Below, one piece after another: positions 1 to 64,000 of a stretch of 64,000 nt of DNA. This stretch comes from Miscanthus floridulus (taxonomy: Eukaryota > Streptophyta > Magnoliopsida > Poales > Poaceae). Location: the NCBI RefSeq assembly GCF_019320115.1, contig NC_089585.1:145097769-145161768 (forward strand), written 5' to 3'. Position 1 is the first letter of the stretch. Each line of letters opens with the position of its first letter. A program made the translations under genes and the position numbers. The notes beneath the pieces are model-generated. The model ran no database searches. It worked only from the letters and a program-made list of their open reading frames with translations, and had not been told where the DNA came from.

Positions 1-1051
1 GATGGAGTTATCAGATTACTGCAAAAAACAACCCATCAACCATGAAGAAAAGAAGGGCTACCTCACAAGGAACATAAGAACTCGGTTCTTACAGAAAGAA
101 CTCAGGAATCTCATGAACAACCAGGACTATAGCAGAAAAATAAATGACAACTCAGAAGACAAGATTCTTTCCATTACAAGCGACTTCAAAAATAGAAGAT
201 TACAAATCTTACAAGACCCAACGAACTCGGTACCACAAAAAGCAAAGTAGCAAAGAGGAACCTAGACATGGCTAGGCTCTAGAATGACTACGTGTCCCAA
301 ATTGCTACTCGAAAGGACAAACCGCCATCGGCTACACTGTTTTTCTTCGAAGGACGAACACAGTGCATCCAAGGCGGAAATCAGCAGCACGGCGGGACAA
401 CATGGTGCAGAGAAGGTCGGTAGGCATCTGTCTACCCAAGACCGATGTGATGTTGGATATGGTGTTGATTTGCACCGAACAATCTTAGGACAGGCGACGA
501 GGATCAACCCAGAACTACCAGATGAAGGAACGAAACCCACATCACAAGACTTCCTCCAACTACCGCCACGTACATCCTGGTACAATGCTGCTGCGGGATT
601 AGGCTACCTCTAATCCCTATCACAAGACTTCCTCCAGCTACGACAAGACACATAGGAACTACAAAACACGCCCGGGGGCTGCTCTACTTCGCAAACTGCC
701 ATGTTCATGACCATAAAGGTTTCAACAGAATGTTCAATGAATGAAAACAAGCACTCCGGGAGGGTATTTATAGATCGAAGGAGCGGTGCACATGGACTAG
801 GAGTACCAACAAAACAAGCCTAACAAAGGACACAGTGAAAAGACAGAGCTCAATAATGGAAGACTCAGGCGAGAGGGAACAATACTCGAAGACGAGCATA
901 TTCGAAAGAATATACCAACATAGTACAACCCGTGAACAAAAGACATTTACACTCAACCACCACCATGCAACTACATCTGACAACAGCAGACTACCAGAGA
1001 ATACGCCAAGACGCTGCATCCGAGTTCTTCCTGAACAAAACAACCCGGGTA

Positions 1052-1590
1052 TATGCTCGGGGGCTGCAAAAGGAGAGGTATACAGTTCTGTCGAACAACT
1101 TAGATTCAAGACCCTCTAACTTTTTGTTCTAAATAGCAAGAGGCTCGGGGGCTACACTCAATGAGTGCACTTTTTTCTTCAAAAAGCACATGTCACTCAG
1201 AAAACTTCTTCAAGACAGACGACTTCAAGGCCACAAAATAAAAAGAACCCAGACATAGCTATATTCGAGCTCTTTCCGACAAAAAAGAACCTGAACACAG
1301 CTAAATCAGAACTCTTTTCAACAAAGAAGCCAGGGACCCTTTCAACGAAGAATCAGGAAGATTTCAAGAAAAGACCCTCAAGCTCCTTGTGCCAAACAGT
1401 AAGAGGCTCGGGGGCTACATCCAAATGAGGGCACTTTTTTCTTCAAAAAGGTACACACCACGCGAAGATCTCATGAAGCGCTACACGGTTTCACTCAAGA
1501 AAGCACTCGAACGATGCTTGTTCCTGCTCGACAAGACTTGAAGGAACAAGACGAGGCTTCCAGACCTCAACCATGAAGTGCTCGGGGGCT
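1052..1590 (+). repeat. Reiterated polypurine-tract-like modules upstream of the LTR
   Basis: The motif CTCGGGGGCT occurs near 1056, 1143, 1403 and 1581, with a variant near 671. Around 1143 and 1403 the shared module is longer: AAGAGGCTCGGGGGCTACA is followed by an ATGAG-containing stretch and CACTTTTTTCTTCAAAAA, with a spacing of about 260 bp. So the real priming tract at 1581 is the last of a series of tract-like copies in the 3' untranslated region. Confidence 0.65.
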
Positions 1591-1994
1591 TGTCGGTGTG
1601 GGACCCATGAGATACCCCACAAGGAAGGGAGAAGAACTAGCCTGACTAGGATTCTTCCCCTGTAATCTTAGTAGTAGTATTATCTTGTAATCCTACTAGG
1701 AACTCTCATTGTAAACTGACTAGCATTCTGGCCTCCTGACTATATAAAGGAGGGCAGGGCTCCTTGAATCAGGAGTTCAAGACAACAATTGTACAACACA
1801 ACACTTGACAATCAATCCAACGCAAAGGCTAACGTCGACTGGACGTAGGGCTACTACTCGATCAAAGATCGAGGGTCCGAACTAGGATAAATCGACTATC
1901 TCTTGCGTTAACCGTCGAGTTCTGCATACGCTGAAGCCCGAACATACTGTCTCGGGTAACCCCGTGGCAGGCTATCGGTGGTCAAACATCGACA
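1591..1994 (+). repeat. 3' LTR of the left Tat-type Gypsy element
   Basis: A 404 bp LTR that starts TGTCGGTGTGGG and ends CATCGACA, so it has TG...CA ends. A TATA box (TATATAAAGG, about 1741-1750) marks the likely LTR promoter, and the R/U5 part follows. The polypurine tract is directly upstream. Without the 5' LTR I cannot judge its age. Confidence 0.75.
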
Positions 1995-2945
1995 CGTCCG
2001 TAGCAAAGCAATCCAACAACAACTCGCCCTGGCTAATCCAAATGGTATGGTATTGTAGACACACGACTAACCTACTCTGTCCTACTCCTACCTCGACTAA
2101 CCTCCTCCATCCTACTCCTACCACGGAAATCACACATTAGTATTACTATCTAAATTATCCATATGTTGCAACGGGAGTTTTTTGAAAGAAATATTATAGT
2201 ATTAATTAGCCCAAACTAAAAAATATTTTCATCAGAAAATGCATCATCAAAATGCTATATGACATGAACCATCAAATTATTATGTCGCGTGCTATAGAAA
2301 AATAAATTGTCATCCAATGAATTAGGCATCGCCCGCGACGCCACCATTCCTAGCTCCGGCCTCAGCTTCTCTTGCACCTTCGTGCTGCCCTCTCCTACCT
2401 TGGCCTCGACCACGCTGCCAGTCTCTCCGCCCCATGCTGCCGTCGCTCGGCCACATCTCTGCGCCACCGTCGCTCGACCTTGTTTTTGCCCCGTCCACCG
2501 TTCTGAGCTCCGACCTCAGCTCTTCTGCACCTCCGAGCCGGCCTCTCCTATCTCATCCTTGATCGCGCTGCTGTTTCCCCACCCAACGCCACCGTCAATC
2601 GGCCGTATCTCTGCGTCGTCGTCTCCCTTCTCCGAGCCACCATCGATTGGCTTTAGCTTCTCCCCGCACGGCACTATCGGCCTTGCCTGTGCCAATCTAC
2701 CTCTAGGGCAAATCGGATTGTGACGCGCGCTAGACCTACATGTGCGAGAGGGAGCCGGGCCGTGCGCTAAAGGAAGATGTGGTTCCCTCCACGATGGCAG
2801 CCATGGCAAAGGACGTTGCAGCTTTCTAGGTAGTCTTCTTCCTTGCAGTTCGATTCCGACCATCACCATTGCACACCAAAATTTGCGAGGCTCGGTCAGT
2901 AATGGAAGCGGGAGTGCATGCAACGCGTGACACATTTAGCATGTA
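1995..2945. other. Non-coding stretch between the Gypsy LTR and the Helitron end
   Basis: The first 300 bases are AT-rich. From about 2320 to 2900 the sequence is C-rich on the + strand and gives overlapping proline, alanine and serine-rich frames on both strands (for example 2307-2723 + and 2516-2935 -). These look like composition artefacts, since no domain, splice structure or consistent frame is apparent. I see no RNA gene. Confidence 0.5.
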
Positions 2946-2974
2946 CTAGAAAACAAAGCGCGGCGTTGCCGCGC
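2946..2974 (-). mobile_element. Helitron-type 3' terminus (hairpin plus CTAG)
   Basis: Read on the minus strand: a 7 bp stem with a 3-base loop (GCGCGGC-AAC-GCCGCGC, 2958-2974), an 8-base spacer, then CTAG (2946-2949) followed by T. A GC hairpin about 8-12 bases before CTRR, with T next, is the Helitron 3' end rule. The body would extend towards higher coordinates. A related but poorer copy (ATTGCCGCGCACCTGAGTGG) lies near 3342. I could not find the matching 5' TC end, so the size is unknown and no Rep/helicase gene is seen. Confidence 0.55.
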
Positions 2975-3548
2975 AACTGTGTGGAGTGTTCGTAGTTGTG
3001 AAGCCAGTTTTGACAATGCATTTCAATGTTATTATCTAACTAATAATGTGTTATTAGATCAGAATAAAATCAAGAGATCACGGATCTCTCCTGCAAAGCC
3101 TGTCATCACTCATCAGCATAAAAGAAGGGCAAATGATGCAGAGGAAACATGACATAATTTTCTACCAGAAGCTTTAATAGGGAATAAATAGCAGTAGCAC
3201 AATTATAATTAATACAGGAAAAGCACATGCGCTGAGTGGTACTGATGTTTGTGGCCTGAATATGCTTCTTTTGTTTTGGAATGTTCTAACATTTAAAATA
3301 ACTGATTCCATTAATAAGCTTGCTAAAAAGTAACACGTGGCATTGCCGCGCACCTGAGTGGAGTGCCGACTTTTTTTATATTTTGAATCTGAAAATGTTG
3401 TGTGGCCTGGGCGAGGTAAGGTGAAATTGTAAAATGGAATCAAAGATAAAAGTTCAGTAAATAAAGAGTGAGGACCGAGTATCTGAGATTCTGAGGAAGA
3501 CGTCTCGAGCAAGAAAAATAAAGAAATAGTAGGAGAGTACATAAAAGA

Positions 3549-3855
3549 ATGTGGAGTAACCTATTGGTAGGTTATTGTTAAGCCACAAAAGAGAGCTAGA
3601 TATGGCAGCCCTCACTAAGATTTGCATTTCACATTAAAATAAAATATGGAGTAGCCTATTGAGTAGGTTAGTATAGAAAACACTATAGGCTGGTTAAGCC
3701 ACAAAAGAGAGCTGGATATGACAACCCTCACTAAAATTTGCATTTTACCTTAAAATAAAATGTTGAGTAACCTATTATACAAAACACCGTGGGCACATAA
3801 GGGAGCCTGGATATGGCAGCCCTCACTACAATTTGCATTTGACATTAGAATAAAT
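3549..3855 (+). repeat. Three-copy degenerate tandem repeat, about 95-120 bp unit
   Basis: Units begin near 3549, 3645 and 3761. Each has GGAGTA(A/G)CCTATT, then a copy of GATATG(G/A)CA(G/A)CCCTCACTA and ATTTGCATTT, ending in TAAAATAAAAT-like bases. The middle unit has an extra stretch with GTAGGTTAGTATAG. No coding potential. The repeat lies beside the Helitron end, and such internal repeats are common in non-autonomous Helitrons, but membership is not shown. Confidence 0.65.
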
Positions 3856-4009
3856 TAATAATCATGGCGACAAAGCTATAAAGCATGAATACTGATATGA
3901 AGGAATAACTAACAAGTCCTGAGACTTGATAACTCAAACATTACAAGTAGTTACAAAAATAAAACTACTGATCAAGGCATACTCGTCTGAAATCTTCTCA
4001 GAGAAATTT

Positions 4010-4601
4010 AGAAGGTAAATAAGAGAGAATCCATTCCTATCATATAAGAAAATCTTGAAAACAGGCCACTTCTAGAACTTGCATCAGAAGCTTGACATCA
4101 GAAGCTTGGTTACGTGAAAATAAACAAGACTTGTGGCACAACATCAACGGCATGATAATTGCAATGAGCCTAGCCTGGATGCAACAAGCACATTTTTTTC
4201 TAGCATGGCTAACCCAGGTTACTACCATACAAAGTACTGAGTATTAACTGACACTGATATAGAGCGCTTGAGTAAAAGAAAAGGGAGGTATTAATCAAAT
4301 TTATTTTTTCTCGTGAGGATAGATATTTGACAAATGTAATTGAACATCCTTATGCATACAACATAGTTAAGTAGTAGGACTTCTCTTTCTAGGCCTAGGA
4401 AACTACCCCATATGAAATATTGGGGTCATTTAGTAGCTGTCAAATTTTGATGATTGAATCTTCAAACTACAACATCATTAGCAGTTATCAAGTAAGCCTC
4501 AGTTGATGCCATTGTGAAATGTGAATTGGCTGCAGCTCAAGTTGCACGGCAGTTCTTGATCAGCTAGACCATAGTATTGGTACAAAATTGTAGATGCAAT
4601 C
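4010..4601 (+). repeat. Tandem duplication, copy A (carries the unoccupied CACTA target site)
   Basis: Starts AGAAGGTAAATAAGAGAG and is repeated 592 bp downstream with few differences. Copy A has a 14 bp local duplication around CATCAGAAGCTTGA (about 4080-4110) that copy B lacks. Near 4478-4500 it reads GTTATCAAGTAAGCCTCAG without interruption, which is the pre-insertion version of the CACTA target in copy B. No gene is recognised in it. Confidence 0.85.
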
Positions 4602-5068
4602 AGAAGGTCAATAAGAGAGAATCCATTCCTATCATATAAGAAAATCTTGAAAATAGTCCACTTCCGGAACTTGCATCAGAAGCTTAGTTACGTGAAAATA
4701 AATAGGACTTGTGGCACAACATCAATGGCCTGATAATTGCAATGAGCATAGCCTGGATGCAACAAGCACATTTTTTTCTAGCATGGCTAACCTAGGTTAC
4801 TACCATAAAAAGTACTGAGCGTTAACTGACACTGATATAGAGCTCTTGAGTAAAAGAAAAGGGGGGTATTAATCAAATTTATTTTTCTCGTGGGGATAGA
4901 TATTTGACAAATGTAATTGAACATCCTTATCCATACAACATAGTTAAGTAGTAGGACCTCTCTTTCTAGGCCTGGGAAACTACCCCATATGAAATATTGG
5001 GGTCATTTACTAGCTGTCAAATTTTGATGATTGAATCTTCAAACTACAACATCATTAGTAGTTATCAA

Positions 5069-5392
5069 CACTACCGGAGACGGCTTCTTTACCGAGTGTC
5101 CCAGACTTTGCTGAGTGTTTTTTATCGGGCACTCGACAAAGAGGATATCTGTCGAGTGCCGAAGAGAAAGCACTCGGCAAACAACTGGCACTCGGAAAAG
5201 AGGTGGTTTGCCGAGTGCCGAGAACTCGGCAAACAATAACACTCAGCAAAGGGGCTATTTGCCGAGTGTCGGGCACTCGGCAAACCAGAACACTCGACAA
5301 AGGGCCACCGCCGTTAACGGCCGGCAGCCGCCGTTAACTCTTTGGCGAGTGTCTTCTCCTGACACTCGGCAAACCATATTTTTTTCACTTTT
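5069..5392 (+). repeat. Left terminal inverted repeat and subterminal motif array of CACTA-1
   Basis: Multiple direct and inverted copies of GCCGAGTG(C/T) and its complement CACTCGGCAAA lie between about 5090 and 5370, often as back-to-back pairs. In En/Spm-type elements, subterminal repeats are the binding sites of the element-encoded TNPA-like protein; that role here is inferred from the family. Confidence 0.9.
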
Positions 5393-5944
5393 GACCTCCA
5401 AACTTTTTTTTGCAGTCCTCATACAATATCTGGTACTCCATGTTCCAATGTGGCACATTTCTCGAACTTTTTCTATATTTCTTTAATTTATTTCATTTAA
5501 TTGCATTTTCTTGGATAATTCAAATTATAACTGCTAGTCATTCGAATAATGAAAAAATGAATGGAAAATGATATTCATGTTATTTAGTATAATGTGAGGC
5601 TGTATCTAGGAACAGACCACCAATTTCGAACATCTTGTTCATGAAACATGACCACGAACTTGCGGTCGAGTTGTTTTTAAATTCTATAAAAAACAAACAA
5701 AGTCCGAAAATCATGAAACTTGTCAAGATGTCATGATATCATATGTGGAGGCTATGATAAAAATTTGAGAAGGTTTCGCGCAAGTTGTCACGTACGATAC
5801 TTGGAAATCGAAGAATCTCCGAAGAAGTTCCATGATTTCGTGAAGGGGCCTCCCGCGCCCGCGCCCATGCCAGCGCCGCCGCCGCCGCCCATGCCCACGC
5901 CACTGTTGCCCCGCCTCCGCCCATGCCCGCGATGCCTCCCGCGC

Positions 5945-6080
5945 CGCACTGTCGGAGGAGGAGAAAGAGAGGAGGAGGAGGAGGAGAGGAGGAGAGGAGG
6001 AAGAAGGAGGAAGAAGGAGGAAGAGAAGGAGGAGGAGGAAGAAGGAGGAAGGAGGAAGGAGGAGGAGGAGGAGGTGCCCC
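5945..6080 (+). repeat. GGA/GAA-rich purine tract inside CACTA-1
   Basis: About 130 bases of almost pure purine, mainly GGA and GAA triplets, directly after a GCC/CCG-rich stretch (5850-5940). Overlapping frames on both strands appear open (5720-6310 +, 5739-6153 -) but encode only E/R/G or P/S/L runs, so I treat them as composition artefacts. The preceding 5600-5850 is 5' leader-type sequence of the element. Confidence 0.7.
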
Positions 6081-6756
6081 AGCCGCTATTGCCATGTCCC
6101 CGGCGCTTCCCCAGCCGTCGCCTTGTCCACCGATGCCCTGGCCCCTTCACCACCGCCGTCCTACGACGCCCACTAGGTATGCCATACCATCATCGTCGTC
6201 GTAGTATTACTAGTTGTTGCGGTAGTAGTAGTGGTAGAGTAGCAGTGGTGGTAGTCAAAGTAGTTGTAGGAGTGGTTGTGACATTGTTATATATATGTGG
6301 TTGGATATAATCTTGTGCATGTTGGCCATCGTGCCGTTCATATATATGTGCATGTCGGCCATCGTCTCGTTGGTTTTCTTGCAGGTTTTGGAAACCTCAC
6401 CGTGCAGGGGAGGTGCTACCAAAATTTTGTATTGATAGTTTTATGTTTCTTTTTTGTAGAGAAGAGCCCATCGGAGTGGCGCTGGAGTACCTCGGCAACC
6501 CTGATCGCCTTCCTCGCTGCTGTGGGTCTGCCTGCACCGCGTCGCCTCGCCACTGCACCGACCCACCATGGCCCCTCTAGCCTGACTCCATTGTCACCCT
6601 AGGTATAACCCCTCTTTCCGTATCATGTTCGTAGATCACGTAACCCAGTTAGGCATCTCCCTTTCGAAAGAGATACGGTTGGAAATATGCAGATATTTCC
6701 ATATATAAAACCGTATCTGTTTCAAATTGTCCATGTTTTTTGACAGCCTACGGATG

Positions 6757-6936
6757 CGTAGGTGGGGTTAGTTTCCATGGTATGCTCCGATCCGAGATAG
6801 AGTTTCAGCATCATCTCCCTATTGTTCTCCGGATGCACACTCTCCCTGGCAGGACATGTATTTGGAGAACAGCGGGGAGGTGCTGCCGAAATTCTATCTC
6901 GAATAGGACTAGAGCATGGAAACTAACCTCATCTAT
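6757..6936. repeat. Imperfect inverted repeat (foldback), arms about 70 bp, in CACTA-1
   Basis: The left arm (about 6757-6824: GTTAGTTTCCATGG, GAGATAGAGTTTC, then TTGTTCTCC) pairs with the right arm (about 6862-6936: GGAGAACAG, AATTCTATCTC, CATGGAAACTAAC), with mismatches. The segment GGGGAGGTGCTGCCGAAATT in the right arm has a second relative near 6400 (GGGGAGGTGCTACCAAAATT). It lies upstream of the transposase frame, perhaps in an intron or leader. Confidence 0.65.
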
Positions 6937-7040
6937 GGATCCTCGTGTGGGATTAGGACCTATCCTCACCTATTAGATAGTAGGAACATCATGTAGATGC
7001 AATTGATGTTTATATTACTTGCCGCTATATATGTTAGAGG

Positions 7041-10000
7041 ATGGAGGACCGTGAGTGGATGTACATGGGCCTCGCAAGTCAGGGTCAGGTCACCAATGAA
7101 TGGATTGATAAGACCGATGCTTTCTTGGAATGGGCATTTGGCGTGGCTGCTAAAGGAGCGAGTAAAATTTACTGTCCCTGTAGCAAATGTGTAAATAGGA
7201 AAAGACAAACGAAGAAGGTCATGGGGGAACATCTTTGGAAGAATAGATTTATGGCAGACTATATCCGATGGGTCTACCATGGTGAAGCCAATCGTATGAG
7301 AGAGGAGGTGGTGAGACCACGTGTCGAGGATTATGATGCTAATGCCGGGTAGCAGACATGTTAAATGACTTTCACGAGGCACAGTTCTCTTGAGGACGTA
7401 CGAAGGAGGAGCCAAAGGCAACCGCAAAGGCGTTCTACAACATGTTTGCCGCGGCACAGAAACCCCTTCATGGCCAGACAAAGGTTTCTCAACTGGATGC
7501 CATTGGATGCATAATGGCGTTAAAGTCCCAGTATAGCCTGAGTTGAGATGCCTTCGATGGTATGTTGACAGTTATTGGCAGCCTGCTTTCGGAGGGCCAC
7601 CTTCTGCCAAAGAGCATGCACGAGTCACAAAAACTCCTTCGTGCACTTAAGATGCCGTATGAGTAGATGCATGCTTGCCCGAAGGGGTACGTCCTATTTA
7701 GGAAAGAATACGTGGAAGCAAAGTACTGTCCAAAGTGTAAATCCTCTAGGTTCCTAGAGGTAGATTATGATGATGGCTAGAAGAGGCAGCTTGACATTCC
7801 CGTGGCAATCCTATGGCACCTTCCGTTCATACCGAGGATCCAACGACTATACATGACCGAGGAATCCATGAAATAGATGACATGGCACAAAAATGGCAAA
7901 TGATACAATCCTGACAGGATGGTACATGCATCCGATGGTGAAGCATGGACCCACTTTGATGGCATTCATCATGAGAAAGCTAAAGAGGCTCGTAATGTAC
8001 GTGTTGCGCTGGCAACAGATGGGTTCAATCCTTATGGAATGATGGCTGCCCCATACACATGTTGGCCCATGTTTGTTATCCCCCTCAATCTCCCCCAGCG
8101 TATGCTTTCAATGACAGAATGTATTCTTATCGTTGATAATTCCTAGACACCTGAGGAATAATATGGATGTGTTCATGGAGCCTATGATTGATGAATTGGT
8201 CCGTGCTTGGAAGGAAGGGGTATGGACATACGACCGAGCTACAAAGAAAAACTTCAAAATGCATGTTTGGTACCACTACTCCCAGCATGACTTCCTGGCT
8301 ATGGGATATTCTACGCCTGCTGTGTTCATAGGAAGTTCCCATGCCTCAGTGGCGGACCCAGGATTCAAAACCAGGGTAGTCCTAGTCAAAAAAATTGTCT
8401 CATGCTTATCGCCATAATTATTTAATACAATACGGTAAAATCTAAAAAAGTTCAGTATACATGACTATAAATTAACCAAACCTAGGCTCAATTTCAGAAG
8501 TAATGCTATTTTTTGCATCATACTTCTAAAGAAATGCAATATTTGATTTATTCATGCCTCAATTTCATGGAAAAATAACAAATTTCAATGAATTCTAGGC
8601 TCACAAATCCACACTCCCTAAGCCCAATTGGCCAATTTATAGTCCAATCTCCATTCTACATTCTCCAATGTCCAAATCAAGTTCAGAAGTAAACACAAGC
8701 ACTCACCACAAGACCGTGGAAGGATCTGACAATAATCGGAGATAAAATAGGGATGATTTTGGGGATAAGTTGGGAGGAGAAGAGGAGAGGAGTTTAGGCT
8801 ACGAGAGATATAGATCAATTGTTTTTCCTTAGTTCTTTTCAACCGGCGCACCGGACCTGCTAACAGATAAGCTCCATGCACTAACTCTCATCAACCTGTG
8901 AACAATACAAATCTTCAGTTTCATCAGATACTCACCTAACAACTCACCAGGTAGGACTGGAGTAGGCCAGCGCGGGGCCAGAGCGCACGGTGGACTAGGG
9001 CACTGGGCGGCCACCAGCTATCCCGACCAGCTCCTTGGCGCGCCCGCCGCCGCCAGACTGGCGGAGCGTGGCCATGTAGGGCCACGAGGCGGCGCTACAT
9101 CAAGGCTGTTACTTGGCAAGGTGGGTAGGTGGTGGTAGGGGGGCGAGCAGCCGGTGGGCAGCAATCGCTAGTTTTGAGTCACGGACTCGTAGTCGTGGAG
9201 CGGGAGTGGCTGGTTGCTTCCTGGGCGGACCACAGACGATGTTGCCTATTTGGGCCAAATTTTTTATGGGCTATGAAGTAGTCCTAGGCCTACCTAGACT
9301 ACCCACTGGGCCCACCACTACCATGCCTAGTATGCAAGGAAGGTCTGATGTTCATTTGGTTGCAGAAGGGTGGCAAGTATTCATCATTCGACAAACATCG
9401 GCAATTCCTCCCTCTTGACCATGCATTCAGACTAGACATCAAGAACTTTATGAAAGGTGTCATAGTGACAGACCCTGCACAATCGACAATGACTGGTTGC
9501 AGGTCTCGTGGTCAATCTAGAAGGTGGTTTTGTGGGATATGGTGAGCAACATATGTGGACTCATAAGTCGGGCTTGACTTGGCTCCCCTATTTTGATGAC
9601 CTTCTCCTTCCACACAACATTGATGTAATGCACACTGAAAAGAATATCGCCGAGGCACTTTGGGCAACAATCATAGACATTCCTGACAAGTCAAAGGACA
9701 ACATTAAGGCTAGAGTGGATCTAGCAATGTTATGTGATAGACCAAACCAACATATGAAGCCTCCTAGTCGCGGCAAGACATGGAGAAGACCTAAGGCCGA
9801 TTTTGTCTTGAGCAAGCCCCAAAGGAGGGAAGTACTAGAATGGATTTAGACGTTAATGTTCCCTGATGGGTATGCAGCTAATCTGAGGAGGGGAGTGAAC
9901 TTATCTACTATGTGAGTCTTAGGGATGAAGAGTCATGACTACCACATATGGATTGAGCGGCTTCTTCCGGCGATGGTTTGAGGCTATGTCCTTGAGCATG

Positions 10001-11614
10001 TCTGGCTAGTGTTGGTAGAGTTGAGCTATTTCTTTCACCAGCTTTATGCCAAGGAGTTATCTCGGACCATGATTGCTGACTTGGAAAGAATGGCACCAGT
10101 GTTGCTCTGTAAGTTGGAGAAGATCTTTCCACCTGGCTTCTTCAATCCGATGCAACATTTGATTTTGCAACTCCCGTATGAGGCATGAATGGGGGGCCTG
10201 TGCAGGGCCGTTGGTGCTATCCAATCGAGAGATGTCTAAAGGTTCTTCGAAAGAAATATAGAAATAAATGCAAAATCGAGACTTCTATTGCAGAGGCATA
10301 CATTCTGGAGGAGGTGGCGAACTTCACAACAACATACTATGGTGGCAACCTCCCTAGCGTGCATAATCCACCCCCACGCTACAATGCTGGCAAAAATGAA
10401 TCGAACCTCAGCCTTTTTCGAGGACAACTCGGAAGCGCAAGTGCATCGACCCTCAAGACCTTGAATCATGAAGAGTGGCACCATATCATGCTATACGTGT
10501 TGACCAACCTTGACGAAGTGGCGCCGTACATGCAGTAAGTTCTCAACGAACTAGTTAAATACGCTGTCACTATTCTGCTTCCAACCCCCTTGTTTCTCGT
10601 TGGTACAGGGAATTTCTTCATGAATTATGGCGTCAATCAAGGGATCCTACCCCACAACAGCTAGATACCCTTCTTAGACAGGGTGCAGGAAATGGAATGC
10701 CCGATTTCACTTCTTGGTTCAAACGGAAGGTACCGTCTAATTTTGCTCGTACTTAGTTTGACATTCCAAGTTACTCGTACGTGCAAATAATATAACAATG
10801 TATCCTGCTTGAGCTTGCAGGGCCAGAGAGATGCGTCTATGCGTGTCGAGTTGAGACAGGTTGCCGATGTCTTTGCCTATAGGGTCAGGTCATTTCCGGT
10901 TATGACGTGAATGGATATCGCTTTCGCACAACAAGCTACGAGCAGAGTCGGCCCAATCGAAGGACCACAAGTTCTAGAGTTTTTACGCCCGGTGTTGATG
11001 TGGTCGAGTATTATGAAAGAATTGAAGAAATATACGAACTCAAGTTTCATGGTTCCAAACCTTTTAATCCCGTCATATTCAAATGCCATTGGTTTGATCC
11101 TAAAGTAACGAGACGGACATATTCTAATCTTGGGCTAGTCAAAATTTGATAGGATTTCATCTTACTAGGAGACGATGTCTATATTGTGGCCCAACAAGCC
11201 ACACAAGTTTATTATCTCCCATATGCGTGTCAAATCATAAGGCATCTTAAGGGTTGGGATATTGTGCATGGGGTATCGCCACATGGTAAAGTGCCTATCC
11301 CAAACGATGTAGATTACAACTTAGACCCAAACACATATGACGGAGAGTTCTTTCAAGAAGAGGGACTAGAAGGGGGGTTTGAGATAGACTTAACCAAAGC
11401 GATCGGAATAGAAGTAGACAATGAAACGGTTATTGAAGAGGACGTTGGAGATGAGGTGCAAAATGTGAAGGACTTACAAATGCTTGAGCGATTACATTTA
11501 GACAATGACAATGGCAACATTGCTCATTCGGATAGTGTTGATTATTTCGACATGATTGATAGTGATGATGAGACTTATGATCCAGCTAACCCCAATCATG
11601 AAGATTATTTCTAA
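7041..11614 (+). pseudogene. CACTA transposase (TNPD/TNP2-like), broken
   Basis: This would be the element's transposase, which cuts and rejoins the CACTA ends in the nucleus. Segments in order: a transposase-associated N-terminal domain (7041-7349; motif WMYMG then CPCSKC), a Transposase_21-like core (about 7380-8340 and 9330-9860, with HNIDVMHTEKN near 9613-9650), a DUF4218 region (about 9910-10537; LPAMV, then CKLEKIFPPGFF and GGPVQGRW) and a DUF4216 region (about 10860-11260, with FKCHWFDP). An acidic tail ends at 11614. Likely introns lie at 10538-10608 (GTAAGT...ACAG) and about 10730-10820 (ending TTGCAG). Damage: several stops (for example in 7500-7790 and at 9847), frameshifts, and the hAT at 8347-9320. 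Domain names are from family knowledge. Confidence 0.85.
8347..9320. mobile_element. Non-autonomous hAT element, 974 bp, nested in the CACTA transposase gene
   Basis: The left end is CAGTGGCGGACCCAG and the right end, read inward on the minus strand, TAGTGGTGGGCCCAG, followed on both sides by a GGGTAGTC-like block. The flanking 8 bp duplication CCATGCCT is perfect (8339-8346 and 9321-9328). Eight-base duplications with (C/T)AGTGG ends are diagnostic of hAT elements. The interior (AT-rich left half, GC-rich right half) has no transposase sequence I can recognise, so it depends on a transposase made elsewhere. Confidence 0.92.
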
Positions 11615-11837
11615 TACATGTAATACTATGTTATTTTGTAATTACGTTTTGTTTATTTTGCATCTCTTTCTAAGTACTTCTTGTTTATCTGTGCTTATTG
11701 GTTTACTCTTTTTAATTATAGGTGATTGAACAAAGATGGTGGGCAATGGGATGAGGAAGCTAACGTCCTTGTACCGAAGGACAAGGACCGCTGCACTGGG
11801 GGAGAGTAGGACAAGGACCACTTGTGAACTTATTTGT

Positions 11838-11985
11838 GATATATTGTGAGACATGTGACGTTTGTGATATATATGTGACGTTTGTGATATATATATGGTG
11901 TTGGTGATATATATGTGCTGTTGATGATATATATGTGATGTTGGTGATGTTTGTTATATATATATATATATATCTTCTGTTTGTT
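11838..11985 (+). repeat. AT-rich minisatellite near the CACTA-1 3' end
   Basis: Six or so degenerate copies of about 21-24 bases built on TGTTGGTGATATATATGTG, ending in a (TA)n run at about 11956-11972. It lies between the end of the transposase frame and the right subterminal array. Similar AT minisatellites occur in this position in other grass CACTA elements. Confidence 0.75.
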
Positions 11986-12027
11986 TCGATGGGATGTAAA
12001 AAAAATAAAAAAGGCTGTTTTCAGTCA

Positions 12028-12527
12028 CTTTGCCGAGTGCAATGGCCATGATACTCGACAAAGTGACTACCTGGGAACTTGCTTTGCTGAGTGCAAAAGC
12101 CATTGCACTCAGCAAACATGATAGATTTGCCGAGTGCCACGGGCCAGGCACTCGGCAAAGATCGCCTGTTTGCCGAGTGTCTTCTGGTGGCACTCGGCAC
12201 AGACGCCACCTTTGCCGAGTGTCTGAGTCAACGGTGCTCGGCAAACCGACAACCTTTGTCGAGTGCTTGACCTTGACACTCGGCAAAGCCATCGTCATGG
12301 TGGCGCTCGCCGTCACAGCGACTTTTCTTTGCCGAGTGTTAGATTAGCACTCGGCAAAGGCTTTGTCGAGTGCCCGATAAAGTGCACTCGACAAAGAGGG
12401 TTTTGCCGATAAACTGTTTACCGAGCGGCCTTTGTCGAGTGTAACACTCGGCAAAGGCTTTGCCGAGTGTATATCGACCTTTGCCGAGTGCCTGAGGCAC
12501 TCGACAAAGAAGCTATCTCCGGTAGTG
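12028..12527 (+). repeat. Right subterminal motif array and terminal inverted repeat of CACTA-1
   Basis: About a dozen copies of TTTGCCGAGTG and CACTCGGCAAA in alternating orientation, spaced mostly 10-30 bases, ending in the terminal repeat TCTCCGGTAGTG. The right array is denser and longer than the left one, a usual asymmetry in CACTA elements. Confidence 0.9.
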
Positions 12528-12629
12528 CAAGTAAGCCTCAGTTGATGCCATTGTGAAATGTGAATTGGCTGCAGCTCAAGTTGCACGACAGTTCTTGATC
12601 AGCTGGAACACAGTATTGGTACAAAATTG

Positions 12630-13669
12630 CAAATGCAAGAGCAGGACATCCAATTGAGGAAAATTTTCAAAGCAAAACAAGGAAGCAAACCTTTGGGTGG
12701 CAACTGAAGGATGGAAAGATCATGGAGTTCTGTTGCAAAAATTTGTTCCTTTTTTTCTAAAACGAGCACAAATGTGCTCCTTATCGAGCAGCAAATAGCA
12801 CGACCGGATATACTCGCTGCTGGGCCAAATCTACATGTCTGCCCTGTCGCATCGTGGCCGCGGCGGGTTCCCTGCAGACCGGCGCTGGGGAGGGAGACAT
12901 GGCGGGTGCAGCGGCGGCGTCCGGGCCACGTGTGTGTCTAGTGGACCCGTCGTATCTTGTTCCTTGCGTGTGCTGCTGCCCGTGGTTGGGGGATGGCCCC
13001 CAACTTGCATCACTATGGAAGGGCCGAAGTGGTCAGGCCTGGGACGAGGGCCATGGCGGAGGGAGGTGCGGGCGGTGAGGCGTACGAAGGGAAGAAGCCG
13101 GCGGGCAGCGCAGCTGGTTCGTGCATGCTTAACGACGTCGCGAGCAGCATACCGCGGTCCCCGGCCACTATGCTCGCCTGTACTCGACGCACGTGCCTGT
13201 CCTCGTGTCTCACCGCCCTTGGCTGGCCGCCCCCGCGTGGCCTCGCCGATCTCCGCGCCCGCGCGAGCGAGTTCGCGAGGATTAGCCAGAGGACCATGGC
13301 GGGCTCGCGGGAAGTGCGGATGGGAGGGTGGCGGCGGCGTTACTGCAGGCGGCGTTACTGTAGGCGGCGTGGGTGAGGCCGATGGGCCTTCGAGAAAAAC
13401 AGAGAGAAGACCTGGACTACGGCTTGATTTGACCAAAGTTCAAGGGTTTTTTTGCAAAAAGACCGGGGCTCGCACGATCTGGGCCGTCCGCGCGTCCGAT
13501 CCGATGGCCGTGACAAGCGGGCGACGTGGCCACACTGTCTGGCCCTCGTTTGGGTGCACGATTCCTATAAGAAGATTTTAGGGTTCACAATATTTTAGGA
13601 TATCAAATAAAAACAATTTTGATCCTATATGGGGCCTAACTTTATTTTGTAGTATTTATATTCCTTATA
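12630..13669. other. GC-rich non-coding stretch
   Basis: After copy B of the duplication, the sequence is GC-rich from about 12800 to 13560. Overlapping long frames exist on both strands (for example 12835-13581 + and 12831-13436 -), rich in R, A, G and P, with no recognisable domain. GGCGGCGTTACTG is repeated near 13332-13370. The run TCTGGGCCGTCCG near 13480 resembles sequence often seen in grass promoters and repeats. I do not call a gene. Confidence 0.45.
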
Positions 13670-13773
13670 TTTCGCTTGCTCGTATACGATCGTGGATTAT
13701 AAGCTAGAATAATATTTTTCTCTCACACTAAACCCGCCAACAGTAAATAATCCACGATCATTTACGACGAAAC
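13670..13773. mobile_element. Small MITE-like element with terminal inverted repeats
   Basis: The left arm contains CGTATACGATCGTGGATTAT (13681-13700) and the right arm, read inward, CGTAAATGATCGTGGATTAT; TTTCG lies at the outer end of both arms. The interior has ATATTTTTCTCTCAC, a block shared with the element remnant at 62395-62510. I could not define a clean target duplication. Known grass genomes contain many copies of such a short foldback; the superfamily is not determined here. Confidence 0.65.
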
Positions 13774-15346
13774 AAAGAGACTGATTAAAATTAAGAGTGC
13801 ATGCAATGCGCTAGTTATTATTTTACAAAATATAAGCGCGGCGACAAACGCATGGTCGAACCCTGACCCTGCAGACTGCAGTTCTTAGCAACAAATCTTG
13901 GCTCGCCACGATTCCTGCGCCCGTGTTCTGCTCCTGCTTTGGACCGTCGGAGCAGCAGCCCTCTGCTTCGTCAATCGTCAGCCATCGCCGCCGTCGTCCT
14001 CCAGAGACGTTTTGGTCCTGCGCCACTGGCCACGAGCCCACGACACACCGAGCGGCATCCCAGACCAAGCTCATGGTCGTCTCGTTGTGAGGACCGGAGC
14101 GCATGACGACGGCGTCTGACGACCTCCGAGAGCTTCCCACAGAGCTCGTGGACGACGAAGTCATCTGGGAGCTTCGCGGTGACGCTCAGGGCCTCGACGT
14201 ACGCAATCTGCTCCAGGAGCACATCCCCGGAAGGTCGGAACCTTCCTCGAACACGAATGCGTCGAACTCATCCCGCCAGCGGTTGGGCCTCGAAGAGCAC
14301 GTGGGCAACGCCGAGAGCGTGGGCGCGGAGGAGCAAAGATTTGGTAGCCGCCAGCACCGTCCAGGGGCTCGATGGGAAGAGACGCCATCGATCTGGGAAG
14401 AGACGCCATCGATCGGAGTTCATGTCAGACATGATAAGATGGATGAGGGTTCTTGCTATTCTAAGGAGGCAGATTTTGGCACAGATTAATCATGCGATAG
14501 GGGACGATTTTGACATAGATTAAAAGGTGGAGGTTGTGGTCCGCTCGGTTTGGATGGAACCGTTTTGATTTTGGCATTGATATTCATATCGATTCAGAGT
14601 TGGAATTGGAATTTGATTTCCACATTGATAATATCCACGTCGATTTGGAGTTGGAGGACGGGAGGTGACCGACGACTTCTTTATTTATGCAGTTTTGATT
14701 TTGGCATTGATATCCATATCGATTTAGAGTTGGAATTAGAATTTGATTTCGGCATTGAGATATCCATGTCGATTTAGAGTTGGAGGGGAGGGTGACAGAC
14801 GACTTCTTTATTACACGGCTGCGGAAGCAGTTCCCGATTTCCATCGTCTTTTAGGTAGTTAGGAAGGCCAGACAAATAAAAAATGGAAACAAAAAAATAT
14901 GTTAAAATTTTACATCTTTATTATTAGGGATAGATAAATAAATTTCTCCTCTACAGTTTGTTTCCAACCCGCGCGTAACCAGCCCAGCCACGTCACCGAT
15001 TTTTTCTTGTCCATCTGATCTTTCAACGGTGTAAATTTATCTCACCCATCGTCCTATAGCTGGTGAGAGCTTCCTCGTCTTCCTTCGCCCGTGCCACGCA
15101 TCGTCACCCCTTCTCCGCGGCATCTGCATAGCCTCCTCCGCCTCTGCTCCTCCAACACCATTCGCTCCGCCTCCGCCTCTTCCTTGGGCCACGCCTAGTC
15201 TGTCGCGCCGCCGTTCACTCGGGCGACAACGGCAGGGCTCGACGGGATAGGACGTGTTGCCCCCGCCGAGGGTGACGGCGGCGGCTCAGTCCCCTCCGTT
15301 CAGCACCACCTCACGGGAGGGGCGTCATATGCTCCTTGTGTGTGCT
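13774..15346. other. Unassigned stretch; no gene supported
   Basis: GC-rich at 13850-14420, then a two-copy repeat (14562-14815), then AT-rich, then GC-rich again at 15060-15340. The frames at 14103-14489 (+) and 13971-14222 (-) are open but carry no motif I can name; a degraded captured gene piece is possible. A pair of 13-base units repeats near 14386-14416 (GAAGAGACGCCATCGATC). Confidence 0.4.
14562..14815 (+). repeat. Two-copy tandem repeat, period about 130 bp
   Basis: Copies start with GTTTTGATTTTGGCATTGAT at about 14562 and 14692. Each contains two sub-repeats of ATC(A/G)ATTT(A/G)GAGTTGGA type and ends in GACGACTTCTTTATT. The two copies differ by scattered substitutions and a small indel in the GGGAGG segment. 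Confidence 0.8.
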
Positions 15347-15354
15347 CTCGAGGA

Positions 15355-16597
15355 CATGGGCGGCGGCAGGGGTATGCCCCTATATGTCTTGGCATACCCA
15401 TGATTTGGGAGAAAAAAATAATATGTATAATATACATTAATACACAGGTTTATACGTATCTTGGAAGAGTCACTCGAAGGCCCAATACAACAAAAGTTTC
15501 TGGCAGCCCACGAACAAAGTCTCCGTGACTCCGTCGCTCGGTCGCCCCTGCTCGGCGCCCCTTTCCCTGCCCGTGTGCGGCTTCACGGCGCATTGCTACC
15601 TGCCGTGTGCCTGACTGGCTGACGATTCATCTGCCGCCGCGCCCCACAAGCCGAAGCATTACACTCGATGATTCATCTGCCGCAATATCACAAGAACTGA
15701 GTGTCGACCCCGCCTACCGAGTGTTCTCTTCCTGCCTAGTATCTTCCGATCTTGGCCTGCTTGTGACTATGAATATGTGCCTGGACTGGCTGGAACAAGT
15801 AAGTTAATTAGACCTATAGAGTCCTGGCGTGCTAGCAAATTCTTAATTTAATAATTTACTAATACTGTTGTCGGCTGATTTGATTTGTTTGTGTTTTCTT
15901 TTGTTCTGATTAGAGTGAAGGGCTCAAGACATTAGACATTTAGGCATGGGACTTGACTTAATACATATATACACTCTATGAATTTATTTAAATTAATTCA
16001 ATCCACATCATGTCTACTCGAAATAGAAAATATAATTCTTGAGGTTAGTAATATTTTTACTGTATTTCTACATATGATACAAAAGAATACATATTAAAGT
16101 TATAAATTTAAGTGAAAGTATGTGTATAATACATGTTAAAGTTATATATTTCACTGAAGCTATGATTTAATTTTATTAGCCATACAACTTGTATAAACTT
16201 TAGGGTCCCGATTTATCGTCACTCCAGCCCCAAATTTCTTGAGACGGCCCCGAGCACGCAGCACCTCCCCTACTCCGGTGACCGGCACCGCCGCCACTCC
16301 TCCCCTACCCCGACCGGCACCGCCGCCACTCCTCCCCTACTCCGGTGACCGGCACCGCCGCCACTCCTCCCCTACTCCGGCGACCGACTCCTCCCCTACT
16401 CCGGCGACCGACTCCTCCCCTACTCCGGCGACCGGCACCGCTGGGCAGCACCTCGCCACGTCCCCCACTCCGGCCGACTCGCCCCCTACACTCCCCCCTC
16501 GCCGGCTGACCAGTCGCCCCCTGCGGGCTGCGGCCCTTGTCCTTTTCCGGCTGCTTTGAAATTTTATACAAGCCATAAATTCCAGGCTCCGCCACTG
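15355..16597. mobile_element. Non-autonomous hAT element, 1243 bp, target duplication CTCGAGGA
   Basis: A perfect 8 bp duplication CTCGAGGA lies at 15347-15354 and 16598-16605. The right end read inward is CAGTGGCGGAGCCTGG, a canonical hAT end; the left end CATGGGCGGCGGCAGG is a decayed form of it. The interior is AT-rich in the middle and carries a GC-rich minisatellite at the right. No transposase is visible. Frames inside (15607-15807, 16239-16559) are not supported as genes. Confidence 0.82.
16262..16440 (+). repeat. GC-rich minisatellite in the hAT right half
   Basis: Repeats of CTCCCCTACTCCGG(T/C)GACCG followed either by GCACCGCCGCCACTC (units of about 35 bases) or by ACTC only (units of about 23 bases), six copies in all. 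The two unit lengths suggest successive slippage or unequal exchange. Confidence 0.8.
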
Positions 16598-16615
16598 CTC
16601 GAGGAACCCTACCTG

Positions 16616-17329
16616 TCAGTATCGAGAGGGAGAACATTGCTCGTCTTGCGCCCGCAGCTGCTGCGCCTCTCCGTGCCAGGCTTCGATTTGCGCCTCCTGG
16701 TCCGCGCGCCAGGCGACGCCCCGGGCGTCGCGATCATGCAGGTCAGCAATGAGCTGTCTTACTATTTGCACGAGCTCGCCGACGCAGTCCTCACCGGCAC
16801 TAGCACCGGCCGCGCGCTTGGCCGCTGGCTGCTGGCCCTCGATGCCGTCCGCCGCCGCAGTCGACAGTCGGTTCTTCGAAGCTTTGCTCTTCTTCTTCAT
16901 CGTCCTTCTGGTTGGCTGAAGTTTGTCGTCGAGGGGTATGGCCTCGTCAAGGATTTCAGCGAAGCGATAGTTACGCCCCAGCACCATTCCCCGCTTCCTG
17001 CGGTAATAGTCCATCACACCTTTGTACCGTCCTTCGCATTCTGGCCACCTGTGTTTCTTCCTTCAACGAACTGCAACGCAAATCCGACAGTCGATCGATC
17101 GTAAGCATTAACACAAATTCTAGAACACTTGTAAAACCGGCCAAACTGACCTTGAAATGTCTTGCCAGAAACCCGGACGGTTGAAACTGACTTCGCCCAA
17201 GGGGAGCGCGTACCGCAACAATCGAACCGCGGTGTTGAGCATGTCCTGCGTCCCCAGCTCGGCCCACCCGTTCTTTGGGTAGTGTAGTTTTTTTTTGTTT
17301 TTTTTTCCCTCTAAGGGCATATGCCCCAT
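16616..17329 (-). pseudogene. Unidentified minus-strand coding fragment
   Basis: I do not recognise the product. The 3' piece (16616-17060) has one open frame with an aromatic/basic stretch (CEGRYKGVMDYYRRKRG), a KKKSKASKNR basic run near its middle and a helical, charged C-terminus with the tail CSPSRY before the stop. Another piece (17120-17290) reads GWAELGTQDMLNTAVRLLRY and ends in FWQDI. The two lie in different frames with a gap, so there is an intron or damage between them. The basic and helical character would fit a nuclear protein (trihelix/MYB-like is a guess). The hAT at 15355-16597 sits immediately beyond its stop. A captured host-gene fragment is as likely as a former gene. Confidence 0.35.
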
Positions 17330-18120
17330 CTAAAAATAAAACATGACAAGATTAAGGACAAACTAGTTCTAAGTATCATTTGGTGTTGAGAGACGCTTAG
17401 AGTAGTTTATGATTTTTTTTCTTTAGCCGCACAGCCCTGTGGCCCTGTCCCTACGCTCACAGGTTTGTTGAGATTGAGTCACCGCTGTCAGTGGGATAAC
17501 GTCATGGGACAAGGAGGCCTAATTGGGCCGATAACTAAGTCCAAATTGTGTTGAGCCTATTGACATGGATGACTAACACTTCTAGGTTGGATGGGCCTAA
17601 TTTGATCGATAGTTGAGTTCTGATAAAGTATGAGTTCGCATGGCACAAGAGGCAACTGGGCCGGTTTAATGCAAAGTATCTTTACAATAGAACAAATGGT
17701 TTTGGAAATTTGTAGTGCTTTAATTTTTTTTATTAAAAAATACTACGAGGTGTTTAGACATAACGAATCTTATTTTTTGAAAGCCATGCGATACCATGGT
17801 ATTTTTGAGTTTAAGAATATCTAATATACTGCTATAAGAAGAGGCCTCTGAACCCACTATTCCGCAAACCATGGTAAGGTTTTCTTGATAGTTTCTCAGA
17901 ATGACAACATTATTTTTTAAAAAAGAAAATTATGACAAGAGCTTTTGCTTTCCTATAGTATTATTAAAATAAAAGGAGAGAATCAGTCCATTTTATGAGG
18001 GGGAACTATAAACTAGGCTGCCAACCATGCACACTTCGCTTGATCCGGTCAATTTTGAAAAAAGACTCCCGGCTAGCAACATGGTTTTTTATAGGGGGGT
18101 GTCCCCCACCTGGTTGATTG
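17330..18120. other. AT-rich stretch without recognisable features
   Basis: I see no open frame of interest, repeat array or transposon end. Two loosely similar segments containing GGGCC(T/G)(A/G)ATT...GATA(G/A)(T/C)T(G/A)AGT lie near 17525 and 17590. Confidence 0.4.
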
Positions 18121-18405
18121 TATTGATTATGTGAGCTGCGGCCTCCGCCACCGCATGGCAGACATCACGATCTGCGGTGTCCACGATGCCCTTTCGCACC
18201 ATGTTTGCCTTGCATTGGATCTGTTTCAGTGACTATAGCCAAACGAAGAACTTGACACGAGGTGGTGCCTTATTTTACGAGATGAAATTGGTCCAGTCAT
18301 CCGGGCTTGAGTTTGCTATTTTGAGCGCCTTATAGATCATCAAGCTGTCAAGGTCACCATTCCTCTTAAGTAGCAAGCTCTGACGACGGTCCCGGCCCTC
18401 TATTA
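18121..18405 (-). pseudogene. zf-RVT-type domain fragment (LINE-like reverse transcriptase C-terminus), part 1
   Basis: On the minus strand from 18402 downward one frame reads through LLLKRNGDLDSLMIYKALKI, then NKAPPRVKFFVWL and IQCKANMVRKGIVD, ending in a C..CHAVAE..AH zinc-knuckle-like segment. The KAPPRVKFF..WL plus RKGI pattern is typical of the zf-RVT domain found at the C-terminus of plant LINE-type reverse transcriptases. Two in-frame stops, TAA before NKAPP and TAG after VWL, show it is dead. The frame continues across the CACTA-2 insertion into 57315-57400 if one copy of the TTA duplication is counted. Confidence 0.65.
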
Positions 18406-18479
18406 CATTACTACAGAAAATCTTTTGCACAACGTTTCACTTTGGGGCTCCGAGGCGGTTGGCCTGGTTGCCCGCCTCG

Positions 18480-19509
18480 TGTCGGTGTTTTCGGACCACC
18501 GACGAGTAAATTTGTATTTGCGCGTCTGGCTCGGATGGTGTGCTCAGAGGACACAAGGGTTTATACTGATTCGGGCAAAACGTCCCTACGTCCAGTTCGT
18601 TGCTGCTCGTGTTACCGGCACTTGGTTTGCAGTATGGGTTACAAACAGGCGAGAGAGGGAGAGGATCCTAGGTCTCTAGTGGAAGAAGTGAACGGGTGCT
18701 GAGAGCTCGCTTGCCGCTCAGTCATGTGCTCGTGTCGTGCTCTTGTGTCTCGATCTCGCCCCCATCTCCCCTTTCATTGGGCACCCTGCCTTTCCTTTTA
18801 TAGGCGAAGGGAAAGCGCGGGTTATAGAGGAGGACAAGGAGAAGAACAAGCGAGAGAAGAAGGCTTCCAGGGTTGCCGGGTCCTTGTTCTCCTTCATGCG
18901 GGTCCCGCCGATCCTGTAGACGTCAACAGGGATGGCTCCATGTCGTGGCCCTATTCGTCACTGGCGCCATGCGCAGGCGTCATCTGTCGGTCATAGCGTT
19001 CCACTCTGTCCTGGCAGACGTCGTGGTGAACTGATGCGCATGTCAGCGTCTGTATGAGGATTAGGCACAACAGCTACGGTACGCCTGACACTGTTCTTGA
19101 TGTGAATCCCCAGGTATGGCTCGTCATGGCCACGGGTTACATCGAGGTGTGCTAGCCTCTTCCCTGGCGTTAGAGTTTTGACCCAGGCCATACGCTTGGA
19201 ACTGGAGTGGTTGGCGGCGATATGGGTCCCCATTGGACGAGACGGAACCCGCGTCCTCAAGATTAGGCGAGACGGAGCCCTCACCCAAGGGGTCGGGCGA
19301 GACGGAGCCTGCACCCAAGGGGTCGGAAGAGATAGAGCCCGCGTCCTTGGGGTCAGGTGAGACGGAGCCCGAGTCCTTGGGGTCAGGTGAGACGGAGCCC
19401 GCGACCTTGGGGTCGGGCGAGACCTTTTAATATGTCTCAAGCCATCCGGGGAAGTCAGCGTGGATGCTTACTTTCTTGTTTTGGGTATCCCTAATATCGA
19501 TATTCGACA
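18480..19509 (-). repeat. 3' LTR of the Tat Gypsy element (1030 bp)
   Basis: On the minus strand the LTR begins TGTCGAATATCG and ends CGAAAACACCGACA. It matches 55088-56088 over its length, including GGACCACCGACGAGTAAATT at the left and GGGTATCCCTAATATCGAT at the right. It is about 29 bp longer than its partner, the size of one internal repeat unit. Confidence 0.93.
19210..19432 (-). repeat. 30 bp variable-number tandem repeat inside the Tat LTR
   Basis: Six copies plus a partial one of a unit like GAGACGGAGCCCGCGTCCTT followed by GGGGTCAGGC (+ strand). The partner LTR has one copy fewer at about 55850-56010. Units read as a ten-residue GETEPASLGS-like frame on the + strand, but this is antisense to the element and I do not consider it a gene. 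Confidence 0.85.
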
Positions 19510-19524
19510 GTAGCCCCCGAGCCT
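19510..19524 (-). other. Polypurine tract of the Tat Gypsy element
   Basis: The + strand reads GTAGCCCCCGAGCCT immediately after the LTR, so the minus strand has AGGCTCGGGGGCTAC just before the 3' LTR start. This is the expected plus-strand primer site. Together with the LTR ends it fixes the element as minus-strand. 19525-19658 is 3' untranslated region up to the TRIM insertion. Confidence 0.85.
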
Positions 19525-19663
19525 GTGGAGAAGTAGAATACTCCTTTGGAGGCTTTTCTAGATGGGAGGATTCTAAGGGCCTTGGCCTTCTTTTTGCAGC
19601 CTATGGCGTGTCCTAGTAGGACCGTGATTCTCTTTTATCATGATCGGTCTTCTTGAAGGCATG

Positions 19664-20052
19664 TGTAACATCCTAATGGGCCAAAAGTGGGCCCAATCCA
19701 ATCCAGTTATGGGCCAGCGGCACTGCAGCAGAATGGGAAGGTACTGTAGCACCTGAATTCCGGGTACTGTAGACCAAGCACTGTTCATCCAAAAATGGGC
19801 CATCCAAATTCAGGCAATGTTCACCCGTGTTACTGTAGCACCACGAAAACACTGCACAACCAAGTTTAGTACCATGCTGGAAACTCTGAGATCGCCGGAT
19901 CGACTTAAATACCAAGGCCAGGAACGCGTAGTAACCTTCGCTTAACCGTTTTGAACGAAGCGAGGACAAAAGTTCAAGCGGGTTGCTACGCGGGTGGGAC
20001 CACTCCTCGAAAGAGTGGGCCTGGGCCATGTATGTCGGGACTGGACGTTACA
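19664..20052 (+). repeat. TRIM LTR 1 (left, complete)
   Basis: 389 bp, starting TGTAACATCC and ending GGACGTTACA, followed two bases later by a primer-binding site. It matches the LTR at 38567-38958 closely, with scattered transitions. It contains several CTGTAG(C/A) motifs and the ACTGTTCATC segment. Confidence 0.9.
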
Positions 20053-20054
20053 TT

Positions 20055-20066
20055 TGGTATCAGAGC
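20055..20066 (+). other. Primer-binding site (initiator Met-tRNA type) of the TRIM
   Basis: TGGTATCAGAGC, complementary to the 3' end of plant initiator methionine tRNA, two bases after the LTR end. It marks LTR 1 as the 5' LTR and the element as + strand. Confidence 0.9.
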
Positions 20067-20278
20067 CGACTCTCGAGGTTTCACGGGCACGTGGGGACAA
20101 CTGCGCGGGTATGTTGTGTGCATGTGCGTGGACCCGTCGTGGACACGGCATGGCATACACATGCGTCGGCACGGGGCCACACAAACGTGTTGAAGAGAGG
20201 AGGATCCTGGAATAAATGTCCTGAAAGGGTAAGCTGATCTGGCATTCGACGGGGACGTCGAATCCTTAGGGGGATGAT

Positions 20279-20398
20279 TGTAACATCATAATGGGCCAAA
20301 AGTGGGCCCAATCCAATCCAGTTATGGGCCGGCGGCACTGCAGCAGAACGGGACGGTTACTGTAGCATCCGAATTCCGGGTTGCTGTAGACCGAGCAC
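20279..20398 (+). repeat. TRIM LTR 2 (middle, truncated)
   Basis: Begins TGTAACATCATAATGGGCC directly after a TTAGGGGGATGAT polypurine tract and follows LTRs 1 and 3 up to GACCGAGCACTGTTCATC, where foreign Tekay LTR sequence takes over. The remaining two thirds of this LTR is absent on the other side of the insertion. Confidence 0.85.
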
Positions 20399-20950
20399 TG
20401 TTCATCGAAATTATAGAATTGCGATTCGCCAAATTTCACAAATTACTCCCAAATTTTCATAACAACTCAAAAATCTCCAAAAACAAAAGTTGTTCAAAAT
20501 TAAAAGTTCTACAACTTTGCTTTTATAACCATCTCCTAATTCGGTCTAGATTTTGAAATGAACTTTTGAATTTGAATAGGGAAATTTAACGAATTACGCC
20601 TTTTTGAATTACTCGAAATTTTTCTAAACAACTTGAAAAACTCCAAGAACAAACTTTGTATAACTTGCCAAGTTCTACACTTTTGCTTTTGGGCTCAACC
20701 CCAAAATATGCTTAGATTTTGAAATGGATTTTCAGGGTAGGATTTAAATGCTGAAAAGCGGGGTTTTCTCGAAAAATTCAAAATCCAAACAAACTTTGAA
20801 CTTGAGTCAAACAATACAATGCAACACATACCACATAAATATAAACTTGTATTAGTGTATGCATCTTAAAGTTTTCACCAAATGCCAAATGCTTTGCAAT
20901 GCATATGATGACATGTCAGATTTTAATATTTAAACACCCGAGGTGTTACA
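20399..20950 (-). repeat. 3' LTR of the minus-strand Tekay element
   Basis: On the minus strand it begins TGTAACACCTCGGGTG at 20950 just after the polypurine tract and runs to about 20399 (...GATGAACA). About 552 bp, AT-rich. With no second copy its length is provisional. The 21000-21117 stretch between LTR and pol stop is 3' untranslated region. Confidence 0.7.
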
Positions 20951-21117
20951 ATCCTTCCCCCTAAAAGAAATCTCGCCCCGAGATTCAAAGCCATAGGGTA
21001 AGTAATGGAAAAGGAAATGTGTCGCGAGAACACAAACAAAATATGTCCATAAAACAGCTGAGGTTCCTTTTACAAAACACAACTTGTACGACCGAGCTCA
21101 ACTAACATTACTCTATT

Positions 21118-22389
21118 CTATATTGACGCTAGAAATTCTAGAAACTTTTCTAACAAGTAATCTTCTGATTCCCAAGTAGCTTCCTCTTCTGAATGTTGAT
21201 TCCATTATATTTTATAGAACTTGATTGTCCGTCTTCGAGTAACACGATCTTTCTGATCTAACACTCGGATAGGATATTCGGAATAAGTTAAATCCGGTTC
21301 TAGTTCCACTCCTTCAACTTCAACATTCTATTCAGGCACTCGAAGACATTTCTTTAATTGAGAAACATGGAACACATCATGCACAGCTACGAGATGTTCA
21401 GGTAACTTCAAGCGATATGCCACTTTTCCATACCTCTCCAAAATTTGATATGGTCCAATATATCGGGGTGCCAACTTTCCTTTAACACCAAAATGGGTAA
21501 CTCCCTTCATTGGTGATACTTTCAGATATACAAAATCTCCTTTGTTAAATACCAATGGTCTCCGTCTTCTGTCCGCATAACTCTTTTGGCGGGACTGAGC
21601 TATCTTCAAATTATTCTGTATTTGCCTAACCTTGTCTTCTGTTTCTTTCACAAGGTCAACTCTAAAGAACCTTCTCTCTCCCGGCTCAGACCAACTCAGT
21701 GATGTTCTGCATCTACGACCATAGAGTGCTTCAAATGGAGCCATTCTAATGCTTTCCTGATAACTATTGTTGTATGAGAACTCAGCCAAAGGTAAGCACT
21801 CATCCCACTTATTGGAATAGTTAAGGACACAACATCTTAACATGTCTTCAAGTACTTGATTGACTCTTTCAGTCTGCCCATCAGTCTGCGGATGATAAGC
21901 TGTACTATACAGAAGTTTGGTACCTAACGAAGCATGTAAGTGTTTCCAAAAGCTGGAGACAAACTATGTACCCCTATCTGACACTATAGTTTTTGGTACC
22001 CCATGCAAACTCATGATTCTTGCTAAGTACATCTTGGCATATTGGATCGTGGGATATATTGTCTTGACTGGAAGAAAATGTGCTGACTTAGTGAGTCGAT
22101 CTACAATAACCCACACTGAGTCAAATCCCTTTGATGTCTTGGGTAGACTAACAATAAAATCCATACTTATGTCCTCCCACTTCCAAGATGGAATAGGCAA
22201 TGGTTGTAATTCACCAGCAGACCTCAAATGTATAGCTTTCACCTTTTGACAAGTATCACACTTTGCTATATATCTAGCAATTTCTATTTTCATTTTAGTC
22301 CACCAGAATCTTTGCTTCAAATCATGGTACATCTTGTTGCTTTCCGGATGGATAAATAACCTAGTAGCATGTGCCTCATCTAGAATTGA
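21118..22389 (-). pseudogene. Tekay pol, integrase and chromodomain portion
   Basis: This is the C-terminal half of the polyprotein, which would insert cDNA into chromatin. From 22389 downward: an integrase zinc-binding segment (CDTCQKVKA), the catalytic core (MDFIVSLP, then SDRGT; the third acidic residue lies in a broken stretch), the frame at 21843-21328 with EFSYNNSYQ and KLAPRYIGPYQI (the GPY/F-type region), then DVFHVSQLKKCLRVPE. A stop follows that motif. Past it the same frame gives a chromodomain-like sequence (EYPIRVLDQ, then FYKIQWNQHSEEEATWE) up to the final stop at 21118-21120. Chromodomains of this type are thought to read histone marks and steer integration. Confidence 0.85.
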
Positions 22390-24817
22390 TGTAACACCCT
22401 AAAATTTGAATTCTTTTTAAAATAGTAAATTTGATTTAAATATGCAAATATATGTGCAATTCAAATTAGGAAATAATATTTCTTTTATGAAAATTAAAAG
22501 AAAATACAAGAATAGAAACATGTTGATGCATTCATGCTATTGCGCATTTATTTCGGTGACGGGTGGTTTTGTTCAAATGCTAAAAGATTTTAAAAACCTT
22601 TTGAAAATGAGTTTGAAAATTTTATTTATAAAAAGAAAAAGGAAATTTCCTTCCATTCCCTCCCTTCCTCAGTTTCGGCCCGCAGGCCTTTCTTTCCGCG
22701 GCCCAGCACCAGCCCCAGCCCAGCTCGCCTCCCCTTTTCCCGCTCGGCCCAGCTTCGCGCCAGCAGCCCAGCCGCGCGCTCCGCGCTGGCCTAGCCACGC
22801 GCGGCCCAGCAACTGCCGCGTCAGCCCCGCCAGCCCAGCTCAGGCAACTGCCGTCGCCGCGTGCCTTCGCCCCGCGCCCAGTCGCTGACCGCTTGGCCCC
22901 GGCCGTCAGAGCCTTCCCCCACCTCCGCGCGACCTGCAACCGCAGTGGCGGACGAGCCGCAACCGCGCCCGCTCCTCGCGCATCGTGGGCGCGTCGCCCG
23001 CTCCTCGGCCTCTTTTTAAGAGCCGAGCCCCTCCCGCGCGTCCCTCTCTCGCTCCCCGCTCCAATTTCGCCCCCGCTCACGCACCGGAGGCCCTAGCAAC
23101 CATCGCTCCGAAGGCCGCCGACCTCACCTCCGCGCGGCAGCCGTCCCCGAGCTGTCTCCGCCTCCATTCTTCCCCGCGGTGAGAACCCCTTCCTCCCCTC
23201 TTTCTCCCCATGCAGTTCATTTTGCGTTTCGTGGCTTATAGCGCCCAATCCGTGAGGATCGTGAGCTCTAGGCCGCCGGCCATGGCAACCTCCACCTCAG
23301 CCGCACCCTCCGGCCACTCTCTCGGCCCAGGCGAGTTCGCCGCACCCCCCCTCTCTTCCCCGGTGCCGTCGGTTGGGCACACCGTGGCCCGTAGGCCGAA
23401 TCCCGCTCACGCCAGCCTGTTCTCGCCGCCGGCAATGGTGCGCCGCCGTGGCTGCTACTGTGCTCGGCCAGACTCCCTCTCTCTCCCTCCCTGATCTTAC
23501 CCGTGCCGCCCGATCTTGATCCAACGGCACATGTAGGCCGATACCCCTTCGCGGGTGGTTTTGTTAAAGAGCCCTCCTGTTTTCGCGTAATTGAACCCAC
23601 AGCCCAAAGCGTATTCCCCGAATGCGCAAACCCGTTTGGAAAGCGTAAACTTCACTGTTTAAATCAAAAGTACACTTTCAGTATTTACAGAAATGCCATT
23701 CGAACTGTTTTGCTTATAAAATTGTCGTTTTAACTCCGAATTGATCCATTCAAATCGCGTTAGCTTCGTAATTTCATAAGCTACATGTTGGAGCTACTGT
23801 TAGTCAAGTTTGGAACTTTTTAATTTCATGATTAGATTTAATTAAATATAGGGCTATAGGAAAACCCGTTTTAATCATAACTTTCGCATTTTAGCTCTGT
23901 TTTTCGTGAACTTCGCGTTGATGTGATCGTAGCGAAACGTAGATTAGTTTTACAAACATTTTATCTTGATTTCAATACTGTTGGTGTACTATTCTAATGA
24001 TAGGAATGTTTGCTTTGCATGAATGCTTTTGGAATGTTGTATGTTGCCGTGTTGGTCGCGTTCAGACGGTGAGGAAAACGTTGGAGACCAAGAACTCTTC
24101 GACGACCAGCAGGACCAGCACGAGTTTGTGAACCAAGGCAAGTATAACATGGGCCGTCCTTGATGTCCTATCTCACTCTAATCAATTACTCATTTGCATG
24201 TGTCTAATTTTGATACCCGTAAGGACATCCTAGTGATTGTTATCCTGTTTCTTGTCTCCTATGGGTTAAATGCATATGGGTAGACTGCTAGTGCTCTAAC
24301 TGAACTTGATATACATATTGATGAAGGATACTATGGAACAAAGTGAGTAACATGAATTATAACAACTGTTCCATAGGGCGAAAGTGCAAATGACCTTTGT
24401 TCATGTTGCTCCCGGCCCTCCATAAGGACTTATTGTCGGCAAAAGATGGGACTGACAGTGCAACCGGGAGAGTCAGATGGCTCTGACTTTAGCTCAGTAA
24501 TAGGACTTTACACTTGTTTATTTTCTTTACTTGGATAAAAATCCCGGATGGGTAACAGATGACAACGGGTATGAGGATTTCCCCGAGGATTATTAGGCTT
24601 GTGGTCAACCAGTTGACCTTCCCTATGATGACGGCCACGAGAGTTTATTATCTTTTTATTATTCCGCTGTGATGTATAAGACTAAGTTTTATTATAACTC
24701 TGATGTATGAGACACCGTGATGATACTATTGTAATTTGTCAGCTTGTGTGTGTGATTGTTTCCTGGGCACACACGAGTTTTGTGCATTCAATTTTATCCT
24801 TAAAATTGGGTGTGACA
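22390..24817 (+). repeat. 5' LTR of the + strand Tekay element (2428 bp, internally deleted)
   Basis: TGTAACACCC...GTGTGACA. It matches the 3' LTR except for the lack of about 575 bp after TAATAGGAC (about 24505), which the 3' LTR has at about 33163-33740. The middle (22660-23500) is GC-rich with open but unsupported frames that recur in the 3' LTR only because the LTR is duplicated. CTTTTTAAGAGCC near 23009 may be the TATA region. Confidence 0.93.
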
Positions 24818-24820
24818 AAT

Positions 24821-24832
24821 TGGTATCAGAGC
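24821..24832 (+). other. Primer-binding site (initiator Met-tRNA type) of the + strand Tekay element
   Basis: TGGTATCAGAGC, three bases after the 5' LTR end. This is the usual primer site for Tekay/Del chromoviruses. Confidence 0.92.
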
Positions 24833-25011
24833 CGTGTTGACTGTAGGACGCAAGCCTAGTTAGAAAATTGTCGTTTTAGCAGCTTTGCTCCTCTGGTTTC
24901 TTGCTTACTGACTTATCCTTGTTATTTTATTAAAACATTTATGCTTTTCATACCTTAATCTATTATTTAAAATTTGTTGATTCTAATTTCTATCTCACTT
25001 TAAATCTATAG

Positions 25012-25860
25012 ATGTCTCATAATCCGAAGACTGCTCGACTCAGCACCGCCGGCTATCGTGCCATGTTCACCCCGCGTGCCCCACCGGCGGAGAGGGAGAT
25101 TGTGATCATCTCCGATGACGAGGAGATGGCTACACCGACGCCTACACCTACTCCTACACCAGTCGCCGTGCCCGTCTACCCTGTGGTAGCTACACCTGAG
25201 GAGTCGACGGCTACTTCCCCTACACCTGCACCCTCCCCAGCTGCCCCTGTGGAGGACGATGAGATTGGCTGGAAGTGCAAGTACTACTTCAAGCCAGCTC
25301 CAGAGACAGCCTACTACCACACTCTCCTCACCCACGTGCTGGATGACTACTTCCCCGACTTGCACGCCTCCATCAGCTACCACTGCGCTGAGTACAAGCA
25401 CCCACTGGAGGCTACCTTCTAGAAGGTAGAGCTGGTGGTCACCGCATGGAATGATATCATCAATGGACATGAGGTGGAGACTGTCCACAGTGCCCCTGCC
25501 AGGAGAGCCCATACTTTGGATGGCTTGGAGGATGCAGCACAGAATGCCTACATCCACTACCATGGTCATCGCTTCGAGGCCATGAGGGAGGATCGCTTCA
25601 GGTTCCTTCCTCGAAATGATCATGAGGGTGTTTGGTAGGTTTTGGCTCCACCAGAGAATGACCCAACTCTGGAGGCAACGGTGCAGCATGTCCACGCTAT
25701 GCAGGGAGTGGATAATGAGGTCAAAGGAGAACTGCGTGCATCTCAGAGGGCGCAGAGACGTCTTCAGAAACAAGTGGATGAACTTCGAGCATAGCTGGGA
25801 CAGCCTTCCATCTACAAGAAGAAGCACCGTTCCTTCACCATGATTGACACCGCTCCATAG
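25012..25860 (+). pseudogene. Extra ORF upstream of gag in the + strand Tekay element; H3-tail-like N-terminus
   Basis: One reading frame of 282 codons, ATG at 25012 to TAG at 25858-25860, with three internal TAG codons (25420-25422, 25636-25638 and near 25795), each explainable as CAG-to-TAG. Product in order: an N-terminus MSHNPKTARLSTAGYRA resembling a degraded histone H3 tail (TAR.ST.G core); an acidic patch (ISDDEE); a Pro/Thr-rich linker with a TPTP run; a globular-looking part rich in aromatic residues and His (GWKCKYYFK, YYHTLLTHVLDDYF); then a charged helical, probably coiled-coil C-terminus (QRAQRRLQKQVDELRA). No enzymatic motif and no known family name. It lies 180 bp after the primer site and 686 bp before gag, where Tekay-like elements are normally described as starting directly with gag. 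Confidence 0.7.
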
Positions 25861-26546
25861 GTGTTAGGTGCCTTGATCTAGATTATCATGTTGTTAGTTC
25901 GTGTCCTTATTTAGTCTTGATGGTCTTGTGAACTTGGTTGATTAGATGTTTGATTTGTGAACTTGGTTGATTTGGTATTTTGCTTGGTTGCTGGAAGTTT
26001 GTGGGCATGTCCACAACTTCCTTAGATTGGAACTTTAAATTTAGAATGAAATCTTAATGCAGAAGTATCATTTTATCTTATCTCTGCTGTGCTGATTTCT
26101 GGAGCAGCCTGTGTTCTTTATCTGGTAACTCGAAATCTGGGATGATAAAAATTCTGAAATTTTTGTGGAGATAACTAGACCTCTGTATCTTTCAAGTATC
26201 TTTGGAATCACGTCAATAGCCATTCAGGTTTGGGAGATCTAATTGGCACAAGTTGATGTTCCTGCGCTGTCTGGAACTCAGAACAGTTTCGGTTTAGCTC
26301 TATTTTTGACTATGTGCGAGTTCGAATCTGTAAAAGTGGTCTAAATGAAAGTTGTAGCTGATGTCCTAAGCTTTCTAACGAATCTTGGTGCACCTCTGTT
26401 GGATCTCGGAAACTTGAGTTATAACAGTTTTACTAAACTGCTGAAATTGAATCTTGCCCAGAAAATTTTCAGTATTGTTTCTTATCTTTTGTAAGCTCTC
26501 TATAATTGGAAAAATCTCTAAATTTTGCACATTTGTTGGAAAACAG
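25861..26546 (+). other. Spacer between the extra ORF and gag
   Basis: AT-rich, non-coding. Repeated TTG(T/A)GAACTTGGTTGATT segments lie near 25928 and 25957. Such a leader could hold the packaging signal or an intron letting both ORFs be expressed, but I see no decisive splice signals. Confidence 0.5.
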
Positions 26547-27617
26547 ATGGCCGCAAGAGGAGGAAGAGGCAGAGGCCGTGGTCGTGGGCGTGATGCTCTT
26601 ATGAATCCACCACCGCCACCTGTGACCATGGAGCAGATATTGGGAATGCAAGCGCAGCTGATGCAAGCTATGATGCAGCGCTTGGACAATAAACCTGCAA
26701 GAGGTCCATCGCCTGTCCAGGTTAGAGATAAGCATGGAGAGTTTATGAAAGGTCGTTCACCGGTGTTCACACATGCCACAGACCCTATGGAGGCCGATGA
26801 TTGGTTGCGTGCTGTGGAGAAACAACTGAACATAACACAATGCAACGACCTGGAGAAGGTGTTGTACGCTTCCGGGCAACTCCAAGGAGCTGCTCAGGAT
26901 TGGTGGGAATCATTTCAGTTTGGACGTCCCAACAATGCTCCTGATATCACTTGGCAGGAATTTAAGGACAGTTTCCGATCATACCATATTCCTGATGGAC
27001 TAGTGGAACTGAAGCAGGAAGAATTCAGATCTCTCAAGCAAGGATCAATGACTGTGGCGGAATATCGGGACAAGTTCGCACAACTATCTCGCTACGCTCC
27101 TAATGATGTGGCAGATGACAAGGATAAGCAACGCCGTTTCCTCAAGGGACTCTATGATGGACTACAGCTCCAGCTGATGTCTAATACTTATCCTAACTTC
27201 CAGTCTTTGGTGAATCGCGCAATCGTGATTGATGATAAGCGCAAGGAGATGGAAGCTAAGAAGAGAAGGCTCCAAGGGCAAGCTTCTGGAAGCAACACTC
27301 GCCCACGTGCTTATCCCCAGCAAGGATTCCAGCAGAGGAATCAAGGACCAACTCATCAGGGAAACCGTGGTCAGTATCCTCAGCGGAACCAGTTCCAGCA
27401 ACGCCCTCAGTATCAGCAACAGTTTGGAAATCAGCGTCCTCCGCAACAGACTAGCAATCCCGCAACACGCCAGGGAGTGCCTAACAATGCTCCTGTGAAG
27501 AGTGGTGCACCCAACAATCCCAATGCTTGTTACCGATGTGGAGAAGTAGGTCACTATGCTCATCAGTGTCCTAAGAAGCAGAACCAGCAAGCACCTCAGA
27601 ACCAGGCCAACAATTAG
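26547..27617 (+). pseudogene. Tekay gag (capsid/nucleocapsid), nearly intact
   Basis: A 356-residue open frame. I chose ATG at 26547 (MAARGGRGRGRGRGRD) because the earlier frame opening at 26454 is a TTG. Structure: an RG-rich N-terminus, a retrotransposon gag domain (about residues 70-200; ADDWLRAVEKQL, then QGAAQDWWESF and YRDKFAQLSRYAP), a Gln-rich linker, and a CCHC zinc knuckle CYRCGEVGHYAHQC near the end. It ends in TAG at 27615-27617, and pol follows in the same frame. Related elements have gag and pol fused, so this stop may be a mutation (CAG to TAG); programmed readthrough is less likely. Confidence 0.85.
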
Positions 27618-30600
27618 AAGTTCAACGCCCGACCACCTCTCACAGCGAAGGTGAACTATGTGTCATCTGATGCAGCTCAGGAGACGCCTGAGGTCATGTT
27701 GGGTACGTTCAGTGTCAACTCTATTTCTGCTACCGTACTTTTTGATTCTAGTGCTTCGCATTCTTTTATCTCCCAAGCTTTTGTTAGAATGCATAGCATA
27801 CCTTTGTGTGCCATGAAAAACCCAATACTAGTGAATTCCCCGGGAGGTAGTATGCCCGCTTCTTATTGGAGCCCCTCAACTAGCATTTCCTTAAGGGGGG
27901 TAGACTTCAAGGTGAAGCCTATTGTGTTGAGAACAGCGGGAATTGACCTTATCCTGGGAATGGATTGGATGAAACAACACCGGGCAGTGATTCAGTGTCA
28001 GGAGAAATCTATGGTTGTGACATCACTCAATGGGGATAGAATCTGTGTAGAAGTAGTAGTGCAAGCTCAGCCTATAGCCACAGTGAATCAGCTAGATGGT
28101 GAAATCAATGAACAAGATCGTGTCGTGGAGGAATTTCCGGATGTCTTCCCCGATGACTTGCTAGGTATGACACCTGACCGAGACATTGAATTCATTATTG
28201 AATTATTACCTGAAACTGCACCAATAGCTAAACGTCCATATAGAATGGGAGTTAATGAATTAGAAGAGCTTAAGAAACAACTAAAAGAGTTGCAAGAAAA
28301 AGGTTTCATACGCCCTAGTTCTTCCCCATGGGGGGCACCTGTGATCTTTGTGGATAAGAAGGATGGTAGTCAACGGATGTGTGTGGATTACCGCTCACTT
28401 AATGAGGTTACCATCAAGAATAAATACCCTTTGCCTAGGATAGATGATTTGTTTGATCAGTTGAGAGGAGCTCATGTGTTCTCCAAGATTAATCTTTGAT
28501 CTGGTTATCATCAGCTTAAGATTCAGAACTCGGATATACCCAAGACAGCATTCACTACACGGTATGGATTATATGAGTACACCGTTATGTCTTTTGGATT
28601 GACCAATGCACCTGCATACTTCATGTATTTGATGAATAAGGTGTTCATGGAGTTTTTGGATAAATTTGTGGCAGTATTCATAGATGACATACTAATATTC
28701 TCCAAGACTGAAGAAGAACATGCGGAACACATAAGGACGGTCTTGCAAAAACTTAGAGAGCATAAGTTGTACGCTAAGCGGAGCAAGTGTGAGTTTTGGT
28801 TAAAGGAAGTCTCTTTTCTAGGTCATGTTGTCTCCAATGGTGGTATAGCAGTGGATCCAGGCAAAGTGCAGGATGTACTGAATTGGAAACCACCAACTAC
28901 TGTAAGTGAGATTCGTAGCTTTTTGGGATTGGCTGGTTATTACCGAAGGTTCATTGAAGGCTTTTCCAAGCTAGCCAAGCCTATGACAGCTTTGTTGGAA
29001 AAGAATGCTAGGTATGTATGGTCGGATAAATGCCAGGCAAACTTTGAAGAGCTAAAGAAGAGATTGACTATAGCTCCAGTATTAATTTTGCCCGATTTAA
29101 ACAAGAACTTCTCTATATATTGTGATGCATCCTATTTGGGTCTCGGATGTGTGCTTATGCAAGAAGGAAGAGTGGTTGCATATGCATCCAGACAACTAAG
29201 GAAGCATGAGTTGAATTATCCTACTCATGACTTGGAATTGGCAGCTGTGGTTCATGCTTTGAAGATCTAGAGACATTATCTGATTGGACATAAGAGTGAT
29301 ATCTATACTGATCATAAGAGTTTGAAGTATATCTTCACCCAATCAAATCTGAATCTAAGACAACGTCGTTGGTTGGAATTGATCAAAGACTATGATTTGG
29401 AAGTGCATTATCACCCGGGAAAGGCAAACGTCGTAGCTGATGCACTTAGCAGAAAGAGCTATGCCAATGGAATTTAGACAACATCTATGTCAGCAGAGTT
29501 GTGTGCTGAAATGGAGTATCTCAACTTGAGCCTGGTCACTAATGCAATGGAATTGGTAATAGAGCCTACACTGGAGCAGGAGATACGCAAAGGTCAATTG
29601 GAGGATGAAAAACTTAAAGAGATAGCAGAGAATGTAGTGCTTGGAAAGGCACCCGGATTCAGAATGGATGAGAATGGAACTCTTTGGTTTGGGAAACGGA
29701 TATGTGTACCGGAAGTGAAAGCTATCCGTGATGCAATTCTACAAGAGGCTCATGAGTCTGCTTATTCTATACATCCTAGAAGTACCAAGATGTACTTGGA
29801 TCTCAAAGAAAAGTATTGGTGGTATGGTTTGAAGAGAGATGTGGCAGAATATGTGGCTTTGTGTGACACTTGTCAAAGAGTGAAAGCTGAGCATCAAAGA
29901 CCTGCAGGGTTACTACAACCAATGAAGATCCCTGAATGGAAATGGAAAGAAGTTGGCATGGATTTTATTGTAGGATTACCCCGCACTCAAAGAGGTTATG
30001 ATTCAATATGGGTAATAGTGGATCGACTCACCAAGGTCGCTCACTTTTTACCAGTCAAGACTACTTATAATGGTGCAAGATTAGCAGAGTTATACATGGA
30101 ACGAATAGTGTGCTTACATGGTGTTCCCAAGAAAATTGTGTCGGATAGAGGCACCCAATTTACATCGCAATTCTGGCATAAAGTACATAGATCTTTGGGA
30201 ATAAAGTTGAATTTTAGTTCTGCTTACCACCCGCAAACCGATGGACGGACTGAAAGGATCAACCAGATTTTGGAAGATATGTTGAGAGCCTGTGCACTTC
30301 AGTATGGTGATAGTTGGGATAAGAGTCTGCCTTACGCAGAGTTCTCATACAACAACAGTTATCAAAAGAGCCTCAAGATGGCACCTTTCGAGGCGTTGTA
30401 TGGACGTAAGTGTAGAACACCTTTGTTCTGGAATCAGACTGGAGAAACCCAAGTGTTTGGTCCCGATGTCCTTAGAGACGCAGAAGAACAAGTAAGAATG
30501 ATTAGAGACAATTTGAGAGTGGCTCAGTCTCGACAGAAGAGTTACGCTGATACCCGCAGAAGAGAGCTAACTTTCGAGATTGGTGATTATGTGTACCTGA

Positions 30601-30998
30601 AAGTGTCACCAATGAGAAGTGTGAGAAGATTCAATATGAAGGGAAAGTTAGCACCAAGGTATATAGGACCTTTTAAGATCCTAGAGAGACGGGGAGAAGT
30701 AGCTTATCAGTTGGAACTACTTGAGAGCTTGTCCGGTGTGCACGACGTGTTCCATGTTTCCTAGTTGAAAAAGTGTCTGAGGGTACCAGAAGAACAAATT
30801 CCTTTGGAAGAACTTGTTGTCAAGGAAGATCTTACTTATGAAGAGTATCCGATAAAGATCTTGGAAACTGCCGAAAGAGTTACGAGAAGCCGAACAGTAA
30901 AGATGTGCAAGGTACAGTGGAATCGTTATACAGAGGATGAGGCTACTTGGGAAAGAGAAGAGGATCTGAGAAAGACTTATCCCCAACTGTTTGAGTAA
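27618..30998 (+). pseudogene. Tekay pol: protease, reverse transcriptase, RNase H, integrase, chromodomain; broken by stops
   Basis: One frame throughout. Protease with [10 protein letters not shown], where the usual DSG is DSS (Ser codon 27750-27752; GGT to AGT); reverse transcriptase with [10 protein letters not shown] near 28678; RNase H with YCDAS and a DHKSL segment; integrase with CDTCQ, GMDFIVGLP, SDRGTQF and HPQTDGRTERIN; the KLAPRYIGPF region; and a C-terminal chromodomain (EEYPIKILE, then KVQWNRYTEDEATWE, 30830-30980). Stops: 28497-28499 (TGA where related proteins have Arg), 29268-29270 (TAG for Trp), 29475-29477 (TAG), 30762-30764 (TAG for Gln in DVFHVSQLKK). No frameshifts. It would make cDNA and integrate it; as it stands it cannot be produced whole. 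Confidence 0.92.
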
Positions 30999-31032
30999 GC
31001 AATCACCCGAATCTCGAGGACGAGATTCATCT

Positions 31033-31047
31033 TAAGGGGGGTAGAAT
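31033..31047 (+). other. Polypurine tract of the + strand Tekay element
   Basis: TAAGGGGGGTAGAAT directly before the 3' LTR (31048). It follows pol by about 35 bases. Confidence 0.9.
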
Positions 31048-34000
31048 TGTAACACCCTAAAATTTGAATTCTTTTTAAAATAGTAAATTTGATTTAAATA
31101 TGCAAATATATGTGCAATTCAAATTAGGAAATAATATTTCTTTTATGAAAATTAAAAGAAAATACAAGAATAGAAACATGTTGATGCATTCATGCTATTG
31201 CGCATTTATTTCGGTGACGGGTGGTTTTGTTCAAATGCTAAAAGATTTTAAAAATCTTTTGAAAATGAGTTTGAAAATTTTATTTATAAAAAGAAAAAGG
31301 AAATTTCCTTCCATTCCCTCCCTTCCTCAGTTTCGGCCCGCAGGCCTTTCTTTCCGCGGCCCAGCACCAGCCCCAGCCCAGCTCGCCTCCCCTTTTCCCG
31401 CTCGGCCCAACTTCGTGCCAGCAGCCCAGCCGCGCGCTCCGCGCTGGCCCAGCCACGCGCGGCCCAGCAACTGCCGCGTCAGCCCCGCCAGCCTAGCTCG
31501 GGCAACTGCCGTCGCCGCGCGCCTTCGCCCCGCGCCCAGCCGTTGACCGCTTGGCCCCGGCCGTCAGAGCCTTCCCCCACCTCCGCGCGACCCGCAACCG
31601 CAGCGGCGGACGAGCCGCAACCGCGCCCGCTCCTCGCGCATCGTGGGCGTGTCGCCCGCTCCTCGGCCTCTTTTTAAGAGCCGAGCCCCTCCCGCGCGTC
31701 CCTCTCTCGCTCCCCGCTCCAATTTCACCCCCGCTCACGCACCGGAGGCCCTAGCAACCGTCGCTCCGAAGGCCGCCGACCTCACCTCCGCGCGGCCAGC
31801 CGTCCCCGAGCCGTCTCCGCCTCCATTCTTCCCCGCGGTGAGAACCCCTTCCTCCCCTCTTTCTCCCCATGCAGTTCATTTTCGCGTTTCGTGGCTTATA
31901 GCGCCCAATCCGTGAGCACCGTGAGCTCCAGGCCGCCGGCCATGGCGACCTCCACCTCAGCCGCACCCTCTGGCCACTCTCTCGGCCCAGGCGAGTTCGC
32001 CGCACCCCCCTCTCTTCCCCGGTGCCGTCGGTTGGGCACACCGTGGCTCGTAGGCCGAATCCTGCTCGCGCCAGCCTGTTCTCGCCGCCGGCAATGGTGC
32101 GCCGCCGTGGCTGCTACTGTGCCCGGCTGGACTCCCTCTCTCTCCCTCCCTGATCTTACCCGTGCCGCCCGATCTTGATCCAACGGCCCACGTAGGCCGA
32201 TACCCCTTCGCGGGTGGTTTTGTTAAAGAGCCCTCCTGTTTTCGCGTAATTGAACCCGCAGCCCAAAGCGTATTCCCCGAATGCGCAAACCCGTTTGGAA
32301 AGCGTAAACTTCACTGTTTAAATCAAAAGTACGCTTTCAGTATTTACAGAAATGCCATTCGAACTGTTTCGCTTATAAAATTGTCGTTTTAACTCCGAAT
32401 TGATCCATTCAAATCGCGTTAGCTTCGTAATTTCATAAGCTACATGTTGGAGCTACTGTTAGTCAAGTTTGGAACTTTTTAATTTCATGATTATATTTAA
32501 TTAAATATAGGGCTATAGGAAAACCCATTTTAATCATAACTTTCGCATTTTAGCTCTGTTTTTCGTGAACTTCGCGTTGATGTGATCGTAGCAAAACGTA
32601 GATTAGTTTTACAAACATTTTATCTTGATTTCAATACTGTTGGTGTACTGTTCTAATGATAGGAATGTTTGCTTTGCATGAATGCTTTTGGAATGTTGTA
32701 TGTTGCCGTGTTGGTCGCGTTCAGACGGTGAGGAAAACGTTGGAGACCAAGAACTCTTCGACGACCAGCAGGACCAGCACGAGTTTGTGAACCAAGGCAA
32801 GTATAACATGGGCCTTCCTTGATGTCCTATCTCACTCTAATCAATTACTCATTTGCATGTGTCTAATTTTGATACCCGTAAGGACATCCTAGTGATTGTT
32901 ATCCTGTTTCTTGTCTCCTATGGGTTAAATGCATATGGGTAGACTGCTAGTGCTCTAACTGAACTTGATATACATATTGATGAAGGATACTATGGAACAA
33001 AGTGAGTAACATGAATTATAACAACTGTTCCATAGGGCGAAAGTGCAAATGACCTTTGTTCATGTTGCTCCCGGCCCTCCATAAGGACTTATCTGTCGGC
33101 AAAAGCTGGGACTGACAGTGCAACCAGGAGAGTCATATGGCTCTGACTTTAGCTCAGTAATAGGACCTTTCCTAGCTGGTTAGAGGTTACCTTTTTGGCG
33201 CAAATGGGGCTTGCCACTTTGGGTATAGGGCTGCCTCTGTTCCTATGAGTATAGCCACGATGGATTTGTGCCATAGGAAAGGGGGGGTCCCTACATCTGC
33301 CTGCCAAGGAAACCTAGCGGCCCTAACCTGTTAGGGAAACCTATGAAATGGCTTCATAGTGTACCCTGCCCGTTCACCTTAGAAGTGACATGGGAGTAAT
33401 TAACCCGGGCATAAGGGGATCACGACTCGCGGTGAATGTGCACCACCTCTACAGAGGGTAACAAACTGTTATAACAGCCGTGCTCACGGTTATGAGCGGC
33501 CCGGAAAACTCACAGAATAACTGTTTACTTGATGATGATCATTTAAGCTGTTCTATGATGAAATATGGTAAACCTGACCTTGATATATGTTCTTATGGGA
33601 ATTAAATGGGAGCTTAAGCATAACTTGATAATACTTGAGGATAAAAGTTTGACCTATTAAAAATGCTAACTGCAGTAAACCAGAGTCTATCCTTTTTGAG
33701 CTTCATAACCCCATGTTAGCTTGCTAAGTACGGAATGTACTTACACTTGTTTATTTTCTTTACTTGGATAAAAATCCCGGATGGGTAACAGATGACAACG
33801 GGTATGAGGATTTCCCGGAGGATTATTAGGCTTGTGGTCAACCAGTTGACCTTCCCTATGATGACGGCCACGAGAGTTTATTATCTTTTTATTATTCCGC
33901 TGTGATGTATAAGACTAAGTTTTATTATAACTCTGATGTATGAGACACCGTGATGATACTATTGTAATTTGTCAGCTTGTGTGTGTGATTGTTTCCTGGG

Positions 34001-34050
34001 CACACACGAGTTTTGTGCATTCAATTTTATCCTTAAAATTGGGTGTGACA
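31048..34050 (+). repeat. 3' LTR of the + strand Tekay element (3003 bp, full length)
   Basis: TGTAACACCC...GTGTGACA. It is the undeleted version of the 5' LTR; the extra segment (about 33163-33740) is non-coding, with GGGAAACCTA-type short repeats. ATTGA follows at 34051-34055. Confidence 0.93.
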
Positions 34051-34055
34051 ATTGA

Positions 34056-36200
34056 CTACCGCAACTCAGGAACTTTTGGTACCACCAGGTGATCCTTGAA
34101 CCATAACACATCTTCATCATCTATGCTAAAGCATTCCGCTTTTCCATTCTTGACTTTTTCCTTGATATGGGCTATACCCTTGTTTTCCTTCTGAGCAGCA
34201 ATAACTTGATCTCGAATAGTAGCTTCAACAATTATGTTGGTCAAACTTCCTTGTTGAATTACTTCTATATTCAACTTTTCCATTTCTTGACATAAATTCA
34301 AACCCATTGTTCTCACTCTCAGACAATTGCAATAACTTTTGCGACTAAGGGCATCTGCAACCACATTTGTTTTACTAGGGTGATAATGTACTTCCAAATC
34401 ATAATCCTTAATCAGTTCTAACCATCTTCTTTGTCGCATGTTCAACTCTGACTGAGTAAAGATATACTTTAAGCTCTTGTGGTCTGTATACATATGGCAC
34501 GTATTACCAAGCAGGTAATACTGCCAAATCTTCAGAGCATGAACCACAGCTGCTAACTCCAGATCATGAGTCGGATAGTGTTCTTCATGCTGCTTAAGTT
34601 GCCTAGACGCATAGGCAATGACTCGGCCTTCTTGCATCAACAACATCCAATACCAATACCTGAAGCATCACAATAAACATCAAACGGCTTCTCGATATCA
34701 GGTTGAGCTAACACTGGTGCAGTAGTCAATAGCCTTTTCAAAGTCTGGAAAGCCTCCTCACAATCTAATGACTAGACAAACTTAACTTGGTTCTTCAACA
34801 ATTCAGTTATGGACTTTGATATTTTTGAGAAATCTAGAATAAACCGACGGTAATACCCCGCCAATCCCAGAAAACTCCAAACTTGATGAACTGTGGATGG
34901 CGGTTTCCAATCAAGCACATCCTTCACTTTGCTAGGATCAACTGCAACTCCTTCGGCTGACAAGACATGTCCAAGAAATTGCACTTCCTTAAGCCAAAAA
35001 TCACACTTGCTGAACTTGGCATATAATTGATGTTCTCTCAAGCAGGTCAGAACAATTCTGAGATGTTCCGTATGTTCTTTCTTATTCTTGGAATATACTA
35101 AAATGTCATCAATAAACACCACTACAAACTTGTCTAACTCAGGCATGAATACTGAGTTCATGAGATACATGAAATGAGCTGGAGCATTTGTCAAACCAAA
35201 AGACATTACCAAGTATTCATATAATCCATATCTTGTGGTAAATGTCGTTTTGGGAATATCTTCAGGCTTTATCTTGATTTGGTAATATCCTGATCTCAAA
35301 TCTATCTTGGAGAAAACTTTGGCTCCGGCCAATTGATCAAAAAGCAAATCTATCCAAGGTAATGGATACTTATTCTTGATGGTCACTTCATTCAATGGAC
35401 GATAGTCAACACATAACCTCAGGGTCTCATCTTTCTTTTTCACAAAAATTGCCAGACATCCCCAAGGTGAGGAACTAGGTTGGATAAACCCTTTCTCAAT
35501 CAATTCTTGTAACTGAGTCTTCAACTCGGCCAATTCCTTAGGTGGCATCCTATAAGCTCTCTGAGAAATTGGAGCTGTTCTAGATTGTAACTCTATATTA
35601 AACGGTACATCCTTATCAGGTGGTAGACCGGGTAAATCTTCAGGAAACACATCCGGAAATTCACACACTACCGAAATATCTCTAATCTCTTTGACAGTAG
35701 TTGCACAAATCTTGCCCACTGATCTTCTTAGGGTTGGAAGTTGGATGAGAAGTTGAGAATTACTATCAGGCAAACTCACCCTTAAGGTCCTATTCAAAGC
35801 ATCTATAACAGCCTTATGCTGATATATCCAATTCATTCCCAAGATTACATCTGTATCCTGATCCTTAAGGATAATCATGGTAGTGGGAAAAATATGCCCA
35901 CCCAGGTTTACGGGTACCTGGTATACCATTTCCTTAGTACACAGACGTCCCCCAGGCGACTGTATAAAGAAACTTTCCTTTGTTGCCCCAATTGAAATTT
36001 CATGCTTCACGACAAATGTTCTATTGATGAATGAATGCGATGCGCCAGAATCAAAAAGTATAACTGCAGGGTGATTGGCAACAGGAAACATACCCATCAT
36101 CACTGTCTCCCCTTCCGAAATTTCTCTAGCTTGAATATAGAACACCCGTCCTATCTTCCTCTCATCTTTGCCCATCTGAGCATTCTGATTGTGGTTCTTG
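34056..36200 (-). pseudogene. Tekay pol, protease to RNase H portion (minus-strand element)
   Basis: From 36175 downward: protease with the intact active site [11 protein letters not shown]; the segment [15 protein letters not shown]; reverse transcriptase with [30 protein letters not shown] and FIDDILVYS; RNase H with YCDAS, then [14 protein letters not shown] and [15 protein letters not shown] (34646-34056). Breaks: TAG at 34772-34774 where related proteins have Trp (KFVWSL), a frameshift near 34640, and a TAG close to the insertion point. The integrase half continues on the far side of the inserted element at 22389. The protease is better preserved than in the + strand copy. Confidence 0.9.
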
Positions 36201-37273
36201 TTTGGTGCCTAACCCTGTTGTTGATTGGCAGGGGTCTTCTGATAATTTTGATTAGCCTGCCTAGGATATGGACATTCCCTAGAGAAATGACTAGTCCTTC
36301 CACAATTGTAACACAGATAGTTGTGACCCTGGGACGTTGGAGCATTGCCACCAGAAGCATTGGTTGACTGTGAATTCAGATAGGTTATAGCAGGACGGAC
36401 ATTTGACTGTTGCCCGGCTTGGAACTACGGCGGACGATAAGGAGGACGATTATGATGTACTGGATGATAAATCACCCTCTTCCTCTTCTGATTTCCCCCA
36501 AAAGATCCAGATGGCATACTCTTTTTCTTTTTGAGCTCCTTATGCTGCCGATACTTTGACTCTGAAGCAATTGCAATATTTATGGCCTCATGATAAGTGA
36601 CATTGGTGCAAGTTGTCATCATTGTTTGTAGCTTGGTATTCAAACCTCTCATAAACCACCTCTTCTTCTTTGCATCAGTATTAACATGTTCTGATGCATA
36701 TTGGGATAGGTGATTAAATCTTCCCACATACTGCATCACTGTTTGATCTCCTTGCTTCAAAGCAAGGAATTCATCTAGCTTCATAGCCATCACTCCTTTA
36801 GGGATATAATGGGCTCTGAAGGCAGCACAGAACTTAGCCCAAGTTATTGGAATGCCAGCTGGTTGCATAGCCACTAAGTTTGCCCACCAAGCACTTGCAG
36901 CTCCTCTAAGTTGCTGGGCAGCAAACGCAGGTTTCTGATACTCCGTGCATGGAATAAGGTCAAATTTCTGCTCCATGGTTCGAAGCTAGTCATCAGCCTC
37001 CAATGGTTCATCTGCCTTGGTGAACACCGGTGGTCTTGTGTCTGTAAAATCAACATATGTAGCCTCCTGTCTGTTATGGTGGCGACCACGATTTCCTTGC
37101 ATCTGATTCTGATTACTTAGAGCGATCTCATGAAGCAAACGGGAATTTTCAGCCGTCACATTGACAAGTGCGGTTATAGCATCAGCAAGATTTGTTGGAA
37201 CTAGTGGCGGATCTGGAATACCATCCTCATCTTGTGAAGTTCCAGGAACATACGAACCCCGCGTACGACGCAT
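36201..37273 (-). pseudogene. Tekay gag (minus-strand element), broken
   Basis: Starts at ATG 37271-37273 (MRRTRGSYVPG). The open frame from 37291 uses TTG and I did not choose it. The gag domain spans 36986-36425 (RTMEQKFDLIPC, QQLRGAASAWWANL, YVGRFNHLSQYA), followed by a zinc knuckle CYNCGRTSHFSREC (about 36320-36280). Stops are TAG at 36983-36985 (for Trp in ADDWLR), TAG near 36426 and TAG near 36211; all fit G-to-A or C-to-T changes. Confidence 0.85.
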
Positions 37274-37449
37274 CTGCTCATAACAAACCAAACTTTATTC
37301 ACAAGCCTTTATTGAATTGCACAAAAGCTTACTCCAGACACATTACATAGGGTTTACTAATGTACAAACAAACCCGCGAGTACGAAAACCAAACTACATA
37401 ACTTAACTAGAGCTACTATTATACAACTCTACTCCTTTCCTTAATTACT

Positions 37450-38020
37450 TCAAACTTCAGGCTCGGTATCCATTCCGGAATTATTACCGCCTTCATTATC
37501 ACTTTCATCGATCATTACTAATTCTTCAGGATCTTCTTCTTCTTCCTCTTCCGATTCGTTATCATCGGCAAGGATGACACCGGGGTCCATGGCATCAGCT
37601 TGAGGCTCATGATTCGGGTTTAGTAGATTGCTAAGCCTATGAACTTCCTCATGTAGATAGGTATTATGTTCTTCTAAATCTTCTACATAGAATTCTAGCT
37701 CATGAGTTCTAGCTCTAGCTACATTTTCCCTATGCCAAGCCTCATTTCGTCCCTCCACCATACGAACTAACATGCTTTTCATAGTTCCTGTGTGCGGTGG
37801 TGAGACGCCTCAATTGATCCTGTAATTCTCCTACCTGTATAGCATCCAAAGCCCTATCTCTAGTAGCTTGTGCTAACTCTGCAGAAATCCTCTGTATCTC
37901 TGCCTGGGGATCAGGTCTAGAACTACTACTGCTAGCACCATCATTTCTAGGGGCAAGTTGGTGACAAGGAACTCCTTTGGGTCCAGTGGACTTATGGGGC
38001 GTCATCTTGGCACGAGCCAT
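37450..38020 (-). pseudogene. Extra ORF upstream of gag in the minus-strand Tekay element; clear H3-tail-like N-terminus
   Basis: ATG at 38018-38020. The first 18 residues, MARAKMTPHKSTGPKGVP, align without gaps to the N-terminus of histone H3 (Met included) at 10 of the first 15 positions, and QLA follows as in H3 after a one-residue shift. H3 residues R2, K4, T6, K9, S10, T11, G12 and K14 are kept. Next come a Ser-rich linker, a helical charged region (ISAELAQATRDRALDAIQV, then LEFYVEDLEEHNTYLHEEV) likely to form a coiled coil, and a very acidic C-terminus (ESEEEEEEDPEEL). A frameshift near 37780 joins frames 38020-37780 and 37782-37450. Gag starts 176 bp downstream. No family name is known to me. 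Confidence 0.75.
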
Positions 38021-38374
38021 ACTGTAGGAAACCAATTTAATCCAAGTAACACTATTTGATCAAAGTTTAAAGAGCAGCTATGATGGATTACATTACTCAA
38101 ACCAGTCTCACTACTCAACTCTAGACTAAGAGGTGAAGGAAGTAACGAGTGAATTAATAATGATGCATGAATCGTTCTTACGAACAAAAACATCAAAGTT
38201 TATAATGCACATAAACAACATTTATTTTTATATAGGGCATAGTAAGATTACTACTCCACCACACAAGACCCTTTTAATCAAATAAGGAATGGTGAGAAAG
38301 AAATAAGATAAGTCAGAAGCAATTTGGACCAAATTATCAAGTTAAATTTAGTCATCCCAATCATTTTGAAGTGT

Positions 38375-38566
38375 GCATGTGGGGACAACTGTGCGGGTAT
38401 GTTGTGTGCATGTGCGTGGACCTGTCGTGGACACGGCATGGCATACACATGCGCCGGCACGGGGCCACACAAACGTGTTGAAGAGAGGAGGATCCTGGAA
38501 TAAAAGTCCCAAAAGGGTAAGCTGATCTGGCATTCGACGGGGATGTCGAATCCTTAGGGGGATGAT
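38375..38566 (+). repeat. TRIM internal region, partial second copy
   Basis: Matches 20090-20278 (for example GGGTATGTTGTGTGCATG and GGCATTCGACGGGGA), but the primer-binding site and first bases are missing, so the left junction (about 38375) is a deletion edge. It ends with the polypurine tract CCTTAGGGGGATGAT before LTR 3. Confidence 0.85.
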
Positions 38567-38958
38567 TGTAACATCCTAATGGGCCAAAAGTGGGCCCAAT
38601 CCAATCCAGTTATGGGCCGGCGGCACTGCAGCATAATGGGCCGGTTACTGTAGCATCCAAATTCCGGGTCGCTGTAGACCGAGCACTGTTCATCCGAAAA
38701 TGGGACAGCCAAATTCGGGACATTGTTCATCCGTGTTGCTATAGCACCGCGAAAACACTGCGCAACCAAGTTTAGTACCATACTGGAAACTCTGAGATCG
38801 CCGGATCGACTTAAATACTAGGGTCAGGAACGCGTAGTAACCTTCGGTTAACCGTTTTGAACGAAGCGAGGACGAAAGTTCAAGCGGGTTGCTACGCGGG
38901 TGGGACCACTCCTCGGAAGAGTGGGCCTGGGCCATGTATGTCGGGACTAGACGTTATA
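38567..38958 (+). repeat. TRIM LTR 3 (right, complete)
   Basis: 392 bp, starting TGTAACATCC and ending GACGTTATA, where the expected final CA is TA (a C-to-T change). The target duplication GCATG follows directly at 38959-38963. Confidence 0.9.
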
Positions 38959-38963
38959 GCATG

Positions 38964-40374
38964 TAACTGTAGGATTTGGGAGGTCGGAAAGATTTTTCTT
39001 GATTTTGGTCCCCTAGGATCCGATCGGTCCGCCGTCGTACTGCGATCGCACGTTCGGTCTCCTTACGAGTCAAACTTCCCTCAAGCCCCCGCGCGTAACA
39101 GGGGTCCGGTCGAGGGTCGGCTCGTCTTTGTGATCGTCATCCCTTAAGTATTTTTTTCGATAAAAACAAAGGGGCTGAGCCGTACCATGTTTTTCCTCGA
39201 TGGACGAAACATGGTGCTCGGTGGGCTATTAACGGGCTAGTCCAAGTAGGGCCTCGGCTTCCTGTTCGTGGGGGTTCGACATGGGTCAACTGATGATCGA
39301 CTCCAAATTCTCAGTGGCCAATCCATATAGCTCTCGAGTCTGTTCGACCGGTCCCAAGGGCTTGTTGTCTTTCTTCGAGGAAAAACCATGGACTAGGAAC
39401 CAACGAAGACTCGAACGTGGGTCGGGATGCCTACGGCGCTCGTGCGCCTAGGTACTAGCCGCTAGTGGGCCCATCCCTTTCCACCCCTCACTCTAAGGGC
39501 ACCTCAGAGCGGGTGTGAACCTGTCGGAGGGCAAGCCATCAAACTCCTAGGCCTAAATGGGCCATAGGAGCGTTTTCAGCTCCGTATCCCTCCTTACCTA
39601 TGACGGTTCTCGTGCCTGTCTACATCGACGCTCAGCTGGATGACATCGAGAAGGAGGTGGGCCCTTTGGCATAGGACTTACCTATGAAGATAGAGGATAA
39701 AATCATCCCCCAAAAATTAGTTAGGTAGATAAGCCAGGCGGTGAACTTGTAATAAGTGGACAAGCTCTTAAATTTCGTTATGGCCAAAAAAAAATTTTAG
39801 CTCTTCTCCCCTTTTTGTATAAAAAGGTTAATGCGTTTCGACCCTTTTTGTCGTTAAGACTATAAAGCTCGGGGTGCAGGGTGAAAAAACTCTGATCACA
39901 TTGGTGAGCAAAAACACTATAGCCGCTAGGGCATAGGTTTCTTGCAGTTCGACCAGTTTTACTCAGCATTCATTTCCGTAACCCTTGCTTCTAGATCTTA
40001 ATATGAGAAAGGGTCAGGCACAAAGAATGTTTGCTGGGTAGATATACTCTTTAATGCGTTCTGACACTTTTTGTAGTTAAGGCTAAAAAGCTCGGGGTGA
40101 GGGCAAAAAACTCTGATCACGCTGGTGAGCAAAAATGTCGTAGTCGCTAGGCCATAGATTTCTTGCGGTCTGACCAGTTTTACTTAGTGTTTGTTTCTGC
40201 AACCCTTGCTTCTAGATCTTAATGTGAGAAGGGTCAGGCATAGAGAATATCTACCAGATAGATATGCTCTTATTAGCCGCTGAGTGAGGCCTGGCCCCTT
40301 GCCGTTGTTGGAGTCGGGTGTCACTAAAGATCGAGGAGTCGATAGCGAAACTGATAAGAGAAAGCGTGCGTAAA
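38964..40374 (-). other. 3' untranslated region of the Tat Gypsy element
   Basis: This continues the Tat element beyond the TRIM insertion. No gene is visible. It includes a tandem repeat (39828-40275) and several short GC-rich segments. Long 3' untranslated regions are typical of Tat elements. Confidence 0.65.
39828..40275 (-). repeat. Two-copy tandem repeat, period about 223 bp, in the Tat 3' untranslated region
   Basis: Copies start with TTAATGCGTT at about 39828 and 40051. They share AAAGCTCGGGGTG, AACTCTGATCAC, GGTGAGCAAAAA and CCCTTGCTTCTAGATCTTAA. AGCTCGGGGTG resembles the polypurine tract motif of this lineage. Confidence 0.85.
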
Positions 40375-41400
40375 TTAAGGGTAAAAGCGACGTAGCCATT
40401 CGATATTCCAGGCATTGACAAAGACTTCGTCGTCGATGATCTTAACCCTATAGGTGCCTGGTCGAAGCATCTCCGCAATGATGTATGGTCCCTCCCACGG
40501 CGGAAAGAGCTTGTGGTAGTTCTTGTTGCTCTGGATGAGGCAGAGCACCAGGTCCCCAACGTTGAAGGCCCAACCCCATACTCGATGGCTATGGTACCAG
40601 CCCAATGCTTGCTGGTACTTAGCCAAGCGGAGGAGGGCAACATCGCGTGCTTCATCTAGCTAGTCCATGGCATCCTCAAAGGATGCCTTGGCTCCCTGTT
40701 CGTCATATGCCCTGACCCTCGACGCTCCATAATCAAGGTCGGTTGGGCGGATAGCCTCAAAACCATAGACCATGAAGAATGGCGTGTAGCTAGTGGCCCT
40801 GCTGGGGTCATCCTTAGGCTCTAGAGCATCGTGGGAAGCTTCGCCACCCATCGTTTGTCAAACTTGTTCATCCGGTTGAAGATCCTAGGCTTGAGGCCTT
40901 GTAGGACCATGTCGTTCGTACGCTCGACCTGCCCATTCATGCGGGGGTGCGCCACGGCGGCTGAATCAACGTGGTGGTATTCATCGTAGAATCAAAGGAA
41001 CTTTTCCCGGTGAACTGCGTGCCATTGTCCATGATAATGGAGTTTTGGACTCCAAAGCGATGGACTATGTCAAAGAAGAACAACACAGCTTGCTCGGACT
41101 TGATTGTGGAGATCAATCACGCCTCTATCCACTTTGTAAACTTGTCTACTGCGACAATCAAGTGCGTATAGCCCCTGGGCGCCCTCTTGAGAGGTCCGAC
41201 CAGATTGAGCCCCTAGACCACGAACGACCACGTGATGGGAATCATTTGGAGTGCTTGGGCCGACAAGTGGGTTTGCCGAGCATAATATTGACACCCTTCA
41301 TAGGTGTGCACAATCTGTTGAGTGTCGGCTACTACGGTCGGTTAGTAGCAAGCTTGTCAGAACACATTTTCGACTAGGGTCCTAGGTGCGGCATGGTTCC
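40375..41400 (-). pseudogene. Tat integrase, broken
   Basis: The catalytic triad context is visible in pieces: LIVAVDKFTKWIEA (about 41165-41125), IIMDNGTQFTG (about 41040-41005) and AHPRMNGQVERTND (about 40955-40915). Downstream frames carry SYTPFFMVYGFEA (40851-40660) and the C-terminal DLVLCLIQ...KLFPPWEGPYII motif (40626-40375), ending WNIEWLRRFYP. Stops and at least one frameshift interrupt it, for example between DNGTQFTG and AHPRMNG. It would have inserted element cDNA; there is no chromodomain, as expected for Tat. Confidence 0.85.
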
Positions 41401-42564
41401 CGTGGACCCCACCATGGATATCACTTAGCAACTGCTTCTCTTGTTCGATGGGGATGTAGCGCTGCAGGATCTCAGAGTGGTTTCACCGGTAGAGCGTGCC
41501 CTCAATAACGACAAAGGACTTGGCACAACGTGTGAGCCGTCGAGCCTCCGTTTTGTCCGTCGGTAGCGCCTCATGGAGGAGATAGTCAAGGTAAGGCTTC
41601 CTCTAGTTGGCTAGAGGGTCAGGCTCTGTCGCTGGATCCTCATCAAGCTCCATGACTTTAGGGTCGGATGGAGCCGCCAGCTTGTTAGCCCCTGAGCCCA
41701 GGGTAGGTGGCCCATCATCGGTCTATTCTGGCTCCTCATAGAGGATTGATGGCTTGTACTGATCACTGGCAAAGACGCCCATTGGCACCGGCTCTCGGCC
41801 AGACGCTATTTTTGCCAGTGTGTCGGCACCCTCGTTGAGATGCCTCGGGATGTGATTGAGCTCGAGACCTTTGAACTTGTCCTCTAGCTTGCAGACTTCT
41901 CAGCAATACGCAACCATCTTGGTGTTATGGCGGCTTGATTCCTTCATGACTTGGTTGATGACCAGCTAGGAGTTGCCCCGGACGTCAAGCCATCGAATGC
42001 CCAACTCGATGGCGATGCATAGGCCAATGATGAGTGCCTTATACTCGGCCACATTGTTGGAGGAGGGGAAATGGATGTGAACCATGTACTTCATGCGTAC
42101 CTTGAGGGGCAAAACAAAGACCAGCCCCATGTCGGCTCCTTTCTTCATCAGTGATCCATTAAACTACATCATCTAGTACTCTTGGTCGATGACTACTGGT
42201 GGCACTGGATCTTGGTCCACTCTGCAATGAAATCAGCCAGCACTTGGGACTTGATGGTCATCCAAGGGGCATATGAAATGCCTTGACCCATCAGCTTGAG
42301 TGCCCACTTCAAGATTCTTCCTGTTGCATCCTGGTTTTGGATGACCTTGCCAAGAGGGAAGGACGTCACGACCATCACCGAATGCGACTCGAAGTAGTGA
42401 TGCAACTTCCTCTTGGCGATAAGGACGGCGTACAAGAGTTTCTGGATTTGGAGGTAGCGAGTCTTGGAATCGAACAAGACCTCACTAATGAAGTACATAG
42501 GATGCTGCACTTTGAGGGCGTGTCCCTCTTCTTCTTGCTCTACCACCAGGGCAACGCTAATCAC
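41401..42564 (-). pseudogene. Tat RNase H and second (archaeal-type) RNase H domain, broken
   Basis: 42564-42193 holds the RNase H attached to reverse transcriptase (HPMYFISEVLFDSKTRY, then KLHHYFESHSVMVVT and ADFIAEWTK). 42148-41966 holds the additional RNase H-like domain (NNVAEYKALIIGLCIAIELG, then RWLDVRGNS). Two RNase H domains in series are the signature of Tat elements. The region 41400-41900 continues the linker to integrase and has stops. Confidence 0.82.
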
Positions 42565-43760
42565 TTGCGTGGTGCCCGCAATGTAGAGCAGAAGCGATTC
42601 CCCATCGGTTGGGGGACCAGGATCGGGGCCTTCGTCGGGAGCTGCTTGACCTTGTCAAGCGCCTCCTGGGCCTCAGACATCCACTCGAAATGTTTGGCTT
42701 TCTTTAGAAGCCGATATAGGGGGAGACCTCATTCGGCGAGGCATGAGATAAAATGGCTGAGCATGGTGAGGCACCCTGTAACTCGCTGTAGCCCCTTTAT
42801 GTTCTGAATCGGGCCCATCCTCGTGATGGCCGAGATCTTTTCTGGGTTGGCTTCGATGCCGCGCTCAGAGTCGATAAAACATAGCAGCATACCCCTTGGG
42901 ACCCCAAAAATACATTTCTTAGGGTTGAGTTTGATGTCATTTGCTCGGAGTTTCGCGAAGGTCTGTTCTAGGTCGGCTACGATCTAGTCAGCCCATTTGA
43001 ACTTGACCACAATGTCATCCACGTAGGCCTCAATGGTTTTCCCATTGAGGTCCCCAAAACACTTGAGCATACAACACTGATACGTAGCCCCCGGGTTTTT
43101 CAGATCGAACGACATTGTGATATAGTAGAACGATCCGAACGGGGTGACAAAAGATGTCGTGAGCTAGTCAGACTCTTTCTTCATGATTTGATGGTACCCG
43201 GAGTATACATCAAGGAAGCAAAGGGTTTTACACCCTGAGGTCGAGTCGACTACTTGGTCTATGCGTGGCAAAGGAAACAGATCCTTTGGACATGCTTTGT
43301 TGAGCCCCATATAGTCAACACATATTCTCCATTTCCCACTCTTTTTTGTACAAGAACGGGATTGGCTAATCACTTGGGGTGGTATACTTCCTTGATGAAC
43401 CCGGCTGCCAAAAGCTTCATAATCTCCTCACCAATGGCCCTACGTTTCTCCTCATCGAAGCAATGCAGGTGCTTCTTCACTAGCTTGGAGCCTAGCCTGA
43501 TCTTCAAGGCATGCTCGATGACTTTTCTCGGAATGCCTGGCATGTCTAAGGGTCTCCACGTAAAGATGTCTCTGTTGGCGTGGAGGAAGTCGGCGAGCAC
43601 GCTTTCCTATTTGGAGGAAAGCGTGGTGGTGATGCGCACCACTTTGCCCTCGAAGCCGCTGGGGTCTATGAGGATCTCCTTGGCACCCTCTACAGGCTCG
43701 AAAGACCTAGCCGACCACTTGGGTCGGGCGCTTCTTCGATGACCTCCTCCATGATGGCTG
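42565..43760 (-). pseudogene. Tat reverse transcriptase, broken
   Basis: Starts with a segment DIFTWRPLDMPGIPRKVIEH (43600-43370) and continues with GKWRICVDYMGLNKACPKDLFPLPRID (about 43345-43260). The catalytic YVDD lies at 43014-43025, within KTIEAYVDDIVVK. DLFPLPRIDQVVDS followed by FLDVYSGYHQI is typical of the Tat lineage. Several stops and frame changes occur, for example after YHPK at 43370 and beside ESD at 43164. Confidence 0.85.
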
Positions 43761-44214
43761 CAAGCTCTTTGGAGGTGACAATTACTGCGGCGTGTTCACA
43801 GCACTCGACCTCGCACTCGTAGGCATGCTAGAGGGAGGTGATGATGGTGATGACCTCGCATGGACCTGGCATCTTTAACTTTAGATAGGTGTAGTTTGGG
43901 ACAACCATGAACTTCGCATAGCATGGACGTCCTAGGATGGCGTGGTAGGTCCTATGGAACCCGACCACCTTAAAGGTAAGGGTCTCCGTCCTATAATTTT
44001 TTGGATTCCCAAAGGTGATGAGCAGATTGATCTGTCCAAGTGGCATGGCCTGCTTTCTAGGTATGATGCCGAGGAAAGGTGCCCCGATTGGCTGGATGCG
44101 CGATCTGTCCATGCCCATGGCGTTGAGCATTTTAGCATATATGATATGGAGGCCGCTGCCTCCATCCATCAGCACCTTGGTGAGCCGCTTCGTGCTGATG
44201 ATCAGGTCAACCAC
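43761..44214 (-). pseudogene. Tat aspartic protease region
   Basis: The open frame 44214-43828 contains KVLMDGGSGLHIIYAKML, matching the DGGSGLNI pattern of Tat proteases, then YHAILGRPCYAKFM, the second conserved block (ILGRP). The frame ends in TAG at 43828. It would process the gag-pol polyprotein. Confidence 0.8.
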
Positions 44215-46253
44215 GAGTGGGTATCTTCTTGGCTATGGGACACTTTCTGGGTGGTTGGTCTAATCAAAGGTTATGGCAGACTCCGACCATTGGAGGCGCC
44301 TTCGCTAGCACCCTCGTCCTGCTTTGCCTTGCCCTTGGGGCGGTCAAAAATTGCCTCGGCCGCATCCTCGCCTAAGGCATGGCTGGTGGTGATGTTGAGG
44401 AGCTCCTTAGTGGTTCACGGGCCCTTGCATCCTAGCTTGTGAACTAGGGACTCATAGGTGGTACCGGACAGGAAAGCTCCTATGACGTTGGCATCAGCAA
44501 CGTCGGGCAGCTCATTACATTGCTGGGAGAAGCGTCAAATGTACCCATGAAGAGTTTCCCTAGACTTATGTTGGTAGTTTTTGAGATCCCATGGGTTTCC
44601 AAGACGCGCGTATGTGCCCTAGAAGTTTCCCACAAAGATCTCTTTTAGGTCCGCCCAACTTTGGATTCGGTTGGGTGGAAGGTGTTCCAACCACGTTCAC
44701 GCTGAATCGGCCAGGAATAATGGAAGGTTGTGGATAATGAAATTGTCACTATCCACCCCACCGGCTTGGCAAGCAAGTCGATAATCCTCAAGCCATAGTC
44801 TGAGGTTTGTTTCCCCTGATTATTTCAGGATGTTGGTCGACGACCGATACCGCGATGGGAAGATGGCATTGAGGATGTGTCGGCCAAAGGCCTAAGGTCC
44901 TAGCAAGTTGGGGCTCAAGCTTCAGTCCTCGCCGCTGTCGTAGTGTCTGCCACGACAAGGGCGGTAGCCGCAGCTAGCCTTCTCCCTCTCATAGCCACGA
45001 GCACGCCTACGGGCATCCAGGGTGTTGCGCGCGTCATGGTGGAGGCCAAGACACTCATACACCGGGGCTGTGCCACATGGCCTACCGCCTTGCTATGCCT
45101 GGTCAACTGACATGTCCCTATTGGGTCATTCTAAGGGTATGTGTTGGCTGGCATCGAGCTCGTGTCGTCGAGACAGCGAGCTCTTGGCCTGCTGCGCCGC
45201 CGCACGCTCGAGTAGCTTGCGAATCTCACGATGGGCCCGACGATCCTTGGGTGTCGCGGGCTCTAGAAGCCCCTAGAGCAATGCCGCTGTGACAACGATG
45301 TTCTAGCCTACCTGGGTGAAGTGTGGGAGGGCTTCATCGTCCTTGATTATTCTCTGGTTCACATCGCAGTCCATGGCGCGCGCACACTCACCGTCTCTGT
45401 GGCATTCGATCTCTCGCTTGAGCTTCGCGTGTTCCTACTCGAGCTAGAGTCGTGCTTCTTCAAGCTCCTGGTGCCGTGCCCTTAGCTGCTCAACCCATAG
45501 GTAGTGTTTTCCTAAATGCTAAACAGTCGGTCACCTATCATTTAGCCATTATTCGAGCAAAACGTCCCATTAAACGGGCTAAACGGCCAATTAAACGGGG
45601 TAAACGGGTGATTAAATGGAAATGGCACACCACCGTGTAGCGTTTACACGGTGTTTAAATGGGCTAAATGACCATTTAGGCGAACAGTGTCCATAGGCAA
45701 GGTAGGCCCCCTGCATCCCCCTTGACCTCATCATTGAGGTCGTCTGTTGGGGTAGCCCACCCGCATGGATGTTTTCAATGTATCCCTCGGGGGTACCTGC
45801 CATGAAACATTCTCATGAGGGGTGATGGCTCCCCCTGCTGCAGTCAGTGTCAGAGGGCAACTCTGATTCTCCTGTGAGAAGGTCATGGAAAGATTCTGTG
45901 ATATATTTGATCATCCCCATGAACTTGTCGTTCGTAGGTGATGGGGGCGTGTGCTGCGCCACAAGGTGGCCAACGGTCTCTGTAGCATTACGCAAACCGA
46001 ACTAGAGCATTTTCGAGGCGCTCCAGATGTGGTATTTTGGGAAGAGCGGCTCTCCTCCTACAAGCTATGTCATGACATTGGCGAACGAGAAGGTGAGGCG
46101 GCGCAAGCCCTCCCAGGACGGTCGAGGTCCAAGGAAGGCGCCGAGCTGGCGCTCTAGCCTCCCATAATCGAAGCCAAGGAGCTGGTCGCTCTCGAGGGCG
46201 TGGGCTTCTAGTGTGTGCAACTGTAGCTCCTCAAGCGCCTCGGTGATCGTGTC
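44215..46253 (-). pseudogene. Tat gag, broken
   Basis: The recognisable gag block is on the minus strand at about 44680-44290: SWADLKEIFVGNF, then GTYARLGNPWDLKNYQHK, RFSQQCNELPDVADANVIGA, and TTKELLNITTSHA. In-frame TAG (after VGNF) and TGA (after HGYI) both fit C-to-T changes. Upstream gag sequence (44900-46250) is more degraded, and a 188 bp hAT MITE interrupts it. The Copia element is inserted at 46258, and the rest of the leader is at 54905-55087. Confidence 0.8.
45502..45689. mobile_element. hAT-type MITE, 188 bp, inserted in the Tat gag region
   Basis: The ends are TAGTGTTTTCCTAAATG and, read inward from the right, CACTGTTCGCCTAAATG. An 8 bp duplication CCCATAGG / TCCATAGG (45494-45501, 45690-45697) matches at 7 of 8 positions. 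The interior has several TTAAACGG/TAAACGG repeats. Non-coding. Confidence 0.8.
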
Positions 46254-46258
46254 GAGGC

Positions 46259-47094
46259 TAAAAGGATCAAGATGACCATGACAATTCTATGAATGTAAAG
46301 ACAAGAATTGAATTACTCAAAGTAAATGCTTAAAGTAAAGAGAGGAGGAACACGGTGATGTTTTGCTGAGATATCGGAGAGTCGCCACTCCCCACTAGTC
46401 CATGTTGGAGCTCCCACACAAGGGTGTAGCTCCCCCTTGATCTACACAAGGATCAAGTGCTCTCTACAGGTTGATTCTTTGATACTCCATTGTGGTGAAT
46501 CACCCACAACCGCTCACAACTTAAGTTGGGTCATCCACAAGCTCCACCTAATGATCACCACCAAGCTGTCTAGGTGATGGCAATCACTAGGAGTAACAAG
46601 CAAGAACTCTCACTTGACCACAACAAGCCTAATGAGAAGGGTGGATGCACACTTGCTACTCTCTTTTCACTAATGAGGCCGCTCTCTTGGATTCTCAAAT
46701 CTCAATCACCTCACTAGGACCTTGCTCTCCTTGGCACTCTTGATGGTGTTTCTCAGCTGTTGAAATGAGCAAAAGTGATCCCTCAAGTGAATATAGGAAG
46801 TATTTATACACCCTCATTCTAAACAAACCATTATGTGCCACTACGGGGTGACCGAATGCTCTGGTCAAGGTGACCGGACGCTCCAGTCAGTTCTCCCCAT
46901 AATCGAGTAGTTAAGTTGTGACCGGACACTGACCAGCGTCCGGTCAGCACTGACCGAACACGTTCGGTCACAAAAATTGCCCTCTAAAACCTTACTGATG
47001 TTGACTAGACTCTAGAACCCAGCGTTCGATCACTTTGCTGCTCAGCGTCCGGTCAATAGCCAGAACATGACTAGCGTCCGGTCAGTACTGACTA
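46259..47094 (-). repeat. 3' LTR of the Copia element, part matching the 5' LTR
   Basis: Aligns with 53323-54301, except that about 145 bp just inside its 3' terminus (between GATCAAGATG and ATTCTATGAATG) is missing here. It contains many AGCGTCCGGTC-like units. Similarity to the 5' LTR stops at about 47094. Confidence 0.85.
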
Positions 47095-47667
47095 GCGGCA
47101 CGGCTAGGGCATGATGCGGGTGCGGCGGTGCATCTAGGGCATGGGTGCGGGCAATGTTGGCGTAGCGAGGTTGCGGGATGGGGATTAGGTCAAATCGCGG
47201 TGGCGGTTATAAGAGGTGGCCCACCCATGATAGAAAAGGAAATGGAGAAAAGAGGTGGAAACCCGTCGTTCTCTACTGTCCGGACGCTCTGGTGGCAACG
47301 ACCGAACGCTGTCACCCAAAGTCTGATCGACAACAAAGAGGTCCAAAACCTCCCAAGTCACGACCGAATGTGTCCAGTAAGTCCCGACCAGACACAGCCA
47401 GAGTTCAGTCCACTAGGTGAAAAACTCCTTCGCATGACCAGATGCAGGATCACCTTCTGATCGGATGTAGGGACGATAAAACAACATTCATGCATATGCA
47501 ATGCAATACTTTGAAAGTAATTCTAGTTGCTTGTCAAGTTTGATCCAAGGTTAAGCTTTTCACATGCTTTTCGGCTGTTATCTGAACCATGTTAGACAAG
47601 CCCTAAATGTATTACCAAAATTTAAACATGTTATATATTACAATGCAATGCAAGGGACAACACAAGC
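47095..47667 (-). other. Sequence between RNase H stop and the matching part of the 3' LTR; unlike the 5' LTR
   Basis: This is where the first part of the 3' LTR and the polypurine tract should be. I cannot align it with 54302-54899, although GACCGAACGCT and GGACGCTCTGG motifs of the same style occur at 47270-47330. No TGAAAGCATC start is found. Either a rearrangement or a recombinant LTR is present. Confidence 0.6.
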
Positions 47668-49068
47668 TCATTTTCTAGTGAAGTTGCTAAAATCAAGCAC
47701 ATTGAGCTCATTCCTCAACCAATAAAATGTTGTCACATCTAGCGGTTTAGTGAAGATATCCGTCAATTGATCCTCGGTCCTAACACCTTCTAGTGAAATA
47801 TCATTCTTAGGAACATGATCTCTAAGAAAGTGATGGCGGATATCTATGTGCTTGGTGTGAGAGTGTTGAACTAGATTATTAGCAAGTTTTACTGCACTCT
47901 CATTGTCACACAAAAGGGGTACCTTTTCTAGAACTACACCATAGTCTAGCAAAGTTTGCTTCATGTAAAGTATTTGTGCACAACAGGCACCCATGGCAAT
48001 GTATTCCGCTTCGGCAGTGGACAAAGCCACACTATTTTGCTTCTTGAAGGACCAAGATACAAGTGATCTACCAAGGAAATGGCACCCTCCGGATGTGTTT
48101 TTTCTATCAACTTTGCAACCGGCATAATCCGAATCGGAATAGCCAGCTAATTCAAATCTAGCTCCTTTGGGATACCAAAGACCAATGCTTGGTGTGTGCT
48201 TAAGGTACCTAAGGATTCTTTTAACAGCAATCAAATGAGCTTCCTTAGGATTAGCTTGAAATCTAGCACACATACACACACTAAACATGATGTTAGGCCT
48301 AGATGCGGTTAAATATAACAAGCTACCAATCATAGAGTGATAGAGAGTTTGATCAACTATTTTACCTCCCTCATCTAGGTCGAGATGTCCATTAGATGGC
48401 ATTGGTGTCTTGATTGGCTTACATTCATCCACATTGAACCTCTTGAGAAGATTCTTGGTGTACTTTTCTTGAGAGATGAAAATTCCTTCTCTCATTTGCT
48501 TAACTTGAAAACTAAGAAAGAATGTAAGCTCTCCAATCATTGACATCTCAAACTCCTTTGACATCAATTCATCAAACTATTTTCAAGAATCTTCATTTGA
48601 TGATCCAAAGATGATATCATCAACATATACTTGACAAATGAAGATATATCCATCAAGCTTCTTGGTGAATAGTGTGGTGTCGACCTTCCCAATGGTGAAG
48701 CCCTTCTCAATGAGGAAATCCCGAAGACGCTCATACCAAGCTCTTGGGGCTTACTTAACCTCATATAGCGTCTTGGACAACCTATAAACATGATTAGGAT
48801 ATCTAGGGTCTTCAAATCCGGGAGGTTGATCAACATAGACTAGTTCATTTATAAAGTCATTTAAAAATACATTTTTCACATCCATTTGATATAGTTTCAT
48901 TTTATGATGTGATGCATATGCAAGGAGGATACGAATGGCTTCTAGTCTTACAACCGGTGCAAAGGTCTCTCCAAAATCCAACCCTTTAACTTGAGAGAAC
49001 CCCTTTGCAACTAGTCTTACCTTGTTCCTCACAATAACATCTTGATCATCTTGCTTGTTGTGGAACAC
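47668..49068 (-). pseudogene. Copia reverse transcriptase and RNase H, broken
   Basis: From 49068 downward: RNKVRLVAKGFSQ, FAPVVRLEAIRILLAYA, MDVKNVFLNDFINELVYVDQP, and YVDDIIFGSS (about 48630), the catalytic motif. The next frame (48567-47668) carries LTFFLSFQVKQ, SLLYLTASRPNI, then RNase H with GYSDSDYAGC, DRKNTSGGC, ALSTAEAEYIAMG and TKHIDIRHHFLRDH. Stops separate the frames (near 48755 and 48570). The RNase H part is open for 299 residues. Confidence 0.92.
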
Positions 49069-50514
49069 TCACTTTGTTCCAATGACTCTTGCACCTTGTG
49101 GTCGCTCTTCAAGAGTCCAAACTTCATTGCGGGTGAAGTTGTTCAACTCTTCATGCATGGTGTTTATCCAATCTAGATCTTGAAGAGCTTCTTCTACCTT
49201 AGTAGGCTCAAAGCAAGAGACAAAAGAGTGATGTTCAATAAACGAAGCAAATTTTTAAGATCGAATCATTACACCCTTTGATGGACTCCCTATGATGAGA
49301 TCTTGTGGATGAACTTGTAGTAGAGGTGAATTTCTTATATCAACCACTTGAGGGGGGGGGGGTTGTGGAGCATCAATATCTTGTGCTTGTGTCACCATTT
49401 GCTCATGGGATACATGAGTATCTTCATTTTCTACTCTCCCATCTTTATCACCATCTTGTGGCATATTTGATGAAGAAGGTGGATTGATCACTTGTACATT
49501 ATGTTCATCATCTTAAGGCTTGATGTCTCCAGCTAGAATATTCTTCATGGCCTCCCTCAATGGTTTATCACCTACATCATCAAGATTCTCATGTGCTCCT
49601 TGGGAGCCGTTAGATTCATTAAATTTCACATTATATGTTTCTTCAACCAAGCCAGTGGCATGATTAAATACTCAATATGCTTTGGACTTTGATGAGTAAC
49701 CAACAAGAAAACCAATATCACAACATCTTTAAAACTTTCCTAGGTGTTGCTGCTTCTTATAGATGTAACATTTGTAACCAAACACCCTAAAGAAGGAGAT
49801 GTCCGGCTTTTTTCCATTGAGCAACTCATAAGGTGTCTTGCCAAGAAACTTTTAAAAAAATAGGCGGTTGGATGCATAGCATACGGTGTTGATAGCTTCC
49901 GCCCATAGAGCTTCAGGTGTGTTGTACTCATCAAGTATTGTTCTTATAAGTGTGATTAGTGTCCGGTTCTTTCTCTCAACTACACCATTTTATTGAGGAG
50001 TGTAGGTCACGGAGACTTCATGCTTGATTCCAACTTCATTGTAATAGGCTTCAATGTTTGTGTTGTCGAACTCTTTACCATTGTCACTTCTAATCTTCTT
50101 GAGCTTCACTTCAAACTCATTTTGTGCTCTCTTGGCAAACTTCTTGAAACATGATGCCACTTCAGATTTATCATGATGGAAGAATACCCATGTGTATCTA
50201 GAGTAGTCATCAACAATCACAAGACAATAAAGATTTTCTCCCAAACTCTTGTATGTTGTTGGTCCAAATAAGTCCATGTGAAGGAGCTCTAGCACTCTTG
50301 TTGTTGACATAAAAGCTTTTGTAGGATGAGTATTCATAACTTGCTTGCCGGCTTGACATGCACTACAAAGCTTGTCCTTCTCAAATTTCACATCCTTCAA
50401 CCCTCTCACAAATTCATTCTTCATTAGCTTCTTGAGTGAGCTCATCCCAACATGAGCAAGTCTTCTATGCCATAGCCACCCAAGTAATGTTTTGGTGAAT
50501 AGGTAAGTCTTCAA
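49069..50514 (-). pseudogene. Copia integrase, broken
   Basis: 50514-49990: a GAG_pre-integrase zinc-binding segment (LWHRRLAHVGMSSL, then KLCSACQAGK) followed by the integrase core with LHMDLFGPT and VDDYSRYTWVFF and KIRSDNGKEFDN. A stop follows TYTPQ, just before the expected QNGVVERKNR block (about 49990-49960). 49934-49740 and 49491-49255 carry the integrase C-terminal and linker region (degraded). Confidence 0.88.
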
Positions 50515-50523
50515 GTTAGCATC

Positions 50524-50900
50524 TTAGGAGGTGAAATCCACTAGATATAGGTTGTTGTATCTAAATCTCTTGAATATTACTTGATCATCATCCTTCTTAG
50601 ATACAACAACTTCCTTCTCGGTAAATAGGCATTGAAAGCCAAGATCACACAATTGACCAACGGATAGCAAGTTGAAGCTCAATGAAGCAATATATAGCAC
50701 ATTTGAGATTGAATGATCATTTGATATTGCTACTTTGCCCATTCCTTTAACTTTGACCTTTGAATTATCTCCAAATATGATTCTTTATTGTCCATCTACA
50801 TACAAGGATCACCGGTCATATGTTGTGTGCAACCACTATCAATTACCCAATGACTTCCACCGGTCTTGTAGTTCACCTACACACAAGAGATCAAGCTTGT
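50524..50900 (-). pseudogene. Copia protease region
   Basis: The active-site motif is seen on the minus strand near 50865-50815 as SHWVIDSGCTQHMTGD; downstream (50742-50524) the frame reads GKVAISNDHSISNVLYIASL and NLLSVGQLCDLGF, typical of Copia protease. A stop lies between the two parts and another ends the frame at 50524. Confidence 0.85.
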
Positions 50901-51230
50901 TTAGGAACCCAAATTTGTTGAGGGCCCTTCACTTTCTCAATAAGTGACTTTGCTACCCAAATTTTTTTACGCATATTCTTGTTGAGAGGTCCTAAGAACA
51001 TAACTTTTATCTTTCCACTAGAGTCCTTTCTAATCATGTAATGAGCATTGAAAGGAAAGGGTCTAGCATACTTGGGCAAAGTGACCTTCTTGTCCACACT
51101 CAAAACATCTCTTTGGCTTTGGCTTTGACTTATGTTGTTGTTGTTGAGCTTTAGCCTTCTTCTCTTGGTTTGTCAAGTACCCAATGCCACTTCTATCCAT
51201 CTTCATGATGGTGTTCATTAGTAACTCACT

Positions 51231-51893
51231 TTAAAGATGTTTGCCTCTTATGAACTTGCTCGATCCAATCTTAAAATGTTCTTTTTTCAACTTGAGTTTC
51301 TTGTTCTCTTCTTTAAGTGCATCATCATTTTTCTCTTCCTTGAGTCTCTTGTTCTCTTCTTTGAGCTTCTCATTCTCAAGAATCAAATCACCATCATGAT
51401 TAAGAGTTTCTAACACTATAGTGTTGGTGGTTTTGAGCTCTTCAATATCTTTCTTGAGCTTTTCATTATTGTGCTTGAGCTTGACATACTCATCATAGTT
51501 GTTGGTTTCAACCACTTGCTTGCCTTTGTCACTAGATCCTTGCTCAATGCTCTCAACAATTAAATCATCACATGATGTAGCTATATCAATCTTAACAACA
51601 TCGTTAGTAGCATCATATGGCTCATTGGATAAAAATTCTTGAGCGATAACAAGATTATCATGATTGATCTTGAGAGTTGTATATTCTTCTTTTAGCATAT
51701 TGTGGCTAGTGATGAGCTTATTATGTATCCTCTCAAGTTTATTATGTTTTTCTTTAAGCTCTTTCTTAGAAGATTTGAGCTCCTTGAGTTTGGATGACAT
51801 AGCATCATTTGCTTCTCTAAGCTCAACACTAGCCTTTTCCGCTATATCACATTTAGCTAAAAGAGAGTCATTCTTAATTTCAAGTTTTTTCAT
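51231..51893 (-). pseudogene. Coiled-coil extension of Copia gag
   Basis: A 220-residue open frame dominated by Lys, Glu, Leu, Asn and Ser heptad-like repeats (ELKSSKKELKEKHNKLERIH, then LKEENKRLKEEKNDD). Long coiled coils at this place are known from SIRE-type elements of grasses. No enzymatic motif. It ends at 51231; the 51100-50900 part leads to protease. Confidence 0.8.
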
Positions 51894-53269
51894 TCTTAGC
51901 TCTTGACTTTCTAATGATCTTAGTATATTGATTTAGCAATTTAACAAGATCATCATATGAAGGTGATTCAAATTCATCACCATCACTATCACTATCACTA
52001 TCATCATTGTTAGCATGATCATCACCACTACTATCATCATCATTTGATACCTATCATTCACCCTTGGCCATAAGGCATAGGTGTGTAGAGGATGGTAGCG
52101 GTGGTGTCGGTGAAGATGATGAAGAGTCAATAACAATTGCGGTCACCTTCTCATTCTCACTATCATCATCAAATGAGCAACTTGATGAATCAATGTCTGT
52201 GAGCCAATCACCGACTATGTATGCCTTGTCATTTTCTTCTTCTTGTGGAAGTCCTTCTTGCCATCTTTCTTCTTGTATGGCTTGTTTTTGTTCTTCTTAT
52301 CTTCATCTTCATCACTTGAGTCATCTTTCTTGCCCTTGTAATTCTTCTTGTACTTGTCTTTCTTGGGCTTAGTGCATTGATAGCTAGATGACCAAGTTCT
52401 CCATAATTATTGCAATCCATCTTGGAGATTGGCTTCTTTCTAGTGCTAGTGAAGAACTTCTTTTTCTTACCATCAAACTTGACATCATTTCTGTTGAGCT
52501 TCTTTAGCATCTTGGCAGGTTTTCTCACCATGAGAGCAAGACTTGCATCATCAACTTCATCATCACTTGAGCTATCATACTCAATTCTTGCTTTGCCCTT
52601 CTCTTGGCTAGCCTTGAATGCTAAGTCTTTGTCTTTCTTCTTGGTTGAGGATGAGCCATCTTGTGGTGTGATGTGCATGTACATCTCATGAGCATTGATC
52701 CTTCCCAAGATTTGAGTCGGTCTAGCGGTGGAAAGATCACCTTGATGAAGCACGATCACAATATGCCCATATTTATCAATGGGGAAGACACTCAAGATTT
52801 TTCTTATAACATCGGATGGTTGCATTTGAGTGAGTCCAAGCCCATTGACTTCCTCTATAAGAACATTCAAGCGTGAGTACATTTCATTCACACTCTCTTT
52901 AGGAAGCATCTCAAAAGAATTAGGCTTTTTCATTACGAGATGATAGCGTTCCTCATGCTCGCTCTTAGTTCGCTCATGGATCGCACAAATGTCCGATCAT
53001 AGTGCATGGGCGTCCTTGTGGTTCCTCACCCGATTAAACACATCTTTGCAAAGGCCTTTAAAGATGAAGTTTCTAGCCTTTGCATTCTATTTTTCATTGT
53101 TCACTTCATTGCCTTGAAGGTGCGTGGGATCTCGAGGTTTTGAGAATCCTTGTGAGGCGGCTCTAAGTATTCCAACATCTAGAGCTTCTAAATACGCCTC
53201 CATGTAGATTTTCCAATAAGGAAAATCATCTCCCTCAAAGATAGGAGAAGGTTCATCCCCGTGAGACAT
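51894..53269 (-). pseudogene. Copia gag (capsid/nucleocapsid), broken
   Basis: Start ATG at 53267-53269 (MSHGDEPSPIFEGDDFPYWK, the usual SIRE gag start). A TAG follows NEK at about 53087. The main frame (52933-52229) has SVNEMYSRLNVLIEEVNGLG and a damaged zinc knuckle CNNYGELGHLAINA, in which the second and last cysteines of CX2CX4HX4C are lost. The 52228-51900 stretch is acidic or low-complexity (many TCATCA repeats on the + strand). Confidence 0.85.
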
Positions 53270-53308
53270 CTTTCTCTAGGCGGTTAAGCCTAAATACATG
53301 AGCACAAG

Positions 53309-53320
53309 GCTCTGATACCA
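53309..53320 (-). other. Primer-binding site (initiator Met-tRNA type) of the Copia element
   Basis: The + strand reads GCTCTGATACCA; the minus strand has TGGTATCAGAGC two bases after the 5' LTR end. It fixes which LTR is 5'. Confidence 0.93.
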
Positions 53321-53322
53321 AT

Positions 53323-54899
53323 TGAAAGGATCAAGATGCCCAAGAGGAGGGATGAATTGGGCTAATTCTAATTTTTTTTGCAATACTTAAACCCTACACT
53401 TAGCCCACTTCACCCCTTGTGCCTAGAAAGTGTTTCTAATGATCTATTGTACAAAAGTTTTGCAACCTAAGTTCCAATCCTGCTCTAGTATAGCAATTCT
53501 ATGAATGTAAAGACAAGAATTGAATTGCTCAAAGTAAATGCTTAAAGTAAAGAGAGAAGGAGGAACACGATGATATTTTGCTGACGTATCGGAGAGTCGC
53601 CACTCCCCACTAGTCCTCGTTGGAGCGCCCACACAAGGGTGTAGCTCCCCCTTGATCCGCACAAGGATCAAGTGCTCTCTATGGGTTGATTCTTCGACAC
53701 TCCATCGCGATGAATCACCCACAACCGCTCACAACTTGAGTTGGGTCATCCACAAGCTCCACCGGATGATCACCAAACTCCCAATCACCACCAAGATGTC
53801 TAGGTGATGGCGATCACCAAGAGTAACAAGCATGAACTCTCGCTTGACCACAACAAGCATAATGAGAAAGGTAGATGCACACTTGCTACTCTCTTTTCAC
53901 TAATGAGGCCTCTCTCTTGGATTCTCAAATCTTAATCACCTCACTAGGACCTTGCTCTTCTTGGCACTCTCAAGGGTGTTTCTCAGCTGTTGAAATGAGC
54001 AAAAGTGATCTCTCAAGTAAATAGAGGAAGTATTTATACACCCTCATTCAAAACAAACTGTTATGTGTCACTGCGGGATGACCGGACGCTTTGGTCAGTT
54101 CTCCCCACAACCGAATAGTTAAGTTGTGACTGGACACTGACTAGCATCCGGTCAGCACTGATCGGACACGTTCGATCATGAAAACTGCCCTCTAGAACCT
54201 TACTGATGTTGACCGGACTCTAGAACCTAGCGTCTGGTCACTTTGCTGCTCAGCGTTCGGTCAGTAGCCAGAACCCGACCAGCGTCTGGTCAGCACTGAC
54301 TGGACGTGTCCGATCAGGATTCTCCCTCTCTGGAACCTTACTAGAGTTGACTGAACTCTGGCACCCAACGTCCGGTCACATTTCACTCAGTGTCCGGTCA
54401 CATCCAAACGACTTTACCTTGATCAAATGAATTGACCGGACTCTGCGCCAGCGTCCGGACACCATTTGACCCTCCATTCACTTCAAACTTGTAATCATAT
54501 GTGAATGAAGTTCGCTCCAATTGACCTTAGGGCTACTTAGGAGCTACCTAGTGCTAGATTTGACAAGTGTGCACCACACCTAACCCACTAGACTTACCTA
54601 GGTCAAGCTACCCGTCCATACCCCCTTAATAGTATGGCCAAAGGAAAAACAAAGTCCTAAACTACTCTAAGTGTCTTCTCAACACCAAACGACACTTAGA
54701 ACTAGTCCATCCATAACCTTGTCGTCCATCCTTTGAAAACCAAAACGACTTCCATCGTAGGGGCATGACAACCATGATTGCCCAATCAATTGTCATTACC
54801 ATGACCTAACTTAATTGCATTTGCAAAACATATGTTAGTCACAGTAATCTCGTATTGTCATTAATCACCGAAACCCAACTAGGGGCCTAGATGCTTTCA
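53323..54899 (-). repeat. 5' LTR of the Copia element (1577 bp)
   Basis: On the minus strand TGAAAGCATCTAGG...GATCCTTTCA. The central part (54070-54460) is an irregular array of AGCGTCCGGTCA-type units (the + strand reads TGACCGGACGCT). GTATTTATACACCC near 54029 could include the TATA element on either strand. Confidence 0.9.
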
Positions 54900-54904
54900 G
54901 AGGC

Positions 54905-55087
54905 CAGCAGAGTGGAGAGGTTGGATGGCGGCGGGAACCTGCACCAACTCTCCCTCCATCATAACGATGAAGTCCATGTTCCCAAAGCGTATGTGCACGC
55001 CCGGGACCCAGCTGACGCCATGACTAGTCATCCGAGGCCTGATGTGGATGTTGAGACACGCAAAAAGCTCCTAGCTGGCGCACCAAC
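54905..55087 (-). other. 5' leader of the Tat Gypsy element with putative primer-binding site
   Basis: This lies between the Copia insertion and the Tat 5' LTR. Next to the LTR the minus strand reads GTTGGTGCGCCAGCTAGGAG, close to the TTGGCGCGCCAGGTAGGGG-like primer site of grass Tat elements. The frame on the + strand through here is not a gene. Confidence 0.65.
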
Positions 55088-56088
55088 TGTTGGTATTTTC
55101 GGACCACCGACGAGTAAATTTGTATTTACGCGTCTGGCTCGGATGGTGTGCTCGGAGGAAACAAGGGTCTATACTGGTTCGGGTGGAATGTTCCTACGTC
55201 CAGTTCGCTGCTGCTCGTGTTACCGACACTTGGTTTGCAGTAGGGGTTACAAACAGGCGAGAGAGGGAGAGGATCTCAAGTCTCTGGTGGAAGAAGTGAA
55301 CAGGTGCTGAGAGCTCGCTTGTCGCTCAGCCGTGTGCTTGTGTCGAGCTCTTGTGTCTCGATCTCCCCCCCATCTCCCCTTTCATGGGGCGCCCTGCTTC
55401 CCCTTTTATAGGCGAAGGGAAAGCGCGGGTTATAGAGGAGGAAAATGAGAAGAACGAGAGAGAGAAGAAGGCTTCCAGGGTTGCCAGGTCCTTCTTCTCC
55501 TTCATGCGGGTCCCACCAATTCTGTAGATGTCAACAGGGATGGCTCTATGTCGTGGCCCTGTTCATCACTGGCGCCATGTGCGGGCATCATCTGCCGATC
55601 ATGACGTTCCACTCTGTCCCGACGAACGTCGTGGTGAACCGATGCGCCTGTCAGCGTCCGTACGAGGATTAGGCAGAACAGAACCGGCACACCCAACACT
55701 GTTCTTGATGTGAATCCCTAGATATGGCTCGTCATGGCCACAGGTTACATCGTGGTGTGCCAGCCTCTTCCCTGGCATCAGAGTTTTGACCCAGGCCCAT
55801 ACGCTTGGACCTAAAGTGGTGGTGGCGGTATGGGTCCCCATCAGACGAGACGAAACCCACGTCCTTGAGGTTGGACGAGACAGAGCCCGCACCGAAGGGG
55901 TCGGGCGAGATGGACCCCGCACCCAAGGGGTTGGCGCGAGACGAAGCCCGTGGCCTCGAGGTTGGGCGAGATGGAGTCCGCGACCTTGGGGACGGGCGAG
56001 ACCTTCTAATACGTCTCGAGCCATCCGGGGAAGTCAGCGTGGGTGCTAACTTCCTTGCTTTGGGTATCCCTAATATCGATACACGACA
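55088..56088 (-). repeat. 5' LTR of the Tat Gypsy element (1001 bp)
   Basis: Matches 18480-19509. On the minus strand it begins TGTCGTGTATCGATATTAGG and ends GAAAATACCAACA. It has five rather than six 30 bp repeat units (about 55850-56010). CCTCG follows at 56089. Confidence 0.93.
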
Positions 56089-56093
56089 CCTCG

Positions 56094-57311
56094 GTTATTC
56101 GAGGCAGGACAGCCGGGCCAGCAACCACCTCGGTTAATGCTTAACCGAGGCGGGCACTGTAATATAACCGCCTCGGTTAATACGCAACCACCTCGATTAA
56201 TCGATTAACCTAGGTGTTTGCCTTACAACAAATGCCTCGGTTAATTGGTATTAACCGAGGCGGTTGTTTTAAGGCAACCGCCTTAGTTAATATATTTTCG
56301 GAGGCGGGCACACTATAAGGCCTGCCTCCAAAAATAGTGGCCCAACTCCCAACCTAAGCAAAGGTCCATATCCATCTTCTACTGGGCTCATATATAATAT
56401 AGACTTACGGTTATCTTCTCACTTACTCCCCACAAACTCCTCCTGCACAGGCAGCGGCGCCCTTCCCCACATGCCACGCCCCTCCTGACTCCCCCACAGG
56501 TCGTGCGCCCCTCCGCTCCCCCTCCCTCTCCTCTCCCTCTCCCCCACAGGCGGCGGCGCCCCTCCCTCTAGCTCCCTCTACCCCACAGGTGGCGGCGCTC
56601 CTCCCAGTCCCTCTCTCCCCCACAGGCGGCGGCGCCCTTCCCTCTCCTCCAGCCACGACCGGATCCAGCGTGGAGGCAAGGAGAAGAGCGGTGTGGAGCG
56701 AGTAGTGGGTGGATCTAGATGGAGGCGAGCAGCGGGCGGACCACAGGCAATGGCGCCCCTCCCTCTGCTCTCCCTGTCCCACACAGGCAAGCAGCGCCCA
56801 GATCTGGCGAGCGGGCGGCCCCCTGCTCTGGCCACGCCCGGATCTGGCGTGGAAGCGAGGAGGAGGGCAACGTGGAGCCAAGCAACTGGCAGATCCGGCA
56901 TGAAGACAAGGAGGAGGCCGGCATGGAGGCGAGCAGTGGGCGGATCCGGCGTGGTGGAGATGGATCCTGCGTGGAGGAGTGGAGGAGAGGAGGATGACGG
57001 CGTACTGTGTGGAGGAGATGGATCCCGCGTAGAGGAGTGGAGGACGGCGACGTAATGCGTCGCCGACCAGATCTGGCTAGCGGGCTCGGGAACGGGCTTG
57101 CCGGCGGGCTCGGGATTTTTTTTGTTTTTTTATCGATTAACCGTGACGGGCGTTCTAAGGTGACCGCCTCCGATAATCAATTAACCGAGACGGTTTTTGC
57201 AACCGCATCGGTTAAGGCCACGATTAACGGTGACCTTTTGTTCGAGGCGGTTGCAAAAACAACATCGGTAAACCTTTTTTACCCACCATGGTTAAGATTC
57301 ATGTAATAGTG
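56094..57311. repeat. Right part of CACTA-2 with subterminal repeats
   Basis: 56094-56330 has at least eight copies of CCTCGGTTAA / TTAACCGAGG, several as hairpins (for example TTAATGCTTAA between two complementary arms). 56430-57100 is GC-rich with GGCGGCGCCCCTCC repeats; frames there on both strands are not genes. 57140-57290 repeats the AACCG motifs before the terminal repeat. The left outer piece 18406-18479 has the same CCGAGGCGGTTG motif. Confidence 0.8.
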
Positions 57312-57314
57312 TTA

Positions 57315-57400
57315 GGGCATGTTGCCCTATGATTTCCAAGGCTTGCGTGAGTTGGGTCGCCGCGATCATGGAGCGACGTGTGACGAGGGAATGTCCAAAG
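57315..57400 (-). pseudogene. zf-RVT-type fragment, part 2
   Basis: On the minus strand the frame ...AATQLTQALEIIGQHALIEGR continues into 18402 and below when the CACTA-2 element and one TTA copy are left out. This stretch precedes the NKAPPRVKFF block. Further upstream on the minus strand (above about 57400) I cannot follow a frame. Confidence 0.5.
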
Positions 57401-60240
57401 TTCACCTCGTCTGGCTTGCTTCACCGTTAACCGGAAGAGTCCGACAAAGCCCCATTGTCAACTATAATCTCACTGGGACAACTCATATGACAATATAAGC
57501 ACACCACTTTGAAGCCAATCTGACACAACAACAAAACTAATCACTCGGGAAAGTATAATATTAACGGGCTGTATGATGAATTCTAAAGGTGGGTGGATAG
57601 GGGAATTCGCACCGACGGGAATGATTAGGCAAAACTTTAGCTTTGGATGTGTTTTGGACTCTGGCAAACCGGAGTACCGAACAAGTATGACTGTATGTAG
57701 CTATCACACCAATAGATCGATGCATTGGTGATGACTTGACAGAAATCTCCAACGCAGCAGTCGTCCTGACCGTCGTGCATGTTGTGAGGTCACTTTCTCT
57801 TGGAAAATATGCTCCTCCGGTCCAGAGTCCGAACCATGGATTGGCGCAGCCTGTAACCCGTCGCCATCGTGCATCGACGTCCGTCCTTGCTCCTAGCTAT
57901 AGCTTGACCATCCAAGGACCGGTACACTTGCATGCGGTACATGACAACGTGGACTGCTGCTGGATTTCTTTGCCATCGAGAGCACAACTGAAGAAGGCTT
58001 AGACCAACCATTAACGTTCGGCGACACTGTGACATCACGAGAGACGGTACCGAGTGCCGACTGATGGTCCACGTTGCTGTCAATTAACGTGCAGACAGGT
58101 ACGTACGGAGTACATCTCAAGTAGTACTCCGTACACCTACACCTCGTTACACGTGCGGTGCACATTGCTCATTGCTCTAATGCTCATCATCCCCTTCGAA
58201 CCCAACAGGCCACCACTGCAGTTTGTTACTCCTACTCGAGTCATGGCGGTGGCGGCAATCGGCAGTGGCATGAGAACGGAGGAGCAGCCGCGTCGTACGT
58301 ACGTCGCCCATCTGGACGACACTGTTGCACCACATGGCTCCTGGCCCTTGACAATTTGCCAATTGCGCCAGTAGGCCGTCGAAACCAGACGCAACGCAAG
58401 GAGCCAGATGCCTTCACATGCGCCGAAAATGACCGGAGGCTCGTCGCCTTGTAGGAACAACTCCGATGGGACGCAACCCGTGGAGGCTCAGGTGCCGTCT
58501 ATTCTCGGGCGTACCCACCGCGGCGGGTACGGTGGCCAGTGGCTTTTGCCTTCCGGTTCCGGCCCTTCCTCTGCGGCAGTCCCAGGCTCCCAGCTGCAGC
58601 TTGGTGAATCGTGAGTGGTGACCTCGCGTTCGGCGCGAGTGGACGGGTCAATGCTGCTGCGGACGAGCGCGTCCACATCACACACGGAATCGTCGCCGGG
58701 TCGATCCAGATCTCGATGGCGACGTCTGCTCGGGCCTCGGGCCGACCAGTGGCGTCCCTCTCGCAGTCTCGCTCGGTCGCTGCGCTCCCTGTTCCTCGAC
58801 GCGACCGAACTGCGTCGTCGCGCGCCGCCGAGGGACCGTGACTTGACGACGACGGACGGTTGAGCGAACCACCCTAATTTAACTGGAGCCTTGGTTGCAT
58901 ATGCCTTGCCAATTGGCAAGCGGTACCGACGATAAGGATTATCAGAAGCTTGGATCCAAGAGTGTTATGAATATGTTCAGTACCGACGGCAGCACGCAAC
59001 CGCAGACCCGCTGCATTCCTCGTTCTTCGCTGCGTGTGTGCCCATTGTAAAGGGGGACCTGTGTAAACTGTAATCCGTAAAGCCTGCTGATCAAAAGCCG
59101 CTGCTACTGAGCACGGTAAGAAAAGGTGGAGGGTTCATATCATACAGCACAGTTTTAGGCGACAAGCTATCTTGGGATGCCTGGACATAGCCGCAGAGTC
59201 CACTAACCGATGCGTGCCCTATCCTCGCGTTGCTTTCTTCACACAAGCTCACCACCTGCTGCTCCGGTCCGGCTCTTCTCTTTGACTTTGTCGACAATTA
59301 TTCGCCCATCCCAAGGGGCAGTGGAGCTGCTTGGTAGTTATTCGGAATTCGGTATTCCAACATTTTGTTGCACTGCTGCACTGGGTTATTGCAAGTTTTG
59401 GTTGCGAAGAACATGCCCAAAGAAAACAGTAGCCATGTTCCCTTTCATTTTCAACCAAGATCAGCTAATGCTCATACGGGAAGCACGGCGAAACCATAGG
59501 CAATTCGAGCTCTTGTTACACACTGATGCACGGTCCACGCGTGCACAAGAACAACCTTAAACCCTACACATCATCATTCGTCAGCTCGTGCCTCCTATAT
59601 TCAAATCCAAATCCAAATCCAAATCGAATCTGTGGTTGCACATGTGCTACTCTCATCTGATCTCACGCTTGACCCAAGAACGACCAGATTACCAGACCCC
59701 CATTATGTGCGTCTCCCTATTGGACCACTAGTTGGGCTTGGGCCCCTATGTTTGCGTTAACTTCTGTCAAGTACCGCAGGCTTTACGGGTGCACATGGAT
59801 GCAGCAGCTCCTCCATGGCTCCACCACCGTCCTTCCTTTCCCCACGGGTAGAAGAGAGACGAGTGACTGTGAGTGAGTATCCGGCAGTAGCATTTGGTGA
59901 CGCCGATTGACATCCATCTCTAGCAGTAGCCGGCACCGGGCTGTCACTCGGACACACACACAACAACTACTCCTACAAGTCTACCTGAAGTGACGGGTGT
60001 GGCGAGAGGCGGAGGATGCAAAGCTACGTGCGCTGCTAGAGTCATCGGTGTAGTACGCAGCTACTGCCCCTGCCTGCATGCTCTCTTCTCTTCTCTTCTG
60101 TAGTCTCAGTCTGTATGGTCGTGCACAGTGTCTCCATCTCGCTGATCTATTGAACTTGACGATCAGGTAGTCTTGTCTGAGGTAGCCGCGCTGAGATCTG
60201 ACTCGGCTACAGCGGCGTTCGAGCGGGAGAGGGACGCAGC
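57401..60240. other. Upstream region of the EPFL gene; no further gene supported
   Basis: Mixed composition. It contains an 11 bp perfect inverted repeat (58103-58134), a GC-rich island (58480-58870) with open frames on both strands but no domain, an (AAATCC)n run at about 59603-59629 and (TTCTC)n near 60080-60100. Transposon remnants may be present but I could not define ends. Confidence 0.45.
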
Positions 60241-60248
60241 GCAGGGGG

Positions 60249-60256
60249 TTCTATAT
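60249..60256 (+). promoter_or_regulatory. Candidate TATA box of the EPFL gene
   Basis: CTATATTATTAC, about 150 bp before the start codon, in an otherwise GC-rich region, would give a 5' untranslated region of roughly 120 bases. Pyrimidine-rich tracts (TCTTCTCTTC) lie about 150 bp further upstream. Inferred from position only. Confidence 0.4.
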
Positions 60257-60404
60257 TATTACAAGGCAGCAGCAGCAGTCAGTGAGGGTGCGCAGCGCGA
60301 GCGCACGCCCTCCCCGTGCCGCTTCCTAAATTTGGCTGCCTGCCGAGCTCCGGCTCTACAGTTTGCTGCGGCTTCAGGGCAGGGCCTTGAAAAAAGGGGA
60401 GGCC

Positions 60405-61621
60405 ATGGAGTGCTCCTGGGGGAGGCGGAGATGGAGGTGGTGTGGCAGATCCATGCTAAAGCTGGCGGGGCTGTGCTTCGCCGTGGCCATCATCTGCCTG
60501 GGCGGCAGCGGCTGCAGGGGGAGTACTGTGTTGCTCCGTTCAGGTAACGAATCAAGAAAGCCGTTCTCATACCTATGCAGATGTTTGCCGCATTTGGGAA
60601 ACTTCCTTCTTTTTTTGGTTCTCTCTGGTGACCCTGCTCTGCAGAGTTACTGGTGTGACACGTTTCTCATCCATGCTTTATGTTCTTTATGCACGCAGCT
60701 GCCTGCACTAGTCTAGCACCGGATTGATCTTGGTTTCACTGCATTTAGTTATGTGTTTTAGCTTAGGATTGAGGATCACTACTCCCAAAGTAACTTCATT
60801 GTCCTCTTCTTTTCCTTTTTGCTCTTCAGAGTCCTGGAGACGAGGACGAGCGGCAGCATCTTGCGGTAATCAGGTGCGTATCCATCTCCCTCTCGCCTCA
60901 GCTACCTACTGTCCCTCTATCCACTGCACACCGATGAGACCGCGCAGAGATCATACCGACTTGATTAGCTGTTGCCTTGTTCATATTCATGACGATGCGC
61001 CATGGACCAGCCGCTAGCACATCAAATCTAAACCCACAGAGAGGGACAGAAGACACGCCAACCAGACCACACCCGGCTCCGCCATGGCCGGTGCACACTG
61101 CAGCTCCCAGTAGTCAGTAGCGATCACAGGCACAGCCGCACAGGCCCGCTCGCACAGCCCCGTCCGACAGCCCTTCAACGCCGCCGGGTCCCATGGCCTT
61201 TTGACCACACGTCACTGCCGAATGCCGATCGTCGATCGATGCAACGGCAATGCAACACCACCGACCGACCCACGATAGCGACCTTACCTTACCTTACCGA
61301 CTGATACGTACGTACGTTCAACGCGTTCGCGACGAGACGTACCCTCAGGCTCAGCAGTCAGCACTGATGATTCATTATTCTTCTTGCTGCTTGCGCATGC
61401 AGGGGTGCTACACCAACACGGGTGGGCAAGCGCAAGGGCAATGGCGGCGGCTGCTGGCGGATGGTCCGGGGTCATACCCGCCACGGTGCACGTCCAAGTG
61501 CGGCGACTGCAGCCCGTGCTACCCGGTGCACGTGGCCGTGCCGCCGGGCGTGCCGGTCACCACCGAGTACTACCCGGAGGCGTGGAGGTGCAAGTGCGGC
61601 AACCGCCTCTACATGCCATGA
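60405..61621 (+). CDS. Epidermal patterning factor-like secreted peptide (EPFL4/5/6-like), three exons
   Basis: Exons 60405-60543, 60830-60873 and 61403-61621 (donors GTAACG and GTGCGT, acceptors CTTCAG and ATGCAG) join in frame to 133 codons plus TGA. The ATG at 60405 has a good context (GGCCATGG), and a second in-frame Met (MLKLAG) begins a hydrophobic signal peptide (LAGLCFAVAIICLGG). The C-terminus is the conserved EPF domain: GSYPPRCTSKCGDC, SPCYPVHVAVPPG and EYYPEAWRCKCGNRLYMP, with six cysteines (RC, KC, DC, PC, RC, KC). The EYYPEAWRCKCGN ending is characteristic of the EPFL4/5/6 (CHALLAH) group, whose mature peptides act outside the cell on ERECTA-family receptor kinases in stomatal and organ growth control. 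Exon 2 (15 residues) is the variable propeptide and is my least certain part. Confidence 0.88.
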
Positions 61622-62390
61622 CCGCAGTCCGCCCGCCGTCCGAGCATGGAGGCGGCCAGCCAGCCGGCCGAGGCGCCGGGCCTACGCTGCATTATTGCAC
61701 CGGGGCGGGGTGGCTCTCGCCTGCGCCTTGCGCGCGCGCGCGCGCGGTGTCGTGGTCCTCGCCGCGCTCGCGCATGGGCGGGATCTGCACTCTGCAGCGC
61801 GCGGGTGGCCGTGGCGACCTACCACACTGACCGGCTGCCGTGCCGGCTATGGGTCCGCTGGGGGATACTGAGACTGCATGGCTTTTTCCGTGTCGCGCGC
61901 TGGAATTCGCACGGCCCTACCACGAGCGCGTGGAGCGGAGCGGAGGCATGGCGGGCGTACGGCGCGTCAGCGCGTGCTGGATCGAGGAGGAGGGAGGCGA
62001 GCTGAGAGAGTGCCTGAGACGAGAGCTGCCGCGGTCCACTCCTGCACGTGTCCGTATAATCTGTTCAAAGTGTCGATACTCGATCTTTTCAAATTTTTCT
62101 TATGTTGTTTTTTCGCATCTGAATCTTGCAACACGATTTTCTGGTGAACTTTGTAGCCAAATGTAGTGTTGGATTCGAGTGCTATATATATCGTGGTAGT
62201 ATGGAACAGTTCAAAAACCTGCTTGGTCTCCCCCGCACTCTCTAGGTTCGCAAGTGTCCAGCACAAATTACACAACATGTAGTGGAACTGGACAAATCCA
62301 GACCGTGGCAGGGGATCCACAGACCACAGGCCAGTCTGAAAATTTGGTACGAGGCCGAGATGCGTGAAGGCCCTGTTGGTCGATAACTCC
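61622..62390. other. Downstream region of the EPFL gene
   Basis: GC-rich to about 62040 with a (GC)n run at about 61731-61746, then AT-rich. It likely includes the 3' untranslated region; I see no clear polyadenylation signal. Open frames (61646-62005, 61840-62166) are artefacts of GC content. Confidence 0.45.
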
Positions 62391-62394
62391 ATGG

Positions 62395-62510
62395 TTGCCC
62401 TCGTTCGTACTTTTCAGCCTTGTTTTTTTTTTGTTAAAATTATATTTTTCTCTCATAGCAAATCAGCCGAATCAGTGTTTCGGTTTATTTTTCAGGGAAG
62501 CAAACGGGCC
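62395..62510. mobile_element. MITE remnant
   Basis: The left arm CCTCGTTCGTACTTTTCAG and the right arm read inward CCCGTTTGCTTCCCTGAA are similar, and the interior has TTATATTTTTCTCTCA and CAAATCAGCCGAATCAGTG, a block common in short grass MITEs. The flanking duplication is unclear. Confidence 0.5.
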
Positions 62511-62635
62511 AATATCGGTTTTTGCCGGCTCATGTAGTCTCGTGCCATTGGTGATTAGATGCTCTTGGTTTTGTTTCTAATGATGGTCCGTTCGTCTGTT
62601 TGTTCTTTGTCTCATGCTACTTTGGTCGTTGTTAA

Positions 62636-63004
62636 GGTGGTGTTTGGACGCTCCTTCTCAATTTTGGTCGCTGTTATATCGAATGTTTGAACATAGTATT
62701 AAATATAGACTAATTACGAAATTAATTGTATAGTTTATGACTAATTTACGAGACGAATCTTTTAAGCCAAATAAGTTCATGATTTGACAATGTGGTGCTA
62801 CAGTAAACTTGTGCTAATGACGGAATAATTAGACTTCAAAAAAATCGTCTCGTGGAGTACTGACGGATTATGTAATTTGTTTTTTTTATTAGTATCCTTC
62901 CGACACACCTCCTAAATTTTAGTCACTGGATTCGACACACCTCCTAAATTTTAGTCACTGGATTCGACACACCTCCTAAATTTTAGTCACCGGATCCAAA
63001 CACC
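62636..63004. mobile_element. Tourist-like (PIF/Harbinger) MITE, 369 bp, target duplication TAA
   Basis: The left end is GGTGGTGTTTGGA and the right end read inward GGTGTTTGGATCC; TAA lies on both sides (62633-62635, 63005-63007). The interior has GACTAATTACGA and GAGACGAATCTTTTAAG blocks seen in many grass MITEs. The right side has an expanded 32 bp repeat (next feature). Confidence 0.75.
62901..62997 (+). repeat. 32 bp repeat, three copies, at the right end of the MITE
   Basis: CGACACACCTCCTAAATTTT plus AGTCACTGGATT, three times in series, the last with CCGG. Copies are nearly identical, so the expansion is recent. Confidence 0.9.
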
Positions 63005-63007
63005 TAA

Positions 63008-64000
63008 GTCAGTTTAAAACTCTAAGAGCGCGGTGCTGCTCAAGTTTGGCGGTTAGTTTAAGCCCTTTGGTAGAACAGTTTGGAAACTGGTGCTTAGTCT
63101 TCCTGTTGGCAGTCGTACCTTCAGGTTCCCTTCTGCTTTCTGTCTGATATGTAAACCGTTGAATGCTTATATTTCCGTTATGCTATAATAGAAGGATATG
63201 TCTATTTGGAACTTGAGTGATTTGACCAATTTGATCACTCAAGCAAATGGATGGTACAAATCACACAAATGTTAGACCAAACAAAAATTGTGTGATTCAT
63301 TCCATTTGGTCACACGAGTAAAAGGAAGGGGCAAATCACACACACAAAAAAAGTACAGAATTCGAGTGAAACAAAGAACCAAATCACACGAATTCTGTAT
63401 TCCCTAAAAAAGCAAGCTTGAAGCACGATTTTTTTTAAAAAAAATCTAGAATTAAAATGAGGCCATTACAGGAAGAAAAAAACCAGAAATAAAATAAAAA
63501 ATGGCAAATGCAAAAAAAAAACGAAAATATATTATACATTGCAAAAAAAAATCAAAGACCATTCCTATAGCCAAACAAACCCAAAAACATAAAAAATTCA
63601 TAAAAATAAAAAAACAAAAAATTCTATGCAATGCAAAAATAAACTCTTAGAGATCATTTCAGGAAGCAAAAAGGACAAATATCAAATTCCACAAAATATT
63701 AGAAAAGCAAATAAACAAAAGCCCAAATATTTCTATGCATTGCAAAAAACAAAAACTCTTTGAGACCATTTCAGGAAGCAAACAGGGCAAATAACAAATT
63801 CCAAAAAGTAAGAAAAAAATTAATGGTACTAGTTACTACAAAATATCCTATCAATTACACATGATGAGCAACTGTAATTGAAATTCAAAAGTACTATAAG
63901 TAAAAAATTAATACAAATTAAATCCAAGATCAAAGGATAATTTAAGCAAAGAAAATATGACAAGAAACAAGAAAAAAATAAAAGTCAACCAAGCTAATAC
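63008..64000. repeat. A-rich degenerate tandem repeat and flanking sequence
   Basis: From about 63450, four degenerate copies of a 95-115 bp unit containing GA(G/T/C)(A/G)CCATT(T)CAGGAAGCAAA, TTCTATGCA(A/T)TGCAAAA and (A)CAAATTCCA can be followed at about 63458, 63556, 63651 and 63766. 63190-63400 has TTGGTCACAC/AAATCACAC repeats in both orientations. No gene. Confidence 0.6.

What the first reader, a model, noticed from the sequence alone, without database searches (positions are those of the whole stretch)
37967..38020. Histone H3 tail look-alike at the start of a retrotransposon ORF
The extra ORF of the minus-strand Tekay element begins MARAKMTPHKSTGPKGVP. Histone H3 begins MARTKQTARKSTGGKAPR. 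Ten of the first 15 residues are identical without gaps, and QLA follows in both. Residues that carry or border H3 marks (R2, K4, T6, K9, S10, T11, G12, K14) are kept, while two Arg differences (R8 to His, R17 to Cys) are what CpG decay would produce from an even closer ancestor. I do not know of a described H3-tail mimic in plant LTR retrotransposons. Mimicry could recruit or titrate histone-modifying or reader proteins.
Basis: partly seen in the sequence, partly recalled or inferred. Interest (0 to 1): 0.92.

Follow-up and report, generated by a model that had tools for sequence, protein, structure and literature searches.

The report
Histone H3 tail on retrotransposon protein
A helper protein of some very abundant grass jumping genes begins with a copy, in related families almost letter for letter, of the tail of histone H3, which suggests that these elements imitate chromatin to deal with the machinery that silences them.

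Summary
The minus-strand ORF at 38020 begins MARAKMTPHKSTGPKGVPCHQLAPR: 10 of its first 15 residues equal H3. It is the 5' additional ORF (aORF, ORF0) of a Ty3/gypsy element in a 2.68-Gb genome, apparently Miscanthus floridulus. Blind PDB searches with sibling tails return H3 first. Most siblings have Arg where this copy has His and Cys, by CpG transitions. Of 40 copies found through the other half of the protein, 40 carry the tail. A second family with about 31% identity in the coil keeps 70% in the tail.

A pattern for MARTKxTARK matches the genome 2506 times (reversed control 0). I read 35 of the 100 places listed: 35 are not H3 genes, and 34 match H3 at 14-19 of residues 1-21, one with an 18-residue unbroken run. 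The bodies of three, tail removed, are homologous to the window's aORF.

So this is a captured or imitated H3 tail on a predicted long helix, not chance. Function is inferred: most likely a decoy for H3-tail writers or readers. Against that: Pro at A7 in the window's family, K4 lost in another, Leu at K9 in a weaker third. My searches found no description in print.

The parts
37946..38020 (-). H3-like tail, codons 1-25 of the aORF
   Evidence: translation; blind PDB search returns H3 only
37742..38020 (-). aORF (5' additional ORF, ORF0), first part: tail, Ser-rich linker, start of the helix; 92 aa
   Evidence: homologs
37450..37782 (-). aORF second part in a shifted frame: helix and acidic C-terminus
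   Evidence: matches the intact copies' second half
36986..37273 (-). gag, first part (ends at a stop)
   Evidence: by position
36425..36985 (-). gag, PF03732
36209..36424 (-). gag end with a CCHC zinc knuckle (seen by eye)
34772..36208 (-). protease PF08284 and reverse transcriptase PF00078
34056..34667 (-). RNase H PF17917; no integrase recognised by eye beyond it in the window copy
25012..25422 (+). aORF start of a second element, MSHNPKTARLSTAG: in register with H3 T6 A7 R8 S10 T11 G13 but Leu at K9
   Evidence: blind PDB search of a relative's tail gives 0 hits

Best explanation
The aORF protein of these elements carries at its very N-terminus a histone H3 tail (about residues 1-21), taken from or moulded on H3 long ago. 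The tail is disordered and sits on a predicted helix of 96-100 residues (probably a coiled coil, so several tails per complex), followed in the window's family by an acidic end. Most likely it works as a decoy: after removal of the first Met it offers ART-K4 and/or TAR-K9-ST to host proteins that write or read H3 methylation, and so competes with or captures silencing factors near the element's own RNA, particles or DNA. Shown: the sequence match, its spread through at least five aORF groups (the window's, MPPRTRK, and three exact-tail groups), and its conservation across deep divergence. Predicted: the architecture. Inferred: expression, nuclear location, binding, decoy effect.
For: Blind PDB searches return H3 first for tails of two families and for a profile (controls 100, 101). 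2506 exact matches to MARTKxTARK in the genome against 0 for the reversed pattern; 35 of the 100 listed were read, 35 are not H3 genes, 34 match H3 at 14-19 of residues 1-21, also outside the pattern (S10 34/35, G13 34/35, P16 34/35, L20 33/35, A21 34/35). Tail-less bodies of three of them align to the window's family at E 9.8e-17, 3.0e-10 and 1.6e-10. Tail identity between two distant families is 70% against 40% linker, 31% coil, 12% C-end (16 x 9 sequences). K9 is kept in 96/96, 97/97 and 40/40 tails (in one search it was demanded by the pattern). Disordered tail on a long helix. The aORF as a whole is under constraint (pN/pS 0.28 for codons 26-78).
Against: The window's family has Pro at A7 (91/96; 40/40), outside the EHMT2 motif [GCSAKLN]RK printed in PMC10611923 (passages). 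The MPPRTRK family lacks A1 and has Arg at K4 (97/97) and Ile at K14 (96/97). Leu at K9 in the second element's family. Ala for T3 in 35/40 copies close to the window's. Positions that differ from H3 (Pro14, Gly16, Val17, His20, Pro24, Arg25 in element numbering) are as strongly kept in two families as the H3 ones. Inside the genome pN/pS is higher in the tail than in the rest (0.58, or 0.39 without CpG Arg codons, v 0.28), and synonymous change is also low there (0.099 v 0.234), so some constraint may lie in the RNA or in how copies were chosen. No expression or binding data.
Confidence: 0.5

Rival explanations
1. The tail binds the element's own integrase chromodomain: an internal tether or switch that holds the integrase until it meets real H3, or brings the aORF protein into the integration complex.
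For: A relative (same element as L005 by distance) has a chromodomain-like integrase end (PF00385, E 3.1e-5, 24.2 bits, just under the cut-off of 25.1). The partner of plant group II chromodomains is said not to be found (PMC3350952, passages).
Against: Group II chromodomains lack part of the aromatic cage (PMC3350952 and PMC11728184, passages). Pro at A7 should disturb strand pairing (recalled structural knowledge). No binding data.
Confidence: 0.15
2. An H3 tail was captured long ago but now serves another purpose (for example RNA or capsid binding), and the H3 likeness is history.
For: Non-H3 positions are as conserved as H3 ones. Families lose different H3 features. Synonymous sites in the tail are also constrained. 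Codon agreement with host H3 genes is above expectation in two exact-tail groups (0.429 v 0.260; 0.427 v 0.299), as after a capture.
Against: Three exact-tail groups keep residues 1-13 almost unchanged in thousands of matches; at 4 of 5 residues where two families differ, one equals H3.
Confidence: 0.23
3. The tail is an H3-type nuclear import signal that brings the aORF protein into the nucleus by the histone importins.
For: 5' aORF proteins are predicted nuclear in other species (PMC11728184, passages). The tail is basic.
Against: In the yeast structure Kap123 holds K14 and K23 and ignores the sequence between (PMC5677370, passages). Here K23 is Arg in 92/96, 96/97 and 31/35, and K14 is Ile in 96/97 and Arg in 32/35, Lys only in the window's family, 95/96. 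The kept part is the part that Kap123 does not read.
Confidence: 0.08
4. Chance: a basic, Ser/Thr-rich disordered N-terminus that happens to look like H3.
For: The window copy alone is only marginal (E 0.2).
Against: Unbroken runs of up to 18 residues at the same Met-anchored place in homologous ORFs; blind searches return H3 first; reversed control 0.
Confidence: 0.02

Closest known systems
ORF0 / 5' aORF of Retrosat2, RIRE3, RIRE8 and of sunflower Tekay
   Same: An extra ORF between primer site and gag of a Ty3/gypsy element, disordered parts, function unknown (PMC3485330, abstract and passages; PMC11728184, passages)
   Different: No H3 likeness is mentioned: the word histone occurs 0 times in the main text of either paper.
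Host histone H3
   Same: Residues 1-21 (up to 19 of 21) at the protein's start
   Different: No histone fold: the rest is a helix-forming protein and Pfam finds no histone
Cellular H3K9 mimics (G9a/GLP automethylation sites, ATF7IP)
   Same: Short H3K9-like motif (PMC9768651, passages)
   Different: Those are short internal motifs; here up to 21 residues at the free N-terminus, encoded by a transposon
Viral histone mimics such as influenza NS1 (recalled, from no call)
   Same: A genetic parasite that carries an H3-like tail
   Different: NS1 has a short C-terminal H3K4-like motif; here a longer N-terminal copy in an LTR retrotransposon

Membership tests
Tekay-type chromovirus (Ty3/gypsy) | Ty3/gypsy gag, protease, RT, RNase H | tested here: met
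   Pfam hits in the window copy
Tekay-type chromovirus (Ty3/gypsy) | Chromodomain at the end of integrase | tested here: inconclusive
   Window copy lacks the region; one sibling of three looked at was scanned: PF00385 E 3.1e-5, just under the cut-off
Tekay-type chromovirus (Ty3/gypsy) | 5' aORF between primer site and gag | tested here: met
   Primer-site motif about 400 nt before the aORF in 3 of 4 siblings examined (not in the window copy), gag after it
Tekay-type chromovirus (Ty3/gypsy) | RT falls in the Tekay clade | not tested
Histone mimic | Sequence likeness to a histone tail beyond chance | tested here: met
Histone mimic | Exposed, unfolded tail | tested here: met
   Predicted disorder before the helix; a prediction only
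Histone mimic | Modified or bound by histone writers or readers | not testable with these tools
   needs binding and enzyme assays
Histone H3 protein | Histone fold | tested here: not met
   No histone hit in Pfam for aORFs of three families; one long helix in models of two
H3-type importin signal | Lys at K14 (small neighbours) and at K23 | tested here: not met
   K23 is Arg in most copies of the three family groups counted; K14 is Ile or Arg in two of them. The rule is from yeast Kap123 (PMC5677370, passages)

The most novel reading that the evidence does not exclude
Grass chromoviruses captured the H3 tail and have kept it on a multivalent helical scaffold as an anti-silencing device: a tail that can be methylated at K4 and K9 but, with K14, K18 and K23 mostly turned to Arg or His in the exact-tail families, cannot be acetylated there. 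It would soak up or redirect the H3K9me/CHG-methylation machinery, or dock the element's own chromodomain. Different families then specialised on the K4 end or the K9 end, or blocked K9 with Leu.
Probability: 0.35. Interest if true: 0.95.

Novelty: new variant of a known kind. Interest (0 to 1): 0.86.

Why it matters
It gives a concrete, testable role to ORF0/5' aORF proteins, which are described as having no known function. It would be a case of H3-tail imitation by an LTR retrotransposon at genome scale: 2506 exact ten-residue-pattern matches in one genome, and 9245 first-look candidates for the window aORF's second half. It links two halves of one puzzle: plant chromoviruses carry a chromodomain whose partner is unknown, and a protein with an H3 tail. 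It also warns that H3 peptide searches, gene annotation and perhaps H3-tail antibodies in grasses can hit these ORFs.

Tried and rejected
Chance resemblance: rejected by blind searches, controls and exact-tail relatives. Recent copying of a host H3 gene into the window's family: not supported, codon agreement with 23 host H3 starts is 0.286 against 0.266 expected; in two of three exact-tail groups it is above expectation, partly because the search pattern fixed some Arg codons. Importin signal: disfavoured by K14/K23. Idea that most copies lack gag (a string test failed in 26 of 30): rejected, 28 of the 30 loci are collinear with the window copy for at least 1.5 kb past the ATG. Third family KTARLSTAG as a full H3 match: not supported, blind PDB search 0 hits. 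Fold search of the model: 0 matches, uninformative for a single helix. Viral contig scans: no relatives. DNA of the MPPRTRK family was not obtained; P0122 has no close match among the 150 scored in this genome (best 44%). The first integrase stretch fetched (L121) held no frame of 100 aa.

Rows dropped: one search counts 96 of 107 homologs (left out: 5 without the anchor or start, 5 of the second family, 1 with another start residue). One search counts 97 chosen by a motif that includes tail residues 15-23, 1 short row left out. One search keeps 89 of 90 copies. I picked the 60 and the 40 copies from lists of 150 and 35 places from 100 listed.

Full report
Observation. The ORF begins at 38020 on the minus strand and reads MARAKMTPHKSTGPKGVPCHQLAPR. 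Ten of its first 15 residues equal H3. The frame breaks near 37750 and the rest of the protein lies in another frame at 37450-37782. Downstream come gag, protease, reverse transcriptase and RNase H, then sequence in which I recognised no integrase (by eye). Upstream, the window copy is collinear with its siblings only to about 350 nt before the ATG. In 3 of 4 siblings examined the primer site lies about 400 nt before it; the window copy has none. So the window holds a truncated, decayed copy.

Is it chance? Of 828 ATG-started open 28-mers in the window the ORF is the clear top match to H3 (52; next distinct 34; mean 13.7, SD 4.3). For ten tails, 0 of 20000 shuffles each reached the observed score. 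A blind search of 177635 distinct PDB sequences with a sibling tail returned 129 hits at E<=10; the 60 shown are H3 chains or peptides (best 5.6e-4). A profile of ten tails gave 144, best E 4.5e-7, the 60 shown H3 or H3/CENP-A-type. The tail of a distant family gave 127; of the 60 shown 59 are H3 or H3-type (one titled Cse4) and one is a synthetic fusion (best 0.029). The window copy alone returned two hits, both H3, at E 0.2 and 0.91. The reversed tail gave none, the element's gag N-terminus one weak ribosomal protein.

The family. 107 homologs were found. In 96 usable tails the commonest residues restore T3 (82/96), R8 (58; His 25, Cys 11) and R17 (56; His 31, Cys 6), while K4 (94/96), K9 (96/96), S10 (89/96) and K14 (95/96) are kept; T11 is Thr in 46 and Val in 39. 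The own genome has 5032 first-look candidates for the first part of the aORF and 9245 for the second part, 150 scored each time. In 89 copies read, changes mapped on a tree built without the tail give 90 replacement changes in the tail, 58 at CpG sites, 48 of them in the Arg codons 3, 9 and 19; CpG replacements are 45 on terminal and 13 on internal branches (apparent reversals are included). To avoid choosing copies by their tails I took 40 by the other half of the protein: 40 of 40 carry the tail, with K9 40/40, Pro for A7 40/40 and Ala for T3 35/40.

Deep conservation. A second family (MPPRTRKTARKSTGPIGVPRHQLAPR) has about 31% identity to the first in the coil and 12% at the C-end but 70% in the tail (16 against 9 sequences). 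It lacks A1, has Arg at K4 and Ile at K14, but has an exact TARKSTG. Within residues 1-25 the two families differ at five aligned residues, and at four of them one of the two equals H3, as if both descend from a tail closer to H3.

The exact-tail relatives. A DNA pattern for MARTKxTARK matches 2506 times in the genome (1273 forward, 1233 reverse); the reversed control gives 0. A core-histone search of the same genome scored 150 matches of all core-histone types; in the 30 loci it returned I read 23 canonical H3 starts. Of the 100 places listed by the pattern search I read 35: 35 of 35 are other ORFs. 34 of them match H3 at 14 to 19 of residues 1-21 (17 of them at 18), one only at 10. L172 has MARTKQTARKSTGGKAPR without a break. 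The first ten residues except one were demanded by the pattern, but positions outside it agree as well (Q5 25/35, S10 34/35, T11 24/35, G12 30/35, G13 34/35, A15 31/35, P16 34/35, R17 18/35, L20 33/35, A21 34/35). K14 is Arg in 32/35, K18 Arg or His in 34/35, K23 Arg in 31/35. Of four such elements looked at, four have a primer-site-like motif upstream and three have gag/RT frames downstream (by eye). With the tails cut off, the bodies of L169, L165 and L175 still align to the window's family (best E 9.8e-17, 3.0e-10, 1.6e-10), sharing, by eye, RNEAW and LHEE stretches of the coil. So the window's ORF belongs to a superfamily in which the H3 tail is nearly exact.

A further case. The second element in the window (+ strand) starts its aORF at 25012 with MSHNPKTARLSTAG, in register with H3 T6, A7, R8, S10, T11, G13 but with Leu at K9. 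Many of its 75 relatives listed keep this. A relative's tail does not find H3 in a blind search, so I treat it as suggestive only.

Architecture. Models of one protein of each family give a disordered N-terminus, one helix (38-133 and 37-136) with pLDDT mostly above 90, and a disordered C-terminus. A PDB fold search found nothing.

Selection. Over 129 copies codons 26-78 have pN/pS 0.28, and the tail 0.58, or 0.39 without the three CpG Arg codons. Both kinds of change are rarer in the tail (pN 0.057 v 0.066, pS 0.099 v 0.234). So the dN/dS test inside one genome does not single out the tail. The case for selection rests on the deep comparison and on the exact-tail families. Copies were picked by similarity, which biases these ratios.

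Origin. Codon agreement with host H3 genes is near background in the window's family (0.286 v 0.266) and above it in two exact-tail groups (0.429 v 0.260; 0.427 v 0.299; a third 0.356 v 0.321). This leans to an old capture of H3 coding sequence; the pattern's fixed Arg codons inflate it somewhat.

Mechanism. Best supported is imitation of H3 toward H3-tail writers or readers. K9 is the one lysine kept in the window's, the MPPRTRK and the exact-tail groups (in the last by choice of pattern), but not in the weak third family. Against a simple K9 story: Pro at A7 in the window's family, and Leu in the third. An importin signal fits poorly, because Kap123 needs K14 and K23 (PMC5677370, passages). 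Binding to the element's own chromodomain is possible: a relative has a chromodomain-like integrase end just under the Pfam cut-off, and the partner of plant group II chromodomains is said not to be found (PMC3350952, passages).

In print. ORF0/5' aORF proteins are known (PMC3485330, abstract and passages; PMC11728184, passages), and the main texts of both lack the word histone. Nine full-text searches listed no title or abstract start on an H3-tail mimic in a plant retrotransposon. Only the top of each listing was seen, and subscription journals are missing from the library.

Noticed in passing
window 24821-30764 (+): Second Ty3/gypsy element: primer-site motif TGGTATCAGAGCC at 24821, aORF at 25012 starting MSHNPKTARLSTAG (H3-like TARxST with Leu at K9), gag from 26451, protease/RT from 27618, integrase to 30764.
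   Followed up: partly
window 38021-38031 (-), 25000-25011 (+), L165-L179 upstream of the ATG: The aORF start codons lie at or within two bases of an acceptor-like AG (CTACAG, CTATAG, GTGCAG), so the aORF may be read from a spliced leader.
   Followed up: no
L165-L207 tails: In exact-tail aORFs the acetylation sites K14, K18 and K23 are mostly Arg or His while K4 and K9 stay Lys (these two were demanded by the search pattern).
   Followed up: partly
L178: Another ORF starts MARTKLTARK and then differs from H3 (10 of 21), with a long acidic stretch; preceded by TTATAG.
   Followed up: no
codons 2-25 of the aORF in 129 copies: Synonymous change in the tail is less than half of that in codons 26-78 (0.099 v 0.234), which hints at a constraint on the RNA or DNA there.
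   Followed up: no
P0110, P0112, P0118, P0059: Pfam PF25539 (Bestrophin_2) matches the linker and coil below its cut-off, and one source calls a homolog (P0055) bestrophin; probably a coil likeness or contaminated model.
   Followed up: no
window 39828-40233: Two pairs of direct repeats (129 and 60 nt, 82-83% identical, spacing about 222) upstream of the element.
   Followed up: no
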